From Gammaproteobacteria bacterium (GTDB lineage Bacteria; Pseudomonadota; Gammaproteobacteria; Burkholderiales; Gallionellaceae), in NCBI GenBank assembly GCA_018813765.1, contig JAHJBC010000009.1, positions 62,001-126,000 on the forward strand: a stretch of DNA of 64,000 bases. Direction: 5' to 3'. Under the pieces are notes generated by a model. The model ran no database searches, was not told the DNA's origin, and was given only the letters and a program-made list of their open reading frames with translations. The translations under genes and the position numbers were made by a program. The stretch's first letter is position 1; every line of letters starts with the position of its first letter. This document shows positions 1 through 64,000 of this stretch, piece after piece.

Positions 1-2
1 GC

Positions 3-488
3 TACAAACCCAAGGCCGAGTTGGCTGCGTATCTGACCGGGGCGGTCGATGCGAACGGCATGGGTTTTGTCGGTTCCAACTATGCCCTGGTCGGTACGGG
101 AAACGCCTATCAGGAGGGTGATACCGTCTATACGTATTGCGAGACCACTTTCCGCGCCATGATAACGGGTGTTGCCAGCGCGGTGATCCTGGGCAAGCCG
201 ACCCGGTTCTACGATGGTGCGATGGTGGAATGGAGCTCGCTGTCGTATTTGGCTGACCTGAGTGGCAATACCATCCTGCCGGTCAATTCTCCGTGGCGTA
301 GCGATGTGAAATCGTTCTATCGCCCGGCAACCAGCAACACCGTCGTGAATGCGCGGACGATTACCGATGCCTATGCCAGCAGTGCAAATGCAATCGTCAA
401 TGCGGACAAGGCATACAAGACCGGCGAGGCTGCTCAGTCAGGCAGCGGCGGTGGCGGCGGAGCACCGACGAATCCCTGCGGCGGTTGA
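3..488 (+). CDS. Rhodanese-domain protein, C-terminal part (5' end outside window)
   Basis: The reading frame is already open at the left edge, so only about the last 160 residues are visible. A rhodanese-like (sulfurtransferase) C-terminal half is recognisable: a YCETTFRA loop with Cys codon at 138-140 sits where rhodaneses carry the catalytic CxxGxR loop, followed by a YDGAMVEWS segment typical of the domain's last strand and helix. The loop lacks the usual Gly, so the sulfur-transfer activity is uncertain. The tail is low complexity (Gly/Ser) and ends with a Cys-Gly-Gly. It lies just upstream of a five-haem lipoprotein and shares strand with the porin-cytochrome genes. Rhodanese-like lipoproteins occur beside porin-cytochrome clusters (for example Geobacter ExtH), so an envelope location is likely but cannot be read here. 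Confidence 0.7.
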   Translation, partial: YKPKAELAAYLTGAVDANGMGFVGSNYALVGTGNAYQEGDTVYTYCETTFRAMITGVASAVILGKPTRFYDGAMVEWSSLSYLADLSGNTILPVNSPWRSDVKSFYRPATSNTVVNARTITDAYASSANAIVNADKAYKTGEAAQSGSGGGGGAPTNPCGG

Positions 489-515
489 TGGGGGAAGCAG
501 GTTGAACCACACTCG

Positions 516-544
516 GGCCCACGTGCTGTTCGTGGGCCTTTTTT
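516..544 (+). terminator. Rho-independent terminator after the rhodanese gene
   Basis: A perfect 8-bp stem (516-523 with 531-538) and a 7-nt loop are followed directly by six T residues. It lies between the rhodanese gene and the five-haem cytochrome, whose start is only 18 bases further on. The cytochrome gene therefore depends on read-through or on a promoter overlapping the hairpin. Confidence 0.85.
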
Positions 545-561
545 CATGTTAGAAGGACGGC

Positions 562-1800
562 ATGGGCGCTTCGTTGTTTCAGCATGAGCGGCATTGGGCT
601 GCATTGGTCATTCTTCTGTTTTTGTTCCTGCTTTCCGGTTGCGGGGATAGGCAGGAGGAAGCTGCTGTCGACTTTCTGAAGCAGCACTGGGTCGACCCGA
701 TACCTCCGCAGGGCTTGCCCCCGGCGACGTTTACAGACCTCGATGCCTCGCTTTCCTCCGAGTCATGCGGGAAATGCCATGCTGCGCAATATGACAAATG
801 GAAGAGCAGTCTGCATAGCCATGCAGTCGGCCCCGGCTTGTTGTGGCAGTTCAAGTTGCTGGATCAGGCCAAGGCGAATCGTTGTATGCGGTGTCATGCC
901 CCATTGGCAGAGCAGAAGGCGCTGCTTGCCATGGAGCAAGGGTGGCAGGGAGTACCCAGCCAGCCGCCACCTGCCTACGTCAACCCCGGCCTGGGCCATG
1001 AGGGCGTCACTTGTGCGGCTTGCCATGTACGCGGACACACGCGCTTCGGGCCGGCTCCCGTCGCCCCGACACAAGGCGGCACAAGCCATGGCGGATTCGT
1101 ACCATCGTCGGCATTCGAAGACAGTCAGTTCTGTGCCTTCTGCCATCAGTTCCCGGACGATGGTCCGCGCGTGGGCGGGAAGTTGCAGGAAGATACGTAT
1201 CGGCAGTGGAAAGCGAGTCCGTTCGCTTCTGGCAAGACTTGCCAGGCATGCCACATGCCCGATCGCAAGCACCTCTGGCGCGGCATACATGATCCGGAAA
1301 TGACGCGGCAGGCCATCGAGGTGGATCTGCAGGTGGCTGTAGCGGACAACGGCAATTATGTGGCTCGCGCCCATGTGCGTAACGTCGGGGCGGGGCACGA
1401 TTTTCCGACCTATATGGTTCCCAAGGTCGATCTGATCTTCTATTTGCACGAAAGCGGGAGCAAAGCGCGCGAATTGGGGAGGCAGGTGATCGGCTGGACA
1501 GTGGATACGCAGATCACGCGCGAGATTGCCGATACGCGCATCCCCGCCGGCAAGAGCAGCGAATTCGTGCAATCGTTCGCACCACCCCCCGGAAAGAAAT
1601 GGCATGTGGAACTGGTGGTTCGGGTGCGTCCCGCCGAGCATTACGAAAGGGTGTTCCAGAACAGCCTGAATTATGCCGATCAGCTTCCTCTCGCAGCGTT
1701 GCCGCAGCTCAGGCAGGCCTTGCAAGAGGTAAAGGCTTCCGCTTATGAATTGATGCGCGTCACCGCCACCGCCCGGAAGCCTTCCGCCTCCGGCCTGTAA
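562..1800 (+). CDS. Five-haem c-type cytochrome lipoprotein
   Basis: A 412-residue protein. It has an N-terminal hydrophobic segment (about residues 12-25) ending in a lipobox LLSGC with Cys27 as the likely lipidated residue, so it should be anchored in an envelope membrane. Five CxxCH haem-binding motifs begin at about residues 69, 108, 151, 191 and 227; the C-terminal 170 residues have none and look beta-rich. The motif arrangement recalls cytochrome c554-type multihaem proteins. The ATG at 562 is preceded by AGAAGGA (551-557). With the rhodanese protein upstream and the porin downstream, a role in carrying electrons across the outer membrane is inferred. The substrate is not shown by the sequence. 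Confidence 0.85.
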   Translation: MGASLFQHERHWAALVILLFLFLLSGCGDRQEEAAVDFLKQHWVDPIPPQGLPPATFTDLDASLSSESCGKCHAAQYDKWKSSLHSHAVGPGLLWQFKLLDQAKANRCMRCHAPLAEQKALLAMEQGWQGVPSQPPPAYVNPGLGHEGVTCAACHVRGHTRFGPAPVAPTQGGTSHGGFVPSSAFEDSQFCAFCHQFPDDGPRVGGKLQEDTYRQWKASPFASGKTCQACHMPDRKHLWRGIHDPEMTRQAIEVDLQVAVADNGNYVARAHVRNVGAGHDFPTYMVPKVDLIFYLHESGSKARELGRQVIGWTVDTQITREIADTRIPAGKSSEFVQSFAPPPGKKWHVELVVRVRPAEHYERVFQNSLNYADQLPLAALPQLRQALQEVKASAYELMRVTATARKPSASGL

Positions 1801-1813
1801 TGCAAATTGAAAG

Positions 1814-1842
1814 ATTGCATTGCCCAATCGCCACAATGCAAT
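1814..1842 (+). promoter_or_regulatory. Inverted repeat, candidate enhancer site for a sigma-54 activator
   Basis: A perfect 9-bp inverted repeat, ATTGCATTG (1814-1822) and CAATGCAAT (1834-1842), separated by 11 nt. Its centre lies about 70 bp upstream of the sigma-54 -24 element at 1897. A further TTGCAT is at 1880-1885. Dyad symmetry at this distance fits an NtrC-family activator binding site; the response regulator at 5549-6979 is the obvious candidate. Confidence 0.55.
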
Positions 1843-1896
1843 TTCACCGCACCGCCTTCAATTACCTAATTGTTTGAAGTTGCATGGAATTATTTT

Positions 1897-1912
1897 TGGC
1901 ACGCAGCTTGCT
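1897..1912 (+). promoter_or_regulatory. Sigma-54 (-24/-12) promoter of the triheme cytochrome/porin operon
   Basis: TGGCAC at 1897-1902, five bases, then TTGCT at 1908-1912. This matches the RpoN consensus with correct GG-N10-GC spacing. It lies about 44 bp upstream of the small exported protein gene at 1956. An NtrC-type regulator containing the GAFTGA loop needed for sigma-54 contact is encoded 3.6 kb downstream. Confidence 0.75.
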
Positions 1913-1955
1913 CAGACAAGTTTGTCTGAACGACAGATGACAAGCCGCGAATCCG

Positions 1956-2237
1956 ATGAAACTGGTATCTGCAAGTATCGCGATAGTTCTGATTTTGCTC
2001 ACTGGCGAAGCCGGTGCGTGGGATGAGGATATCGGGCATCAAAGGCTCAAGTATCGTGCAAAGGGGTCGGTTTGCTCCTGCGCCACGGGCTTGAGCGAGG
2101 CGGAGATACAAAAGGCATGGGATGCCAGGTTTGCGAAACGAGCCGATGCGCAGTCCGGCAAAAGCAAAAAGGGGGAGGGGCATCATGAATTCCAAAATCA
2201 AGAAACAGGGGGAGGATATGAAGCGAAACCAAAGTAG
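1956..2237 (+). CDS. Small exported protein of unknown function
   Basis: A 93-residue protein not recognised as a named family. Residues 1-21 form a signal peptide (positive start, hydrophobic core, cleavage after GEAGA), so it is probably periplasmic. The mature part is short and hydrophilic, contains a CSC pair near residue 40, and ends in a Lys/Glu/Gly-rich tail. The ribosome-binding site is weak. Its 3' end overlaps the start region of the triheme cytochrome gene, and it is the first gene after the sigma-54 promoter, so it should be made with the cytochrome and the porin. A chaperone, haem-handling or metal-binding role is possible but unsupported. Confidence 0.6.
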   Translation: MKLVSASIAIVLILLTGEAGAWDEDIGHQRLKYRAKGSVCSCATGLSEAEIQKAWDARFAKRADAQSGKSKKGEGHHEFQNQETGGGYEAKPK

Positions 2238-2721
2238 TTGTGGATTACTCAAGAAGCTCTGGCGCGGCAGCGTGTTGCTGGCCGTGCTGGGGTTGAGCAT
2301 GGCGATAGTGTCCGATATTGCCGACAGAACGATTCGGAATGCCGAGCAGCAGGCGGCGACTGGCTGGGGAGGCGAGGCAGTCGTTGCGATTGCCGACCAG
2401 GCCGTTTTGTTGTCTCCGATAGCGGTGGCGAACGCGTGCGGTCTGGGAGCCTCAAGCTGTTTCAAGTGCCATAGCGGAAAGCGTGCAGCCGCACCCAACA
2501 TGGATGCCAAGGCGGCACCCTGGCATGCCCAGCACAGCAAGGCGAATAATTCCTGCGTTGGGTGCCACAAGGGGAATCCCAGAATCATGAAAGAGGATAT
2601 GTCCCACGCCAAGATGATCGCCAAGCCGTATGACAATTCGGCCGATTCCTGTGCGGTCTGTCATGCCGGGGACCTGAACAAGGTGCAATCCGCATATCAA
2701 TCTCTTGCCGGAGTAAAGTGA
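2185..2721 (+). CDS. Membrane-anchored triheme c-type cytochrome
   Basis: From the ATG at 2185 the protein has 178 residues. A hydrophobic helix at about 27-44 probably anchors it in the inner membrane. Three CxxCH motifs begin at about residues 92, 124 and 156, with several free His residues that could be distal haem ligands. A second ATG at 2218 is equally plausible; both are preceded by strong purine-rich Shine-Dalgarno stretches (GGGGGAGGGG and GGGGGAGG). An earlier in-frame start at 2122 is unlikely. The gene overlaps the small exported protein by 53 bases and is followed one base later by the porin. A quinol-to-periplasm electron carrier role is inferred from the membrane anchor and context. 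Confidence 0.8.
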   Translation: MNSKIKKQGEDMKRNQSSCGLLKKLWRGSVLLAVLGLSMAIVSDIADRTIRNAEQQAATGWGGEAVVAIADQAVLLSPIAVANACGLGASSCFKCHSGKRAAAPNMDAKAAPWHAQHSKANNSCVGCHKGNPRIMKEDMSHAKMIAKPYDNSADSCAVCHAGDLNKVQSAYQSLAGVK

Positions 2722-2722
2722 A

Positions 2723-3910
2723 ATGAAAAAAATCTCTTCCATTCGCAATGTTGCAATCGTTATGGCCTGCTGTGCAGGGATGTCTGCCGGATTCTTGTCC
2801 ACTTCTGCGATGGCCGGCCCAGCCCTGCAATTTGGCGAACAAGGATCGCTGACCTTTACCTATGCGATGCAGTACTGGATGCAACAAAAAGGTTATACAT
2901 CCGCAACAGACTCGGGGTCATCGTTCGATTCGTTCCTGCGCCGCAATCGCCTGACTTTTTCCGGACAGTTCGATGACTTCATCGGCTTCTACACCCAACT
3001 GGAGGCTGGCAACGACAGCAAGGCAGGACAGGACAACAAGAGTGTCTATTACCGGGATTCCTACATCACGCTGGATTACCGCGACGATCTGCGCTTCATT
3101 GTCGGGCGATTCAAGAACACCTTCTCGCGCGAGAACCTGGAAGCCTGTCTTGAGCCACTGACGCTGGACCGGGCCGAGGTGATCTCATATACGCCTTTTG
3201 GCGGCAGCCGTGACACCGGCGTGGCAGTCTGGGGCAACCTGATGGATGCCCAATTGCAGTACAGATTCATGATCGCCGACGGTCGCGAGGGGGACGTGGT
3301 TGCCAAGAAGAGCCCCAGGCTGACTGCACGCGTGCATTACAGCCTGTGGGAACCGGAAACGAACTACGGATACCTCGGGACCTATCTGGGTACGCAGAAA
3401 GTGCTGACCATCGGGGCTGCCTATGACAAGCAGGATAACGTTGCCTATGCCAACTATCCGTCGCGCAGCGACGTCAAGGACTACAAGGCGTGGACAGTCG
3501 ATGCATTCATGGAGTATCCGTCGGAAAGCGGGGTCTACACCCTGTCGGCTGCGACATTCAAATACGATACCGGCGGTGCATATAACCAGACTCCTGACAC
3601 GCTGCTGGCGGTCAACAGCGACTTGAAGGGTTATTACGTCAAGGGCGGATACATGATTCCCGGACGTGTCGGTGCCGGTCGGCTTCAATTCTTTGGCCGC
3701 CTTGAAAAATCCGATTACGGCGTGACGACCGGCACGGCCAACTATTACGATCAAAAGTGGAACAGCCTGGGGGCAAACTACTATCTCGACGGACAAAAGC
3801 TGAAACTCACTGCCGAGTTTGCCAAGGTAACGTTCGATACCCCGCATCCGACCGATCCTGCGCTGCAGGATTACTCGCAAGCCACGATGGGACTGCAGTT
3901 CATCTTCTGA
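2723..3910 (+). CDS. Outer-membrane porin, phosphate-selective porin O/P-like
   Basis: A 395-residue protein with a signal peptide cleaved after AMA at about residue 31. The mature chain alternates in short amphipathic strands rich in Tyr, Gly and Asp, and ends in a C-terminal Phe (LQFIF), the signal used for beta-barrel insertion. The pattern fits the OprP/OprO-like porin family. It directly follows the triheme cytochrome, so the two are co-transcribed. In porin-cytochrome conduits a barrel of this kind sheathes a multihaem cytochrome; in Geobacter the ExtI barrel next to a rhodanese-like lipoprotein is linked to extracellular electron transfer and selenite uptake. The same kind of role is inferred here. 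A plain anion porin is the alternative. Confidence 0.8.
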   Translation: MKKISSIRNVAIVMACCAGMSAGFLSTSAMAGPALQFGEQGSLTFTYAMQYWMQQKGYTSATDSGSSFDSFLRRNRLTFSGQFDDFIGFYTQLEAGNDSKAGQDNKSVYYRDSYITLDYRDDLRFIVGRFKNTFSRENLEACLEPLTLDRAEVISYTPFGGSRDTGVAVWGNLMDAQLQYRFMIADGREGDVVAKKSPRLTARVHYSLWEPETNYGYLGTYLGTQKVLTIGAAYDKQDNVAYANYPSRSDVKDYKAWTVDAFMEYPSESGVYTLSAATFKYDTGGAYNQTPDTLLAVNSDLKGYYVKGGYMIPGRVGAGRLQFFGRLEKSDYGVTTGTANYYDQKWNSLGANYYLDGQKLKLTAEFAKVTFDTPHPTDPALQDYSQATMGLQFIF

Positions 3911-4232
3911 TCGGGTTGGTGGCGAAACCGGGGAACTCGGCCCCCGGTTTCAACGAGGGCCAGGAATTACCGGGTCGTTTTGGGGCGTCTGTCGGACGCC
4001 CCATTTCGTTGGTGAGACCGGGCGAGTCGAGACTATTTCAGCTATGCTCACCCGGCAGAACTTGGGCACGTTTTGCAGATTGCGAGAATGTCACCGATGT
4101 TCAGTCTCTGCCAGCGCGCTGGTCGAAGCGTAGAATGCATTTGGACAAACTGTCGGCAAAACTCTTCAGGACGAGCGGTTGGTTTGGCAAACTGCCTGTG
4201 CAATATAGTGGACCGTCATTGATCGAGGCGTT
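3911..4232 (+). other. Intergenic region between porin and kinase genes
   Basis: 322 bases without a convincing gene. It contains a GC-rich hairpin around 3929-3950 and a terminator-like hairpin at 3982-4002. The remainder should hold the promoter of the kinase/regulator operon; I found no sigma-54 consensus in it. A possible ribosome-binding GAGG precedes the kinase start at 4233. Confidence 0.5.
3982..4010 (+). terminator. Probable terminator of the porin operon
   Basis: A perfect 8-bp stem GGGGCGTC/GACGCCCC (3982-3989 with 3995-4002), a 5-nt loop and a moderately T-rich tail. It lies 70 bases after the porin stop. The T-tract is weak, so termination may be partial. Confidence 0.6.
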
Positions 4233-5552
4233 ATGTACTGGTTGATTGGTATTTTTCTGTTTCTGGCATTCGCCTATCTCGTGGTGCGCTTATGGGCTGA
4301 ACTGAGCGTGCTCAAGCGTCTGGAAACGAGTATCCGGAATGCGCGGGAAGGTTTGCTGGAGTCGGCTGATCCCGGTCGATTGGGCTGGACTCGCGCCGGA
4401 CGCCTCATTACCGAATATAACGCCACCATCTCGACTTTGCGCTGGATGTTCAAGAACGTCGAGGATTGCCAGAATCGGTTTCACAACGAATATAACCGCA
4501 GCAACACCATCCTTCAGAGCCTGCCCGGGGCATTGCTGAGCCTGGATGAAGAGCTGCACATCACCATCGCCAATCAACAGGCAGAGTCGCTGTTTGGTGC
4601 TGAATCGGAAAAGCTGATCGGGGCCAACCTGTTCGAACTGTTGCGCCTGAACGAGCGCGACCGCGAATTGCTGCGCGATGCCTTCCTGTACAAATACCGC
4701 ATCCGCAACCAGGAGATCTCGCTCAACATGGCCGGAAAGACGCGATTTTTTTCGCTTAACCTCGGCTTCTACAACGACAAAGAATACGACATGGGCGGCG
4801 TGCTCATCCTGCAGGACATCACGGAATATCGGGAGTTGATGGAAAGCCTGGCGAGGAGCGAGAAACTGGTTGTGATGGGGCAGTTGGCAGCCGGTGTCGC
4901 GCATGAACTGAATACACCTTTGGGCAACATCCTCGGCTATTCCCAACTGGTCGAGCGCGGGGCCTCCAGCCTGCCCACCCTTTCCGGCTATGCACGGGTG
5001 ATCTCGGCGGAGGCCCAGCGTTGTTCGCGCGTCATTCAGGATCTGCTGAGTTATGCCCGCGATGATCAATGCAAAGACAATACCTGCGACATCAACGAAC
5101 TGACCGTTGAACTGATCGACGCTTTCATCACCTGCCGGCTCAAGCGTTATCTGATCGAAGTTCAGATGAACCTCGCCCCCGGTAGTCTCGTGGTTGAAGG
5201 CAGCGGCGGGCAACTTGATATCGTATTGACCAACCTGCTGAACAATTCGATCCAGGCGCTCGACAAAGTACCCGACCCGCGCATCGTGATCGAAACCAGG
5301 TTTGAAGCTCCCTATGCGATACTCAGCGTCACCGATAACGGGCCGGGCGTGCCGCCGGACGTTCGCAATCGAATATTCGATCCATTCTTTACCACCAAGC
5401 CGGTCGGGAAAGGCACCGGCCTCGGCTTATCCATCAGCAACGCCATCGTGGCCAAGCATGGCGGTTTTATCGCGTATGACGGCGATTACAGCGAGGGCGC
5501 ACGCTTTGTCATCAAATTGCTGGCAGTAGACATGAATCGGGTAAAACAATGA
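4233..5552 (+). CDS. PAS-domain sensor histidine kinase
   Basis: 439 residues. An N-terminal hydrophobic helix (residues 2-20) anchors it in the membrane, with almost no periplasmic part. A PAS-like domain follows at about 90-200, then a HisKA dimerisation helix with the phospho-acceptor His224 in AHELNTPLGNILGY. The HATPase domain has the N box (LLNNSIQAL), G1 box (DNGPGVP), F box and G2 box (GTGLGLS). The stop codon overlaps the start of the response-regulator gene (ATGA), indicating a cognate pair. With little periplasmic sequence, the signal is probably intracellular or membrane-borne, such as redox state sensed by the PAS domain. The neighbouring sigma-54 promoter at 1897 is the likely target of this system. 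Confidence 0.92.
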   Translation: MYWLIGIFLFLAFAYLVVRLWAELSVLKRLETSIRNAREGLLESADPGRLGWTRAGRLITEYNATISTLRWMFKNVEDCQNRFHNEYNRSNTILQSLPGALLSLDEELHITIANQQAESLFGAESEKLIGANLFELLRLNERDRELLRDAFLYKYRIRNQEISLNMAGKTRFFSLNLGFYNDKEYDMGGVLILQDITEYRELMESLARSEKLVVMGQLAAGVAHELNTPLGNILGYSQLVERGASSLPTLSGYARVISAEAQRCSRVIQDLLSYARDDQCKDNTCDINELTVELIDAFITCRLKRYLIEVQMNLAPGSLVVEGSGGQLDIVLTNLLNNSIQALDKVPDPRIVIETRFEAPYAILSVTDNGPGVPPDVRNRIFDPFFTTKPVGKGTGLGLSISNAIVAKHGGFIAYDGDYSEGARFVIKLLAVDMNRVKQ

Positions 5553-6979
5553 AACAGGAAAAAGATTTGATCGCCGGATACGGTGCTGAAACCGGCGACT
5601 ACAGACCCGTCATTCTGGTTACCGAAGACGACAAGAACATGCGCGAGCTGATCATCACGGTGTTGGGCGAATCGGAAATGGACTTTGAAGTCGCTGCTGC
5701 CGAGAATGCGCATGAGGCGATGGCATTCCTGGAAAATCACAGTGTGGCCGTGGTGCTGACCGACCTGCGCATGCCGGGAACCGATGGCCTGGATCTGCTG
5801 AAATTCGTCAAAGCGCGGGATGCGTCGACCCAGGTTGTGCTGGTCACCGGCTATGCGACCGTGGAATCTGCCGTTTCCGCACTCAAGGAAGGCGCATACG
5901 ACTATGTCCAGAAACCATTCGACACCGTGAAGCTGCGCTGCGTGGTCGAAAAGGCATTGGGTTTCTATCTGTTGTCGACCGAGAACGAACGCCTGAGATT
6001 GCAGCGCCGCGCTTACGAGGAAGGCGGTGAGATCATCGGCCAGTCGCAGGCGAAGGAGCGCGTGGAAAAACTCATTACTGCTGCCGCCGCCTACGATTCC
6101 AGCGTGTTTGTGTTCGGCGAGAGCGGGACGGGCAAGGAACTGGTCGCCCGCCAGATACACTTGCGAAGCAAGCGCCGGGACAAGCAATTCGTGGCGATCA
6201 ACTGCGCCGCGATCCCGGAAAACCTGATCGAAAGCGAGCTGTTCGGATTCCGCAAAGGGGCCTTTACCGGCGCAGAGCGAAGCAAGCCGGGACTCTTCGA
6301 AGTGGCCGAGGGCGGCACGATCTTCCTCGATGAGATCAACAATGCCTCGATGTCGCTCCAGGCCAAGCTTCTGCGTGTCGCCCAGGATGGCAGCTACTAT
6401 CCCATGGGCGCGACCGAGGAGATCCATGTCGATGTACGCATCATCGCCGCCTGCAATCGGCCCATCGCCGAACTGGTCGAGAAGGGGGAGTTCCGGGAAG
6501 ACCTGTTCTATCGGCTGTCGGTCATCGAGATCACCGTCCCGCCGCTGCGCGAGCGGCGCGAGGATATCGCGTTGCTGACCTATTATTTCCTGAACAAGCA
6601 CACTCTCCGGCTCGACAAACACATTACCGGCGTCAGCACCGCAGTCTTGGGCGCATTGATGCGTTACGACTGGCTGGGCAACGTGAGGGAACTGGAAAAC
6701 GTGATCCAGAGGATGATCATCCTGGCCGAATCCGAACAGATCGATATCGATGTGCTCCCGCCTCGCCTGCTGGAACAGAAGGAAGTGCGCGGGCGGGCGC
6801 TGGATTACCTGCCGCCGCAGAGCCTGGATGATGTTGAAGCCTATTTCATTCGCAAGACCCTGCGGGAGACGCGGGGTGATCGTTCCCTGGCCGCAGAGAT
6901 CCTCGGTATCGATAAATCCACCTTGTGGCGCAAGGTCAAGCGCTACAACATCGAAGATTCTGAATTCATCGAAAAATAG
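5549..6979 (+). CDS. Sigma-54-dependent response regulator (NtrC family)
   Basis: 476 residues in the classic three-domain order. The receiver domain has the phospho-acceptor Asp72 (LTDLRMPG) and conserved Thr and Lys (LVTGYA, QKPFD). The AAA+ domain has Walker A GESGTGKE at 190-197, the sigma-54 contact loop GAFTGA at 237-242 and Walker B at about 255-263. The C-terminal Fis-type helix-turn-helix is near residue 450 (LAAEILGIDKSTLWRKV). It overlaps the kinase gene by four bases. It should bind enhancer-like sites upstream of sigma-54 promoters; the only such promoter nearby is that of the triheme cytochrome/porin operon, with an inverted repeat 70 bp upstream of it. The nif sigma-54 promoter has a NifA-type site instead. 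Confidence 0.93.
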   Translation: MKQEKDLIAGYGAETGDYRPVILVTEDDKNMRELIITVLGESEMDFEVAAAENAHEAMAFLENHSVAVVLTDLRMPGTDGLDLLKFVKARDASTQVVLVTGYATVESAVSALKEGAYDYVQKPFDTVKLRCVVEKALGFYLLSTENERLRLQRRAYEEGGEIIGQSQAKERVEKLITAAAAYDSSVFVFGESGTGKELVARQIHLRSKRRDKQFVAINCAAIPENLIESELFGFRKGAFTGAERSKPGLFEVAEGGTIFLDEINNASMSLQAKLLRVAQDGSYYPMGATEEIHVDVRIIAACNRPIAELVEKGEFREDLFYRLSVIEITVPPLRERREDIALLTYYFLNKHTLRLDKHITGVSTAVLGALMRYDWLGNVRELENVIQRMIILAESEQIDIDVLPPRLLEQKEVRGRALDYLPPQSLDDVEAYFIRKTLRETRGDRSLAAEILGIDKSTLWRKVKRYNIEDSEFIEK

Positions 6980-6982
6980 CCC

Positions 6983-7002
6983 GCATCGATATGAATCGAT
7001 GC
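6983..7002 (+). other. Perfect hairpin after the regulator gene
   Basis: GCATCGAT and ATCGATGC (6983-6990, 6995-7002) around a 4-nt loop, four bases after the regulator's stop codon. There is no T-tract, so a terminator function is uncertain. A second hairpin, TGGTTCG/CGAACCA at 7048-7066, lies in the leader of fdsG. Confidence 0.45.
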
Positions 7003-7104
7003 CGCTGATTATCGTAAAATACCGACCCCGATTAAAAGCCTGAAATTTGGTTCGTCCTGCGAACCACAGGCTGCGCCCGCAATCAGTCGACAGGAATCAT
7101 CGCC

Positions 7105-7542
7105 ATGATCACCACGCTGCAACCCATCTTCGCCAGACATCAGGGCCAGGCAGGCTCGCTGCTGCCCATCCTGCACGACATCCAGCATGAACTGGGCTAT
7201 GTGCCGGAGGAGGCCGTGCCGCTGGTCGCGCAGGAACTCAACCTGTCGCGCGCCGAGGTGCATGGCGTCATCACTTATTACTCGCATTTCCGCCGCACAC
7301 CGCCGGGCAAACATGTGGTGCAGGTGTGCTGCGCCGAAGCCTGCCAGGCCAACGGCAGCGAAGCGCTGGCAGCGCATGCGGCCAAGCGTGCGCAGAAGGG
7401 TGATGTGACCATCGAGCCGGTGTATTGCCTGGGCCTCTGTTCCATCGGCCCCAACATCCAGATCGACGAGAGCGAACTGCACGCGCAAGTGACGCAGAAG
7501 AAATTCGACGCGCTCATGGATGAACTGGGAGACGCGAAATGA
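7105..7542 (+). CDS. fdsG: NAD-dependent formate dehydrogenase gamma subunit
   Basis: 145 residues, related to NuoE. It should bind one [2Fe-2S] cluster through four cysteines, seen in CCAEAC (two are ligands) and in CLGLC. The family member in soluble NAD-dependent molybdenum formate dehydrogenases passes electrons between the iron-sulfur chain and the FMN subunit. The start at 7105 is preceded by CAGGAA. It heads the order fdsG-fdsB-fdsA-fdhD-fdsD and overlaps fdsB by four bases. The gene order and the presence of the delta subunit distinguish it from complex I nuoE and from hydrogenase diaphorase subunits. The complex is cytoplasmic and oxidises formate to CO2 with reduction of NAD+. Confidence 0.92.
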   Translation: MITTLQPIFARHQGQAGSLLPILHDIQHELGYVPEEAVPLVAQELNLSRAEVHGVITYYSHFRRTPPGKHVVQVCCAEACQANGSEALAAHAAKRAQKGDVTIEPVYCLGLCSIGPNIQIDESELHAQVTQKKFDALMDELGDAK

Positions 7543-9032
7543 GCGTGACCCTCTACATCCCGGGCGATGCCGCCGCACGCGCGCTCGGCGCGGACAAGGT
7601 CGCTGCCGCCATCGCCGCGACGGCGCAACAGCAGGGCATCAAGATCAACATCGTGCGCAACGGCTCGCGCGGCCTGTTCTGGCTGGAGCCGCTGGTGGAA
7701 GTTGCCACCGCGCAAGGCCGCATCGCTTACGGCCCGGTGACGGTGGCAGATGTGCCGAAACTGTTCTCCGCGGATTTCCTGCATGGCGGCAAACATGCGC
7801 TGTGCCTGGGCGACATCGCAACGCATCCTTATCTGGCGAAGCAGCAGCGCGTCAGCCTGCGCCGTGTAGGCATCGTCGATCCGCGCTCACTGGCCGAATA
7901 TCTCGCGCACGGCGGCGGCAAGGGCTTGGCGGCGGCGCGCAAGTTAAAGTCTGCCGCCATCGTGCAACAAGTCACCGACTCCGGCCTGCGCGGTCGCGGC
8001 GGCGCGGCGTTCCCCACCGGCATCAAGTGGAAGACCGTGCTCGACACGGCCTCTGATCAGAAATACATCGTGTGCAACGCCGACGAAGGCGACTCCGGCA
8101 CCTTCTCCGACCGCATGCTGATGGAAGGTGACCCCTACTGCCTGATCGAGGGCATGGCCATCGCCGGTCTCGCGGTCGGCGCGACACGCGGCTATATATA
8201 TGTCCGCTCCGAATACCCGCATGCCATCACGGCGCTGGAATCCGCGCTGGCGAACGCGGGCGACTGGCTCGGCGATTTCCGCATCGAAGTGCGCAAGGGT
8301 GCGGGTTCCTACGTGTGCGGCGAAGAGACCGCCATGCTGGAAAGCATCGAAGGCAAGCGCGGCATCGTGCGCAGCAAGCCGCCGCTGCCCGCCGTCTCCG
8401 GCCTGTTCGGCCAGCCCACCGTCATCAACAACGTCATCACCTTCGCCAGCGTGCCGGACATCCTTGCGCAGGGTGCTGCGTTCTACAGCGAGCTCGGCGT
8501 GGGCCGTTCGCGCGGCACGCTGCCATTCCAGCTCGCGGGCAACATCAAATTTGGCGGCCTGGTCGAAGTGCCGTTCGGCAGCACGTTGCGCGAACTGTTG
8601 TACGACTACGGCGGCGGATCGCGCTCAGGCCGTCCGCTGCGCGCGGTGCAGGTGGGCGGGCCGCTGGGCGCGTACCTGCCCGAGTCGCAATTCGACACCG
8701 TGCTCGACTACGAAGCATTCTCTGCAATCGGTGCCGCACTCGGCCACGGCGGCATCGTCGCCTTCGACGACACCGTGGACATGGCCAAGCAGGCGCGCTA
8801 CGCCATGCAATTCTGCGCCAACGAATCCTGCGGCAAATGCACGCCGTGCCGCATCGGCTCCACACGCGGCGTCGAAGTCATCGACCGCATCCGCGCGGGG
8901 CACAAGGAGCAGATCCCGCTGCTGCGCAGCCTGTGCGACACCATGACCCACGGCTCCATGTGCGCGATGGGCGGCATGACGCCGTATCCGGTGCTGTCGG
9001 CGCTGGAGCATTTTGGGGAGGATTTTGAATGA
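7539..9032 (+). CDS. fdsB: NAD-dependent formate dehydrogenase beta subunit (FMN/NADH-binding)
   Basis: 497 residues, NuoF-like. An N-terminal thioredoxin-like domain of about 120 residues is fused to the flavin domain, as in FdsB proteins. The NADH/FMN-binding motif GLRGRGGAAFPTGIKW is near residue 150, the second glycine/acidic motif (CNADEGDSGTF) follows, and the [4Fe-4S] ligands are in CGKCTPCR plus a later Cys in HGSMCAMGG. It accepts electrons from formate through the FdsA/FdsG clusters and reduces NAD+ at FMN. It overlaps fdsG; a 127-bp repeat element follows before fdsA, so translation is not coupled to the next gene. Confidence 0.93.
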   Translation: MSVTLYIPGDAAARALGADKVAAAIAATAQQQGIKINIVRNGSRGLFWLEPLVEVATAQGRIAYGPVTVADVPKLFSADFLHGGKHALCLGDIATHPYLAKQQRVSLRRVGIVDPRSLAEYLAHGGGKGLAAARKLKSAAIVQQVTDSGLRGRGGAAFPTGIKWKTVLDTASDQKYIVCNADEGDSGTFSDRMLMEGDPYCLIEGMAIAGLAVGATRGYIYVRSEYPHAITALESALANAGDWLGDFRIEVRKGAGSYVCGEETAMLESIEGKRGIVRSKPPLPAVSGLFGQPTVINNVITFASVPDILAQGAAFYSELGVGRSRGTLPFQLAGNIKFGGLVEVPFGSTLRELLYDYGGGSRSGRPLRAVQVGGPLGAYLPESQFDTVLDYEAFSAIGAALGHGGIVAFDDTVDMAKQARYAMQFCANESCGKCTPCRIGSTRGVEVIDRIRAGHKEQIPLLRSLCDTMTHGSMCAMGGMTPYPVLSALEHFGEDFE

Positions 9033-9043
9033 GTCGCATTAGC

Positions 9044-9170
9044 CGTCATTCCGGCGCAGGCCGGAATCCAGATGATCAAAAATCTCCCGCGATAGCGGGA
9101 CTTCATCTCGTTTTTGTCTGCTGCGCAGGATTTTATTTTGGACTGGATTCCGGCCTGCGCCGGAATGACG
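9044..9170. repeat. 127-bp palindromic repeat element between fdsB and fdsA
   Basis: Perfect 28-bp terminal inverted repeats (9044-9071 and 9143-9170, starting CGTCATTCCGGCGCAGG) enclose 71 bases that contain a smaller hairpin. An element with identical ends and identical total length lies at 32579-32705 between nifW and nifZ. The core differs between copies. No coding sequence is inside. It looks like a REP/MITE-type non-autonomous element. Confidence 0.85.
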
Positions 9171-9195
9171 TTGCCTTTCTAACGGGATATATGGA

Positions 9196-12030
9196 ATGAA
9201 CAACCTCGACCACGGCACCCCCGCCGTCACCTCCACCCGCGAAGTCACCCTCACCATCGACGGCGTGAATGTCAGCGTCCCCGCCGGCACTTCCGTCATG
9301 CGCGCCGCCGTGAAGGCGGGCGTGATGATCCCCAAACTCTGCGCCACCGATTCGCTCGCGCCGTTCGGCTCCTGCCGCCTGTGCCTGGTCGAGGTCGAAG
9401 GCCGTCGCGGTTATCCGTCTTCCTGCACCACGCCTGCCGAAGCGGGCATGCAGGTGAAGACGCAGACGCCCAAGCTCGCCGAGCTGCGCCGCAATGTGAT
9501 GGAGCTCTACATCTCCGACCATCCGCTCGACTGCCTCACCTGCGCGGCCAGCGGCGATTGCGAATTGCAGAGCATGGCGGCCGCGGTGGGCCTGCGCGAA
9601 GTGCGCTATGGCAACCAAGGCGCGAACCATTTCGCCGCCGCGAAGAAAGACATCTCCAATCCCTACTTCATCCACAACCCCGCCAAGTGCATCGTGTGCA
9701 ACCGCTGCGTGCGCGCCTGCGAAGAGCAGCAGGGCACCTTCGCGCTGACCATCGGCGGGCGCGGTTTCGATTCGCGCGTGACGGCGGGGCAGGGCGAGTC
9801 GTTCATGGATTCCGATTGCGTCTCCTGCGGCGCCTGCGTCAACGCCTGCCCCACGGCGGCGCTGATCGAGAAGAGCGCGGTGAAGCTGGGCAGCGCAGAT
9901 AAAGCAGTGGTCACCACCTGCGCCTATTGCGGCGTCGGTTGCGGTTTCCAGGTCGAGATGAAGGGCGCGCAGGTCGTGCGCATGACGCCGTGGAAGGACG
10001 GCCGTGCCAACGAAGGCCACGCCTGCGTCAAGGGCCGCTTCGCCTGGGGCTATGCCACGCACAAGGACCGCATCACCAAGCCGATGATCCGCGCGAAGAC
10101 CAGCGACCCGTGGCGCGAAGTGTCGTGGGACGAGGCGTTCGCTTACGCGGCCAAGGAATTCCGCCGCATCCAGGACAAGCACGGCAAGAATGCCGTCGGC
10201 GCGCTGGTCTCCAGCCGCTGCACCAACGAGGAAGATTATCTGGTGCAGAAGCTGGTGCGCGCCGCCTTCGGCAACAACAACGTCGATACCTGCGCGCGCG
10301 TGTGCCATGCGCCCACCGGCTACGGCCTCGGCCAGACGCTGGGCACCTCGGCGGGTACGCAGACCTTCAAGTCGGTGGAGAAGGCCGACGTGATCATGAT
10401 CATCGGCTCCAACCCCAGCGAAGGCCATCCGGTGGTCGGCTCGCGCCTCAAGCGCCGCGTGCGCGAAGGCGCCAAGCTCATCGTCATCGATCCGCGCGAG
10501 ATCGACATGGTGACCGCACCCCATGCGCGCGCCACGCATCACCTCAAGCTGCGCCCCGGCACCAACGTCGCCATGCTTTCCGCGCTCGCGCATGTGATCG
10601 TCACCGAAGGACTGATGAACCAGCAGTTCATCGCCGAGCGTTGCGAGAAGCAGGCGTTCGACGACTGGCGCGAATTCGCCGCGCGTCCGGCCAATTCGCC
10701 CGAGGCGATGGAAGCCGTCACCGGCGTGCCCGCTGCCGACGTGCGCGCGGCCGCGCGCCTCTACGCCACCGGCGGCAACGCCGCCATTTTCTACGGTCTG
10801 GGCGTCACCGAACATTCGCAAGGTTCGACCGCGGTGATCGCCATCGCCAACCTCGCCATGGCCACCGGCAACGTGGGGCGCGAAGGTGTGGGCGTGAACC
10901 CGCTGCGCGGGCAGAACAACGTGCAGGGTTCCTGCGACATGGGCGGCTTCCCCGACATCTATCCCGGCTATCGCCATGTGTCCGACGCCGCCACGCGCGA
11001 GCTGTTCGAAAAGGCATGGAGCGTGAACCTGCAAGCCGACCCCGGCCTGCGCATCCCCAACATGCTGGAAGCCGCGCTGGACGGTTCCTTCAAGGGACTC
11101 TACTGCCAGGGCGAAGACCCGGCGCAGTCCGACCCCAACACGCAGCATGTGCAGGCCGCGCTCTCGGCCATGGAATGTGTGGTGGTGCAGGACCTGTTCC
11201 TCAACGAGACCGCAAAATACGCGCATGTGTTCCTGCCCGGCGCATCCTTCCTGGAAAAAGACGGCACCTTCACCAACGGCGAGCGCCGCATCTCGCGCGT
11301 GCGCAAAGTCATGCAACCGCTGGCGGGCAAGGCCGATTGGGAAGTGACCATGGGCCTGGCTGAAGCGCTTGGCTATCCGATGCGCTACGAACACCCGTCG
11401 CAGATCATGGACGAGATCGCGCGCCTCACGCCCACCTTCGCCGGCGTCAGCTATGACAAGCTTGAGCAGATGGGCAGCGTGCAATGGCCGTGCAACGACA
11501 AGAAGCCGCAAGGCACGCCGCTCATGCATGTGGACGCATTCGTGCGCGGCAAGGGCCGCTTCTTCAACACCCAATACGTGCCCACCGACGAAAAGGTCAC
11601 GCCGCGCTTCCCGTTGCTGCTCACCACCGGCCGCATCCTGTCGCAATACAACGTCGGCGCGCAGACGCGGCGCACCGAGAACGTCCAGTTCTACGGCGAA
11701 GACGTACTGGAGATCCACCCGCACGACGCCGAAGAGCGCGGCATCAAGCAGGGCGACTGGGTCGGCATCCAGTCGCGCGCAGGCGACACCGTGCTGCGCG
11801 CCACCGTCACCGAGCGCGTGCAACCCGGCGTCGTTTACACCACCTTCCACTTCCCCGAATCCGGCGCCAACGTCATCACCACCGACAACTCCGACTGGGC
11901 CACCAACTGCCCCGAGTACAAAGTCACCGCGGTGCAACTGGTGAAAGTGGAAAAACCATCGGCCTGGCAACAGCGCAATGCGCGCGAGGATGAGAAGCAG
12001 AAGAGGTTGCTGGCGGGTGCGAAGCATTAA
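9196..12030 (+). CDS. fdsA: NAD-dependent formate dehydrogenase alpha subunit (molybdopterin)
   Basis: 944 residues. The N-terminal NuoG-like part carries a [2Fe-2S] site (Cys49, 60, 63, 77), a His/Cys [4Fe-4S] site (His109, Cys113, 116, 122) and two ferredoxin-like [4Fe-4S] clusters (about 165-175 and 208-218). The molybdopterin domain begins with a CAYCGVGC [4Fe-4S] motif at 242. The predicted Mo ligand is Cys in RVCHAPTGYG, so this is the cysteine rather than the selenocysteine type. The C-terminal domain is the usual molybdopterin dinucleotide-binding fold. It oxidises formate in the cytoplasm. The start at 9196 follows a purine-poor leader; an ATG five bases earlier meets a stop at once. 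Confidence 0.94.
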   Translation: MNNLDHGTPAVTSTREVTLTIDGVNVSVPAGTSVMRAAVKAGVMIPKLCATDSLAPFGSCRLCLVEVEGRRGYPSSCTTPAEAGMQVKTQTPKLAELRRNVMELYISDHPLDCLTCAASGDCELQSMAAAVGLREVRYGNQGANHFAAAKKDISNPYFIHNPAKCIVCNRCVRACEEQQGTFALTIGGRGFDSRVTAGQGESFMDSDCVSCGACVNACPTAALIEKSAVKLGSADKAVVTTCAYCGVGCGFQVEMKGAQVVRMTPWKDGRANEGHACVKGRFAWGYATHKDRITKPMIRAKTSDPWREVSWDEAFAYAAKEFRRIQDKHGKNAVGALVSSRCTNEEDYLVQKLVRAAFGNNNVDTCARVCHAPTGYGLGQTLGTSAGTQTFKSVEKADVIMIIGSNPSEGHPVVGSRLKRRVREGAKLIVIDPREIDMVTAPHARATHHLKLRPGTNVAMLSALAHVIVTEGLMNQQFIAERCEKQAFDDWREFAARPANSPEAMEAVTGVPAADVRAAARLYATGGNAAIFYGLGVTEHSQGSTAVIAIANLAMATGNVGREGVGVNPLRGQNNVQGSCDMGGFPDIYPGYRHVSDAATRELFEKAWSVNLQADPGLRIPNMLEAALDGSFKGLYCQGEDPAQSDPNTQHVQAALSAMECVVVQDLFLNETAKYAHVFLPGASFLEKDGTFTNGERRISRVRKVMQPLAGKADWEVTMGLAEALGYPMRYEHPSQIMDEIARLTPTFAGVSYDKLEQMGSVQWPCNDKKPQGTPLMHVDAFVRGKGRFFNTQYVPTDEKVTPRFPLLLTTGRILSQYNVGAQTRRTENVQFYGEDVLEIHPHDAEERGIKQGDWVGIQSRAGDTVLRATVTERVQPGVVYTTFHFPESGANVITTDNSDWATNCPEYKVTAVQLVKVEKPSAWQQRNAREDEKQKRLLAGAKH

Positions 12031-12031
12031 C

Positions 12032-12148
12032 TCCCTTCTCCCGCAAGCGGGAGAAGGGCTGGGGATGAGGGTCTGTGCTAATCACATGAAGTTGTTGGAA
12101 TCAGCGCCCCTCACCCTAACCCTCTCCCGCTTGCGGGAGAGGGGATAA
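12032..12148. repeat. Palindromic repeat pair between fdsA and fdhD
   Basis: Two GC-rich hairpins of the CTCCCGCAAGCGGGAG type, with flanking CCCTTC/CCCTCAC blocks in opposite orientation at about 12032-12070 and 12106-12148. The pair forms a REP-like doublet. Related CTCTCCCGCAAGCGGGAGAG sequence occurs inside the 5' end of cysE at about 30910-30930. Confidence 0.75.
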
Positions 12149-12167
12149 CCAATAACCATGAATTAGC

Positions 12168-12983
12168 ATGAACCCACAAACTCAATTGCCGGTAACCCGC
12201 CCCCACGGCACCCCCACCCTCGACACCATCGCCGAAGAAACCCCCATCGCCTTCGAATACAACGGCATCTCCCACACCGTCATGCTCGCCACCCCCGCCG
12301 ACCTCGAAGACTTCGCGCTCGGTTTCAGCCTCACCGAAGGCATCGTGCAAAACCGCAGCGAAGTGTTCGACATCGAACTCGAAGCAGCCGAAGCCGGCAT
12401 CACCCTCAAAATCAAGATCGCGGGCGGCGCATTCGCCAAACTCAAGGAACACCGCCGCAGCCAGGCCGGGCGAACCGGCTGCGGACTGTGCGGTGCCGAA
12501 ACCCTGGCGCAAGTCATGCGCGACCTGCCGCCGGTGGCGCACACCACACCCTTCCCGCTGCAAGCACTCTACGAAGGCATGCGCCGCCTGCCCGAACAGC
12601 AACAACTGCAGCACACCACCGGCGCCGTGCATGCCGCCTGCCGCATCGCGCCAGACGGCAGCATCAGCCACGTGCGCGAAGACGTGGGCCGCCACAACGC
12701 GCTCGACAAGACACTCGGCGCGCTTGCGCGCGACAATGCCGTTCGTCCTGAGCCTGGTCGAAGGGCGGAAGGTGGCGCACTGCTCATCACCAGCCGCGCC
12801 AGCTTCGAGATGGTGCAAAAATCCGCCGCGCTCGGCTACGGCATCCTCGCCGCCGTCTCCGCCCCCACCGCCGCCGCCGTGCGCCTCGCCGAAAAACTGG
12901 ATGTCACCCTCGTCGGCTTCTTGCGCGGCGCCAACTGCGCCGTATATTCTCACCCACATCGATTGCAAGGAATCACGCCATGA
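12168..12983 (+). CDS. fdhD: Formate dehydrogenase sulfur carrier/accessory protein FdhD (FdsC)
   Basis: 271 residues. The CGLCGAE motif near residue 105 carries the two cysteines that transfer sulfur from a cysteine desulfurase to the molybdenum cofactor, and the nucleotide/cofactor-binding core (DVGRHNALDK, LLITSRASFEMVQK) is intact. In fds operons this gene is called fdsC and is needed for active FdsA. At about residues 190-200 there is an insertion (VRPEPGRRAEG) encoded by a dispersed-repeat-like sequence at about 12738-12770; the frame stays open. A REP doublet separates it from fdsA upstream, and another from fdsD downstream. Confidence 0.92.
   Translation: MNPQTQLPVTRPHGTPTLDTIAEETPIAFEYNGISHTVMLATPADLEDFALGFSLTEGIVQNRSEVFDIELEAAEAGITLKIKIAGGAFAKLKEHRRSQAGRTGCGLCGAETLAQVMRDLPPVAHTTPFPLQALYEGMRRLPEQQQLQHTTGAVHAACRIAPDGSISHVREDVGRHNALDKTLGALARDNAVRPEPGRRAEGGALLITSRASFEMVQKSAALGYGILAAVSAPTAAAVRLAEKLDVTLVGFLRGANCAVYSHPHRLQGITP
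12738..12770. repeat. Dispersed-repeat fragment within fdhD coding sequence
   Basis: A stretch reading GTTCGTCCTGAGCCTGGTCG followed by AAGGGCGG resembles a common proteobacterial intergenic repeat (TTCGTCCTGAGC-type). It encodes an 11-residue insert between conserved FdhD blocks. The reading frame is preserved. Confidence 0.55.
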
Positions 12984-13000
12984 ACCCGTTCAACGCTCCC

Positions 13001-13056
13001 TGTAGGAGCCAGCTTGCTGGCGAAACTGTTTTTCGCGAGCAAGCTCGCTCCTACAA
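13001..13056. repeat. REP doublet (TGTAGGAGC type) between fdhD and fdsD
   Basis: TGTAGGAGCCAGCTTGCTGG (13001-13020) is followed after a short loop by GCGAGCAAGCTCGCTCCTAC on the opposite arm. The same family occurs at 39090-39148 in the TRAP region. The two arms are imperfect complements. Confidence 0.8.
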
Positions 13057-13098
13057 GACACACCGTATCCAAAATTCGGCTAACAAAGGTACACAACG

Positions 13099-13308
13099 AT
13101 GAAACCGGAAAAACTCATCAAGATGGCCAACCAGATCGGCGCATTCTTCGACGCCATGCCCGACCGCGAGCAAGCCGTGGCCGGCGTCGCCGCGCACATC
13201 CAGCGCAACTGGGAACCGCGCATGCGCACCGCGCTGAAGGATCATGTTGCACGAAACGGCAATCAGGAGCTGATGCCTGTCGTGAGGGATGCGTTGGGCA
13301 GGGTGTAG
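13099..13308 (+). CDS. fdsD: NAD-dependent formate dehydrogenase delta subunit
   Basis: 69 residues. The sequence (KLIKMANQIGAFFDAMPDRE, then HIQRNWEPRMR) matches the small FdsD family that ends fds operons. FdsD has no cofactor motif; in related enzymes it is associated with assembly or stability of the complex. An AAAGG lies upstream of the ATG. It is 115 bases downstream of fdhD with a REP doublet between them, and it is the last gene before the accessory island. The following 200 bases (13309-13509) have no recognisable gene. Confidence 0.9.
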   Translation: MKPEKLIKMANQIGAFFDAMPDREQAVAGVAAHIQRNWEPRMRTALKDHVARNGNQELMPVVRDALGRV

Positions 13309-13509
13309 AAGTCAAATCGGATGGGCTGTTCATCGGCCAAAGCTGAAATTAGAAAAAAACAGGCAGCTTCGGCTATCGGGCCAATTGCGACCATTGCTCT
13401 ATCTGAAAATAGGCTGCTTCCCCGTTCAGAATTCAACGGGCGGTTCGAAGAAGGGTTTTAGGTACAATGCTATAAATAATTACGAGTTTCAGCCAGAATC
13501 CTCTTGCCT

Positions 13510-14139
13510 ATGAGTCTTATCAAATCTCGAAAACGCGTTGCCGATCACGGGGAGGTGTTCACCCCGGCGTGGATGGTCGATGCGATGCTCGACCTAGTGA
13601 AGGATGAATCCGAACGCATCGACTCCCGCTTTCTGGAACCGGCATGTGGTAGCGGTAATTTTATTGTCAAAGTCCTGCGGCGCAAGCTCGCGGCCGTCGA
13701 GGGGAAGTTCGGAAAATCTGATTTTGAGAAACGGCACTATGCCCTATTTGGCCTGATGTGCATCTATGGGGTTGAACTCCTGGAGGACAACATCGCCGAG
13801 TGTCGCGTGAACATGCTGGATATCTTCGCCGACGACCTGAATCTGGAGGAGTCAGATGACCTCTACCGTGCCGCTGCCTACGTGTTATCGCAGAATCTCG
13901 TCCATGGTGACGCCAGGACGATGTGCGCCAGTGGTGGTGAGCCAATTACCTTTGCCGAATGGGGCTACCTCGGCAAGGGGAAGTTTCAGCGTCGCGACTT
14001 CCGCTTTGATACGCTCACGGGCATGTCTAAGCATACCGAACAGGGCTCACTGTTTGCCAAGCATGAGATATTCACGCCGACGCCGAAGACCTACCCGCCG
14101 CTGACGGTAAGCGAGCTGGCTGCTCTGGAGGGGGGATGA
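13510..14139 (+). CDS. Short N6-adenine DNA methyltransferase-like protein
   Basis: 209 residues from the ATG at 13510; a TTG two codons earlier is also possible. The N-terminus (RKRVADHGEVFTPAWMVDAM) and motif I, LEPACGSGNF, are those of N6-adenine methyltransferases of restriction systems and bind S-adenosylmethionine. No catalytic motif IV (NPPY) is present; the chain ends after LVHGDA and a QRRDFRFD segment. It is either a naturally short family member or the N-terminal half of a split enzyme whose catalytic half is the gene at 15923. A 35-codon frame overlaps its stop, and a metallopeptidase gene follows. Confidence 0.75.
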   Translation: MSLIKSRKRVADHGEVFTPAWMVDAMLDLVKDESERIDSRFLEPACGSGNFIVKVLRRKLAAVEGKFGKSDFEKRHYALFGLMCIYGVELLEDNIAECRVNMLDIFADDLNLEESDDLYRAAAYVLSQNLVHGDARTMCASGGEPITFAEWGYLGKGKFQRRDFRFDTLTGMSKHTEQGSLFAKHEIFTPTPKTYPPLTVSELAALEGG

Positions 14140-14243
14140 GGGTGTCGGTGAAGGAGCTGTTACGCAATCCCATCGAATTCAATTGGGTAAGAAATTTGTT
14201 CGAGACGGATAAATATGAAGATTCGCCGCAATGCGCGAATTAA
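14136..14243 (+). CDS. Possible 35-residue small protein or gene remnant
   Basis: The ATG overlaps the stop codon of the short methyltransferase (ATGA). The frame encodes 35 residues (starting MRVSVKELLRNPIEF) and ends at TAA 14241-14243. It has no recognisable domain. The overlapping arrangement argues for translation, but it may be the stub of a gene lost by deletion. Low confidence. Confidence 0.3.
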   Translation: MRVSVKELLRNPIEFNWVRNLFETDKYEDSPQCAN

Positions 14244-14283
14244 GATGCAACCATCAAATGGGAAAATGGAGAATTAAGAAGCC

Positions 14284-15435
14284 ATGACCACCATCGCCGC
14301 TTCCGTCCCCGTCCTGCGCTGGGCAGCGCAACGCGCGCGCTTGCACGACGACGTTCTGGCTACACGTTTTCGCAAATGGCCCCTGTGGCTCAGAGGAGAA
14401 GCTCAGCCCACACTCAAGCAACTGGAAGACTTCGCGCGCCTCTCGCACACGGCCATCGGCTATTTCTTTCTGCCCGAGCCGCCGGCACTGACACTGCCGG
14501 TGCCGGACTTCCGCACCCTGCGCGATGAGGTGCTCTCCGAACCCAGTAGCGACCTGCTGGATACCCTCTACCTGTGCCAGCAGCGGCAGGACTGGTACCG
14601 CGACCATGCCCGTATGCACGGCTTGCCAGCCTTGCCGTTCGTTGGTAGCGCCAATGTGCAGGAAGCACCCGAGGCCGTGGCGCAACGCCTGCGCGAAGTG
14701 CTGGGTCTGACCGCCGAAGCACGTCGCCAGTTGCCTACATGGGCGGAGGCGCTGCGCCAGTTGATTGTCAGGGCTGATGATGCTGGTGTGATGGTGATGG
14801 TTAGCTCTGTGGTCGGCAGCAATAGTCATCGCAAGTTGGACGTGGGGGAGTTTCGGGGCTTCGCGCTAGCGGACGATCTTGCGCCACTGATTTTTTTGAA
14901 CGGCGCCGACAGCAAGGCCGCGCAGATGTTCACGCTGGCGCATGAACTGGCTCATCTGTGGCTGGGCGCCTCGGGCGTGTCGGACGCGCAGGCTGGGCAA
15001 GTGCCCGAGCAGCATACCGAGCGCTGGTGCAACCAAGTGGCGGCGGAACTGCTGATGCCGATCAGTGAACTACGTGCAGAGTACCAGCCCCATGCGCCGA
15101 TACCGGAAGAAATCCAGCGTTTGGCGCGCTCGTTCAAGGTCAGCACACTGGTCGCCTTGCGTCGCCTGTTCGACGCGGGTTTCATTACGCAGGCAGCGTT
15201 GTGGCAACACTACCGGGAAGAGCAGGATCGGCTGCGCTTCCTCAGCGAGCGCAGCAGCGGTGGCGGCGACTTCTACCGATCCCTGGGCGCACGCACCAGC
15301 AAACGCTTTTCCCGCGCCATCCTCGCCAGCACGCTGGAAGGCCTGACCTCGTTCCCGGACGCTTTTCGCATGCTGGGCATGCGCAAGACGGCCACCTTCT
15401 ATGAAGCGGCACGCGAACTGGGGGTGACTGCATGA
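14284..15435 (+). CDS. ImmA/IrrE-type metallopeptidase (antitoxin-like partner)
   Basis: 383 residues. The zinc-protease motif is HELAHLW near residue 221, in a domain typical of ImmA/IrrE (COG2856-type) proteins. The N-terminal part (about 1-110) is the region that in such proteins often carries an XRE-like segment, though no clear helix-turn-helix is visible here. Its stop codon overlaps the start of a PIN-like gene (ATGA), forming a two-gene cassette of the kind annotated as toxin-antitoxin (metallopeptidase plus DUF4411). It may control the partner by proteolysis or relieve repression of the surrounding methyltransferase genes. This is inference from the family. Confidence 0.8.
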   Translation: MTTIAASVPVLRWAAQRARLHDDVLATRFRKWPLWLRGEAQPTLKQLEDFARLSHTAIGYFFLPEPPALTLPVPDFRTLRDEVLSEPSSDLLDTLYLCQQRQDWYRDHARMHGLPALPFVGSANVQEAPEAVAQRLREVLGLTAEARRQLPTWAEALRQLIVRADDAGVMVMVSSVVGSNSHRKLDVGEFRGFALADDLAPLIFLNGADSKAAQMFTLAHELAHLWLGASGVSDAQAGQVPEQHTERWCNQVAAELLMPISELRAEYQPHAPIPEEIQRLARSFKVSTLVALRRLFDAGFITQAALWQHYREEQDRLRFLSERSSGGGDFYRSLGARTSKRFSRAILASTLEGLTSFPDAFRMLGMRKTATFYEAARELGVTA

Positions 15436-15926
15436 GTTATCTGCTGGATGCCAACGTGTTCATGTCCGCAAAGAACCTGCACTACGGTCTGGACTTCTGC
15501 CCGGCCTTCTGGGAATGGCTGGTGCACAAGGGCAATACGGGCGCGGTGGTCAGTATCGACAAGGTGGCCGATGAAATCGCAGCCGGTCAGGACGAATTGT
15601 CGGACTGGGCCAGTAACAAAGGCCATGCGCTTTTCCGCCGCACGCCGCCGACGTTGGCACCGCAGTTCACCCAGGTCAGCACATGGGCCACCGGGCAGCA
15701 ATACACGCCGGCCGCCATCAACACGTTTCTACAAGCTGCCGACTTCTATCTGGTTGCGCATGCGCTGGCCGGCAAACATGTGGTAGTGACCCACGAACTC
15801 CATGCCAACTCGCCGGGTCGCATCAAGATACCGAATGCCTGCGTGGGCTTGGGTGTGCGGTTCATGACGCCCTACCAGATGCTGCGCATCGAACAGGCTC
15901 GTTTCGTACTGGGAGCGCACAAATGA
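15432..15926 (+). CDS. PIN-like ribonuclease toxin, DUF4411 type
   Basis: 164 residues. It starts with SYLLDANVFM, the first acidic motif of PIN-like nucleases; later acidic positions (DKVADEI, ADFYLVAHAL) and a THE segment fit the DUF4411 branch. Members are predicted metal-dependent RNases. Its start overlaps the metallopeptidase stop and its own stop overlaps the start of the Eco57I-like methyltransferase (ATGATG), so all three are probably co-translated. No toxin activity can be shown from sequence. Confidence 0.75.
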   Translation: MSYLLDANVFMSAKNLHYGLDFCPAFWEWLVHKGNTGAVVSIDKVADEIAAGQDELSDWASNKGHALFRRTPPTLAPQFTQVSTWATGQQYTPAAINTFLQAADFYLVAHALAGKHVVVTHELHANSPGRIKIPNACVGLGVRFMTPYQMLRIEQARFVLGAHK

Positions 15927-17489
15927 TGGAGCAGGCCAGTTTCACCCTGCGAGGCCGCAACCCGGATGTGCTGACCTGCATCGCCAACCTTTCCAACGAC
16001 GAAGTATTCACGCCACCCGAGTTCGCCAACCGCATGCTGGATACCCTGGCCGTGGCGTGGGCGGCCAGCCACGACGGGGCAAACCTCTGGGCTGACAGCA
16101 CTGTGACGTTTCTCGACCCATGCACCAAGTCGGGTGTGTTCCTGCGCGAGATCACTAGCCGCCTCACCCGGGGGCTGGCTGACGAGATACCAAATCTTGA
16201 TGAGCGCGTCGATCACATTCTGACCAAACAGGTGTTCGGCATCGGCATCACCCACCTCACCAGCCTGCTGGCACGGCGCAGCGTGTATTGCTCCAAGCAC
16301 GCCGATGGCCCGCACTCAATTGCCGGATCATTCACAGATGATGCAGGCAACATCTGGTTTGAGCGCATTGAACATACTTGGGCCAATGGCAAATGCGAAT
16401 TTTGTGGTGCCAGTCAAAGCACACTGGACCGCGGCGTAGGGTTGGAAACCCACGCCTACGCATTCATTCATACCGACGACATCAAGGCTCGCATTGCCGA
16501 GCTGTTTGGAGACAATATGCAATTTGACGTAATCATTGGAAATCCGCCGTATCAGTTGGCAAGCGATGGCGGAACTCGCGATGTGCCGATCTACCAGCAT
16601 TTCGTTGAGCAGGCAAAAAAGCTTGAACCGCGCTATCTCTCGATGATTATTCCCTCACGGTGGATGGCATCGGGGCTAGGGTTGAGCGAATTCCGCAGAA
16701 CCATGTTGGAGGATCGACATATCAGGAAGCTGATGGACTACGAGCGCATGGATTTGGTGTTTCCGGGTGTGGATTTCGAGGGCGGCATCTGCTACTTCCT
16801 GTGGGACCGCGATCACGCGGGAAAGTGCGAGGTTACAACCGTTACTGGCGAGGAAACCATCGGGCCGATGATGCGCGACCTGAGCGAATACGATATTTTC
16901 GTAAGAGATAGTCGTGGCCTGAATATTCTCAAGAAAGTGCGTGCGGCAGGTGAGTCTTCCATCATCGAACTTCTTTCCGCTGACAAAGAGTTTGGATGGA
17001 CATCCAATTTCGACGGTTTTCACCCTGAGAAAAAGCCGACCGACGTGGCTCTGTATTACGGGCGCGCTGGCAAACGACTCGTCGGCGGCATTGCCCGCAA
17101 GAACATCGCCAAGAGTCCGCACCTCATTGACACATGGAAGGTGATGGTCTCTGCGGCCTATGGCGAACGCGGTGCGCGACCTGCGATGGTGCTTGGCCCT
17201 AGTTTCATAGCTGAATCACCTTCGGTTTGTACGCAGACCTACTTGTTTTTCTATGTGGCCACAAAGAAGCAGGCGGAAAGCCTGCAAAGCTATCTCAATA
17301 CGCGCTTTTTCCGCTTTCTTGTGTCATTACGAAAGATCACCCAGCACGCAACTCGCGCAACATACACATGGGTTCCACAGCAGACATGGGATCGCGCATG
17401 GACCGATGAGGCACTCTACAAAAAATATCGACTGAGCACCGCAGACATCGCTCACATCGAGTCAAGCATTCGACCCAAGCCTTCTGGTG

Positions 17490-17497
<8 letters not shown>
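15923..17497 (+). CDS. Eco57I-like N6-adenine DNA methyltransferase
   Basis: 524 residues from the ATG at 15923, which overlaps the upstream stop. A degenerate motif I (LDPCTKSGVFLREI) is followed by the catalytic motif IV NPPY in FDVIIGNPPYQLASDGG near residue 210. A Cys pair (CEFCG) near 157 may bind zinc. The C-terminal half has the TWVPQQTWDRAWTDEALY-type end seen in restriction-associated adenine methylases. It should methylate adenine in a specific DNA site. Downstream, the helicase gene begins inside its stop region. An earlier in-frame start inside the toxin gene is unlikely. Confidence 0.85.
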
Positions 17498-20026
<2,529 letters not shown>

Positions 20027-20028
20027 GC

Positions 20029-20694
20029 ATGTACATCTTTCTCGATGAGTCCGGTGACCTGGGATTTGATTTCGAGAAGGCCAAAACTTCTCGGCATTTC
20101 GTGATCAGTTTGCTGGTGTGTCAGGACAAACAGGCGCAGGACGGTTTTCGCAGTGCTGTGCTACGTACGCTGAAGAACAAACTCAACCACCGGAAGAACA
20201 GCACGCGCACGGTCGCCGAATTGAAAGGCACGGGGACGACCTTTCCCATCAAGCAGTATTTCTTTCGTCAACTTCCAGCGGATGGCTGGGCAATCTACAG
20301 CGTGACACTGAACAAGTTGCGTGTGGATAAGCCACTTCAGACCAAGGCGGGCAAGAAGAAGCTCTACAATTTCTTGGCGCGCTTTATTCTGGAAAAAGTG
20401 AGTTTTCCCAAGGATGTGTCACTGGTGAGTCTGGTGGTGGATCGTTGTAAGAACAAGGAAGAGATCAAGGATTTCAACCAGTACATGGTGAACCAACTCG
20501 AAGCTTTGTTGCCGCTGAACGCTCGGCTAAACATAGACCATCTCGGTTCTCACGAGAGCGCCGGCTTGCAGGCGGTGGATTTGTTCTGTTGGGGTATTGC
20601 CCGCAAAGACGGGCTGGGTGATGCGGAGTGGTACGCTGTGTTTCAGGATAAGGTGAGCTTCACGACGATCTACTTGCCGGAAAACGGGCAATAA
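20029..20694 (+). CDS. DUF3800-domain protein
   Basis: 221 residues. It begins YIFLDESGDLGF, the signature of DUF3800 proteins, and has a later conserved Asp (VVDRC) and SAGLQAVDLFCW, giving an RNase H-like acidic set. The family is common in phage-defence and mobile regions; its biochemical role is not settled. It starts two bases after the helicase stop, so it belongs to the same transcript. With the upstream genes it forms the end of the restriction-like operon. Confidence 0.8.
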   Translation: MYIFLDESGDLGFDFEKAKTSRHFVISLLVCQDKQAQDGFRSAVLRTLKNKLNHRKNSTRTVAELKGTGTTFPIKQYFFRQLPADGWAIYSVTLNKLRVDKPLQTKAGKKKLYNFLARFILEKVSFPKDVSLVSLVVDRCKNKEEIKDFNQYMVNQLEALLPLNARLNIDHLGSHESAGLQAVDLFCWGIARKDGLGDAEWYAVFQDKVSFTTIYLPENGQ

Positions 20695-20696
20695 AA

Positions 20697-20834
20697 ATGA
20701 CGGACCCTGTAATGCTCTATGTCCCGAGGCTTATCGCCAACCGATGGAAGGAAACACCCCAGGAACACTACAGGACTTACCCGTCAGGGTTGAAAGATAG
20801 ACTTCCTGCAGGAGACTGTCAATCCACAAACTAA
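20697..20834 (+). CDS. Possible 45-residue small protein
   Basis: ATG 20697 lies two bases after the DUF3800 stop and opens a frame to TAA 20832-20834 (starting MTDPVMLYVPRLIANR). There is no recognisable domain and no clear ribosome-binding site. The close spacing to the operon is the only support. Confidence 0.25.
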   Translation: MTDPVMLYVPRLIANRWKETPQEHYRTYPSGLKDRLPAGDCQSTN

Positions 20835-20941
20835 AGGGGTTGTTATGGCTCACATCATTCATCCCTGATATCGCTCAATAATGCGGCGGCCACTTGTTCG
20901 CCCGCCTCGGCCAGCGACCGCAACTGCCTATAAGCATTGCA

Positions 20942-21007
20942 GCTTTACGTTTCCGTTGCTTTTGCTTTACAATTAATCCAATCCTGCTTTACGTTTCTGC
21001 GCGCCTC
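20942..21007 (+). promoter_or_regulatory. Three GCTTTAC direct repeats at exact 22-bp intervals (operator/iteron)
   Basis: GCTTTAC occurs at 20942, 20964 and 20986; the first and third extend to GCTTTACGTTTC. The spacing is exactly 22 bp, about two helical turns, so a protein could bind each on the same DNA face. The last copy ends 8 bases before the start codon of the HTH-ATPase gene at 21016. Autoregulation by that protein is the simplest reading. Confidence 0.65.
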
Positions 21008-21015
21008 CATTATTC

Positions 21016-22026
21016 ATGACTGACGATTTGCGCCATTCCATTTTTGAATTGATTGCCCAAGACGGGGGCAATGTCGCCGTTCGTTTGGCGGCGCGGCATG
21101 GTGTGTCGCGCCAGTCTGCCAGTGCATGGTTGGCGAAGCTGAAGCGGGAAGGTGTGGTCACTTCTACCGGCGTGGGGCGCGGCGTGCGTTACCGGTTGGC
21201 GGTGTTGGCCGATGTGCGTCAGGTCTATGAGCGCGCCGGGCTGAACGAGGACCGGGTGTGGCGCGAGCAGGTTGCGCCGCATCTGGCCGACCTGTCGCCC
21301 AACGTTCGCGATGTCTGGCATTACGCCGTGACGGAGATGGTGAACAATGCAATCGACCATTCCGGTTCGGAAAAGGTCAAGGTGGGCCTGGTGCGCGATG
21401 CGTTGAATACATCGGTGTATATCGCCGACGAGGGGGAAGGTATCTTTCTCAAGATTCAGCGCGCGCTGAATCTGTACGATCCGCGCGAGGCGATCCTGGA
21501 GCTGGCCAAGGGCAAGCTGACTACCGATCCGGTGAACCATACGGGCGAGGGGATCTTCTTTTCGTCCAAGGTGATGGATGCTTTTGATATCCGTTCGGGG
21601 AAACTGCATTTCGTGCATGACGATTGGGGCACGGATGTGTTGCTGGAACGGGGTGCCGATGCGCCCGGAACGGTGGTGTTGATGCGGCTGGCGAACGACA
21701 GCAAGCGCACCCTGCAGGATGTGTTCTTCCAGTTTGCCGCACCGGAGGAATACACTTTTTCCAAAACCATCGTGCCGGTGAAGCTGGCGCAGCATGAAGG
21801 CGAGAAGCTGGTTTCCCGCTCGCAAGCCAAGCGGCTGACCATGCGCTTCGAGCGTTTCCAGACGGTGGTTCTGGACTTCGCCGGTGTGGAAGAAATCGGG
21901 CAGGCCTTTGCCGATGAAGTGTTTCGCGTATTCCACCAAGCCCATCCGGGGACGACGCTGTTGCCGATCAACCAGACTGCCGAGGTTTCTAACATGGTGA
22001 GGCGGGCGCTGGCTTATCTTAAGTAA
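21016..22026 (+). CDS. Winged-HTH / GHKL-ATPase / STAS-like regulator (DUF4325 type)
   Basis: 336 residues in three parts. An N-terminal helix-turn-helix (about 5-50; ARHGVSRQSASAWLAKLKREG) could bind DNA. A GHKL ATPase-like domain has an N box with EMVNNAIDHS near residue 112 and a G box (DEGEGIF). A C-terminal STAS-like/DUF4325 segment (SRSQAKRL, VVLDFAGVEEIGQAFADEVFR) resembles anti-sigma-antagonist folds. There is no dimerisation His, so it is not a histidine kinase. The layout suggests a switch in which ATP binding or protein partners alter DNA binding. The direct repeats just upstream are a candidate own operator. It stands alone between the restriction-type genes and the RhuM-Doc gene. 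Confidence 0.75.
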   Translation: MTDDLRHSIFELIAQDGGNVAVRLAARHGVSRQSASAWLAKLKREGVVTSTGVGRGVRYRLAVLADVRQVYERAGLNEDRVWREQVAPHLADLSPNVRDVWHYAVTEMVNNAIDHSGSEKVKVGLVRDALNTSVYIADEGEGIFLKIQRALNLYDPREAILELAKGKLTTDPVNHTGEGIFFSSKVMDAFDIRSGKLHFVHDDWGTDVLLERGADAPGTVVLMRLANDSKRTLQDVFFQFAAPEEYTFSKTIVPVKLAQHEGEKLVSRSQAKRLTMRFERFQTVVLDFAGVEEIGQAFADEVFRVFHQAHPGTTLLPINQTAEVSNMVRRALAYLK

Positions 22027-22253
22027 CTGCAATTCGCAGTGGGCAGAATGAAAATTGCGGGTTGGGTTAGCGCGTGCGCGTAACCCAACATTCGCCACTG
22101 ACTTTCCATCATTCCCCGCTCCAGCCAGAGACCGCATCTGCCAGATGAATGTTCGACGCTGAAAGTAGCAGGGCGCGTATCATCAGATTGACAACAGAAC
22201 GAACGTTCTCTACCATGCGGTAGCCTGTCATCCTTGATCAAGGAGCTTCGACC

Positions 22254-23255
22254 ATGCAATCCCAAACAACCCCTCAAACTCCCATTGTCATCTACCAATC
22301 TGCTGATGGTTCGATTGCTACCGAAGTTCGGCTAGAGCGGGATACGCTCTGGCTAAGCCTGCAACAAATTGCTGATCTGTTTGGCCGGGACAAGTCTGTG
22401 ATCTCCCGGCATTTGAGAAACATATTTGAAAGCAATGAGCTGAAGCAGGAATCAGTTGTTGCAAAAAATGCAACAACTGCCGCTGACGGAAAAACCTACC
22501 AAGTGGACTACTACAACCTCGATGCCATCATCTCGGTCGGCTATCGCGTCAACTCGGTGCAGGGCACCCGCTTCCGCATCTGGGCCAACCGCATCCTGAA
22601 GGACTATCTGGTGCAGGGCTATGCGCTGAACCAGCAGCGGTTGGAGGCGCAGCAGGAAAAGATGGCCGAGCTCAAACAGGCTATCGCTTTGTCTGCCCGG
22701 TTGATCCACAACAAGGAGTTATCCAACACGGAGTCGCAAGGCATCCTGGCGATCCTGGAAAAATACAGCCATGCGCTGACGGTGCTGGACGATTACGACC
22801 ATCAACGGTTGCAGGTGGTGGGGACGCGCACGCGGGCACTGCCCAAGATCGCTTACGCTGAGGCGATGCAGCAGATATTGCTGTGGCGCCAGCAGGAGAA
22901 TCTCGGCGGCTTGTTCGGCAATGAGAAAGACGAGTCGTTCAAGAGCTCGCTGGAGACCATCTATCAGACCTTCGACGGCAAGGAGCTTTATCCCAGCATC
23001 GAAGAGAAGGCCGCGAACCTGCTGTATTTCATCGTCAAGAACCATTCGTTCACCGACGGCAACAAGCGGATCGCCGCCGCGATCTTCGTCTGGTTTTTGC
23101 AGCGTCACGACTTCTTGTATAACGCCGAGGGCGAAAAACGCATCGCCGATAATGCACTGGTCGCCTTCACCTTGCTGATCGCCGAAAGCAAGCCGGATGA
23201 GCGGGAGATGATGGTCAAGGTGATCATCAACCTGATCAATGGCAAGAACGTTTGA
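22254..23255 (+). CDS. RhuM-family protein fused to a Fic/Doc domain
   Basis: 333 residues. The N-terminal half is RhuM-like (IVIYQSADG, WLSLQQIADLFGRDKSVISRH, then YNLDAIISVGYRVNS), with a putative DNA-binding helix pair. The C-terminal half has the Fic/Doc signature HSFTDGNKRIAAAIF near residue 263, where His and the GNKR loop transfer a nucleotide or phosphate from a nucleotide donor to a target protein. An inhibitory (S/T)xxxE(G/N) helix is not obvious. No separate antitoxin gene is adjacent. A CAAGGAGC ribosome-binding site precedes the ATG. A decayed copy of the same kind of gene lies at 24234-24400. Confidence 0.85.
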   Translation: MQSQTTPQTPIVIYQSADGSIATEVRLERDTLWLSLQQIADLFGRDKSVISRHLRNIFESNELKQESVVAKNATTAADGKTYQVDYYNLDAIISVGYRVNSVQGTRFRIWANRILKDYLVQGYALNQQRLEAQQEKMAELKQAIALSARLIHNKELSNTESQGILAILEKYSHALTVLDDYDHQRLQVVGTRTRALPKIAYAEAMQQILLWRQQENLGGLFGNEKDESFKSSLETIYQTFDGKELYPSIEEKAANLLYFIVKNHSFTDGNKRIAAAIFVWFLQRHDFLYNAEGEKRIADNALVAFTLLIAESKPDEREMMVKVIINLINGKNV

Positions 23256-23370
23256 AACGGCGAAAAAGGTGAGTGGTTTTGGCTGGTAGCCGTTCACCCG
23301 CTAGGAAACCTCAGATCATGCAACCGCAACTGATGTCCTCCGCCAACAGGAAATTAAAGAGGGAAGCACC

Positions 23371-24237
23371 ATGAGCAAAAAGCCCGCGTTATCCGACAAT
23401 CCGGAAAATCATCTGGTGGTCTTTCAGGAGAAAGCGATCCGCCGCACCTGGCATAACGAGGAGTGGTGGTTTGCCATCGTGGATGTGGTGGCTGTTCTTA
23501 CCGATTCCGTTCAACCAGAGGGGTACGTCAAGGATTTACGCCGACGCGACAACGAGTTAGCGCAAGGGTGGGGGCAAATTGCCACCCCCCTTCGCATCGA
23601 GACGGAGGGCGGTGTGCAGCGAGTTAATTGCGCCAATACCGAAGGCTTGTTCCGCATTATCCAATCCATCCCTTCGCCCAAGGCGGAACCTTTCAAGCGC
23701 TGGTTGGCGCAGGTGGGTTACGAGCGGGTGAAGGAAATTGAAAATCCCGAGCTGGCCGGTGCCCGTGCCCGCGAGCTGTACCAAGCCAAGGGGTATCCGC
23801 AGGCGTGGATCGAGAAGCGGCTGCGCTCCATTTCCATTCGCGGCGAGCTGACTGATGAATGGAAACAGCGCGGGGTGCAGGAGGGGCGCGAATATTCCAT
23901 CCTCACCGCCGAGATCGCCCGCGCCACATTCGGCGTGTCGCCCGATGCGCACAGCCGCCTCAAGGGGCTGGACAAGGTGAAGACCGGCAACAATTTGCGC
24001 GACCATATGACTGACCTGGAACTGATCTTCACCATGCTGGGCGAGGCGGGCACGACGGAAATTGCGCGGCGCAAGGATGCGGTCGGCTTTGTCGAAAATG
24101 AATCAGCGGCTAAAGAAGGTGGCACGATAGCCGGTGATGCACGCAAGGCGCTGGAGGCAAAAAGCGGCAAGCCGGTGGTGAGCAAACAGAATTATTTGCT
24201 CCCTGCCGGGAAGAAGTCAGGAAAGGAAAAGCCATGA
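23371..24237 (+). CDS. BRO-N domain protein (phage antirepressor / DinD-like)
   Basis: 288 residues. The N-terminal region (LVVFQEKAIRRTWHNEEWWFAIVDVVAVL) is a BRO-N DNA-binding domain as in phage antirepressors. The rest (FKRWLAQVGYERVKEIENPELA, then YPQAWIEKRL) fits the DinD-like or BRO-associated group common in mobile regions. AGAGGGAAG-type sequence precedes the ATG. Its stop overlaps the ATG of the degenerate RhuM-Doc copy. It may antagonise a repressor; the target is unknown. Confidence 0.75.
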   Translation: MSKKPALSDNPENHLVVFQEKAIRRTWHNEEWWFAIVDVVAVLTDSVQPEGYVKDLRRRDNELAQGWGQIATPLRIETEGGVQRVNCANTEGLFRIIQSIPSPKAEPFKRWLAQVGYERVKEIENPELAGARARELYQAKGYPQAWIEKRLRSISIRGELTDEWKQRGVQEGREYSILTAEIARATFGVSPDAHSRLKGLDKVKTGNNLRDHMTDLELIFTMLGEAGTTEIARRKDAVGFVENESAAKEGGTIAGDARKALEAKSGKPVVSKQNYLLPAGKKSGKEKP

Positions 24238-24400
24238 GTAAACATCCCGAAGGCAATCCGCAAAGCCCCATTGTCATCTACCAATCTGAATCTTTCAGGA
24301 AGGTGAGCTGGACGAAAGCGCAACTACTAAGGATTTCTTAGTAGTTCAGCAAGAGGGGGCGAACCATTCGTTCTCCGATGGCAACAAAAGGTTAGGTTGA
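24234..24400 (+). pseudogene. Decayed RhuM-Doc copy with internal deletions
   Basis: The ATG at 24234 reads MSKHPEGNPQSPIVIYQS, like the RhuM start at 22254, and shares 22 identical bases with it (22281-22302 and 24267-24288). Another frame from 24299 then reads EGELDESATTKDFLVVQQEG, a typical RhuM segment, and joins directly to ANHSFSDGNKRL, the Doc motif. So only three short pieces remain, joined by at least two deletions, and a stop follows at 24398-24400. Confidence 0.75.
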
Positions 24401-24416
24401 ATGCTTTGCCCGCAAA

Positions 24417-24440
24417 TGGTATAAACCATGGTATATACCA
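24417..24440 (+). promoter_or_regulatory. Tandem palindromic operator of vapBC
   Basis: Two adjacent 12-mers, TGGTATAAACCA (24417-24428) and the perfect palindrome TGGTATATACCA (24429-24440). They lie 20 bases upstream of the antitoxin ATG, with AGGAAAGGAG (24443-24452) between. VapB proteins usually bind such palindromes to repress their own operon. Confidence 0.7.
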
Positions 24441-24460
24441 ATCAGGAAAGGAGCCACACC

Positions 24461-24715
24461 ATGCTAACCGCCAAGCTATTCAAGAATGGACGCAGCCAGG
24501 CTGTGCGACTACCTGCCGAATTTCGTTTTGAAGGCGACGAAGTGCTGATCCGGCGCGATCCGGACACCGGCGATGTCATCCTGAGCTCGCGCAATCGCAA
24601 GTTTTCGGAGTGGTTGATACTTCGCGACAAGCTGATCGCCGAGGCACCCGAGGAATTCGAAGATTTCGAGATACCGCGCGACCCCGCCCTCCCTAGTGAG
24701 CGAGACTGGCCGTGA
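24461..24715 (+). CDS. vapB: VapB antitoxin (AbrB/SpoVT swapped-hairpin type)
   Basis: 84 residues from the ATG at 24461, chosen because AGGAAAGGAG sits 8 bases upstream; an earlier in-frame start at 24428 lies inside the operator. The N-terminus [21 protein letters not shown] is the AbrB-type DNA-binding beta hairpin of VapB. The C-terminal acidic tail ([12 protein letters not shown]) is the kind of segment that wraps and inhibits VapC. Its stop overlaps the toxin start region by four bases. It should repress the operon through the tandem palindrome upstream. Confidence 0.88.
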
Positions 24716-25266
24716 GCGGCACTTATCCCTATATGCTGGATACCAACGCCGCCTCGTCGCTGATCAGGGGGCGATCTGGCCCGGCCCTGCAAAGGCTGAT
24801 GACCGAATACGGCACCTGCATCTCGGTGATTACCGAGGCCGAGTTGCTCTTCGGCGTGAGGCGCAGGCCGGACGCCACCCGTCTGGCCAAGGCCGTCGAG
24901 GCCTTCCTGCAGGACGTGCCCAGCCTGCCCTGGACATCTGTCACGGCAGAGGTCTACGCCGAACAGCGCACCCGTATGGAAAGCCAGGGCATCGGCCTTT
25001 CGGCCATGGACTTGCTCATCGCCACCCATGCCCTCGCCGAAAACTGCACTCTCATCAGCGCCGACCGCGCCTTCACCCAGGTGCCCGGCCTGCGCGTGCT
25101 CGATTGGACCGGAAGCACAGACACGGTATCCGCACAGCGCGTACGCGATAAGCTGGCGGGTGCGGGTATCTCAGTGCGCGATGTAGCAGATGCCGTCGCT
25201 CTGGCGCGCTCTGCCCAACCCGTAGCAGCGAAAAGTAAAGCCGTTAAAAACCCAAGAAAGAAGTAG
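24712..25266 (+). CDS. vapC: VapC toxin, PIN ribonuclease with C-terminal extension
   Basis: 184 residues. PIN-domain acidic residues are visible: Asp in YMLDTNAAS, Glu in ITEAELLFG, Asp in [13 protein letters not shown] and Asp in LISADRAF. These form the metal site of VapC RNases, which cleave tRNA or rRNA. A normal VapC ends near residue 135; here about 48 extra residues follow ([20 protein letters not shown] and a basic tail). The extension resembles the short helical C-terminal pieces seen in some antitoxins, but this is tentative. It overlaps vapB by four bases. A palindromic repeat block lies downstream. Confidence 0.88.
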
Positions 25267-25305
25267 GCAGCTTGCTACTCACATTCCACCGAATAGAAGC
25301 ATCAT

Positions 25306-25411
25306 TCCCTCCCCCTTGCAGGGGGAGGGTTAGGGTGGGGGTAGAAGTCAGGCACGAGCACGGTCAGAATTTCTACCCCCATCCCAACCTTCCCCCTGCA
25401 AGGGGGAAGGA
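25306..25411. repeat. Inverted-repeat element (CCCTCCCCCTTGCAGGGGG type)
   Basis: Two hairpins, CCCTCCCCCTTGCAGGGGGA and TTCCCCCTGCAAGGGGGAAG, with flanking GGGTGGGGGTAGAA and TTCTACCCCCATCCC in inverted order. It is a large imperfect palindrome of about 105 bases in the gap between vapC and purT. A Gly/Cys-rich hairpin, CCCCGGC/GCCGGGG at 25476-25492, follows. Confidence 0.8.
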
Positions 25412-25545
25412 GTTGAAGTTTGCCGCCTTCAGGCTGCCCATGATTTTGGTGGCCCTTTGGGGCTCACAACGAAGACCCCGGCTTTGCCGGGGGAGTGTTA
25501 CTGAAACAGTCCCGGACCGAAGCGCCGATCCGGGTTGTATTCAGC

Positions 25546-26763
25546 TTACCCCTTAACCGGCTTCACCAGCGATGCCGCCAGTTGGGCGCGGCGGCGGGCT
25601 TCGTCGGTGTTGTCTGCATTGCAGACGGCGACGCCCATGCGGCGTTTGAGGAAGCTTTCCGGTTTGCCGAACAGGCGGATGTCGGATTCCGGCACGGTGA
25701 GTGCCTTGGCTACGCCTTCGAATGCGATTCCCTTTTCTTCCATGCCGCCGTAGATGACGGCCGATGCGCCGGGACGGCGCAGTTCGGTGTTGACCGGCAG
25801 GCCGAGGATGGCGCGCGCGTGCAGTTCGAATTCGGACTGGCGCTGGGTGGCGAGGGTGACCAGGCCGGTGTCGTGCGGACGCGGGCTGACTTCGGAGAAC
25901 CACACTTCGTCGCCGCGGACGAACAGTTCCACGCCGAAGATGCCGCGGCCGCCCAGCGCGCCGGTCACCTTGGCCGCCATGTCGCGCGCGCGTTGCAGCG
26001 CGACGGGCGACATTTTCTGCGGTTGCCAGGATTCGACATAGTCGCCCGATTTCTGCACGTGGCCGATGGGTTCGCAGAAGAAGGTCTCGACCTGACCGGA
26101 TGCGCCGATGGCGCGCACGGTGAGCTGGGTGATCTCGTATTCGAAGTCGACGAAGCTTTCCACGATGACGCGCGCTTCCTTGACGCGGCCGGATTTCAGC
26201 GCGTAGTCCCACGCTGTTTGCACATCGTCCTGCCCGCGCAGGAAGGACTGGCCCTTGCCGGAAGAAGACATCACCGGTTTGACGATGCAGGGGAAGCCGA
26301 TGCCGCCGTCGATGGCGGCTTGCAACTCTTGCAGCGAATTGGCGAAGACGTATTTGGAGGTCGGCAGGCCGAGCTCTTCGGCGGCGAGGCGGCGGATGCC
26401 TTCGCGGTTCATGGTGAGCTGGGCGGCGCGCGCGGTGGGGATGACTTCGGCGATCTTTTCCCTTTCGATGTCGGCCAGCACCGAGGTGGCGATGGCTTCG
26501 ATCTCGGGTACCACCAGGTCGGGACGCTCCTTCTCGATCACGGCGCGCAAGGCGACCGGATCGGTCATGGTGACGACGTGCGAGCGGTGCGCCACCTGCA
26601 TGCCCGGTGCATCGGCATAACGGTCCACCGCGATCACTTCCACCCCCAGACGCTGCAAAGCGATGACGACCTCCTTGCCGAGTTCTCCGGCCCCTAAAAA
26701 CAAGACCTTGGTGGCGGATGGGCTGAGCGGGGTGCCGATGCGGGAGAGGTGTTTTGCGGTCAT
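25546..26763 (-). CDS. purT: Formate-dependent phosphoribosylglycinamide formyltransferase 2
   Basis: 405 residues from the ATG at 26763 (complement); an upstream in-frame start adds a low-complexity Pro-rich leader and is unlikely. The ATP-grasp fold is clear: [14 protein letters not shown] at the N-terminus, [20 protein letters not shown] and the late [22 protein letters not shown]. PurT makes formyl-GAR from GAR, ATP and formate in purine synthesis, so it draws on the same formate pool as the fds enzyme upstream. It is the only minus-strand gene between the island and the nif operon. A perfect GC hairpin lies just beyond its 3' end. Confidence 0.95.
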
Positions 26764-26866
26764 GATGGGGGGGGGGCGGTGGGTTGGTTTAAGGAAGACG
26801 CGATGGTAGCTTGAGAGGCGGGGGTTGGACAAGCCGGGTTTCCGGGCTTGCGCGGTACTGTAGTAG

Positions 26867-26963
26867 CCCCCCTTTAGAAAAAGGGGGGTGTGGGGGGATT
26901 TGAGAAATGGCGATGAGCCACGACTTTAAATCCCCCTCCCGTCCCCCTTTTACAAAGGGGGAA
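26867..26963. repeat. Inverted-repeat element upstream of the nif operon
   Basis: CCCCCCTTTAGAAAAAGGGG (26867 onward) and GTCCCCCTTTTACAAAGGGG (to 26963) form two hairpins, and GGGGGGATTT/AAATCCCCC between them pair with each other. It is a REP-like doublet of a different family from those in the fds operon. Confidence 0.75.
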
Positions 26964-26994
26964 GCCAAAGCATATGCCCTTCGAGGATTTCCCT

Positions 26995-27010
26995 TGTCAC
27001 AAACCCTACA
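26995..27010 (+). promoter_or_regulatory. NifA upstream activator site
   Basis: TGTCACAAACCCTACA matches TGT-N10-ACA exactly. It lies about 100 bp upstream of the sigma-54 -24 element, the usual distance for NifA. Confidence 0.75.
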
Positions 27011-27104
27011 ACCCCCCACCCCCGTCTTGTTCCATACACGCGAGTAGAGCAGGGTGGCTTGAAAACTGTCCAAACAATCAATCTGTTGTGTATTACACGG
27101 GCGC

Positions 27105-27120
27105 TGGCACAGGGCTTGCA
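27105..27120 (+). promoter_or_regulatory. Sigma-54 promoter of the nif accessory operon
   Basis: TGGCAC (27105-27110), five bases, TTGCA (27116-27120): consensus RpoN promoter with correct spacing, 38 bases upstream of the first gene. With the NifA site it predicts expression under nitrogen-fixing conditions. Confidence 0.85.
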
Positions 27121-27158
27121 CTTGATAGGGCGTAACCAACCCGTTCAAGGAGCAAGAC

Positions 27159-27482
27159 ATGATCACCATGACCCCCAACGCCATCTCCGCCGTGGAGCGC
27201 TTCATCAAGGGCGCAGACGCACCCGTGGCCGGACTGCGCATCGCCATCAACGGCGGCGGCTGTTCCGGTTTCCAGTACGGCATGTCGCTGGAAGCGGCTA
27301 AGAACGAAGACGACACCGTGCTGGAATACGGCGCCGTCACCTTGCTGGTCGATCCGCTCTCCGCTCCCTTGCTCGAAGGCGTGACCGTCGATTTCGTCGA
27401 CAGCCTCACCGGCAGCGGCTTCAAATTCGAAAACCCGAACGCCAGCTCCAGTTGCGCTTGCGGCTCGTCATTCAACGCATAA
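27159..27482 (+). CDS. A-type iron-sulfur carrier (IscA/HesB family, nif-associated)
   Basis: 107 residues. The three conserved cysteines are GGGCSGFQY near residue 35 and CAC near the C-terminus ([10 protein letters not shown]). These bind iron or a [2Fe-2S]/[4Fe-4S] cluster for transfer to target proteins. In nif clusters this protein is often called NifIscA and works with NifU and NifS. It is the first gene after the NifA-sigma-54 promoter and is 11 bases upstream of nifU. CAAGGAGC precedes the ATG. Confidence 0.9.
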
Positions 27483-27493
27483 GGAATATAGCC

Positions 27494-28384
27494 ATGTGGG
27501 ACTACTCTGAAAAAGTCAAAGAACACTTCTTTCAACCGCGCAACGCCGGGGTGCTGGCCGATGCGAACGGGGTGGGCGACGTCGGCTCGATCTCCTGCGG
27601 CGATGCGCTGCGCCTGATGCTCAAGGTCGATCCCGACACCGACACCATCCTCGCGGCCAACTTCCAGACCTTCGGCTGCGGCTCGGCCATCGCATCGTCC
27701 TCCGCACTCACCGAGATGATCAAGGGCAAGACGCTGGATGAGGCGCTCAAGGTGAGCAACCAGGACATCGCCGATTACCTCGACGGCCTGCCGCCCGAGA
27801 AGATGCACTGCTCGGTGATGGGGCGCGAGGCGCTGCAGGCCGCCGTGGCCAACTATCGCGGCGAAGTGTGGAGCGACGACCACGAAGAGGGCGCGCTGGT
27901 GTGCAAGTGTTTCGCCATCGACGCTGTGATGATCGAAGACACCATCCGCGCCAACAACCTGAGCTCGGTGCAGGACGTGACCAACTACACCAAGGCGGGC
28001 GGCGGCTGTTCGTCCTGCCACGAAGGCATCGAAGAGATCCTGGTGAAGGTGATGGCCGAGCGCGGCGAAAGCTTCAAGCCCGGCACGCCGGCGAAGGAAG
28101 AAGCCAAGCCGGCCGGCATGACCAACCTGCAACGCATCCGCAAGATCGAAGCCGTGCTCGATGCCGTGCGCCCGCAACTGAAGCGCGACGGCGGCGACAT
28201 CGAACTGGTGGACGTGGAAGGCAAGACCATCTACGTCAACATGAAGGGCGCCTGCGCCGGCTGCCAGATGGAAGCGCTGACGCTGCAGGGCATCCAGCAG
28301 AAGCTGATGGAAGAACTGAAAGAGTTCATCAAGATCGTGCCGACCAAGGCCGGGGCGTTGAGCCGGGCGACTTGCCATCCGTAA
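27494..28384 (+). CDS. nifU: Nitrogenase iron-sulfur scaffold NifU
   Basis: 296 residues from ATG 27494 (AAGGAA upstream; a longer frame from 27452 runs into the previous gene). Three domains are present. The N-terminal IscU-like domain has [10 protein letters not shown] and later Cys residues. The central [2Fe-2S] domain has CKCF and [13 protein letters not shown]. The C-terminal Nfu domain has [11 protein letters not shown]. NifU assembles [4Fe-4S] clusters for nitrogenase with sulfur from NifS. A short inverted repeat follows before nifS. Confidence 0.95.
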
Positions 28385-28395
28385 AACGAGTGCTG

Positions 28396-28450
28396 AGTGC
28401 TGAGTTCTGAGTACCTCAGGCTCGGCACTCGGAACTCAGAACTCAGTACT
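28396..28450 (+). repeat. Inverted repeat between nifU and nifS
   Basis: AGTGCTGAGTTCTGAGT (28396-28412) and ACTCAGAACTCAGTACT (28434-28450) are complementary except for one base. No T-tract follows, so it may stabilise RNA ends or be a repeat remnant. Confidence 0.65.
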
Positions 28451-28469
28451 GAATTTAGGGGAATTTAGA

Positions 28470-29678
28470 ATGGAAGGCATCTATTTCGACAACAACGCCA
28501 CCACACGGGTCGATGAAGCCGTGGTGGAGGCCATGCTGCCGTATTTCACCGAGCAGTTCGGCAATCCGTCGTCCATGCACAGCTTCGGCAACAAGGTCGG
28601 GCTCGCCATCAAGAAGGCGCGCATGCAGGTGCAGGAGCTGCTCGGTGCGGAGCATGACTCCGAGATCATCTTCACTTCCTGCGGCACCGAGTCGGATTCC
28701 ACTGCCATCCTGTCCGCACTGAAGGCGCAGCCCGAGCGCAAGGAGATCATCACCACCGTGGTCGAGCATCCGGCCATCCTCACGCTGTGCGCCTGGCTGG
28801 AGAAGGACGGTTACAAGGTGCATTACCTCAAGGTGGACGGCAAGGGCCGCCTCGACCTGAACGAATACAAGAAGCTGCTCAGCGACCAGACCGCCGTCGT
28901 CTCCGCGATGTGGGCCAACAATGAGACCGGCACTTTCTTCCCGGTGGTGGAGATGGCCGAGTTGGCGAATGCCGCCGGTGCGATGTTCCACACCGACGCA
29001 GTGCAGGCGGTGGGCAAGGTGCCGCTGAATCTGAAGGATACGAAGATCGACATGCTCTCCGTCTCCGGCCACAAGCTGCATGCGCCCAAGGGCATCGGCG
29101 TGCTGTACCTGAAACGCGGCACGCGCTTCCGTCCGCTGTTGCGCGGCGGTCATCAGGAACGTGGTCGTCGTGCCGGTACCGAGAACAGTACTTCCATCGT
29201 CGGCCTGGGCAAAGCCGCCGAGATGGCGATGGAAGCGATGGCCTTCGAGAACACCGAGGTCAAGCGCCTGCGCGACAAGCTGGAGGCGGGCATCCTCGCC
29301 AAGGTGCCGCGCTCCTTCGTCACCGGCAACCCCGACGACCGCCTGCCCAACACCAGCAACATCGCGTTCGAGTTCATCGAGGGCGAAGCGATATTGCTGC
29401 TGCTCAACAAGTTCGGCATCGCCGCTTCGAGTGGTTCGGCCTGTACTTCGGGCTCGCTGGAACCCAGCCACGTGATGCGCGCGATGGGCATCCCCTACAC
29501 CGCCGCGCACGGCACGGTGCGCTTCTCGCTGTCGCGCTACAGCACCGAAGCCGAAGTGGACCGCGTCATCGCCGTGGTGCCAGAGATCATCGCGCAACTG
29601 CGCAAGCTGTCACCGTACTGGGAAGGCGACAAACCAGCGGCTGAACCGGAAAAGGCGTTCGCGCCGACCTACGCATAA
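28470..29678 (+). CDS. nifS: Cysteine desulfurase NifS
   Basis: 402 residues, class V PLP aminotransferase fold. The PLP-binding Lys lies in SVSGHKLHAPKG, the cofactor His/Asp region in TDAVQAVGK, and the catalytic Cys in the loop SSGSACTSGSLEPSHV near residue 325. It releases sulfur from cysteine as a persulfide and gives it to NifU. NifS-type placement is supported by its position between nifU and nifV. RBS-like AGGGGAATTTAGA precedes the ATG. nifV begins 10 bases after the stop. Confidence 0.95.
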   Translation: MEGIYFDNNATTRVDEAVVEAMLPYFTEQFGNPSSMHSFGNKVGLAIKKARMQVQELLGAEHDSEIIFTSCGTESDSTAILSALKAQPERKEIITTVVEHPAILTLCAWLEKDGYKVHYLKVDGKGRLDLNEYKKLLSDQTAVVSAMWANNETGTFFPVVEMAELANAAGAMFHTDAVQAVGKVPLNLKDTKIDMLSVSGHKLHAPKGIGVLYLKRGTRFRPLLRGGHQERGRRAGTENSTSIVGLGKAAEMAMEAMAFENTEVKRLRDKLEAGILAKVPRSFVTGNPDDRLPNTSNIAFEFIEGEAILLLLNKFGIAASSGSACTSGSLEPSHVMRAMGIPYTAAHGTVRFSLSRYSTEAEVDRVIAVVPEIIAQLRKLSPYWEGDKPAAEPEKAFAPTYA

Positions 29679-29688
29679 GGCAGACATC

Positions 29689-30834
29689 ATGTCCCGCACC
29701 ATCATCATCAACGACACCACCCTGCGCGACGGCGAACAGACCGCCGGGGTGGCGTTCACGTTGCATGAGAAGCTGGAGATCGCGCGCCGCATCGACGCGC
29801 TCGGCGTGCCGGAGCTGGAAGTCGGCATCCCGGCGATGGGGCATGAGGAGCGCGAGAGCATCAACGCCGTCGCCGCGCTGGGCCTCAAGGCGCAACTGAT
29901 CGTGTGGGGCCGCATGTGCAAGGCGGACATCGTGGCCTGCGAAGAGCTGGATGTCTCCATGCTCAACCTGTCCATCCCGGTGTCTGACATCCACTTGGCG
30001 AAGAAGCTGAAGCGCGACCGCGCCTGGGTGCTGGATACGATATACGAGATGGTGCCCATGGCCTGCGACTACGGCATGGAAGTGAATGTCGGCTGCGAGG
30101 ACGCTTCGCGCGCCGATCCGGAATTCCTGTTGCAGGTGGCCGAAGCGGTGCAGGCCGCCGGTGCGCGCCGCATCCGCTATGCCGACACGCTGGGCGTGAT
30201 GGAACCCTTCGGCGTGCACAAGGCCATCGCTGCATTGCGCGCCGCCTGCGACCTGGAGATCGAGATGCACGCGCACGACGACCTCGGCCTGGCCACGGCC
30301 AACAGCCTCGCCGCTGCGGTGGCGGGTGCAACGCACATCAACACCACGGTGAACGGGCTGGGCGAGCGCGCGGGCAACGCGCCGCTGGAAGAGGTCGCGC
30401 ATGGCCTGAAGAAACTTTACAACCTGGAGACCGGCGTGGACCTGCACCATTTCCCAGTCCTGTCGCAACTGGTCGCCGATGCCTCGGGCCGCCCCGTGCC
30501 CTGGCAGAAGAGCCTGGTGGGCGAGGGCGTGTTCTCGCATGAGGCGGGCATCCATGTCGATGGCCTGCTCAAGGATCCGAATACTTATCAGGGTTTTGAT
30601 CCCGAAGAAGTCGGTCGCCGCAACAAGCTGGTGGTCGGCAAGCATTCCGGCGCGCACGGCGTGATCGCCGCCTACGCCACGATGGGGCTGAACCTCAGCC
30701 AGGCCGAAGCGCGCGCCTTGCTGCCCGACATCCGCCACTTCGCCGAACGCGCCAAGCGTTCGCCCGCCGATCAGGAACTGCTGTTCATGTACCAGCGTTA
30801 CATCGGGCGCACCCAGCCCGGTGCGGCGCATTAG
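29689..30834 (+). CDS. nifV: Homocitrate synthase NifV
   Basis: 381 residues. The DRE-TIM signature is DTTLRDGEQTAGVAF at the N-terminus, with metal-binding His residues in HAHDDLGLATANS and the DxH core. It condenses acetyl-CoA and 2-oxoglutarate to homocitrate, the organic ligand of FeMo-cofactor. Isopropylmalate synthase is the main alternative, but that enzyme has a longer C-terminal regulatory domain, absent here, and the gene lies in a nif operon. It is followed three bases later by cysE. Confidence 0.95.
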   Translation: MSRTIIINDTTLRDGEQTAGVAFTLHEKLEIARRIDALGVPELEVGIPAMGHEERESINAVAALGLKAQLIVWGRMCKADIVACEELDVSMLNLSIPVSDIHLAKKLKRDRAWVLDTIYEMVPMACDYGMEVNVGCEDASRADPEFLLQVAEAVQAAGARRIRYADTLGVMEPFGVHKAIAALRAACDLEIEMHAHDDLGLATANSLAAAVAGATHINTTVNGLGERAGNAPLEEVAHGLKKLYNLETGVDLHHFPVLSQLVADASGRPVPWQKSLVGEGVFSHEAGIHVDGLLKDPNTYQGFDPEEVGRRNKLVVGKHSGAHGVIAAYATMGLNLSQAEARALLPDIRHFAERAKRSPADQELLFMYQRYIGRTQPGAAH

Positions 30835-30837
30835 GAG

Positions 30838-31710
30838 ATGGAAATGCTGACGAGTACGAACCCTCTCCCCAACCCCTCTCCCTTGCAGGGCGAGGGGCTT
30901 AACATACCCTCTCCCGCAAGCGGGAGAGGGTGCCCCGAAGGGGCGGGAGAGGGGCTTGTTCAGCGCGCCGACAAGGTGAGTCTGCTCCGCCTGCTGCGCG
31001 AAGACATAAGTTGCGTGTTCCAGCGCGACCCCGCCGCGCGCTCGCGCTTCGAAGTGCTGACCACCTATCCCGGCGTGCATGCCATCCTCATGCAGCGCAT
31101 CGCGCACCGCCTGTGGACATGGAAGCTGCGCTATCCGGCGCGGCTGCTGTCCTGGTTCGCGCGCTTCCTCACCAACATCGACATCCATCCCGGCGCCACC
31201 ATCGGTCGCCGCTTCTTCATCGACCACGGTGCGGGCGTCGTCATCGGCGAGACCGCAGAGATCGGCGACGACGTGACGCTGTATCACGGCGTGACATTGG
31301 GCGGCACCACCTGGAACAAGGGCAAGCGCCATCCCACGCTGGGCGACGGCGTGGTGGTGGGTGCGGGCGCGAAGATACTGGGCGCGATCACGCTGGGCGC
31401 ACAGGTGCGCGTCGGCGCGAATTCTGTAGTGGTCAAGGATGTACCCTCGCACCGCACCGTGGTCGGCATTCCCGCCAAGGTCGTGCTGCGCACCGAAGAG
31501 GCGGGCAGCGACAACATATATGGAATCAACCTCGACCATCATTTGATCCCCGACCCGGTCGGTCGCGCCATCGCCTGCCTGATGGAACGCATCGAAGTGC
31601 TGGAAGGGCAATTGCGCAAGCAGGGTGAGCCGGTGGACGGGCAGTGCCGCAGCTGTGATGCGGATGAGCTGTGCGGCACGGAAGTGGCGCGCGTTGTCAG
31701 GATGGAGTGA
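30838..31710 (+). CDS. cysE: Serine O-acetyltransferase (nif-linked), with repeat-derived N-terminus
   Basis: 290 residues as read from ATG 30838 (TAGGAG upstream). From about residue 45 it is a normal serine acetyltransferase: an N-terminal helical domain ([14 protein letters not shown]), then left-handed beta-helix hexapeptides ([32 protein letters not shown]) with catalytic His. It makes O-acetylserine for cysteine, the sulfur source for NifS. Residues 8-39 ([17 protein letters not shown] and similar) are encoded by palindromic repeat DNA at about 30858-30957 that stays in frame. GTG at 30976 is an alternative start giving a shorter, more typical protein. nifP and cysE1 are alternative names. 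Confidence 0.88.
30858..30957. repeat. Palindromic repeat inside the 5' end of cysE
   Basis: CCCTCTCCCCAACCCCTCTC, CTCTCCCGCAAGCGGGAGAG and CCCCGAAGGGG-type hairpins in tandem. Related sequence lies between fdsA and fdhD (12032-12148). Here it encodes about 32 residues. Confidence 0.75.
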
Positions 31711-31713
31711 GCC

Positions 31714-32232
31714 ATGGACCTGATGGATTTCGACAATGCCGTGTTGTACTTTGACGAGCCGCTGGCGCTGGATGTGGTGCGCCTGATCGAGGCGGCGGCG
31801 GACAAGTACGGCAGCGAGGAAGCGGAGAGCCTGTTGTTGCGCGCCAACCTGCTCGCGCCGCAGCACCTGATGGTGCTGGTTGCGCTGTACCGTTATTACT
31901 TCTACCAGCACCGCCTCGAAGACGCGCTGCTGGTGGCCGAGAGTGCGCTGGCCGTGGTCGGTCGGCGGCTGGAGTTCCCAGAGACTTGGGTGTACTTGCG
32001 TGAGGCCAATGTTGGCGCGGGCGTGATGCAATCGATGGGATTGGTGCGCTTCTACCTGATGGTGCTCAAGGCGGCGGGCTACATCAACCTGCGCCTCGGG
32101 CATGTGGCGACCGGGCGCGCGATGCTGGAAAAACTGGTGGAGCTGGACAGCCACGACCGCATGGGCGGCAAGGCGCTGCTTGAAGTGCTGTACCAGACGA
32201 CGAATGATGAAGATTTGCAAAGGAGAGCATGA
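31714..32232 (+). CDS. TPR-like protein of the nif operon, unknown function
   Basis: 172 residues, alpha-helical. Repeated helix pairs with Leu/Ala spacing (AESLLLRANLLAPQHLMVLVALYRYYFYQ, then DALLVAESALAVVG) resemble tetratricopeptide repeats, suggesting protein-protein contacts. No catalytic motif, signal peptide or membrane segment is present. It starts three bases after cysE and overlaps nifW by four bases (ATGA), so it is a stable member of the operon. Similar TPR genes accompany nifW in some proteobacterial nif clusters; a role in nitrogenase assembly is an inference. Confidence 0.7.
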   Translation: MDLMDFDNAVLYFDEPLALDVVRLIEAAADKYGSEEAESLLLRANLLAPQHLMVLVALYRYYFYQHRLEDALLVAESALAVVGRRLEFPETWVYLREANVGAGVMQSMGLVRFYLMVLKAAGYINLRLGHVATGRAMLEKLVELDSHDRMGGKALLEVLYQTTNDEDLQRRA

Positions 32233-32564
32233 TGGATGAACTGACTTTGGACGAAGCGATGGAAGAACTGGTATCCGCCGAGGATTTCTTGAACTACTTC
32301 GGCGTCGAGTACGACGCATCGGTGGTCCATGTGAACCGTCTGCACATCCTGCAGCGCTTCCACAATTACCTGGCGAAGGCGAGCCTGTCGGAGGACGAGG
32401 CAGCGCGCCGTGTGGTCTACACCACGCTGCTGACGCAGGCCTATCAGGATTTCGTGAAATCCGATGCGCTTACCGAGAAGGTGTTCAAGGTGTTCCACAT
32501 GCACGAACCGCAGGTCAAGTTCGTGCCGATCAGTTCGATCACGGTGAACAAGGCGGGGACGTGA
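32229..32564 (+). CDS. nifW: Nitrogenase-stabilising protein NifW
   Basis: 111 residues. The sequence (LVSAEDFLNYFGVEYD, NRLHILQRFHNYLAKA, FKVFHM) matches NifW, a small protein that protects or assists the MoFe protein. ATG 32229 follows AGGAG at 32221; a second ATG is immediately after. It overlaps the preceding TPR-like gene. A 127-bp palindromic element separates it from nifZ. Confidence 0.93.
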   Translation: MMDELTLDEAMEELVSAEDFLNYFGVEYDASVVHVNRLHILQRFHNYLAKASLSEDEAARRVVYTTLLTQAYQDFVKSDALTEKVFKVFHMHEPQVKFVPISSITVNKAGT

Positions 32565-32578
32565 TGAATGCACTGGTC

Positions 32579-32705
32579 CGTCATTCCGGCGCAGGCCGGA
32601 ATCCAGTTGAATCAAACAGTCCGCGTAGCGGACAAAACCGAAATATCGTCCCGCTACGCGGGATATGCTTTGTCTATCTGGATTCCGGCCTGCGCCGGAA
32701 TGACG
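32579..32705. repeat. 127-bp palindromic repeat element between nifW and nifZ
   Basis: The 28-bp terminal inverted repeats (32579-32606 and 32678-32705) are identical to those at 9044-9170, and the total length is the same. The core differs and has its own small hairpins (TCCGCGTAGCGGA and CCCGCTACGCGGG). Confidence 0.85.
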
Positions 32706-32719
32706 GCGTGAGGTGACCC

Positions 32720-33187
32720 ATGCTGCCTAAATTCGAATTCGGCGACGAAGTCCGCATCATCCGCAACGTGCGCAATGACGGCACCTATCCCGGCGTGCCC
32801 ACGGGCACACTGCTGATCCGTCGCGGCAGCACCGGCTTCGTCACCAACGTCGGCACCTTCCTGCAGGATCAGTTGATCTACACCGTCAACTTCATCGACC
32901 AGGACAAGATCGTCGGCTTTCGCGAAGAGGAACTCATCGGCATTGACGAGCCCTGGATAACCAGCCAGTTCGAGAGCCGCGAGAAGGTACGCAGCAAGAT
33001 CACCCTGGCCGTGCGCGGCGAAGTGCGCGCCACACCCGGCATGGAAGGCGAGATACTGAAAGTGTTCCGCGACGAGAGCGCGGGCGTGCTGTACCACGTG
33101 ATCTTCCACGATCATGTGCTGCAAGTGCCGGAGTCCTCGCTGGAAGCGGTGCATGTCTACAACGACGGGGAGAAGGTGCATGCCTGA
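32720..33187 (+). CDS. nifZ: Nitrogenase maturation protein NifZ
   Basis: 155 residues. The N-terminal part (FEFGDEVRIIRNVRNDGT, GTLLIRRGSTGFVTNVGTFL) is the SH3-like NifZ fold, involved in P-cluster formation in the MoFe protein. The family is often shorter; here a second similar half (AVRGEVRATPGMEGEILKV) lengthens it, as in several betaproteobacterial versions. The stop overlaps the nifM start by eight bases (ATGCCTGA), pointing to coupled translation. Confidence 0.92.
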   Translation: MLPKFEFGDEVRIIRNVRNDGTYPGVPTGTLLIRRGSTGFVTNVGTFLQDQLIYTVNFIDQDKIVGFREEELIGIDEPWITSQFESREKVRSKITLAVRGEVRATPGMEGEILKVFRDESAGVLYHVIFHDHVLQVPESSLEAVHVYNDGEKVHA

Positions 33188-34043
33188 AGTGATCGACAGC
33201 GGTGTCGCCTATCTCGCCCTCAAGGCCGCGCAGAAACTCTACGGCAAAGCGCCGACCGCGCTACAGGCGGATGAGTCGATGCGCGTGCAATCCATGGCGC
33301 AGAAACAGCACCAGCTTGAAACGCTCGTGCTCGCCGCGCCCGAAGCGCGCGATGCCATGGTGCCGCCATCCACAGTCGAGGCTGCCATGCAGGAGATACG
33401 CGGCCGCTATCCCAACGAGGATGATTTTGCCAGTGACCTTGCGCAGAACGGGCTGGACGAAGCCAGCTTCGCCCAAGCGCTGGAGCGCGAGATGAAGGTC
33501 GAGGCCATCATGGAAAAGGTGGGTACGCGCGCCGAGAGCGTCAGCGATACCGATGTGGACCTGTACTACCAATATCACCCGGAACAGTTCCGCCGCCCCG
33601 AGACGCGGCTGGTGCGCCACATCCTCGTCACCATCAACGAAAGCATGGCCGAGAACACGCGCGAGGCGGCGCACCAGCGTATCTCCGAGATCGCGGCCAG
33701 ACTGGCGAAGGAGCCGGGCCGCTTTGAAGAACAGGCGCTCAAACATTCCGAATGCCCCACCGCGCTGGACGGCGGCAAACTCGGCGACCTGCCGCGCGGC
33801 AAACTCTTCCCGGAACTGGACCAGGCGTTATTCGAACTGAAAGCGGGTGAGGTAAGCGGTGTGCTGGAATCCGAACTCGGCTTTCACGTGCTGCGTTGCG
33901 ATACCATCACCGAAGCCGGTGTGCTCGGCTTCAACCAGGCCAAACCGCACATCCGCAAACTGCTGGAGCAGAAGCGCAAGCGCGCGTATCAGCAGGCGTG
34001 GGTCAGGCAGTTGAACTCTCCGGATGGTTCGCGGGATGCATGA
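33180..34043 (+). CDS. nifM: NifM, peptidyl-prolyl isomerase for nitrogenase Fe protein
   Basis: 287 residues from ATG 33180, inside the 3' end of nifZ. The N-terminal helical part is followed by a parvulin/PpiC-type domain (RLVRHILVTINE, then GGKLGDLPRGKLFPELDQALF, LESELGFHVLRCD). NifM matures the Fe protein NifH. There is no signal peptide, which separates it from SurA-like periplasmic isomerases. It is the last gene of the operon; convergent nucleotidyltransferase genes begin after 13 bases. Confidence 0.93.
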   Translation: MPEVIDSGVAYLALKAAQKLYGKAPTALQADESMRVQSMAQKQHQLETLVLAAPEARDAMVPPSTVEAAMQEIRGRYPNEDDFASDLAQNGLDEASFAQALEREMKVEAIMEKVGTRAESVSDTDVDLYYQYHPEQFRRPETRLVRHILVTINESMAENTREAAHQRISEIAARLAKEPGRFEEQALKHSECPTALDGGKLGDLPRGKLFPELDQALFELKAGEVSGVLESELGFHVLRCDTITEAGVLGFNQAKPHIRKLLEQKRKRAYQQAWVRQLNSPDGSRDA

Positions 34044-34056
34044 GCGTCATCGCACT

Positions 34057-34902
34057 TTAAGGGGGTGCCGGTATCTGCAGCCCTTCGGCCTGCAGGAGTG
34101 AATCGAGTCCGTCCAGCAGTTCGTTCACGCGCTCGGGCAAGTGCGCGTTGCCAACCGGGGAGACTGCCTGCAACACTCCATCCAGTTGCTCCTGCAGATC
34201 CGCCGGGCGCTTCGGGCATTCTGACATTGCATAGACCAGCAGTCGTTTTTCGCCGGGATGGGGCAGGCGGTTGACCGCGAACAGGATGTCGAAATAGCTT
34301 GCCAGCAGGGCGGCGACGCGGTGATTGACGCTGACATGGTCGTTGCGCGCCAGCGCCAGTTCGATCTGGTGCAGATAGGACGAATGTATGCCGCGCAGGA
34401 TCGGATGGTTCTTGGCGACGATGGTGCGCCGCAAGCCGTCGGGATAAGGTTGTGCCGTCCTGGCCTGGAGTGCGGCGTACCATCCGTGCGGATCGTGGTA
34501 CGCGCGCGAATGCAACACGTTATGGACGAAGCAGGTGCTGTAGCCGACCGATGCCTGATGCCGGACCAGCGCGCGGTCGATCTGCTCCGTGATCCAGTCA
34601 GGCGAACGATACATGATGTCGACGATGTTGCCGGTCTGCTTGGATATCCATTCGTCGCCCGTCTCCCAGAAGCGGTTGCCTATGCTGGCGCGTTCGCCTA
34701 ACTTGCGTGCCAGCTTTGCGCGCCAGGCTTCCGGCGGCTCTGTTTCGGCGTAGACGCACAGATCTATGTCGGAACTTTCGTCCGAGTGGCGGCCGCCTTT
34801 CGATCCGGCCAGCACGACTGCCTCGACTTCCGGCAACGCGGCGAATTCAGCCGCGATCGCTTCTAGCAGGACCTGCGTGTGATCCTTAGCCTTCGTCATC
34901 AC
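34057..34902 (-). CDS. Nucleotidyltransferase-domain protein
   Basis: 281 residues on the minus strand. The nucleotidyltransferase signature is GSKGGRHSDESSDIDLCVY near residue 33, giving the Gly-Ser and the two Asp metal ligands. The remainder is helical (DUF4037-like or substrate-binding). Its start overlaps the stop of the next upstream gene, another nucleotidyltransferase, so they form a pair. Aminoglycoside adenylyltransferases share this fold, but no resistance function can be claimed. Confidence 0.75.
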   Translation of the reverse strand: MMTKAKDHTQVLLEAIAAEFAALPEVEAVVLAGSKGGRHSDESSDIDLCVYAETEPPEAWRAKLARKLGERASIGNRFWETGDEWISKQTGNIVDIMYRSPDWITEQIDRALVRHQASVGYSTCFVHNVLHSRAYHDPHGWYAALQARTAQPYPDGLRRTIVAKNHPILRGIHSSYLHQIELALARNDHVSVNHRVAALLASYFDILFAVNRLPHPGEKRLLVYAMSECPKRPADLQEQLDGVLQAVSPVGNAHLPERVNELLDGLDSLLQAEGLQIPAPP

Positions 34903-35678
34903 ATTCCTCCGGCAGCATGCTTGCTCAATTCCATGATCGCTCGCTTCATCGCCGGTGCGACCTTGAAGTGCAGATCGAGGAACGCCAGGATGGCCAGCGC
35001 AGACTCGACGTTGTGTTCATATCCCTGCACGAAGTGCGGCAGCGACTGCGTTCCGGCAGGGAAGCGCCGCTCGTAACGCCGCTCGAAGGCGAACACGTCG
35101 CGCTCGGCATCGGTCTCCTGTTCCAGCAGCGCGCCGAGTTCCAGCACCCGGTCCACCGCATACACCTGGATGGCCCGCATGGCGGCCAGCTTTTCGCCGC
35201 GCGCATGGCGACACAGGCCGGAAAAAAGGTTGCTGAGTGCCTCGCCCAGCAGCCATTCGACGGAATGAACCGGCGGTGTCAGCCAGAGCGGGTTGGGCAA
35301 TAGTTGCGCGTCTGTGACGTCCGCCTGCTTCCAGATGACGCTTCCGGGGGCGAACGGGATGCGGGAGAGTTCGTGCATCTCGAACACCGCGAACTCGCAG
35401 AACACACCGTCCTCGAACAGCAGCTTGTGGCCGTCGGGCGTGTTGCGATAACTGTAGGCGATCGGACAGATGGAAGAGAGCCAGCCCAGGTCATCGAGGA
35501 AAGCCTGCTTGCTGCCGGGTTCGACGATGGCGAAGAAGTCCAGGTCGGAATAGGCATCCAGCCGCGCCCGCTGCTTGCCGGCCGAGCCCAGTGCGATCAA
35601 GGCTTGCGCTCGGCCGGAGGCGGCCAGCGAAGCGCCGATCTCGTCCAGCCGCGTCAACAGCAGTTCGGGTTTGTCCAT
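34899..35678 (-). CDS. Nucleotidyltransferase-domain protein (second)
   Basis: 259 residues. A nucleotidyltransferase motif, GSAGKQRARLDAYSDLDFF, is near residue 30, with the paired Asp residues. A long helical C-terminal part follows, with an FERRYERRFP segment. It overlaps the downstream nucleotidyltransferase by four bases. The two are dissimilar outside the motif, so they are not a recent duplication. Their substrates are unknown. Confidence 0.72.
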   Translation of the reverse strand: MDKPELLLTRLDEIGASLAASGRAQALIALGSAGKQRARLDAYSDLDFFAIVEPGSKQAFLDDLGWLSSICPIAYSYRNTPDGHKLLFEDGVFCEFAVFEMHELSRIPFAPGSVIWKQADVTDAQLLPNPLWLTPPVHSVEWLLGEALSNLFSGLCRHARGEKLAAMRAIQVYAVDRVLELGALLEQETDAERDVFAFERRYERRFPAGTQSLPHFVQGYEHNVESALAILAFLDLHFKVAPAMKRAIMELSKHAAGGM

Positions 35679-35739
35679 GTCATTCGGGCCTCAAGCATGC
35701 AACGCCCTTGATCCCATTCCGGTGTCTGTTACCGGATGT

Positions 35740-36009
35740 TCACTTGGACGCCGGATCGTTTATGCCGCGAGCTGTCTTATTGCGCTCGAGCAGAATACGA
35801 ATTTGAAGGTACGCGCAAATTGCAGCTACCACAACCGACACCGCGAACACAGGCAAAGCCAGATCGGCTGGGATCAGACCAAGTGCTTTCCCGCTTTCCT
35901 GGGTCAATTCTGCAAGACTGAGCCCGGCACAGATCAGTGCAACAAAGTCGATTGCCATCAGGGCTGGCGGAAAAGGGAAAGCTGCTTTGTTCTGCGGAGT
36001 GGTATTCAT
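35740..36009 (-). CDS. Small two-helix membrane protein
   Basis: 89 residues with two hydrophobic segments (about 17-35 and 50-70) and a basic C-terminus. No family is recognised. It lies 47 bases downstream of dctM on the same strand and could be part of the TRAP transcript. Its N-terminus (MNTTPQNKAAFPFPPAL) has no signal peptide. Confidence 0.5.
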   Translation of the reverse strand: MNTTPQNKAAFPFPPALMAIDFVALICAGLSLAELTQESGKALGLIPADLALPVFAVSVVVAAICAYLQIRILLERNKTARGINDPASK

Positions 36010-36056
36010 GGATGCCTCTTTATGTCAGCGCAGCATGTCGGAGTTCAATGAGCGGG

Positions 36057-37340
36057 TCAGCCCTGTATCAGCGCCAGCGACAGCGTCGGCCAGTAAGTGA
36101 TGATCAACACGGCCGCCAGCAGGATGGCGACAAACGGCAGCACGGCACGGAATATCTCCAGCATCGGCCGGTCGAAGCGGTACATGGAGATGAACAGGTT
36201 CATGCCCATGGGCGGCATCAGGTAGGCGATCTCCATGTTGGCGAGGAAGATGATGCCCAGGTGCACCGGGTGGATGCCGTAGCCCACGGCGATGGGCAGG
36301 ATCAGCGGCACCATGATCACCAGCGCCGAAAAGATGTCCAGCATCATGCCGAGCATGAGCAGGAAGATGTTCAGCAGCAGCAGGAAGGTGAAAGCGTTGT
36401 CCACATGGCTGCGGATGAAGTCGAACAGTTTGGCGGGTATCTCGGCGTCGAGCAGGTAGTTGGTGGAGGCCAGCGACATGCTGAGCACGATCAGGATGGC
36501 GCCGACCAGCACCATGGATTCGCGCATGATATTGGGCAGCTTGGTCCAGGTGATCTCGCGGTGGATGAGCACCTCGACGATGAACACGTAGATCGCCGTC
36601 ACCGCGGCCGCTTCGGACACGGCGAAGTAGCCGCTGTAGATGCCGCCGAGCACGATGAAGGGCAGCGGCAATTCCCAGCCCGCTTCGCGCACGGCCGCCA
36701 GCGCTTCGCGTCCGCTGAACGGTTCGTGTTTCGCCTGCGGGCCGCGCTTCTGGAACAGGCCATAGATCGACAGCATGACCACGATGAGCAGGCCGGGCAG
36801 GATGCCGGCCAGGAACAGGTCGCTGATCGAGACCGGCACGCCGATGTTGAGTTGCTGCGCCACCACGCCGTAGAGGATCAGCGGCAGCGAAGGCGCGAAC
36901 AGCAGGCCGATGCTGCCCGAGGTGGTGACCAATCCCAGACTGTAGCGTTCCGGATAGCCCGCCTGTTTGAGCGCCGGATACAGCATGCCGCCCAGCGCCA
37001 CGATGGTCACCCCGGATGCGCCGGTGAAAGCGGTGAACATGGCGCAGATCACCAGCGCCACCGCCGCCAGCCCGCCGGGCATCCAGCCGAAGAAAACATT
37101 GGTGATGCGCACCAGACGTTTGGGCGCATTCGATTCGGCCAGCAGGTAACCGGCGAAGGTGAACAGCGGGATGGCGAGCAGCACCGGCATCTCGGCCAGT
37201 CGGTAGACCTCGATGATGACGACGGTGAGGTCCACGCCGTCGAGCGCGAAGTTCGCCAACACGCTCGCCGCGATCACCGCGAACAACGGCGCGCCGAGCA
37301 GCACCATGAGAACCAGCAGGATGCCGATGGCAATCAACAT
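36057..37340 (-). CDS. dctM: TRAP transporter large membrane subunit DctM
   Basis: 427 residues, about 12 hydrophobic segments. It matches the DctM/SiaM large subunit of tripartite ATP-independent periplasmic transporters, including the LVMVLLGAPLFAVIA start and the FLLLLNIFLLMLGMMLDIFSALVIM region. It forms the sodium- or proton-coupled channel with DctQ. Gene order on the minus strand is dctP-dctQ-dctM. A 130-bp inverted repeat separates it from dctQ. The substrate, typically a carboxylate or other organic acid, is not shown by the sequence. Confidence 0.92.
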   Translation of the reverse strand: MLIAIGILLVLMVLLGAPLFAVIAASVLANFALDGVDLTVVIIEVYRLAEMPVLLAIPLFTFAGYLLAESNAPKRLVRITNVFFGWMPGGLAAVALVICAMFTAFTGASGVTIVALGGMLYPALKQAGYPERYSLGLVTTSGSIGLLFAPSLPLILYGVVAQQLNIGVPVSISDLFLAGILPGLLIVVMLSIYGLFQKRGPQAKHEPFSGREALAAVREAGWELPLPFIVLGGIYSGYFAVSEAAAVTAIYVFIVEVLIHREITWTKLPNIMRESMVLVGAILIVLSMSLASTNYLLDAEIPAKLFDFIRSHVDNAFTFLLLLNIFLLMLGMMLDIFSALVIMVPLILPIAVGYGIHPVHLGIIFLANMEIAYLMPPMGMNLFISMYRFDRPMLEIFRAVLPFVAILLAAVLIITYWPTLSLALIQG

Positions 37341-37356
37341 CTCAATAAACCTTCTC

Positions 37357-37488
37357 GTCCACGAAAGGCACGAAAAGCACGAAAAAAGAAATCTTGAGAT
37401 TCAAAGACGGTGAAATACACCACGGTTTGCGGTTGCCGGTCATTGCCTGTTTTTTCAGTCGTTCGTGTTTTTCGTGTATTTCGTGGAC
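37357..37488. repeat. Inverted repeat between dctQ and dctM
   Basis: GTCCACGAAAGGCACGAAAA at 37357 onward and TTTTCGTGTATTTCGTGGAC ending at 37488 are complementary arms, with AT-rich sequence between. It is another dispersed-repeat type in an operon gap. Confidence 0.7.
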
Positions 37489-37505
37489 AAACTGGTTCTG
37501 AATCA

Positions 37506-38021
37506 TCACTCGATCTCCTCGCGTCCGGCTGCTTGCAGCACATGGTGGCGCAGGCGCAGGGTGTAGCGCAGCGCGATCAGCGTGAAGCCCAGCGGCAGGA
37601 TGATTGCGGTGACCCACACCGGCAGCGTGCCGAAAGCCATCTCGCCCGATTCGCGCGCGCTTTGTATGAAGCGCAGTGACTGCCAGGCCAGCAGCAGGCA
37701 GACGGCCAGCGTGAACAGGTCGGTCACTGCCACCACGCCGGGCTTGACTCGTTTGGGCAGCCAGCGCGCGAGCGCGTCGACGTGGATGTGCTTGCCTTCA
37801 CGGCTGGCGGCGATGGCGCCGAGGAACGCCACCCACAGCACCAGCAGGCGCAGCATCTGGTCGGCGCCGAAGATGCTGATGTCGAAGAAGTTGCGGAAGA
37901 ATATCTGCGCGGCGGCCAGCCCCACCATCAGCGCCAGCATGAAGATGAGCAGCGCGTTTTCGGTCCAGGTGACGATCCCGATCAGGCGCGCCAGCGCGGG
38001 GGGCAGGTTGCGGGTGTGCAT
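37506..38021 (-). CDS. dctQ: TRAP transporter small membrane subunit DctQ
   Basis: 171 residues with four hydrophobic segments in the expected DctQ layout (TENALLIFMLALMVGLAAAQIF near 15-38, then LLVLWVAFLGAIAASREGKHI). It pairs with DctM in the membrane. It begins three bases after dctP ends on the same strand. A DctQ-DctM gap with a repeat means the two are not fused, as they are in some TRAP systems. Confidence 0.9.
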   Translation of the reverse strand: MHTRNLPPALARLIGIVTWTENALLIFMLALMVGLAAAQIFFRNFFDISIFGADQMLRLLVLWVAFLGAIAASREGKHIHVDALARWLPKRVKPGVVAVTDLFTLAVCLLLAWQSLRFIQSARESGEMAFGTLPVWVTAIILPLGFTLIALRYTLRLRHHVLQAAGREEIE

Positions 38022-38024
38022 GGT

Positions 38025-39038
38025 TCAGCGGGCGGGTTTGCGTTTGCGGAAGGTTTCCAGGTGGCCGCGCAGTTCTTTGACCATCTCGGCGGAGTAAACG
38101 CCTTTGCCGCCCAGTTGCTGTATGGTCTGGTCGGCGGCTGCGCGCAGTTTGCTCACTTCATCCGGCGGCAGCGTGACGAACACGATGCCCTGTTTGCGCA
38201 GTGCGTCGCGCGCGGCGTTGTCGTCGATGCGCGTCTGCCTGTCCATGGTTGCATACACGCGCTGCATCACCTCGCGCACCACAGCCTGGTCCGCCGCAGC
38301 GATCTTGTCATAGGCCTTTTTGTCTACGGCCAGAGCGCCGAAGATGGACATGGTGGGCATGTCGGTCAGGTATTTAACTTTGGTATGCCACTGCAGCGCG
38401 ATGGCGCCGGTGGCGGTCGCGCCGATGGTGGTGATGAGTCCGGTCTGCAGGCCGGTTAGCACGTCGGTGAGCGGTAGCGGCAGCGAGGGCGCACCCAGCG
38501 TCTCGAACATCGAACGGCTGATGTCGTCGCCTTCCGGCACCCAGATCTTCTGGTTCTTCAGGTCGTCCACGCGCTGCAACTGCGAGCTCGACAGCAGATA
38601 GGCGAAGCCGCCGTCGGTGATGCCGAAGGTCATGAAGCCGTTGGCTTCGAGGCCCTGCGCGATCTTTTTGTCCATGAGAGAGCGCACATAATCGAGCTCG
38701 TCGTAGGAGCGGAACAGCATCGGCAGGCTGTATACCTGCGCGTCGCGATAGATCTCGGCCAGCGCGCCGCCGGTGAGTGCTCCGCCCTGTAATTGTCCGG
38801 CGCGTATCTTGCGCAGCACCACGCGGTCGCTGCCCATGCTGCCGCCCGGATAGAGTTTGATGGTCACGCGGCCTGCGCTGCGTTTGTCGATCTCTTCCGC
38901 GCCTTTGCGCAGTTCCTGCATCCACATCGAACCGTCCGGCGCTAGCGTGGCGATCTTGAGGGGGAGGGCGGAAGCCGGGCCGCAGGTTAAGGCCAACAGG
39001 GCGGCAATGAACATTGAAAACAGTGAACGCATTTCCAT
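38025..39038 (-). CDS. dctP: TRAP transporter substrate-binding protein DctP
   Basis: 337 residues with a signal peptide (cleavage after GPASA near residue 24), so it is periplasmic. The body ([62 protein letters not shown]) is that of the DctP/TAXI-like solute receptor family. An Arg in the binding cleft, which ligates the carboxylate in the family, is not assigned here. It is preceded by the TatT-like lipoprotein gene with a REP doublet between. Confidence 0.92.
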
Positions 39039-39089
39039 TCCTTATTTTTTCTTCCCCATGCAGGGAAGCGCAGATCGTCCAATTACATA

Positions 39090-39148
39090 TTGTAGGAGCC
39101 AGCTTGCTGGCGATTTCCAGACCTTCGCCAGCAAGCTGGCTCCTACAA
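39090..39148. repeat. REP doublet (TGTAGGAGC type) between tatT and dctP
   Basis: Two perfect 24-bp arms (39090-39113 and 39125-39148) in inverted orientation around an 11-nt loop. Same family as 13001-13056. Confidence 0.85.
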
Positions 39149-39164
39149 TAAATCCGTTGCGGTG

Positions 39165-40019
39165 CTAGAAATAACTCTCGGCGCTATCCAGCAATTCCTT
39201 CGCCTGCCGCTTCGCCAGCACGTTGCTAAGCGTCAGCCCCGGTTCCGTCGCATCCGCAGCCAGCACTTCCTGCAGCAGGCGGTCATGCAGTTCGCGGTCA
39301 TAGATGCCGCGCGCATAACGGCGCGCGTATTCTACCTTTGCCATCAGGTCGCGCCCTTGGGAAAGCTGGATGGCGCGCTCGAAATGTGCGCGGCCTTCCT
39401 CGGGTTTGCCGCCCAGTGCGGGTGGCAGCAAGGTGGCGAACACGCCCAGGTACAGGTGGCCTTCGCCGTGGCTGTAGCTTTCGTCCAGTTCGACCGCGCG
39501 CGACATTGCGGCCTTTACCTTGGCCAGGTCGGCGATGGCGTTCCAGTCGCTGCTGTTCACTTGTATCCAGCCGGCCCAGGATGACGCACTGGCATACAGC
39601 AGCGGCACTTCTTCTTTTTTCAGTCCGGCGATGGCGACGGTGAATCCGTCGTAGGGTCTGGCCAGCAGGTCGCACAGTTTCGTATCATGGACACACAGCG
39701 CACGGTCGCTGTAGTCGCGCGCCCGGCTCGCCAGCCGTTTGGCGCGCGCGGGTTCCTTCACGAAGGCCGCCGCATAGGCGCCATACAGTTTGCTGCCCGC
39801 CAGCAGCATGTTCTCGTTCTTCGGATCGCCTTCGATGAGGCTGTCGACTAACAACAGGTAGGAGGGCATGCCGGCCTGCACCGTCTCGGGGTCGTCCTGA
39901 TTGAGGATGGCGCTGGACAGGTTGTCGGCCAGTTTGCCGGTGGCCGAGGAGACTATGCTGGCGCAGCCATTCAGCGCCAGCAGGCCGAGCAAGGGGAGAA
40001 ACAGTCGAAGCAGACGCAT
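39165..40019 (-). CDS. TatT-type TRAP-associated TPR lipoprotein
   Basis: 284 residues. A lipobox LNGC with Cys19 follows a hydrophobic leader. The rest is all-helical with TPR-like periods, and the sequence (LADNLSSAILNQDDPETVQAGMPSYLLLVDSLIEG) matches the TatT (T component) family linked to TRAP transporters. In Treponema the equivalent protein binds its TRAP receptor and is thought to handle hydrophobic ligands. It is the first gene on the minus strand of this TRAP cluster. Divergent spacing to the next plus-strand gene is 185 bases. Confidence 0.85.
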   Translation of the reverse strand: MRLLRLFLPLLGLLALNGCASIVSSATGKLADNLSSAILNQDDPETVQAGMPSYLLLVDSLIEGDPKNENMLLAGSKLYGAYAAAFVKEPARAKRLASRARDYSDRALCVHDTKLCDLLARPYDGFTVAIAGLKKEEVPLLYASASSWAGWIQVNSSDWNAIADLAKVKAAMSRAVELDESYSHGEGHLYLGVFATLLPPALGGKPEEGRAHFERAIQLSQGRDLMAKVEYARRYARGIYDRELHDRLLQEVLAADATEPGLTLSNVLAKRQAKELLDSAESYF

Positions 40020-40204
40020 GGTCGAGAAATGGCGGGATCAAAAAAGTGGTCGCATTCTGCTTGGTTTATGACGCAAGCTCAACCCGGTGTCATTTGCCTG
40101 CAACAAGGGATTATGAATTTCTGTTTTGACGAACAGCTCCGGGCAGTGAACAATGGCGCACCCGTTCAGCAAGCTCAGGCAGCAGCGCCCGAAAAAACAG
40201 ACAC

Positions 40205-40555
40205 ATGGCCAAGGACCCGACCGATCGCAGCACCGTCGATTTCATTGCGCCCGCATTGCACGTGACTTGCGGTCAGGTATTGATGGACCGGCAGCGACAT
40301 ATCGCGATCGTGGCGAAACGGGGACGCGACTGTGCGCATCTGGTGCGTGTGAAGTCGGGTGTGCTGCGGCTGACCAGGCACAGCGCCGGGGAACTGGTGG
40401 AGGATTGGTCGGATGCGGATTATCCGTTCGAGCGCGCTTTGAGCAAACTGCTCGAACTGGGCAAACAGCACGGCATCACCGATGCGGCACGTGCCGCACT
40501 GGAAAAGCTGGACAGAACGGGACGCGAGCCGGTACAGCATCGCTTGTTCGGGTAA
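40205..40555 (+). CDS. Hypothetical protein
   Basis: 116 residues, no recognised domain. It is hydrophilic, without signal peptide or membrane helix, and has one Cys in each of two places (VTCGQ, DCAHL). It starts 185 bases from the divergent tatT gene and ends 161 bases before glgB. The C-terminal half is helical (PFERALSKLLELGKQHGI). There is no operon partner. Confidence 0.5.
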   Translation: MAKDPTDRSTVDFIAPALHVTCGQVLMDRQRHIAIVAKRGRDCAHLVRVKSGVLRLTRHSAGELVEDWSDADYPFERALSKLLELGKQHGITDAARAALEKLDRTGREPVQHRLFG

Positions 40556-40716
40556 CCGGCTTGCTATGCCGGGTCATTTCGCACCCACACCATGTACAGG
40601 GGGATAATCTTCACCCGCCGGACGTCAGGTGTATTGTCTGTTACAGATTGATTATCTTTTGATTTACGATTGCCCGCCCAGTACTAACAGGCTATATTGC
40701 GGCACAGGAGCAATGA

Positions 40717-42888
40717 ATGCCAAGCGATACTCAGAACAAGCGCTCCATCCTTGAAGCGCGTCACCATGACCCCTTTGCCTATCTGGGGTTGCATCAGAAC
40801 AAGTCCGGTTGGGTTCTGCGGGTCTATCAACCCCATGCGACAGAGATATCGGTATTTGACGGCGCGAACTGGCTACCGCTGCAACGCGGCCGGGCCGATG
40901 GTTTCTTTCTTTGGCAGGGAAAGGCGCGCCTGCCGGTGCCGTGCCTGCTGCGGCTGAATTTCTACAATCACCTCATCGAGGTGCATGACCCCTATAGCTT
41001 CGGCAGCAGCATCACCGATCACGATCTCTATCTTTTCTCCGAGGGCAGGCTGGAACAGGCCTACCGCATGCTCGGCGCGCACCACATGGAATGCGAAAGC
41101 GTGTGGGGCGTGCGCTTCGCGGTGTGGGCGCCGAACGCGGAACGCGTCAGCGTGGTCGGCGATTTCAACGGCTGGGACGGGCGCGTCAATCCCATGCGCG
41201 CACTCGGCAGCACCGGGGTGTGGGAACTGTTCGTGCCGGACATCGGGCTGGGCGAGTTCTACAAGTACGAGATACGCAACCGCCAGAGCGGCGACGTTTT
41301 CGTCAAGACCGACCCGTACGGGTTGAGCTTCGAGATGCGCCCCGGCACGGCCTCGCGCGTGTCGGTGCTGGACGGTTATCAATGGCGCGATGCGGCCTGG
41401 CAGGAGCAGCGCGCGACTCGCGACTGGCTGCACCAGCCATTGAACGTATACGAAATTCATGCCGGTTCCTGGAAGCGCCATTGGGACGGGCGTTTCTATA
41501 ATTTCCGCGAACTGGCCGACAGTCTGGTGCCCTATGCGCAGGAGATGGGCTTCACCCACATCGAGTTGATGCCGATCAGCGAACATCCGCTGGATGAATC
41601 CTGGGGCTACCAGACCACGGGGTATTTCGGTGTCACCAGCCGCTACGGCACACCGGACGATTTCAGGTATTTCGTCGATGCCTGCCATGTCGTCGGCATC
41701 GGCGTGATTCTCGACTGGGTGCCCGCGCATTTCCCCAAGGATAGCTGGGCGCTGGCGCGTTTCGACGGCACCGCGCTGTACGAACACGAAGACCCGCGCC
41801 TGGGCGAGCATCAGGACTGGGGCACGCTGATCTTCAATTACGGCCGCAACGAGGTACGCAACTTCCTGCTCGCCAACGCGCATTTCTGGCTCTCCGAGTT
41901 CCACATCGACGGCCTGCGCGTGGACGCTGTGGCGTCCATGCTGTATCTGGACTATTCGCGCAAGGCGGGCGAATGGTTGCCGAACAAGTTCGGCGGCCGC
42001 GAGAACATCGAGGCGGTGGATTTCCTGCGCGAGCTGAACGTGATGACGCACGAGCGCTTCCCCGGCACGCTCACGCTGGCCGAAGAATCGACTTCCTGGC
42101 CGATGATCTCGCGCCCGACCTATCTGGGCGGCATGGGTTTCAGCATGAAATGGAACATGGGCTGGATGAACGATACGCTGGCCTATATCGAGCATGATCC
42201 GGTGCACCGGCGCTACTACCATAACCAGCTCACCTTCGGCCAGCTCTACAACTACACCGAGAACTTCATGCTGCCGTTCTCGCACGATGAAGTGGTGCAT
42301 GGCAAACGCTCGCTGCTCGACAAGATGCCGGGCGATCCCTGGCAGAAGTTCGCCAACATGCGCCTGTTGCTGACTTACCAGATGACCTATCCGGGCAAGA
42401 AACTCAATTTCATGGGCAACGAGTTCGCGCAGGGGCACGAGTGGAAGGTCGGCACCGAGCTGGACTGGTACCTGCTCGGGCGCAGCGAGCACAATGGCGT
42501 GCGGTCGCTGTTGCGCGACCTCGGGCATTTGTATGCCGCTTCTCCCGCACTGCATGAACTGGATTTTTCGCCGGAGGGTTTCGCCTGGCTGGAATGCAAC
42601 GATGCCGACCAGTCGGTGCTGAGCTTTCGCCGCATCGCACGCGACGGTTCCTGCGTGGTGGTGCTGCTCAACTTCACGCCGGTGCCGCGCCCCGGCTATC
42701 GCGTCGGCGTGCGCCACAAGGGCTGCTACCGTGAGATATTCAACAGCGATTCGCACTACTACGGCGGTTCGAACATGGGCAACGGCCTCGGCCTCGCCAC
42801 TGAGGACATCTCGTGGAACGGCGAGTTGCAGTCGCTGCAATTGACCCTGCCGCCGCTGGCCGGGATCGTTCTGCAAAGACAGGGTTGA
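40717..42888 (+). CDS. glgB: 1,4-alpha-glucan branching enzyme
   Basis: 723 residues. The N-terminal CBM48 domain ([20 protein letters not shown]) precedes a GH13 barrel with [14 protein letters not shown] (nucleophile Asp), LAEESTSWP (Glu) and [10 protein letters not shown] (Asp). It introduces alpha-1,6 branches into glycogen. It is the first gene of a long glycogen cluster; pgi begins 22 bases after its stop. An ATG 40717 start fits the family. Confidence 0.96.
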
Positions 42889-42910
42889 TTTGGATAAAGA
42901 CAGGCTCGCT

Positions 42911-44557
42911 ATGTCCGCATTGACACAATCCACTGCCTGGCAGGCCCTGCTTGCCCACCATGCCGCCAGCGGGCGGCTGGCGATGCGCGACCTGTTCGCC
43001 GCCGATGGCTCGCGCTTCGATCGCTTCTCGCTGCGTCTCGACGACCTGCTGCTCGACTATTCCAAGAATATCGTCACCGACGAAACGCTGGCGCTGCTGT
43101 TCGCGCTGGCGCGACAGGCGAAGGTGGAGGAGTGGCGCGAGCGCATGTTCGCGGGCGAGAAGATCAATCGCACCGAAGGGCGTGCGGTACTGCATACCGC
43201 TCTGCGTGCGGCGATTAATCCGCGTCATCCGCCGATCAAGGTCGACGGGCACGATGTATTGCCCGGCGTGCGCAGCGTGATGCAGAAGATGCGCGTCTTC
43301 TGCGACAGCGTGCGCAGCGGTAGCTGGCAGGGATATACCGGCAAGCCCATCACCGACGTGGTCAACATCGGCATCGGCGGTTCCTATCTCGGTCCGCTGA
43401 TGGTGTGCCGCGCGCTGCAACCCTATGCCGACAGGGTGAGGGTGCATTTCGTCTCCAACGTGGACGGCACCGATCTGGCGGAGAAGCTGGCGCTACTGGA
43501 TCCCGAGAGCACGCTGTTCGTGATCGCCTCCAAGACCTTCACCACGCAGGAAACGCTGATGAACGCGCGTTCGGCGCGCGACTGGTTCCTGCGCAGCGCG
43601 TGCGACGAGAGGCATATCGCGAAACATTTCGTGGCGCTGTCCACCAACACTTCGGCGGTCGCGGCTTTCGGCATCGACACGGCGAACATGTTCGAGTTCT
43701 CCGACTGGGTGGGCGGGCGTTATTCGTTATGGTCGGCGATAGGATTCGCCATCGCGCTGGCTGTGGGCATGGACGCCTTCGAGGAGTTGCTGCGTGGCGG
43801 CTACGAGATGGACGAGCATTTCCGCAGCGCGCCGCTGGAGCGCAATATGCCGGTGGTGCTGGCCATGCTCGGTGTGTGGTACCGCAATTTCTTCGGCGCG
43901 GCGACCTTCGCCCTGCTGCCGTACGACCAGACGCTGGAACACTTCACCGCCTATTTCCAGCAGGCGGACATGGAGAGCAACGGCAAACGGGTGGATCGCG
44001 ACGGCAATGCCGTGGACTACGCGACCGGACCGGTGCTGTGGGGCGGCACCGGCACCAACGGCCAGCATGCCTATTACCAGCTCATCCATCAGGGTACGCA
44101 AATGGTGCCGGCGGATTTCATCGCGCCGCTGCACAGTCAGCATCCGCTGGGCGAGCACCACGAGACCTTGCTGTCCAACTTCTTCGCGCAGACCGAGGCG
44201 CTGATGCGCGGCAAGACCGCAGACGAGGCGCGCGCCGAGATGCAGGCAGCGGGCATGGATGAAATGTCCATTGCGGAATTGCTGCCGCACAAGGTGTTCG
44301 AGGGCAACCGGCCGACCAATTCCATCCTGTTCGACAAGCTGACGCCGCGCACGCTGGGGCGGCTGATCGCGCTGTACGAGCACAAGATCTTCGTGCAGGG
44401 CATCGTGTGGAACATCAATTCATTCGACCAATGGGGCGTGGAGCTGGGCAAGCAACTGGCTGCGCACATCCAGGCGGAACTGCGCAGCGGTGCGAAGAGC
44501 ACGACGCACGATGCTTCCACCAATGGTTTGATCGATCATTACAACGCGCACAAATGA
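42911..44557 (+). CDS. pgi: Glucose-6-phosphate isomerase
   Basis: 548 residues from ATG 42911; a TTG at 42890 gives a short extra leader and is less likely. Family signatures are visible: [15 protein letters not shown] and [15 protein letters not shown], and the C-terminal [12 protein letters not shown] with the catalytic Lys. It interconverts glucose-6-phosphate and fructose-6-phosphate, so it links glycogen to glycolysis. It is co-transcribed with glgA, whose start overlaps the pgi stop by four bases. Confidence 0.95.
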
Positions 44558-45984
44558 AGATACTGTTCGTCACCTCCGAAGTCCATCCGCTGCTCAAGAC
44601 CGGCGGGCTCGCCGATGTCAGCGCTTCGCTGCCGGCCGCCCTGCAAGGGCTGGGTGAGGATGTGCGTTTGCTGATCCCCGGTTACAGCCAGGTGCTGGAC
44701 AAGCTGGAGAGCAAGCGCACGGTCGCCACGTTCGGCGTATTCTCCGGCCAGCCCGAAGTGAGATTGCTGAGCGCGAAGATGCCGCAGACCGGTGTGCCGG
44801 TATACGTGCTGGATGCACCGCTGTATTTCTGCCGCGTGGCTGGGCCGTATCAATATGAGCTGGGCGGCGACTGGCCGGATAATGCGATGCGTTTCGGCAT
44901 GCTGTCCAAGGTCGCGGCCATGCTGGGCAGCGCGTCGTCGCCTATCGGCTGGCAGGCCGACATCGTGCATTGCAACGACTGGCAGAGCGGGCTGGCACCC
45001 GCCTACCTGCAGTTGACGCAGGCGGCACATGCGAAGAGTGTGATGACCATCCACAACATGGCGTTCCAGGGCAACTTCGACAGCAATTGGTTGAAGCCGC
45101 TGGATCTGCCGCAATCCTGTTTCGACATGCATGGGGTGGAGTTCCACGGACAACTGTCGTTCCTGAAGGCGGGTTTGCATTACGCCGACCGCATCGTGAC
45201 GGTGAGTCCGACTTATGCACGCGAGATACAGACCACCGAGATGGGTTACGGGTTACAGGGGCTGCTGGCGGTACGCAATGGCGATGTCAGCGGGATATTG
45301 AACGGCATCGACGAGGACGAGTGGGACCCGGCGACCGATCCGCACCTGACCGCGCATTACGACGTCGGCGACCTTGCGCCCAAGGCTGAAGGCAAGCGCG
45401 CGCTGCAACAGCGACTCGGGCTGGAGGTGAATGCGCAATCGCCATTGCTGGGCGTGGTGAGCCGCCTCACCTACCAGAAGGGGCTGGACATGCTGCTGGA
45501 ATGCCTGCCGAAGCTGCTGGACGGCGGCGCGCAACTGGTGGTGCTGGGCAGCGGCGAGGCCGACCTGGAGAAGCGCTATCTGCAACTGGCGGAGCGTTAT
45601 CCGGGCCGCGTGTCGGTGACGGTGCGTTTCGACGAGGCGCTGTCGCACCAGATCATGGCGGGTGCGGATATCTTTTTGATGCCGTCGCGTTTCGAGCCTT
45701 GCGGGCTGAACCAGATGTACGGCATGCGTTACGGCACGCCGCCGGTTGTGCGGCGCACGGGCGGTCTGGCCGATTCGGTCGCCGATGCCAGCCTGCCGGA
45801 TGGCACCGGTTTCGTTTTCGACGAGGCGGATGCGGCCATGCTGTATCGCGTCATCGAGAGCGCGATCGGAAGTTATCGCGACAAAAAACAGTTTGAGCGT
45901 ATCCAGCTCAACGGCATGCGCCGCGATGTCGGCTGGCGCAGCAGCGCACAACAATATCGCGATCTGTACCGGATGATCGTATAG
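44554..45984 (+). CDS. glgA: Glycogen synthase
   Basis: 476 residues from ATG 44554, which overlaps the pgi stop (ATGA). The ADP-glucose-binding motif KTGGLADV is at the N-terminus ([17 protein letters not shown]). The GT5 C-terminal half has [30 protein letters not shown], where the Glu is catalytic. It elongates alpha-1,4-glucan from ADP-glucose made by GlgC, the next gene. Confidence 0.96.
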
Positions 45985-46075
45985 AGGGGCTCCGGGGGGA
46001 GTTATGGCGGGCCGGGGTGGAACCCGGCGGAGAATCCGGGCTTAAACCGGCCATAGATAAATGGGGAGACAGAAA

Positions 46076-47359
46076 ATGGTACAAGACATGCGTTCACCAC
46101 GTTTCATCAGCGCACTGACCAAGAACACGGTGGCACTGGTGCTGGCCGGCGGCCGCGGCAGCCGCCTGCACAACCTGACCGACTGGAACGCCAAGCCGGC
46201 GGTGCAGTTCGGTGGCAAGTTCCGCATCATCGATTTCCCGCTGTCGAACTGCATCAACTCTGGCATCCGTCGTGTCGGTGTGGTGACACAGTACAAGGCG
46301 CACAGCCTGATCGAGCATATCCAGAAGGGCTGGGGTTTCCTGCGCGGCGAGTTCAACGAGTTCGTGGCATTGCTGCCCGCGCAACAGCGCATCCAGGAGG
46401 AGTGGTATCGCGGCACGGCGGACGCAGTGTTCCAGAACATCGACATCCTGCGCGGCTACAATCCGGAATACATCGTCATCCTCGCGGGCGACCATATCTA
46501 CAAGATGGACTACGGCGAGATGCTGGCCTACCACGTGAGCAGCGAAGCAGACATGACGGTGGGTTGCATCGAGGTGCCGGTGGAGGAGGCTTCGGCGTTC
46601 GGCGTGATGACGGTGGACGATCAGGATCGCATCGTCAAATTCTCCGAGAAGCCGGCGAATCCGCCCGAGATCCCGGGCAAGCCCGGTCGTGCGCTGGCCA
46701 GTATGGGCATCTATGTGTTCAATGCACGCTTCCTGTACGAACAGTTGATCCGCGATGCCGACACCAAGAAGTCGTCGCACGATTTCGGCCACGACCTCAT
46801 CCCCTACCTGATCGACCGCTACCGCGTGTGCGCGCACCGTTTCGAGAAGAGTTGTGTCGGCGTAGTCAACGGCGGTCAGGCCTACTGGCGCGATGTGGGA
46901 ACCATTGATGCCTACTGGCAGGCCAACATGGAGATGGTCAGCGTGGTGCCCGACCTCGATCTGTACGACAAGACCTGGCCGATCTGGACCTATCAGGAAC
47001 AATTGCCGCCGGCCAAGTTTGTGTTCAACGACGACGACAGGCGCGGTACCGCGATCGATTCCATGGTGTCCGGCGGCTGTATCATCAGCGGCGCAAAGGT
47101 GCACCATTCGCTGCTGTTCTCCGATATCCGCGTGGGCGAGCGTAGCGAGATCACCGATTCGGTGATCCTGTCCGGTGCGCGCATCGGCGCGGACGTGAAA
47201 TTGAACAAGGTGGTGCTCGACAACAATTGCGTGATTCCGGACGGGATGCAGATAGGCTACGACCGCGAGGAGGATGCCCACCGCTTCCATGTGTCGCCCG
47301 GCGGCGTTACGCTGGTGACGCCGGACATGCTGGGCCAGTCCATCCATCACATACGATGA
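46076..47359 (+). CDS. glgC: Glucose-1-phosphate adenylyltransferase
   Basis: 427 residues from ATG 46076, because GGGGAG lies seven bases before it; an upstream ATG at 46061 is possible. The nucleotidyltransferase start [11 protein letters not shown] and [12 protein letters not shown] are clear, and a left-handed beta-helix ([20 protein letters not shown]) forms the C-terminal part. It makes ADP-glucose and is normally regulated by glycolytic metabolites. It is the key control step of glycogen synthesis. Confidence 0.95.
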
Positions 47360-47392
47360 ATCCATATACGGGAAAGACTTTCGAAAGCAATC

Positions 47393-49138
47393 ATGCAGCA
47401 AAGTAACAAACCTTCTGCCAGCGGCAAGAAACTGCACCTCATCCTGTGCTGGCACATGCACCAGCCGGATTACCGCGAATACCTGAGCGGTGGATATGTG
47501 CTGCCGTGGACTTACCTGCACGCCATGAAGGATTACACCGACATGGCCTGGCATCTGGAACAGCATCCGCAGGCGCGGGCGGTGGTGAACTTCGTGCCCA
47601 TCCTGGTCGAGCAGTTGCACGATTACGAGCAGCAGTACCTTACGGGCACGATCCGCGATCCGCTGTTGCGACTGTTGTGCCACGAGGAACTGGACGACCT
47701 CAATGACGAGGAGCGCCAGCACATCCTGGATGCCTGTTTCAAGAGCAACCACACCAAGATGCTGCAACCCTACCGTGCTTACCAGCACCTGTTCGACCTG
47801 CAGAAGATGGTGGAAGGGCACGGTCGCGAGAACGTGACCTATTTGTCCGGGCAATTTCTGGCCGATCTGCTGGTGTGGTACCACCTGGTGTGGATGGGCG
47901 AGAGTGTGCGCCGAGGCAGCGAGTTGGTGGCGCGGCTGATGACCAAGGGCAGCCAGTTCACCCATGCCGAGCGCTGGGACCTGTACTCATTGATCGGCGA
48001 CATTATCGCCGACATCGTGCCGCGCTATCGCAGGCTGGCCGAGCGCGGACAGGTGGAGATATCCTCGACGCCGTACAACCACCCCATCATGCCGTTGTTG
48101 CTGGACTTCAATGCGGCGCGCGAAAGCGAGCCGAACGCCCCGTTGCCGCAGACGCCGCACTATCCGGGCGGGCTGTCGCGCGTGCATGCCCATCTGTCGC
48201 ATGCCGTGCAGAGCCACAAGCAGAATTTCGGGGCTGAACCCTACGGCATGTGGCCGTCGGAGGGGGGCGTGTCGCGTGCCACGCTGAAACTGCTGGCGGA
48301 ACACGGCTGCGAGTGGACGGCGACCGGGCAGGCGGTACTGGCCAACAGTCTGCGTCGCGAGATGAACGACAATCCGCTGCCGGGCAGTTCCGGTTACCTG
48401 TACAAGCCCTATCTGGTCGAGACCGGCGGCAAGCCCATCCATTGTTTCTTCCGCGACGACCGCCTGTCGGACAAGATCGGCTTCGAGTACGCGAAGTGGA
48501 AGGGCGACGATGCCGCCGCCGATTTCATCCATCATCTGGAGCAGATACTCGATCATGCGCCGGGCGAGGACGACCCGGTGGTGACGGTGATCATGGATGG
48601 CGAGAACGCATGGGAGTATTACCCGTACAACGCTTATTACTTCCTGTCCGAGTTGTACGCCAGGCTGGAAGCGCATCCGGATATCAGCACCACCACCTTC
48701 CACGAATGCGTGCAGGCGCTGGGCGATCCGCAATCGCATGTGACGCCGAGCAAGCTGCAACAACTGGTGGCGGGCAGCTGGGTGTATGGCACGTTCAGCA
48801 CCTGGATAGGCTCGGCCGACAAGAACCGTGGCTGGGACCTGTTGTGCGAGGCCAAGCGCAGTTTCGATATCGTCATGGCCAGCGGACGCCTGAGCGACGA
48901 TGAGATGCGTCTTGCCACCGAGCAACTGGCCGACTGCGAAGGCTCCGACTGGTTTTGGTGGTTCGGCGATTACAACTCGGCGATGAGCGTCGCTTCCTTC
49001 GATGCGCTGTTCCGGCGCAACTTGTCCAATCTGTACCGGCTGCTGAAACTGGAGCCGCCACAGGAACTGCAGCATGCCATCAGCGTCGGCACGGGCGAGT
49101 CCGCTGCTGGCGGAGCGATGCGCCGTTCCGATATTTAA
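47393..49138 (+). CDS. Glycoside hydrolase family 57 protein (alpha-amylase-like)
   Basis: 581 residues. The GH57 first motif is WHMHQP near residue 21. A WPSEGGVSRATL segment holds the probable nucleophile Glu, and VIMDGENAWEYYP contains the probable acid/base Asp. GH57 enzymes cleave or transfer alpha-glucans. It lies between glgC and a second GH57 gene, so it probably acts on glycogen or maltodextrins in the cytoplasm; no signal peptide is present. Confidence 0.85.
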   Translation: MQQSNKPSASGKKLHLILCWHMHQPDYREYLSGGYVLPWTYLHAMKDYTDMAWHLEQHPQARAVVNFVPILVEQLHDYEQQYLTGTIRDPLLRLLCHEELDDLNDEERQHILDACFKSNHTKMLQPYRAYQHLFDLQKMVEGHGRENVTYLSGQFLADLLVWYHLVWMGESVRRGSELVARLMTKGSQFTHAERWDLYSLIGDIIADIVPRYRRLAERGQVEISSTPYNHPIMPLLLDFNAARESEPNAPLPQTPHYPGGLSRVHAHLSHAVQSHKQNFGAEPYGMWPSEGGVSRATLKLLAEHGCEWTATGQAVLANSLRREMNDNPLPGSSGYLYKPYLVETGGKPIHCFFRDDRLSDKIGFEYAKWKGDDAAADFIHHLEQILDHAPGEDDPVVTVIMDGENAWEYYPYNAYYFLSELYARLEAHPDISTTTFHECVQALGDPQSHVTPSKLQQLVAGSWVYGTFSTWIGSADKNRGWDLLCEAKRSFDIVMASGRLSDDEMRLATEQLADCEGSDWFWWFGDYNSAMSVASFDALFRRNLSNLYRLLKLEPPQELQHAISVGTGESAAGGAMRRSDI

Positions 49139-49156
49139 CCTACTGAGAGTCACAGC

Positions 49157-51166
49157 ATGGCCAAATCGATTTCTTTGTTACTTGGAGTCCACGCGCACCA
49201 GCCGGTGGGCAATTTTACCCATGTGCTGGACGATGCTCATGCACGCTGCTATGGCCCGTTCCTGCGCGTGCTGCATCGCTATCCTGCGTTCAAGTTCGCC
49301 ATCCATATCAGCGGCTGGCTGCTCGATTACATGCTGAAGCACTATCCGGATGACATGATGCTGCTGCAGGAAATGGTGCAGCGCGGCCAGGCGGAACTGG
49401 TCGGCGCGGGTTACACCGAACCGGTGCTGGCGGTGATACCGGAAGTGGACAGGAAGGGGCAGTTGCGTCGCATGTCCGATATGCTGGAACAGACGCTGGG
49501 GCAGCGTCCACAGGGCGCCTGGCTGACCGAGCGTGTATGGGAGGCGACCGTGGTGCCATCGCTGGCGGATACGGGCATCCTTTACTCCACTGTGGATGAT
49601 TACCATTTCTTCTGCACCGGCAAGAAAGTGAGCGATCTGGACGGTTACTACACCACCGAGGAGAACGGTCGCCAGCTCGACCTGTTCCCGATCTCGGAAG
49701 CGTTGCGTTACCGCCTGCCGTTCTCTCCCGCGCAGGAAGTGGTGGCCTATCTGGAGAGTCTGGCGAAAGACGATGGCGATCCCGCCGCGATCTATTTCGA
49801 CGACATCGAGAAATTCGGCATCTGGCCTGAGACCTACAACTGGGTGTACGAGCGCGGCTGGCTCACGCAGTTCATCGAGGGTGTGCTGGCCTCAAGCATC
49901 ATCAAGACCGAGCGCTATTGCGACTACCATGCGCGTGCCAAGACGCGCGGCGTGGTCTATCTGCCGACCACTTCCTACATCGAGATGAACGAATGGACGC
50001 TACCGGTACCGGCCGCGCATCACTATGCCGACCTGTTGCAGGCGTCGAAATCGTCCGGCGAGTTCGAGAAGAGCAAGCCGTTCCTGCGCGGCGGCATCTG
50101 GAAGAACTTCATGATGCGCTACCCGGAAGCGAACTGGATGCACAAACGCATGCTGGGCCTGTCGCGGCGCTTCCATGCATTGCCGTCGAGGAAGCAGACC
50201 CCGGAGATGCTCGATGTCCTGTATAAGGCCCAGGCCAACGATGCCTATTGGCACGGACTGTTCGGGGGCTTGTATCTGCCGCATCTGCGCCGCGCCATCT
50301 ACAACGCCATCGTCAGGTTGGAGACGTTGCTGGACAAGGTCGATCCGCGTGAGCCGAAGCTGTCGGTCGATCTCGACCTGGATGGCGACGAGGAGATTTT
50401 CCTGCAGAACGGACTCCTGCAGGCGGTGGTGCGTCAGGATGGCAGCGCCGCGATCTGCGAGTTCGATGCTTACCGGCTGCATCACAATTTCGCCGATACG
50501 CTGTCCATGCCGCAGGAGCATTATCACCGCAAAGTGCATGCGCAACCTGTTGCCGAGCATCAGGGCGAAGGCATTGCCAACCCGCACGAACGCGTCAGCC
50601 ACAAACACGAGATCACGCAGGGAGATATGCTGATCGACGAGCGGCAGAAGCTGATGTTCCTCGACAGTTGGATGGATGCAGGGACGACGCAGCAACTGAA
50701 ATACATGCTTGCCGCAGACGCTTCATTGAAGCACGGAGCGGTGTTCGAAGCGCCGCTGGGCAAGGGCAGGGTGAGCAAGTCGATCGTGCTGGAAGACGCG
50801 CGTCTGTATGTGGCCTATCGTTTCGATGGCGTTGGCGCGGGCGACTTCCGGGTGGTGGTGAATCTCGCCATGCCGAGTTGCGACGGGCCAGCCGGACGTT
50901 TCCGCGTGGACGACGTGATCGCAGGCGGTTTTGGCCAGCCGTTGCGATTGAAGGCCATGCAGAATCTCGCGCTGGAAGATGCGGTGCTGGGCGGCAGGCT
51001 GGATATCGCGGTAAACCGCGTCGTGACGCTCGATTCGCGTCCCAGTTTCAGCGTATCCCAATCCGAGGCGGGTTTCGAGAAGATCATGCAGGCAGTGACG
51101 CTGACTTTCGGGTGCGCGCTTGCTGGCCAGTCGCAGACGCTGGAATTCTGCATTGAAGTGGCGTGA
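49157..51166 (+). CDS. GH57 alpha-glucanotransferase/amylase (DUF1925/1926 type)
   Basis: 669 residues. The N-terminal GH57 domain has HAHQPVGNF, GAGYTEPVL (probable nucleophile Glu) and IYFDDIEKFGIWP (acid/base Asp). The C-terminal part is beta-rich, as in 4-alpha-glucanotransferases of this branch. It probably disproportionates maltodextrins released from glycogen. It starts 18 bases after the previous GH57 gene and is followed by glgP. Confidence 0.88.
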   Translation: MAKSISLLLGVHAHQPVGNFTHVLDDAHARCYGPFLRVLHRYPAFKFAIHISGWLLDYMLKHYPDDMMLLQEMVQRGQAELVGAGYTEPVLAVIPEVDRKGQLRRMSDMLEQTLGQRPQGAWLTERVWEATVVPSLADTGILYSTVDDYHFFCTGKKVSDLDGYYTTEENGRQLDLFPISEALRYRLPFSPAQEVVAYLESLAKDDGDPAAIYFDDIEKFGIWPETYNWVYERGWLTQFIEGVLASSIIKTERYCDYHARAKTRGVVYLPTTSYIEMNEWTLPVPAAHHYADLLQASKSSGEFEKSKPFLRGGIWKNFMMRYPEANWMHKRMLGLSRRFHALPSRKQTPEMLDVLYKAQANDAYWHGLFGGLYLPHLRRAIYNAIVRLETLLDKVDPREPKLSVDLDLDGDEEIFLQNGLLQAVVRQDGSAAICEFDAYRLHHNFADTLSMPQEHYHRKVHAQPVAEHQGEGIANPHERVSHKHEITQGDMLIDERQKLMFLDSWMDAGTTQQLKYMLAADASLKHGAVFEAPLGKGRVSKSIVLEDARLYVAYRFDGVGAGDFRVVVNLAMPSCDGPAGRFRVDDVIAGGFGQPLRLKAMQNLALEDAVLGGRLDIAVNRVVTLDSRPSFSVSQSEAGFEKIMQAVTLTFGCALAGQSQTLEFCIEVA

Positions 51167-51199
51167 AGCCATGTTTCATATTTCATTCCAGGAAAACCA

Positions 51200-53704
51200 A
51201 TGAATACCGTCAACAAGCCGTTTATCGCCAAACATCTCAGCACGCTGAAGATACCGCCGCTGGCCATGAACATGGTCGGTGTGGAGGAGGATTTCTGCCG
51301 CTACTTCAATCACACGCTGGGTTGGGACAAGTCCAGCGTTTCGTCGCACCATGTCTATGCCTCCTGTGCGTTGGTGATGCGCGACCGGCTGGTGGAACGC
51401 TGGCGCCGCACGCAAAGGGCCTATGACGAATCGGGCTGCAAGCAAGCCTATTATCTGTCGCTGGAATTTTTGATGGGTCGTGCGCTCGGCAATGCTTTGC
51501 TGAATCTGGATCTGGAAGAGGCGAGCGCCGCGGCGTTGCGCAATCTGGGGCTGGAACTGGAGGAGGTGCAGGAACTGGAAAGCGATGCGGGCTTGGGCAA
51601 CGGCGGTCTGGGCCGCCTGGCCGCCTGCTTCCTGGACAGCTGTGCCACGCTGCAACTGCCGGTGACGGGTTACGGCATCCGCTACGAATACGGCATGTTC
51701 CGTCAGAAGGTTGAACACGGCCAGCAGGTCGAGGAACCGGATCACTGGCTGCGCAACGGCAATCCCTGGGAGATCGAGCGTCCGGAGTATTCCGTCAGGA
51801 TCAAGTTCGGCGGGCACAGCGATTTCTATGAGGATGTGAATGGCCGGACGCATGTGCGCTGGGTGGATACGCAGGATGTGGTGGCGGTGCCGTACGATGT
51901 GCCGATTCCCGGTTATCGCAACGACACGGTGAATACCCTGCGCTTGTGGAAGGCGGCAGCCACGGAAGAGTTCGACCTGGACGAGTTTAATGCCGGCAGC
52001 TATACCGAGGCGGTGGCAGCCAAGAATGCGGCAGAGCACATCACCATGGTGCTGTATCCCAACGACGCCAGCGAGAACGGCAAGGAGCTGCGCCTGCGCC
52101 AGCAATATTTTCTGGCATCCGCCAGCCTGCAGGATGTGCTGCGGCAGTGGGTGGAGAAACACGGCGAGAATTTCTCTCGTTTTGCCGAGCGGAACTGTTT
52201 TCAGTTGAACGACACGCATCCCACCTGCGCCGTGCCGGAACTGATGCGCCTGCTGATGGACGAGCATGGCCTGCATTGGGAAGAGGCATGGGACATCACC
52301 TCGCGCACCATGGCCTATACCAACCACACCTTGCTGCCCGAGGCGCTGGAGCGCTGGCCGGTGAGCATGTTCGGCCGTCTGTTGCCACGGCTGCGCGACA
52401 TCGTATTCGAGATCAATGCGCGTTTCATTGAAGAGGTGTCGCTGCGCTGGCCGGGCGATACGGAGCGCGAGCGCCGTATGTCCATCGTGGAGGAGGGCAA
52501 CGTCCCGCAGATACGCATGGCTTATCTGGCGGTTGTCGCCTGCCATTCCGTGAACGGCGTGGCAGCTTTGCACTCGCAGTTGCTGCAGCAACTGTTGTTC
52601 CACGATTTTTACGAGCTGTGGCCGCACAAGTTCAACAACAAGACCAACGGCGTGACGCCGCGGCGCTGGATGGCGATGAGCAATCCGCTGCTGGGCAGCC
52701 TGATCGACAACAGCATCGGCACCGACTGGCGCACCGACCTTTCCGGACTGAAGGCGCTAAGGGCGTTCATCGATGACAGCAAGTTTCGCGCCGACTGGCG
52801 CCGGGTTAAACAGGCCAACAAGCAGCGCCTGAGCGAGATGGTGCTGCGCGATTGCGGCATCGAGTTCGATGTCGAGGCGATGTTCGACGTGCAGGTCAAA
52901 CGCATCCACGAGTACAAGCGCCAGTTGCTCAATGTGCTGCATGTCATCCATCTGTACGACCGCATCAAGCGCGGCGACACCGCCGACTGGACGCCGCGTT
53001 GCGTGCTGATCGGTGGCAAGGCCGCACCCGGCTATGCCATGGCCAAGCGCATCATCCGGCTGGTCACTGCCGTGGCCGATGTCGTCAACCATGATCCCGC
53101 GACCAAGGGCTTGCTGCGCCTGGCTTTCCTGCCGGATTACCGCGTCTCGGCGATGGAGGTGATCTGCCCGGCTGCCGATCTGTCCGAGCAGATATCCACG
53201 GCCGGCAAAGAGGCTTCCGGCACCGGCAACATGAAGTTCATGATGAACGGCGCAATCACTATCGGTACGCTGGACGGCGCGAACATCGAGATACTCGAAG
53301 AGGCGGGCGAGGAGAACTTCTTCCTGTTCGGCCTGACTGCAGAACAGGTGGAGGCGATGCGCGGGCAATACGATCCGGCGGCCATCGTGGCAGCCGACGA
53401 CGATCTGGCGCGGGTGATGCAACTGCTGGCAAGCGGGCATTTCAACCTGTTCGATCCGGGTTTGTTCGACCCGATCGTGCATGCCATCCTGAATCCGCAC
53501 GATCCCTGGCTGACCGCGGCGGATTTCCGCTGCTATGTGGATATGCAACGCAAGGCTGCGCACACCTACCGCGACCGGGAACGCTGGACTCGCATGAGCA
53601 TCCTGAACACCGCCGCCAGCGGCAAGTTCTCCAGCGATCGCACCATCCAGGATTACAACCGCGAAATCTGGCAGTTAGCCCGTGTTCCGGCCCATGCGGA
53701 GTGA
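51200..53704 (+). CDS. glgP: Glycogen phosphorylase
   Basis: 834 residues. Family features include NGGLGRLAACFLDS, the catalytic-core KRIHEYKRQLLN and the PLP-binding Lys in EASGTGNMKFMMNGAITIGTLDG. It releases glucose-1-phosphate from glycogen. The gene ends the glycogen cluster; the next gene, tig, is 91 bases on. Together with glgB, pgi, glgA, glgC and the GH57 enzymes it covers both synthesis and breakdown. Confidence 0.95.
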   Translation: MNTVNKPFIAKHLSTLKIPPLAMNMVGVEEDFCRYFNHTLGWDKSSVSSHHVYASCALVMRDRLVERWRRTQRAYDESGCKQAYYLSLEFLMGRALGNALLNLDLEEASAAALRNLGLELEEVQELESDAGLGNGGLGRLAACFLDSCATLQLPVTGYGIRYEYGMFRQKVEHGQQVEEPDHWLRNGNPWEIERPEYSVRIKFGGHSDFYEDVNGRTHVRWVDTQDVVAVPYDVPIPGYRNDTVNTLRLWKAAATEEFDLDEFNAGSYTEAVAAKNAAEHITMVLYPNDASENGKELRLRQQYFLASASLQDVLRQWVEKHGENFSRFAERNCFQLNDTHPTCAVPELMRLLMDEHGLHWEEAWDITSRTMAYTNHTLLPEALERWPVSMFGRLLPRLRDIVFEINARFIEEVSLRWPGDTERERRMSIVEEGNVPQIRMAYLAVVACHSVNGVAALHSQLLQQLLFHDFYELWPHKFNNKTNGVTPRRWMAMSNPLLGSLIDNSIGTDWRTDLSGLKALRAFIDDSKFRADWRRVKQANKQRLSEMVLRDCGIEFDVEAMFDVQVKRIHEYKRQLLNVLHVIHLYDRIKRGDTADWTPRCVLIGGKAAPGYAMAKRIIRLVTAVADVVNHDPATKGLLRLAFLPDYRVSAMEVICPAADLSEQISTAGKEASGTGNMKFMMNGAITIGTLDGANIEILEEAGEENFFLFGLTAEQVEAMRGQYDPAAIVAADDDLARVMQLLASGHFNLFDPGLFDPIVHAILNPHDPWLTAADFRCYVDMQRKAAHTYRDRERWTRMSILNTAASGKFSSDRTIQDYNREIWQLARVPAHAE

Positions 53705-53795
53705 GCGGGCGGGCCTTGCGGGCCTGTTTCATGTATCATTCCGTCCGCGATAACCTTTTACCAAATCTGCCAAAAATTTCAAGGAAAGTACCAGT

Positions 53796-55100
53796 ATGTC
53801 AAATGTAGAGACCCTGAGCGGATTGCAACGCCGCTTGAACGCATCCATTCCCCAGCAGCAGTTTCGCGGCGAGGTCGAGAACCGCCTGAAACATATCGGG
53901 CGCACCGCCAAAGTGCACGGTTTCCGTCCGGGCAAGGTGCCGCTCAATGTGCTGGAGAAGCAGTACGGTCCTTCGGTGCACCAGGAGGTGCTGGACGAGA
54001 CCCTGCGCCGTTCCTTCTATGAAGCCACTGTCGCCAACAAACTGCATGTGGCCGGTTATCCGGAGTTCGAGATCAAGACTGCCGACCTGAGCGCGCCGCA
54101 GATCGAGTATTGCGCGACGTTCGAGGTCTTTCCCGAGGTAACCCTGGGCGATATTTCCGGCGAAGAGGTCAAGCGCGTGACGTTCACGCTGAGCGATGCC
54201 GATGTCGAGGAGACGATCAATACTCTGCGCAAGCAGCGCGCTGTATTCACGAAAGTGGAGCGTGCCGCGCAGAACGGTGACCAGGTGCGCATCGATTTCT
54301 CCGGCAAGCTCGATGGTGTGGTGTTCGAGGGCGGCGAGGCCAAGGATTTCGCCGTGGTGCTGGGTGCCGGGCGCATGCTGCCCGATTTCGAGAAGCCCAT
54401 CGTCGGCATGAAGGCCGGCGAGACCCAATCCTTCGACATGACCTTCCCGGCGGATTACCACGGCAAGGATGTGGCCGGCAAACAGGTCAATTTCACCATT
54501 ACCGTGCATGCGGTCGAAGAAGCAAAGCTGCCCGAAGTCGATGCGGACTTCGTCAAGGCCATGGGGATGGCAGACGGCGATATCGCCAAGTTCAAGGATG
54601 AGATCAGGACCAATATCGGACGCGAGGCGCAGAGCCGTGCCAAGGCGCGCAACAAGGAAAGCGCGCTGGACGTGCTGCTCAAGGTCGGCCAGCTCGAAGT
54701 CCCCAAAGCATTGCTGGAAGGCGAGACCCACAACATGATGCAGCAGGCCATGCAGGACATGGAAGCGCGCGGCATGAAGATACCCAAGGGTGTGCAGCTC
54801 CCGCCGGACATGTTCACCGAACGCGCAGCCCGCCGCGTCAAGCTGGGGTTGATCCTCGGGGAAGTGGTCAAGAAACATGACTTGCATGCCAAACCCGAGC
54901 AGGTGGAGGCACTGGTGCGCGAATTCGCGCAGAGCTATGAAGATCCGGAGAATGTGGTGCGCTGGTATTACGGCGATCCCAATCGCCTGAACGAGATCGA
55001 GAATCTGGTGCTGGAAGACAATGTTGTAGCCTGGGTGATGGCCGGAGTCAAAGTGAGTGACCAGGCCGTGACGCTGAACGAACTGATGGGGAGTAACTGA
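53796..55100 (+). CDS. tig: Trigger factor
   Basis: 434 residues. The N-terminal ribosome-binding signature GFRPGKVP is at about residue 43, the FKBP-like isomerase domain follows ([21 protein letters not shown]), and the C-terminal chaperone arm is helical. It binds nascent chains at the ribosome exit. It is followed directly by clpP, clpX and lon, the standard proteobacterial order. AAGGAAAGT precedes the ATG. Confidence 0.96.
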
Positions 55101-55102
55101 AC

Positions 55103-55729
55103 ATGCGATCTGGCGCCACCTCGGACATGATTGAACCCCAGGACATCGGCATGATCCCGATGGTGATCGAGACCAGCGGGCGCGGCGAGCGCGCGTTCGA
55201 CATCTACTCGCGCCTGTTGAAGGAGCGCGTGGTGTTTCTGGTCGGCGAGGTCAACGACCATACCGCCAATCTGATCGTGGCGCAGATGCTGTTCCTGGAA
55301 TCGGAGAATCCGGACAAGGATATCCATTTCTACATCAACTCGCCCGGCGGTTCCATTTCGGCCGGCATGGCGATCTACGACACCATGCAGTTCATCAAGC
55401 CGCAGGTCTCGACGTTGTGCATCGGCATGGCGGCTTCGATGGGCGCATTCCTGTTGCAGGCGGGCGAGAAGGGCAAGCGTTTCGCGCTGCCGAATTCCAC
55501 CGTGATGATCCATCAGCCGCTGGGCGGCTTCCGCGGCCAGGCTACCGACATCGAGATCCATGCCAGGTACATCCTGAGCTTGCGCGAACGCCTCAATGCC
55601 TTGATGGCAAAGCATACCGGGCGTACAGTGGAAGAGGTCGCGCGCGACAGCGAACGCGATAATTTCCTTACCGCCAATGAGGCGATGGAATACGGCCTGA
55701 TCGACCAGGTCCTGGACAAGCGGGTTTAA
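55103..55729 (+). CDS. clpP: ATP-dependent Clp protease proteolytic subunit
   Basis: 208 residues. The catalytic Ser is in [11 protein letters not shown] near residue 111 and the His in [11 protein letters not shown], with Asp further on; these form the serine protease triad. ATG 55103 is two bases after tig. A second in-frame ATG at 55127 is near a common ClpP start and may mark the pre-peptide boundary. ClpX at 55772 is its ATPase partner. Confidence 0.96.
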
Positions 55730-55771
55730 GTAATCTGGAATGCTGCCGATATTTTCGGAGCGGAGGGGCAT

Positions 55772-57025
55772 ATGACGACGGATAAGACCAAGGGTGACAA
55801 GCTGCTGTATTGCTCGTTCTGCGGCAAGAGCCAGCATGAGGTGCGCAAACTGATCGCGGGGCCATCGGTGTTCGTGTGCGACGAGTGCATCGCATTGTGC
55901 AACGACATCATTCGCGAAGAGACGCAAAGCGTCATCGGCGGCGACAAGACCGACAAGAACGAACTGCCCGTACCGCACGAGATATGCGAACGTCTGGACG
56001 AGTATGTCATCGGCCAGCGTCAAGCCAAAAAGATATTATCGGTGGCGGTGTACAACCACTACAAGCGCCTGAAGAACACGGACAAGGATGGCGTCGAGCT
56101 GGCCAAGAGCAACATCCTGCTGGTCGGTCCGACCGGATCCGGCAAGACGCTGCTGGCGCAGACCCTGGCGCGCCTGCTCAATGTGCCGTTCGTGATGGCG
56201 GATGCCACCACGCTGACCGAGGCGGGTTATGTCGGCGAAGATGTCGAGAACATCATCCAGAAACTGTTGCAGGCCTGCGAATACGATGTGGAGCGCGCCC
56301 AGCGCGGCATCGTCTATATCGACGAGATCGACAAGATCTCGCGCAAGTCGGATAACCCCTCCATCACCCGCGACGTGTCGGGCGAGGGTGTGCAGCAGGC
56401 GCTGCTCAAGCTGATCGAGGGTACCAAGGCATCCATCCCTCCGCAGGGCGGACGCAAGCATCCCAACACCGAGTTCCTGCAGGTGGACACCACCAACATC
56501 CTGTTCATCTGCGGCGGCGCATTCGACGGCCTCGAGAAGGTGATCCGCAACCGTTCCGAAAAAGCGGGCATCGGCTTCTCGGCCACGCTCGCCAAGCGCG
56601 AAGAGAAGGAACTCGGCAAGGTGCTGGGCGAGGTCGAGCCGGAAGACCTGATCAAGTTCGGCCTGATCCCGGAGTTCGTCGGACGTCTGCCTGTCGTGGC
56701 GACGCTGGAGGGCCTGGACGAAGCCGCGCTGATCCAGATCCTGACCGAACCCAAGAACGCGTTGACCAAGCAGTACCAGAAACTGTTCGCGATGGAAGGC
56801 GTGGAACTGGAGTTCCGCGAAGGTGTGTTGAACGTGATCGCGAAAAAGGCGATGGCACGCAAGACAGGCGCGCGCGGATTGCGTTCCATACTCGAACACG
56901 CCTTGCTGGATACCATGTTCGACCTGCCTTCAGAGCAGAATGTCAGCAAGGTCGTGCTGGACGAGAACAGCACGGGCGATATCAAGCCCATTGTGATGTA
57001 CGCGGATACGCCCAAGGTCGCTTGA
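55772..57025 (+). CDS. clpX: ATP-dependent Clp protease ATP-binding subunit
   Basis: 417 residues. The N-terminal zinc-binding domain has LYCSFCGKS and [12 protein letters not shown]+ motifs are [10 protein letters not shown] (Walker A) and VYIDEIDKI (Walker B). The loop binding ClpP (IGF type) is in the C-terminal half. ClpX unfolds substrates and feeds them to ClpP. CGGAGGGGC precedes the ATG. Confidence 0.96.
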
Positions 57026-57046
57026 CGGCGTCCTTGGAGGTCGGGG

Positions 57047-57074
57047 CTTGAATTCCCGAACCCCGACCCAATAT
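57047..57074 (+). promoter_or_regulatory. Candidate heat-shock (sigma-32) promoter of lon
   Basis: CTTGAA (57047-57052), 14 bases, CCCAATAT (57067-57074), close to the RpoH consensus CTTGAA-N13-15-CCCCATAT. It lies 36 bases upstream of the lon ATG. Confidence 0.55.
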
Positions 57075-57110
57075 CATATTCATTACATAATCCTCAGAGA
57101 GTCCCGAATC

Positions 57111-59528
57111 ATGGCCGAATACGATCCCATCTCTACCGAAGCAGACCTTTACCCCCTGTTGCCCCTGCGCGACGTGGTGGTGTTTCCTCATATGGTCATC
57201 CCGCTGTTCGTCGGTCGTGCCAAATCCATCAAGGCGCTGGAGGCTGCGATGGAAGCGGGCAAGAGCATCGTGCTGGTCGCGCAGAAATCTGCGGCCAAGG
57301 ACGAACCTGCGACCGAGGATATGTACCGCATCGGCAGCATCGCCAATATCCTGCAAATGCTGAAATTGCCTGACGGTACCGTCAAGGTGCTGGTGGAAGG
57401 CACGCAGCGCGCCAAGGTACTGCGCGTGTTCGACGACAAATCCCATTTCGATGCCGAGATACAGCCCGTGCCGGCTGACGAGGAGATCGGACACGAGGCC
57501 GAGGCGATGCGCCGCGCGCTGATCAACCAGTTCGACCAGTACGTCAAACTTAACAAGAAGATCCCGCCCGAGATACTGACCTCGCTGGCCGGCATCGATG
57601 ACGCCGGTCGCCTGGCCGATACTATTGCTGCCCATCTGCCGCTCAAGTTGGAGCAAAAACAGGAAGTGCTGGAGATATTCGACGTGCGCCAGCGCCTCGA
57701 ACATCTGCTGGGCTTGCTGGAGGCAGAGCTGGACATCATGCAGGTAGAGAAGCGCATTCGCGGCCGCGTCAAGCGCCAGATGGAGAAGAGCCAGCGCGAG
57801 TATTATCTGAATGAGCAGGTCAAAGCGATCCAGAAGGAACTCGGCGAAGGCGAGGACGGCGCCGATATCGAGGAAGTCGAGAAGAAGATCAAGGCAGCGC
57901 ACATGCCCAAGGAAGCGCGCGCCAAGGCTGAGGCTGAGCTCAAAAAGTTGCGCCTGATGTCGCCGATGTCCGCCGAGGCGACGGTGGTGCGCAACTATAT
58001 CGATGTGCTCATCGGTTTGCCGTGGAAGAAGAAGACCAAGATCGATACCGATCTGAAACATGCGGAAGATATTCTGGAAGCCGATCACTACGGGCTGGAC
58101 AAGGTGAAAGAACGCATCGTCGAATATCTGGCGGTGCAGCAGCGTGTGGACAAGATGAAGGCGCCCATCCTGTGTCTGGTCGGTCCTCCCGGCGTGGGCA
58201 AGACCTCGCTGGGGCAGTCCATCGCGCGTGCGACCAACCGCAAGTTCGTGCGCATGTCGCTGGGCGGCGTACGCGACGAATCCGAGATCCGTGGACACCG
58301 TCGTACCTACATCGGCTCCATGCCCGGCAAGATACTGCAGAACATGAGCAAGGTCGCGGTGAAGAACCCGCTGTTCCTGCTGGACGAAGTGGACAAGATG
58401 GGCATGGACTTCCGTGGCGATCCTTCGTCGGCGCTGCTGGAAGTGCTCGATCCCGAGCAGAATCACACCTTCGTCGACCACTACGTCGAGGTCGAGTACG
58501 ACCTGTCCGACGTGATGTTCGTCGCGACTTCGAACAGCATGAACATTCCCGCTCCGTTGCTGGATCGCATGGAAGTGATCCATGTGTCGAGCTATACCGA
58601 GGATGAAAAGGTCAATATCGCGACGCGCTACCTGTTGCCCAAGGCGATCAAGAACAACGGGCTGAAGCCGGAGGAGATCAGTGTCTCCGAGAGCGCGATT
58701 CGCGACATCCTGCGCTATTACACACGCGAGGCGGGGGTGCGCAGTCTGGAACGCGAGCTTTCCAAGATCTGCCGCAAGGTAGTGAAGTCGCTGTTGCTGA
58801 AGGGACGCGAGAGCAAGGTCACGGTCAATGCGCGCAATCTGGACAAGTATCTGGGCGTGCGTCGTTACAGCTACGGTATCGCCGAGAAGACCAATCAGGT
58901 TGGGCAGGTGACCGGCTTGGCGTGGACCGAGGTGGGCGGCGAACTGCTTACCATCGAAACCGCAGTGTTGCCGGGCAAGGGCAAGACCACGACCACCGGG
59001 AAACTGGGCGAAGTGATGCAGGAGTCCATCCAGGCTGCGCTGAGCGTGGTGCGCAGCCGTGCTCGTTCGCTGGGTATCGCCCAGAACTTCTACGAAAAGA
59101 GCGATCTGCACATCCACTTGCCCGAAGGCGCGACGCCCAAGGACGGACCAAGCGCGGGTATCGGCATCTGTACTGCCATGGTCTCGGCTTTGACCGGCAT
59201 CCCGGTGCGGGCGGATGTCGCCATGACCGGCGAGATTACTTTGCGCGGTGAAGTTTTGCCCATCGGCGGCCTGAAGGAAAAACTGCTGGCGGCGCAACGC
59301 GGCGGCATCAAGGTCGTGCTGATCCCGGAAGAAAACACCAAGGATCTGGTCGAAATCCCGGATAACGTGAAGAACAAGCTGGATATCCATCCGGTGAAAT
59401 GGATTGAGCAGGTTCTGGAGATGGCGCTGGAACGCAAACCCGAAGCGCTGCCTGATTCGGATGTTGCTGCCGTGGCCACTCCTCCCGTCATCGGCGAAAC
59501 AGGCACATCGCCTGCGATCAAGCATTGA
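57111..59528 (+). CDS. lon: Lon ATP-dependent protease
   Basis: 805 residues from ATG 57111; an upstream in-frame start would include the promoter region. The LON N-domain ([23 protein letters not shown]) is followed by an AAA+ domain with [10 protein letters not shown] and [10 protein letters not shown]. The protease domain has the catalytic Ser in KDGPSAGIG and Lys in [14 protein letters not shown]. Lon degrades misfolded and regulatory proteins. The upstream sigma-32-like promoter fits stress induction. Confidence 0.97.
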
Positions 59529-59574
59529 CGGGGCATTGCGGGCAGGTGGGCAATAATAATATTACTGTATTTGC

Positions 59575-59603
59575 TTGACCCGTCCGGAAACCCTTGATAT
59601 AAA
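59575..59603 (+). promoter_or_regulatory. Sigma-70 promoter of hupB
   Basis: TTGACC (59575-59580), 17 bases, TATAAA (59598-59603). Near-consensus elements and exact 17-bp spacing, 51 bases upstream of the hupB start. Confidence 0.7.
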
Positions 59604-59654
59604 GCCGTCCCAGGTCTTTCCTGTGTTCTCAACCAACATGCAAAGGGGAATCGC

Positions 59655-59930
59655 GTGAGTAATAAATCTGATCTGATCGAAGCTATCGCAAAATCCGCTG
59701 ATATTTCCAAGGCTGCTGCCGGTCGCGCGTTGGACGCGACAATCGAATCCATCAAGAAGTCCCTGAAGAAAGGTGAAGACGTGAGCCTGGTTGGTTTCGG
59801 CACCTTCTATGTGGGCAAACGTGCCGCTCGTACTGGTCGCAATCCGCAGACTGGAGCCGCCATCAAGATCAAGGCAGCCAAAGTTCCGAAATTCCGCGCT
59901 GGCAAAGGTCTGAAAGATGCTGTAAACTAG
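59655..59930 (+). CDS. hupB: DNA-binding protein HU
   Basis: 91 residues from a GTG start at 59655, preceded by AAAGGGG (59642-59648). The sequence ([43 protein letters not shown]) is HU beta, a nucleoid protein that bends DNA. A downstream ATG is absent, so GTG is the natural choice. The tRNA-Val gene begins 12 bases after its stop, with no terminator between them. Confidence 0.95.
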
Positions 59931-59942
59931 CCGACTTTCTTG

Positions 59943-60018
59943 GGGTGCTTAGCTCAGCTGGTAGAGCACCGCCCTTACAAGGCGATTGTCGGCGGTTCGA
60001 TCCCGTCAGCACCCACCA
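59943..60018 (+). tRNA. tRNA-Val (anticodon TAC)
   Basis: Cloverleaf with acceptor stem GGGTGCT/AGCACCC (59943-59949 and 60008-60014), anticodon TAC at 59976-59978, T-arm GGTTCGATCC and an encoded CCA at 60016-60018. Confidence 0.93.
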
Positions 60019-60053
60019 GCAGTTTGATCGAGTTGTTAGAAGTAGCAGTTTTT

Positions 60054-60130
60054 GGAGTGGTAGTTCAGTTGGTTAGAATACCGGCCTGTCACGCCGGGGG
60101 TCGCGGGTTCGAGTCCCGTCCACTCCGCCA
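60054..60130 (+). tRNA. tRNA-Asp (anticodon GTC)
   Basis: Acceptor stem GGAGTGG/CCACTCC (60054-60060 and 60120-60126), anticodon GTC at 60088-60090, T-arm GGTTCGAGTCC and encoded CCA ending at 60130. Confidence 0.93.
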
Positions 60131-60135
60131 AACAG

Positions 60136-60160
60136 AGGCGAACGAAAGTTCGCCTTTTTT
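60136..60160 (+). terminator. Rho-independent terminator after the tRNA genes
   Basis: An 8-bp stem AGGCGAAC/GTTCGCCT around a GAAA tetraloop, with a run of T ending at 60160. It should close the hupB-tRNA transcript. Confidence 0.88.
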
Positions 60161-60206
60161 CATGTTGGGTGTCATTATCGGCACCCGCCATTTCGGGTAG
60201 CTAGTT

Positions 60207-62093
60207 ATGTTCGATTTCGTGCATGAGAAGAAACGAATAGTGCAGGTCGTGCTGGCGCTGATCATTTTGCCGTTCGCTTTCTGGGGAGTGGATTCCTATC
60301 GCAATGCCGGAGGTCCGGCAGCGCTGGCCAAGGTCAACGGCGAGGATATCGGGCAACTGGAATTCGAGAATGCACTGGATCAGCAGCGTCAGCGCATACG
60401 CGAGTTGGCTGGAGATGCATTCGATCCGGCCATGTTCGACCGGCCGGAGGTCAAGTATTCGGTGCTGGAGGGGCTGGTTACTCGCCACCTGATGTTGTCC
60501 GAGGCAAGAAGTGTCAATCTGATACCTGGGGACGCGCAGATCGCCCAGGTTCTGCTCAGCATCGACGAGTTCAGGGTCGACGGGAGATTCGACAAGCAGC
60601 GATACCTTGCTGCGTTGAACGAACGCGGCATGAACCAGTTCCAGTTTGAATCGCAACTGGGTCAGGACATCGCATTGCAGCGTTTGGCGGACGCTTACAC
60701 GCAAAACGGTTATGCATCCGACACGGTGGTGGAAAGACTGATTCGGCTGAATGAACAGCAACGGGTAGTCTCGGTGATGAAGCTGGATGCAGACCGTTTC
60801 GTCGGGCAGGCGCGCGTAAGCGATGCCGATATCAGCGCCTATTATGAGCAGCATGCTGCAGAGTTCCAGTTGCCGGAGCGCGCGAATGTCGAATATGTAC
60901 TGTTCTCGGCGGATACGCTGATGCCATCGATCTCGGTTTCGGATGCCGAGATCAAACAATATTACGACGACCATATCTCTGAATTCGGTACGCAGGAGCA
61001 ACGCCAGGCGGCGCATATCCTGATCGCTGTGTCCAGGCAGGCGCCTGAAGCCGAGAAGCAGGAGGCAAAAGCCAAAGCCGTGCAGGTTTTACAGCAAGTG
61101 AAGCAGGCGCCGGCCAATTTCGCGGCATTGGCCAAGCAGCATTCGCAGGATCCGGGTTCGGCTGCCAGCGGCGGCGATCTGGGGATGTTCGGTCGTGGCG
61201 CGATGATGAAGCCGTTCGATGACAGCGTGTTCAGTTTGAAGAAGGGTGAAGTGAGCGAACTGGTGGAGTCTGACTACGGTTTCCATATCATCAAATTGCT
61301 GGCGATCAAACCGGCTGAACTTCAGCCGTTGGCGGCAGTGCGCGGAATGATCGGGCAGCGCCTGAGATCGCAGCATGCGGCTGACAGATTTGCCGAATTG
61401 GCCGAAAAGTTCAACGACACCGTCTATGAGCAAAGCGATACGCTGAAGCCAGCCGCCGAACTTGCCAAGGTAGCCATAAAGCGCGGTGTGTGGTTAAGCA
61501 AGGGGCAACCAGCGTCCGAGCCATGGACAGACAAGGTATTGCAGGCGGTATTTTCGGACGAGGCGTTGAAGGACAAGCGCAACACTGAAGCTATCGAAGT
61601 CGCACCCAATACCCTGCTCGCTGCCCGCGTTGTGGAATACAAGCCCGCGAGCTCGCGTCCGTTGGCAGAGGTCGCATCGCTCATTCGTGGGCAGTTGCAG
61701 CGTATGCAAGCGTCGGAGATGGCGGTGAAGCAGGGGGCGACTCTGCTGGAACAGCTTCAGCGCGGCGAGAAGGTCAAGCCCGCTTGGCAGGCGGCGCAAA
61801 GCATTTCGCGCAGCCAGCATGCCGGTATCGATCCTGCGCTGGTTCAGGCCGTGTTCAGGGCAGGAACGGGCAAGCTTCCAGCTTATGTTGGCATTGAAAA
61901 TGCGCAGGTTGGATATGCGCTGGCGCGCATCGAGGCGGTCAGGGAGATCGACTCCATCGATGCGGGCAAACGCCTTCGCTATGCACAGCAGATCAGGCAG
62001 ATGACCGGCGGTGAGTTGTTGCAGGCCCATTTGCAGGATGCGAAAAAGAGCGCTGACATCACGATCAAGCCTTTTGCCGCGGACGCAAGATAG
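60207..62093 (+). CDS. ppiD: Periplasmic folding factor PpiD (SurA-like)
   Basis: 628 residues. A single N-terminal membrane helix (about 11-30: RIVQVVLALIILPFAFWGVDSY) anchors it on the periplasmic side. A SurA_N-like helical part follows (about 35-190), then a parvulin domain near residue 265 (QAAHILIAVSRQAPEAEKQ, GGDLGMFGRGAMMKPFDDSVF). It helps outer-membrane and secreted proteins fold, which suits the porin locus here. The tail ends with a basic segment. Confidence 0.92.
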   Translation: MFDFVHEKKRIVQVVLALIILPFAFWGVDSYRNAGGPAALAKVNGEDIGQLEFENALDQQRQRIRELAGDAFDPAMFDRPEVKYSVLEGLVTRHLMLSEARSVNLIPGDAQIAQVLLSIDEFRVDGRFDKQRYLAALNERGMNQFQFESQLGQDIALQRLADAYTQNGYASDTVVERLIRLNEQQRVVSVMKLDADRFVGQARVSDADISAYYEQHAAEFQLPERANVEYVLFSADTLMPSISVSDAEIKQYYDDHISEFGTQEQRQAAHILIAVSRQAPEAEKQEAKAKAVQVLQQVKQAPANFAALAKQHSQDPGSAASGGDLGMFGRGAMMKPFDDSVFSLKKGEVSELVESDYGFHIIKLLAIKPAELQPLAAVRGMIGQRLRSQHAADRFAELAEKFNDTVYEQSDTLKPAAELAKVAIKRGVWLSKGQPASEPWTDKVLQAVFSDEALKDKRNTEAIEVAPNTLLAARVVEYKPASSRPLAEVASLIRGQLQRMQASEMAVKQGATLLEQLQRGEKVKPAWQAAQSISRSQHAGIDPALVQAVFRAGTGKLPAYVGIENAQVGYALARIEAVREIDSIDAGKRLRYAQQIRQMTGGELLQAHLQDAKKSADITIKPFAADAR

Positions 62094-62112
62094 CAGCAAC
62101 GATTTGGTACTC

Positions 62113-62147
62113 AAAAAAACGCCGCTCCTCAGAGCGGCGTTTTTTAT
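62113..62147. terminator. Bidirectional terminator between ppiD and fabI
   Basis: Stem ACGCCGCTC/GAGCGGCGT (62119-62127 and 62132-62140) with a 4-nt loop, preceded by seven A and followed by six T. It can end both convergent transcripts. Confidence 0.88.
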
Positions 62148-62163
62148 TCAAGGTCAATACAGT

Positions 62164-62949
62164 TCAGGCTTCCGTTGTTCCAAGCGCGGTAGTATTGAAA
62201 CCGCCGTCTACGTAGGTGATCTCGCCGGTGATGCCGCTGGCCAGGTCGCTGCACAGGAAAGCGGCAACATTGCCAACTTCCTCGACCGTGACGTTGCGCT
62301 TGAGCGGGGCATGCTTGGCATTGTAGGAGAGCAGCTTGCCGAAATCGCCAATCCCGGCGGCGGCCAGCGTCTTGATCGGACCGGCGGAGATGGCGTTGGC
62401 GCGCATTCCCTTGCGGCCCAGTTCCATCGCCAGGTAACGAACGCTGGCCTCAAGGCTGGCCTTGGCCATGCCCATCACGTTGTAGTGCGGCATGGTGCGT
62501 ACGGCGCCAAGGTAACTCATGGTCAGGATCGACGAATTGTCGTTCAGGTATGGCAATGCTGCCTTGGCCATGGCGGGGAAACTGTAGGCACTGATATCGT
62601 GCGCAATGCGGAATGCTTCGCGGCTGAAGCCGTCGAGGAACTCTCCATCCAGCGCTTCACGTGGCGCAAATGCGATGGCATGCACGAAACCGTCGAACTT
62701 GCCCCATTTTTTGCCCAAATCGGAGAACAATTGCTCGATCTCGGCGTCGCTGGAAACATCGCAAGGATAGACCATGTCGCTGCCGAATTCTTTTGCCATA
62801 TCCACGACGCGGTCTTTGACGCGCTCGCCCTGATAGGTGAATGCCAGTTCAGCTCCCTGGCGGTGCATGGCCAGCGCGACGCCGTAAGCGATAGAGCGGT
62901 TACTGAGCATGCCGGTGACAAGAATGCGCTTGTTTGCCAAAAATCCCAT
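62164..62949 (-). CDS. fabI: Enoyl-[acyl-carrier-protein] reductase (NADH)
   Basis: 261 residues. It begins [23 protein letters not shown], the FabI version of the nucleotide-binding motif. The catalytic Tyr and Lys are in [10 protein letters not shown] near residue 158. It catalyses the last step of fatty-acid elongation. On the minus strand, it converges with ppiD at the bidirectional terminator. No resistance-related change can be assessed. Confidence 0.96.
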
Positions 62950-63085
62950 GTTATTCCTCGGTTCAAATTTGGTTGCGAACGTCTGATGCGGCGCGGATTA
63001 TAACCCAATAGACGGGCTGCGCTGCATGCATGGCAATCGTATATAATCCGACGCTGTTTTGTATCCGGCGTGTGACACGTTTTCC

Positions 63086-63715
63086 ATGCAACAGGCACCT
63101 ATTCTGGAAGTGAAAGATCTTGCTTGCGAGCGTGGCGACCATCGCCTGTTCAGCGGCTTGAGCTTCGCGCTTGGACCCGGCGAACTGATGCAGGTGCAGG
63201 GTGTGAATGGCAGTGGTAAGACTACGCTACTGCGCACCTTGTGCGGTTTCATGCAGCCGGTGCAGGGGAAGGTGCTCTGGAGCGGCCGGGACATCAACGA
63301 ATGGGATGATTCCTTCCATGCCGAGATGTGTTACCTCGGACACCTGAATGCCATCAAGGATGAATTGAGCGCACTTGAGAATCTGCGGATGAGCGCGGGT
63401 CTGGCGGGTTACTCGGTGAACGAGAAACAGGCAGTTACCGCGTTGCGCAGAATGGGATTGCAGCGCCGCGAACATCTGCCGGTGAAAGTCCTGTCGCAAG
63501 GCCAGCGGCGCAGGGTTGCGCTGGCGCGCTTGCTGATCGGCGATGCGCACCTGTGGATACTGGACGAACCGTTGACCGCGCTCGATGTGGGGGCAGTCGG
63601 CCTGATGCAGGAACTAATCGGAGAACATCTGTCGAACGGCGGCATGGCGATATTCACCACGCACCAGCCGTTGCAGGTATCCGGCGTGACGACGAGATTG
63701 TTGAATCTGTCATGA
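63086..63715 (+). CDS. ccmA: Haem exporter ATP-binding protein CcmA
   Basis: 209 residues from ATG 63086 (an upstream TTG at 63059 is unlikely). ABC ATPase motifs: Walker A NGSGKTTL, signature LSQGQRRRVAL and Walker B LWILDEPLTALD. With CcmB it forms the CcmABCD complex that releases the haem chaperone CcmE for c-type cytochrome maturation. It overlaps ccmB by four bases. The multihaem cytochromes at the left end would depend on this pathway. Confidence 0.93.
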   Translation: MQQAPILEVKDLACERGDHRLFSGLSFALGPGELMQVQGVNGSGKTTLLRTLCGFMQPVQGKVLWSGRDINEWDDSFHAEMCYLGHLNAIKDELSALENLRMSAGLAGYSVNEKQAVTALRRMGLQRREHLPVKVLSQGQRRRVALARLLIGDAHLWILDEPLTALDVGAVGLMQELIGEHLSNGGMAIFTTHQPLQVSGVTTRLLNLS

Positions 63716-64000
63716 ACAAATTATCGCTCGCCGGATTGCTGGGATTGGTGGTGCGACGCGATCTGTTGCTGGCGATGCGTCGCCGTGCCGACGTGCTGAC
63801 CACGCTGATCTTTTTCGTGATGGTGGTGAGCCTGTTCCCCCTCGGGGTCGGGCCGGAACAGGACATGCTGCGCAAGATGGCTTCCGGCGTGGTATGGGTC
63901 GCGGCATTGTTGGCCTCGATGCTGTCCTTGCCGCGCATGTTCTCGGCGGATTATGCCGACGGGACGCTGGAGCAGATGATGCTGGCCCCGCAGTCGCTTA
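63712..64000 (+). CDS. ccmB: Haem exporter membrane protein CcmB (partial, runs off window)
   Basis: The first 96 codons are visible. The sequence (LLGLVVRRDLLLAMRRRADVLTTLIFFVMVVSLFP, then DYADGTLEQMMLAP) matches CcmB, with two hydrophobic segments so far. The start overlaps the ccmA stop (ATGA). The rest lies beyond base 64000. Confidence 0.9.
   Translation, partial: MNKLSLAGLLGLVVRRDLLLAMRRRADVLTTLIFFVMVVSLFPLGVGPEQDMLRKMASGVVWVAALLASMLSLPRMFSADYADGTLEQMMLAPQSL

Follow-up and report, generated by a model that had tools for sequence, protein, structure and literature searches.

The 64,000-nucleotide stretch analysed here (the window) opens inside a rhodanese gene and covers half of a 13-gene cluster. 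Its forward strand encodes, in order, the C-terminal third of an extH-like rhodanese lipoprotein (3..488; the full gene, L002:15007-16488, runs from window -993 to 488), a pentaheme lipoprotein with five CXXCH motifs that is related to Geobacter ExtKL/MccSep (562..1800), a small exported protein with a CxC motif (1956..2237), an inner-membrane-anchored triheme cytochrome with one N-terminal hydrophobic segment (2218..2721, the start codon picked by comparison with relatives), the porin ExtI (2723..3910), a histidine kinase with PAS, HisKA and HATPase domains and, by eye, one N-terminal hydrophobic segment (4233..5552), and an NtrC-type response regulator with a receiver, an AAA+ domain carrying GAFTGA, and a Fis-type HTH (5549..6979). 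All of the genes that an earlier note had named here, from the rhodanese to the sigma-54 activator, are present. Terminator-like hairpins lie on the same strand between extH and the pentaheme gene (515..544, intrinsic type with a T run; folding of 495-560 gives a z of only -1.24) and 3′ of extI (3981..4003; 2 such sites were found versus 2.6 expected in shuffles).

Adjoining the window, outside it, lies the upstream half of the cluster, tusA1-yedE-tusA2-dsrE followed by two small conserved genes (85 aa and 62 aa), with a sigma-54 promoter of its own. By gene content, this half belongs with the adjacent yedE, tusA, dsrE-like and small genes named YTD (PMC8780430/PMC9751629) or yeeE-tusA-DsrEFH type II (PMC13293266). 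The likeness to YTD extends to the order yedE-tusA-dsrE-two small genes; the difference is that the present cluster has an extra tusA1 in front, an outer-membrane/cytochrome module, and a sigma-54 circuit. YedE matches structures of the thiosulfate-uptake protein TsuA, dsrE and the small genes fall below or outside Pfam families, and the YedE/YedF-like NCBIfam models with selenium names (TusA and YedE models) all score below cut-off. With a dsrE profile, 20 retrieved Desulfobacterota loci showed tusA next to dsrE in 13 cases and yedE in 9 cases, and all 13 Desulfobacterota YTD clusters scanned for a sigma-54 promoter of this kind were without one.

Comparison of loci, which could have found the genes scattered in relatives, instead finds them together as the earlier note expected: the complete 13-gene set is present in 10 of 17 loci, and in 16 of the 17 the genes for the kinase and the sigma-54 activator come after that of the porin; L051, which begins at a contig start, has neither behind extI. 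Pairwise-identity correlations among the cluster proteins range from 0.40 (extH/response regulator) to 0.86 (extI/kinase), the regulator giving a weaker signal than the rest.

Porin, lipoproteins and cytochromes

ExtI scores 344.6 bits over residues 12-395 against its family model NF040900 (curated cut-off 150) and shares 42% identity with the Geobacter-type porins of L010 and L011, bearing out the kinship to the Geobacter ext cluster that had been claimed from sequence. The predicted structure has 16 long strands and OprP (2o4v) as its best PDB match (TM 0.66/0.64) at a mean pLDDT of only 67.8, suggesting with moderate confidence a 16-strand OprP-like porin rather than a conduit barrel. A plain phosphate/anion porin, which the earlier note had named as the outcome that would count against it, is nearly what the model gives as far as the fold goes, but the gene has no phosphate-related neighbours; we reject a phosphate porin on this ground and because ExtI is reported not to react to phosphate (PMC5877670). 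An invariant Cys142, in the loop joining strands 5 and 6, is conserved in 16/16 porins of this group and in 7/7 of Geobacter type.

The Pfam Rhodanese model gives 16.7 bits for the extH fragment in the window, below the cut-off of 22.2, and 22.3 bits for the full gene; the full protein reaches 87.5 bits against the ExtH model NF040901, under the curated cut-off of 200. ExtH contains the catalytic-type motif CETTFR and a C-terminal Gly-rich stretch ending in NPCGG, whose Cys is conserved in all 15 aligned sequences and is the terminal residue in 7/7 Geobacter-type ExtH. The predicted ExtH structure is too poor (pLDDT 37) for anything to be drawn from it, so the idea of a swinging arm rests on sequence. 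Neither ExtH nor the pentaheme protein had a PADLOC match, and a defence-system identity was dropped.

The pentaheme protein scores 39.6 bits against NF040886 (ExtKL, cut-off 250). Where ExtKL has a selenocysteine (5/5 Geobacter-type rows) this group has Met or Leu (15/15 rows), and the window protein Met. The small exported protein keeps its CxC in 12/12 aligned sequences but is not recognisably ExtJ: its profile found nothing in Geobacter-type loci, and by eye the sequences are dissimilar. The triheme cytochrome carries an extra Cys in NACGLGASSCFKCH (C85, invariant in 16/16), and Cys79, 280, 285 and 301 of the kinase are conserved in 15/15. No large surface cytochrome is encoded in the cluster. 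Judged from the alignments, conserved cysteines line the proposed sulfur path through ExtI, the ExtH tail, the CxC protein and the triheme cytochrome. Counting against such a path, ordinary cytochrome function would not require a cysteine relay.

Paired TGCA elements and sigma-54 promoters

Upstream of the small-protein, triheme and porin genes lies a forward-strand sigma-54 promoter (-24/-12; 1897..1912), TGGCACGCAGCTTGCT, a full match to the sigma-54 consensus. It is preceded on the same strand by a putative activator pair, a distal TGCA element (1801..1804, centre -96 from the -24 box) and a proximal one (1837..1840, centre -60). Such pairs recur at -96..-99/-60..-63 in 16/16 cytochrome promoters (L005 and L054 placed by hand, L050 taken from a wider scan), and 11/11 tusA1 promoters combine a sigma-54 site with a TGCA pair 39-40 bp apart (random mean 0.32, maximum 3); these 27 loci or promoters share kinship, so that the counts are not independent trials. 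Within 260 bp behind the pentaheme gene, a sigma-54 score of at least 21.5 is found in 12 of 16 loci, whereas 300 random draws averaged 0.43 of 16 and never exceeded 3; the other four loci (L004, L005, L050, L054) have weaker sites or, in L050, a site further off. TTGCA/TGCAA words number 90 in 25 upstream regions versus 5.7 expected (maximum 16).

A lone sigma-54 motif proves little, since the genome itself has 31 such sites versus 10 with the reversed pattern; the comparison across loci is far stronger than the single motif, and it upholds the two-component sigma-54 circuit first proposed from that motif. The parts of an NtrC-type system are all in place: regulator domains, partner kinase, rpoN (above cut-off in 17/17 carrier genomes), and a GG-N10-GC promoter with upstream elements. 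A composite promoter-pattern scan of the same genome gave 12 matches, and inspection by eye showed one of them, the tusA1 promoter, to be the sole overlap with a sigma-54 site; because the cytochrome promoter itself went unmatched (its distal element is without the second T), the scan leaves room for further regulon targets.

Distribution and related loci

ExtI is patchy, being above cut-off in 9/369 genomes of the class, 2/100 of the family, 14/297 Desulfobacterota, and 1/398 in a phylum draw, this last being the window's own genome. The carriers known by name belong to Hydrogenophilus, Thiobacillus and related bacteria, which we take to be sulfur oxidisers. dsrA is above cut-off in 13/17 carriers versus 112/369 genomes in the class; it was not found in 3/17 (G236, G026, and G337, which is 75% complete), so Dsr cannot be the sole sink.

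Two Desulfobacterota loci, L083 and L085, have the order TusA-HK-RR-[sigma-54]-extH-extI and, across their 20 kb, no ORF with at least three CXXCH motifs; their promoters resemble the cytochrome promoters, with one TGCA-type element at -67, and their genomes carry a separate tusA-dsrE-small-small cluster elsewhere (L125, L127). Distant ExtI-family porins adjoin tusA and yedE in L092 and L095. YedE, TusA, kinase and regulator were not found beside extI in the Geobacter-type loci L010, L011, L079-L082 and L084, nor did a YedE search of two Geobacter genomes give a match. In the sulfur-disproportionating Desulfurivibrio dismutans, a porin adjoins periplasmic sulfurtransferases and YeeE, and polysulfide import has been suggested (PMC12142623). 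L083 and L085 resemble this arrangement of a porin near sulfurtransferases and YeeE/YedE, adding TusA, kinase and regulator, but are without cytochromes, and the portion of PMC12142623 at hand mentions neither a sigma-54 circuit nor ExtI kinship.

A possible route for sulfur into the cell

The conserved 13-gene cluster, with its own two-component sensor and matching promoter sites, probably serves sulfur entry into the cell. From the computed gene content, conservation, promoters, elements and conserved cysteines we infer a substrate, a direction for sulfur and electrons, a sensing signal, and binding by the regulator. The reading we favour, and hold to be reasonably probable, is a system that acquires sulfane sulfur across the cell envelope under the control of its own switch; it would import sulfur, handle it oxidatively, and deliver it to TusA/DsrE and, in most carriers, to Dsr. 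Specifically, i) ExtI would let reduced sulfur, in the form of polysulfide, soluble sulfur or thiosulfate, cross the outer membrane; ii) ExtH would bind this sulfur in persulfide form, the flexible Cys-Gly-Gly arm at its C-terminus being the probable site; iii) the pentaheme lipoprotein and the membrane-anchored triheme cytochrome would withdraw electrons during sulfur loading, much as SoxXA does for SoxYZ, and the CxC protein may relay sulfur; iv) YedE would move sulfur across the inner membrane and on to TusA and DsrE-type proteins, which could supply reverse Dsr in most carriers; and v) the kinase would sense the state of the pathway, perhaps via its conserved cysteines, and the response regulator would bind the paired TGCA elements and open both sigma-54 promoters. 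In SoxXA-SoxYZ thiosulfate oxidation, sulfur is carried on a Cys in a flexible Gly-rich C-terminus and loaded oxidatively by c-type cytochromes; we regard the ExtH tail and the cytochromes as possible work-alikes, claiming no homology, and ExtH differs from SoxY in containing a rhodanese domain.

The opposite direction, in which sulfur or polysulfide would receive electrons from the cytochromes at the outer membrane or outside it (sulfur respiration or disproportionation) and YedE-TusA-DsrE would serve the oxidised branch, appears unlikely: multihaem chains can run both ways, but the named carriers are presumably sulfur oxidisers. The YTD cluster, to which the upstream half corresponds, is reported to be upregulated in thiosulfate disproportionation (PMC9751629), whereas yeeE-tusA-DsrEFH type II is argued to serve sulfur oxidation and to be a poor marker of disproportionation (PMC13293266).

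Less likely again is uptake and reduction of selenite or tellurite as proposed for Geobacter ext, the sulfurtransferases then acting on selenium. ExtI is above the cut-off of an NCBIfam model named for selenite/tellurite reduction, loss of extI reduces both activities in Geobacter (PMC5877670), and YedE/YedF-like proteins bear selenium names in NCBIfam, but the TusA and YedE models so named score under their cut-offs here, the selenocysteine of ExtKL is replaced throughout this group, and carriers show an excess of dsr. The cluster shares with Geobacter extHIJKL(MNOPQS) the ExtI porin, a lipoprotein of the rhodanese family whose Gly-rich tail ends in Cys, and a pentaheme cytochrome that aligns along the length of ExtKL. 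It nonetheless falls outside that family of clusters: ExtH and ExtKL are under cut-offs, selenocysteine and ExtM, ExtN or ExtS-like genes are absent, no ExtJ was found between ExtI and ExtKL, and the present cluster has a triheme protein, genes for YedE, TusA and DsrE, and a sigma-54-linked two-component system, where a LysR regulator is reported for the Geobacter cluster (PMC6148476). Counting against sulfur import, the Geobacter homologue has been linked to the reduction of selenite and tellurite (PMC5877670) and its cluster to that of metals (PMC6148476), and the Geobacter-type loci showed no YedE, TusA, kinase or regulator next to extI. The scores of ExtH, the pentaheme protein, dsrE and the small genes and the carriers in which dsrA was not found weigh on the same side. 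Of the links proposed here, our literature searches turned up one, the porin next to YeeE and sulfurtransferases in D. dismutans.

As in MtrCAB, MtoAB, PCC3 and PCC4, multihaem cytochrome genes adjoin an outer-membrane barrel gene, but MtrB-type barrels are larger than 16 strands, and the present cluster differs further in its few haems and its sulfur genes. MtoB/PioB barrels have 24-32 strands (PMC5566968), and the 16 strands modelled here fall short of the barrel of at least 24, enclosing a multihaem cytochrome, that defines MtrAB/MtoAB-type conduits. A porin-cytochrome conduit serving Fe(II), Fe(III) or an electrode is very improbable, despite a porin, a multihaem lipoprotein and an inner-membrane triheme protein encoded in a row and a reported effect of Geobacter extHIJKL on the reduction of Fe(III) and Mn(IV) (PMC6148476), since the OprP-like model is too small, five plus three haems come without a large surface cytochrome, and L083 and L085 keep the core without cytochromes. 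Of the earlier interpretation, the ext kinship of the porin, the linkage of the genes and the sigma-54 circuit find support, whereas the electron conduit and Fe(II) uptake do not; selenite reduction, which it also named, is an unlikely rival, and the sulfur-transfer half lay outside the window and so beyond its view.

Extending sulfane-sulfur acquisition beyond this cluster is more tentative. ExtH-ExtI might be a general outer-membrane device for sulfane sulfur (selenium in Geobacter), comprising a porin with a constriction-loop Cys and a lipoprotein with a SoxY-like swinging Cys arm, loaded oxidatively by multihaem cytochromes at the outer membrane; with YedE-TusA-DsrE it would form a complete outside-to-cytoplasm route under a two-promoter sulfur-sensing sigma-54 regulon whose operator is kept in two phyla, with the Geobacter selenite cluster as a derived offshoot.

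To our knowledge, how reduced, poorly soluble sulfur passes the outer membrane to reach cytoplasmic Dsr is not settled in the field. According to PMC13293266, which substrate yeeE-tusA-DsrEFH type II handles probably depends on an uptake system, one that the paper leaves open. The present cluster is a candidate for that role, and its genes, promoters, operators and cysteines can be named one by one; it would cast the Geobacter ext genes, so far classed with electron conduits or selenite reduction, in a new light, and would provide a defined example of a sigma-54 regulon among sulfur bacteria.

Gene content and distribution of the cluster

The rhodanese-domain lipoprotein, pentaheme cytochrome, small exported protein, triheme cytochrome, porin, histidine kinase, and sigma-54 activator that the earlier note placed at 3-6979, together with a sigma-54 promoter, are all present. 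The rhodanese gene is cut by the start of the window; the full gene (ExtH-like, 493 aa, scoring 87.5 bits against the NCBIfam ExtH model and thus under its cut-off) lies in L002, the 20 kb around the left end of the window, which spans 62001-126000 of contig C2. In L002, tRNA-Ser and tRNA-Arg (L002:11564-11761, window -4436 to -4239) stand directly in front of six further genes: tusA1 (104 aa), a YedE/TsuA-type transporter gene (485 aa; Pfam Sulf_transp, 158.8 bits), tusA2 (83 aa; Pfam TusA, 58.3 bits), a DsrE-like gene (103 aa; 18.5 bits, below the cut-off of 22.7), and two small genes (85 and 62 aa), followed by extH. A terminator-like hairpin with a T run separates extH from the pentaheme gene (515-544), so that the latter may depend on read-through or on its own promoter. 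Beyond the cluster, genes at 7105-12030 resemble an NAD-linked formate dehydrogenase of the fdsGBA type, as named by eye from their translations.

A comparison with relatives reveals that the genes stay together. It covers 17 loci: the window's own, L003-L009 (from Hydrogenophilus, Betaproteobacteria SCN1, Thiobacillus, Hydrogenophilaceae, and two Pseudomonadota/Proteobacteria MAGs), and L048-L056. Ten of these have the complete set of 13; L007, L048, L051, and L056 are truncated by contig ends, and one to three members were missing from L050, L052, and L055 in the gene search. The porin gene extI is followed by kinase and regulator in 16 of the 17, the exception being L051. Across 12 loci the parts share sequence identities between 0.37 and 0.85, and the patterns of pairwise identity correlate from part to part (0.40 to 0.86). 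Distribution is patchy: the cluster is present in 9/369 genomes of the class, 1/398 of the phylum draw, and 2/27 of the same genus (own genome counted). With only two carriers in the genus and two tRNA genes adjoining, it looks like an acquired island.

Sigma-54 promoters and paired TGCA elements

A full-consensus sigma-54 site lies upstream of the small exported protein, and another sigma-54 site precedes tusA1. Sites scoring at least 21.5 occur behind the pentaheme gene in 12 of 16 regions (random mean 0.43) and before tusA1 in 11 of 11 (random mean 0.32), and rpoN scores above cut-off in all 17 carriers. Upstream of these sites sit paired TGCA elements within TTGCAA-like palindromes; counted from the -24 box, they are centered at -96 to -99 and -60 to -63 in the cytochrome promoters (16/16), and at -106/-107 and -66 to -68 in 9 of 11 tusA1 promoters, those of L008 and L009 having the pair at -85/-45. 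TTGCA or TGCAA words number 90 in 25 upstream regions, versus 5.7 in random stretches (maximum 16 in 500 draws). A pair so spaced upstream of a sigma-54 site has the geometry of an NtrC-type enhancer, and on that geometry the neighboring regulator very likely binds the TGCA pairs. Immediately 3′ of the -12 box, an inverted repeat (1911-1926, CAGACAA-GT-TTGTCTG) is by eye not conserved among relatives. A further sigma-54-like site, TGGCACAGGGCTTGCA, lies at 27105-27120 (C2:89105-89120).

Envelope proteins and their cysteines

The porin scores 344.6 bits against the ExtI model (cut-off 150) and is 42% identical to two Geobacter-group sequences. AlphaFold predicts 16 long strands for it at a mean pLDDT of 67.8, and Foldseek ranked OprP first (E 1.2e-14, TM 0.66 by query). 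Cys142, in a loop between strands 5 and 6 where model confidence is low, is conserved in 16/16 relatives and 7/7 Geobacter-type loci, and absent from several distant porins in the comparison. ExtH carries a Cys among its last seven residues in 15/15, mostly as NPCGG after a Gly-rich stretch, a tail that we take to resemble the GGCGG of SoxY; in Geobacter-type ExtH Cys is the final residue (7/7), and these seven, unlike the cluster's protein, lack the CxxxxR rhodanese motif. The pentaheme cytochrome aligns throughout with Geobacter ExtKL when the latter is translated across its TGA codon, but has Met or Leu at the selenocysteine position in 15/15 rows; its PDB match is 9wt8 MccSep (E 8.5e-06). 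The small exported protein has a CxC in 12/12, the triheme cytochrome an additional Cys in 16/16, and the kinase four cysteines (Cys79, 280, 285, and 301) in 15/15.

Proposed sulfur acquisition and its alternatives

A like switch occurs in a second phylum: two Desulfobacterota loci, L083 and L085, combine i) TusA (Pfam 46.3 and 43.3 bits, respectively), kinase, and regulator; ii) a sigma-54 site that outscores all others in its locus (29.5 and 27.5), with a single TTGCAA upstream, centered at -67; and iii) a rhodanese lipoprotein and ExtI behind that site. ExtI has a Cys at a place like Cys142, the ExtH tail is unlike the NPCGG type, and no ORF with at least three CXXCH motifs was found within either 20-kb stretch. 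In L085 the lipoprotein has four rhodanese stretches and a YedE-type gene additionally precedes the set; both genomes carry a tusA-dsrE-small-small cluster elsewhere. Thirteen control Desulfobacterota clusters of the yeeE-tusA-DsrEFH (YTD) kind showed no comparable promoter or element (best score 16.5). A profile built on the cluster's dsrE matches 50/297 Desulfobacterota genomes, and among 20 fetched loci tusA adjoins in 13 and yedE in 9. In L092 and L095, also Desulfobacterota, distant ExtI-family porins adjoin tusA and a YedE-type gene, with no kinase or regulator matches; in L088, the frame of an ExtI-family porin (9906-11291; G1029:C109:29942-31231) is interrupted by one in-frame TGA.

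As to metabolic setting, dsrA, present in the window's genome, scores above cut-off in 13 of 17 carriers, with fragments in a fourteenth and none found in G236, G026, and G337, compared with 112/369 genomes of the class, where 6 of the 9 carriers in that draw have it; this excess is suggestive, and is taken from counts that ignore relatedness.

Earlier work assigns yedE-tusA-dsrE and two small genes to sulfur disproportionators under the name YTD (PMC8780430, PMC9751629), a cluster that was complete, among the strains of one study, only in Desulfobacterota and Nitrospirota (PMC12998232); the same set is described as yeeE-tusA-DsrEFH type II, a transferase for sulfur oxidation (PMC13293266, 2026), and a DsrEFH-like complex is found likewise (PMC13047784). 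Desulfurivibrio expresses YeeE, rhodanese, and TusA during sulfide oxidation (PMC12545173), and a porin adjoining sulfurtransferases and YeeE has been suggested to import polysulfide (PMC12142623). A literature search, in which subscription papers were scarcely covered, returned no publication linking ExtHI with YTD and a sigma-54 system.

One alternative is that the cluster serves sulfur reduction. Another, that it handles selenite, recalls the link of extI to selenite and tellurite in a source that also lists distant ExtI homologs from sulfur bacteria (PMC5877670). A third, that it is an electron conduit, follows the description of extHIJKL as a putative conduit, in a report that mentions sulfur links of rhodaneses (PMC6148476); no match to the 13 genes was seen in what was accessible of two accounts of other porin-cytochrome types of iron oxidizers (PMC10734462, PMC5566968).

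We read sulfur acquisition as the common core of the cluster and the cytochromes as an addition, on the basis of the sulfurtransferases, the sulfur transporter, the rhodanese, the cysteines in nearly all envelope components, the Dsr excess, and the cytochrome-free Desulfobacterota version. The substrate, direction, and signal of such a sulfur-acquisition system are inferred; the added cytochromes would, by analogy with SoxXA, withdraw electrons as sulfur binds a thiol.
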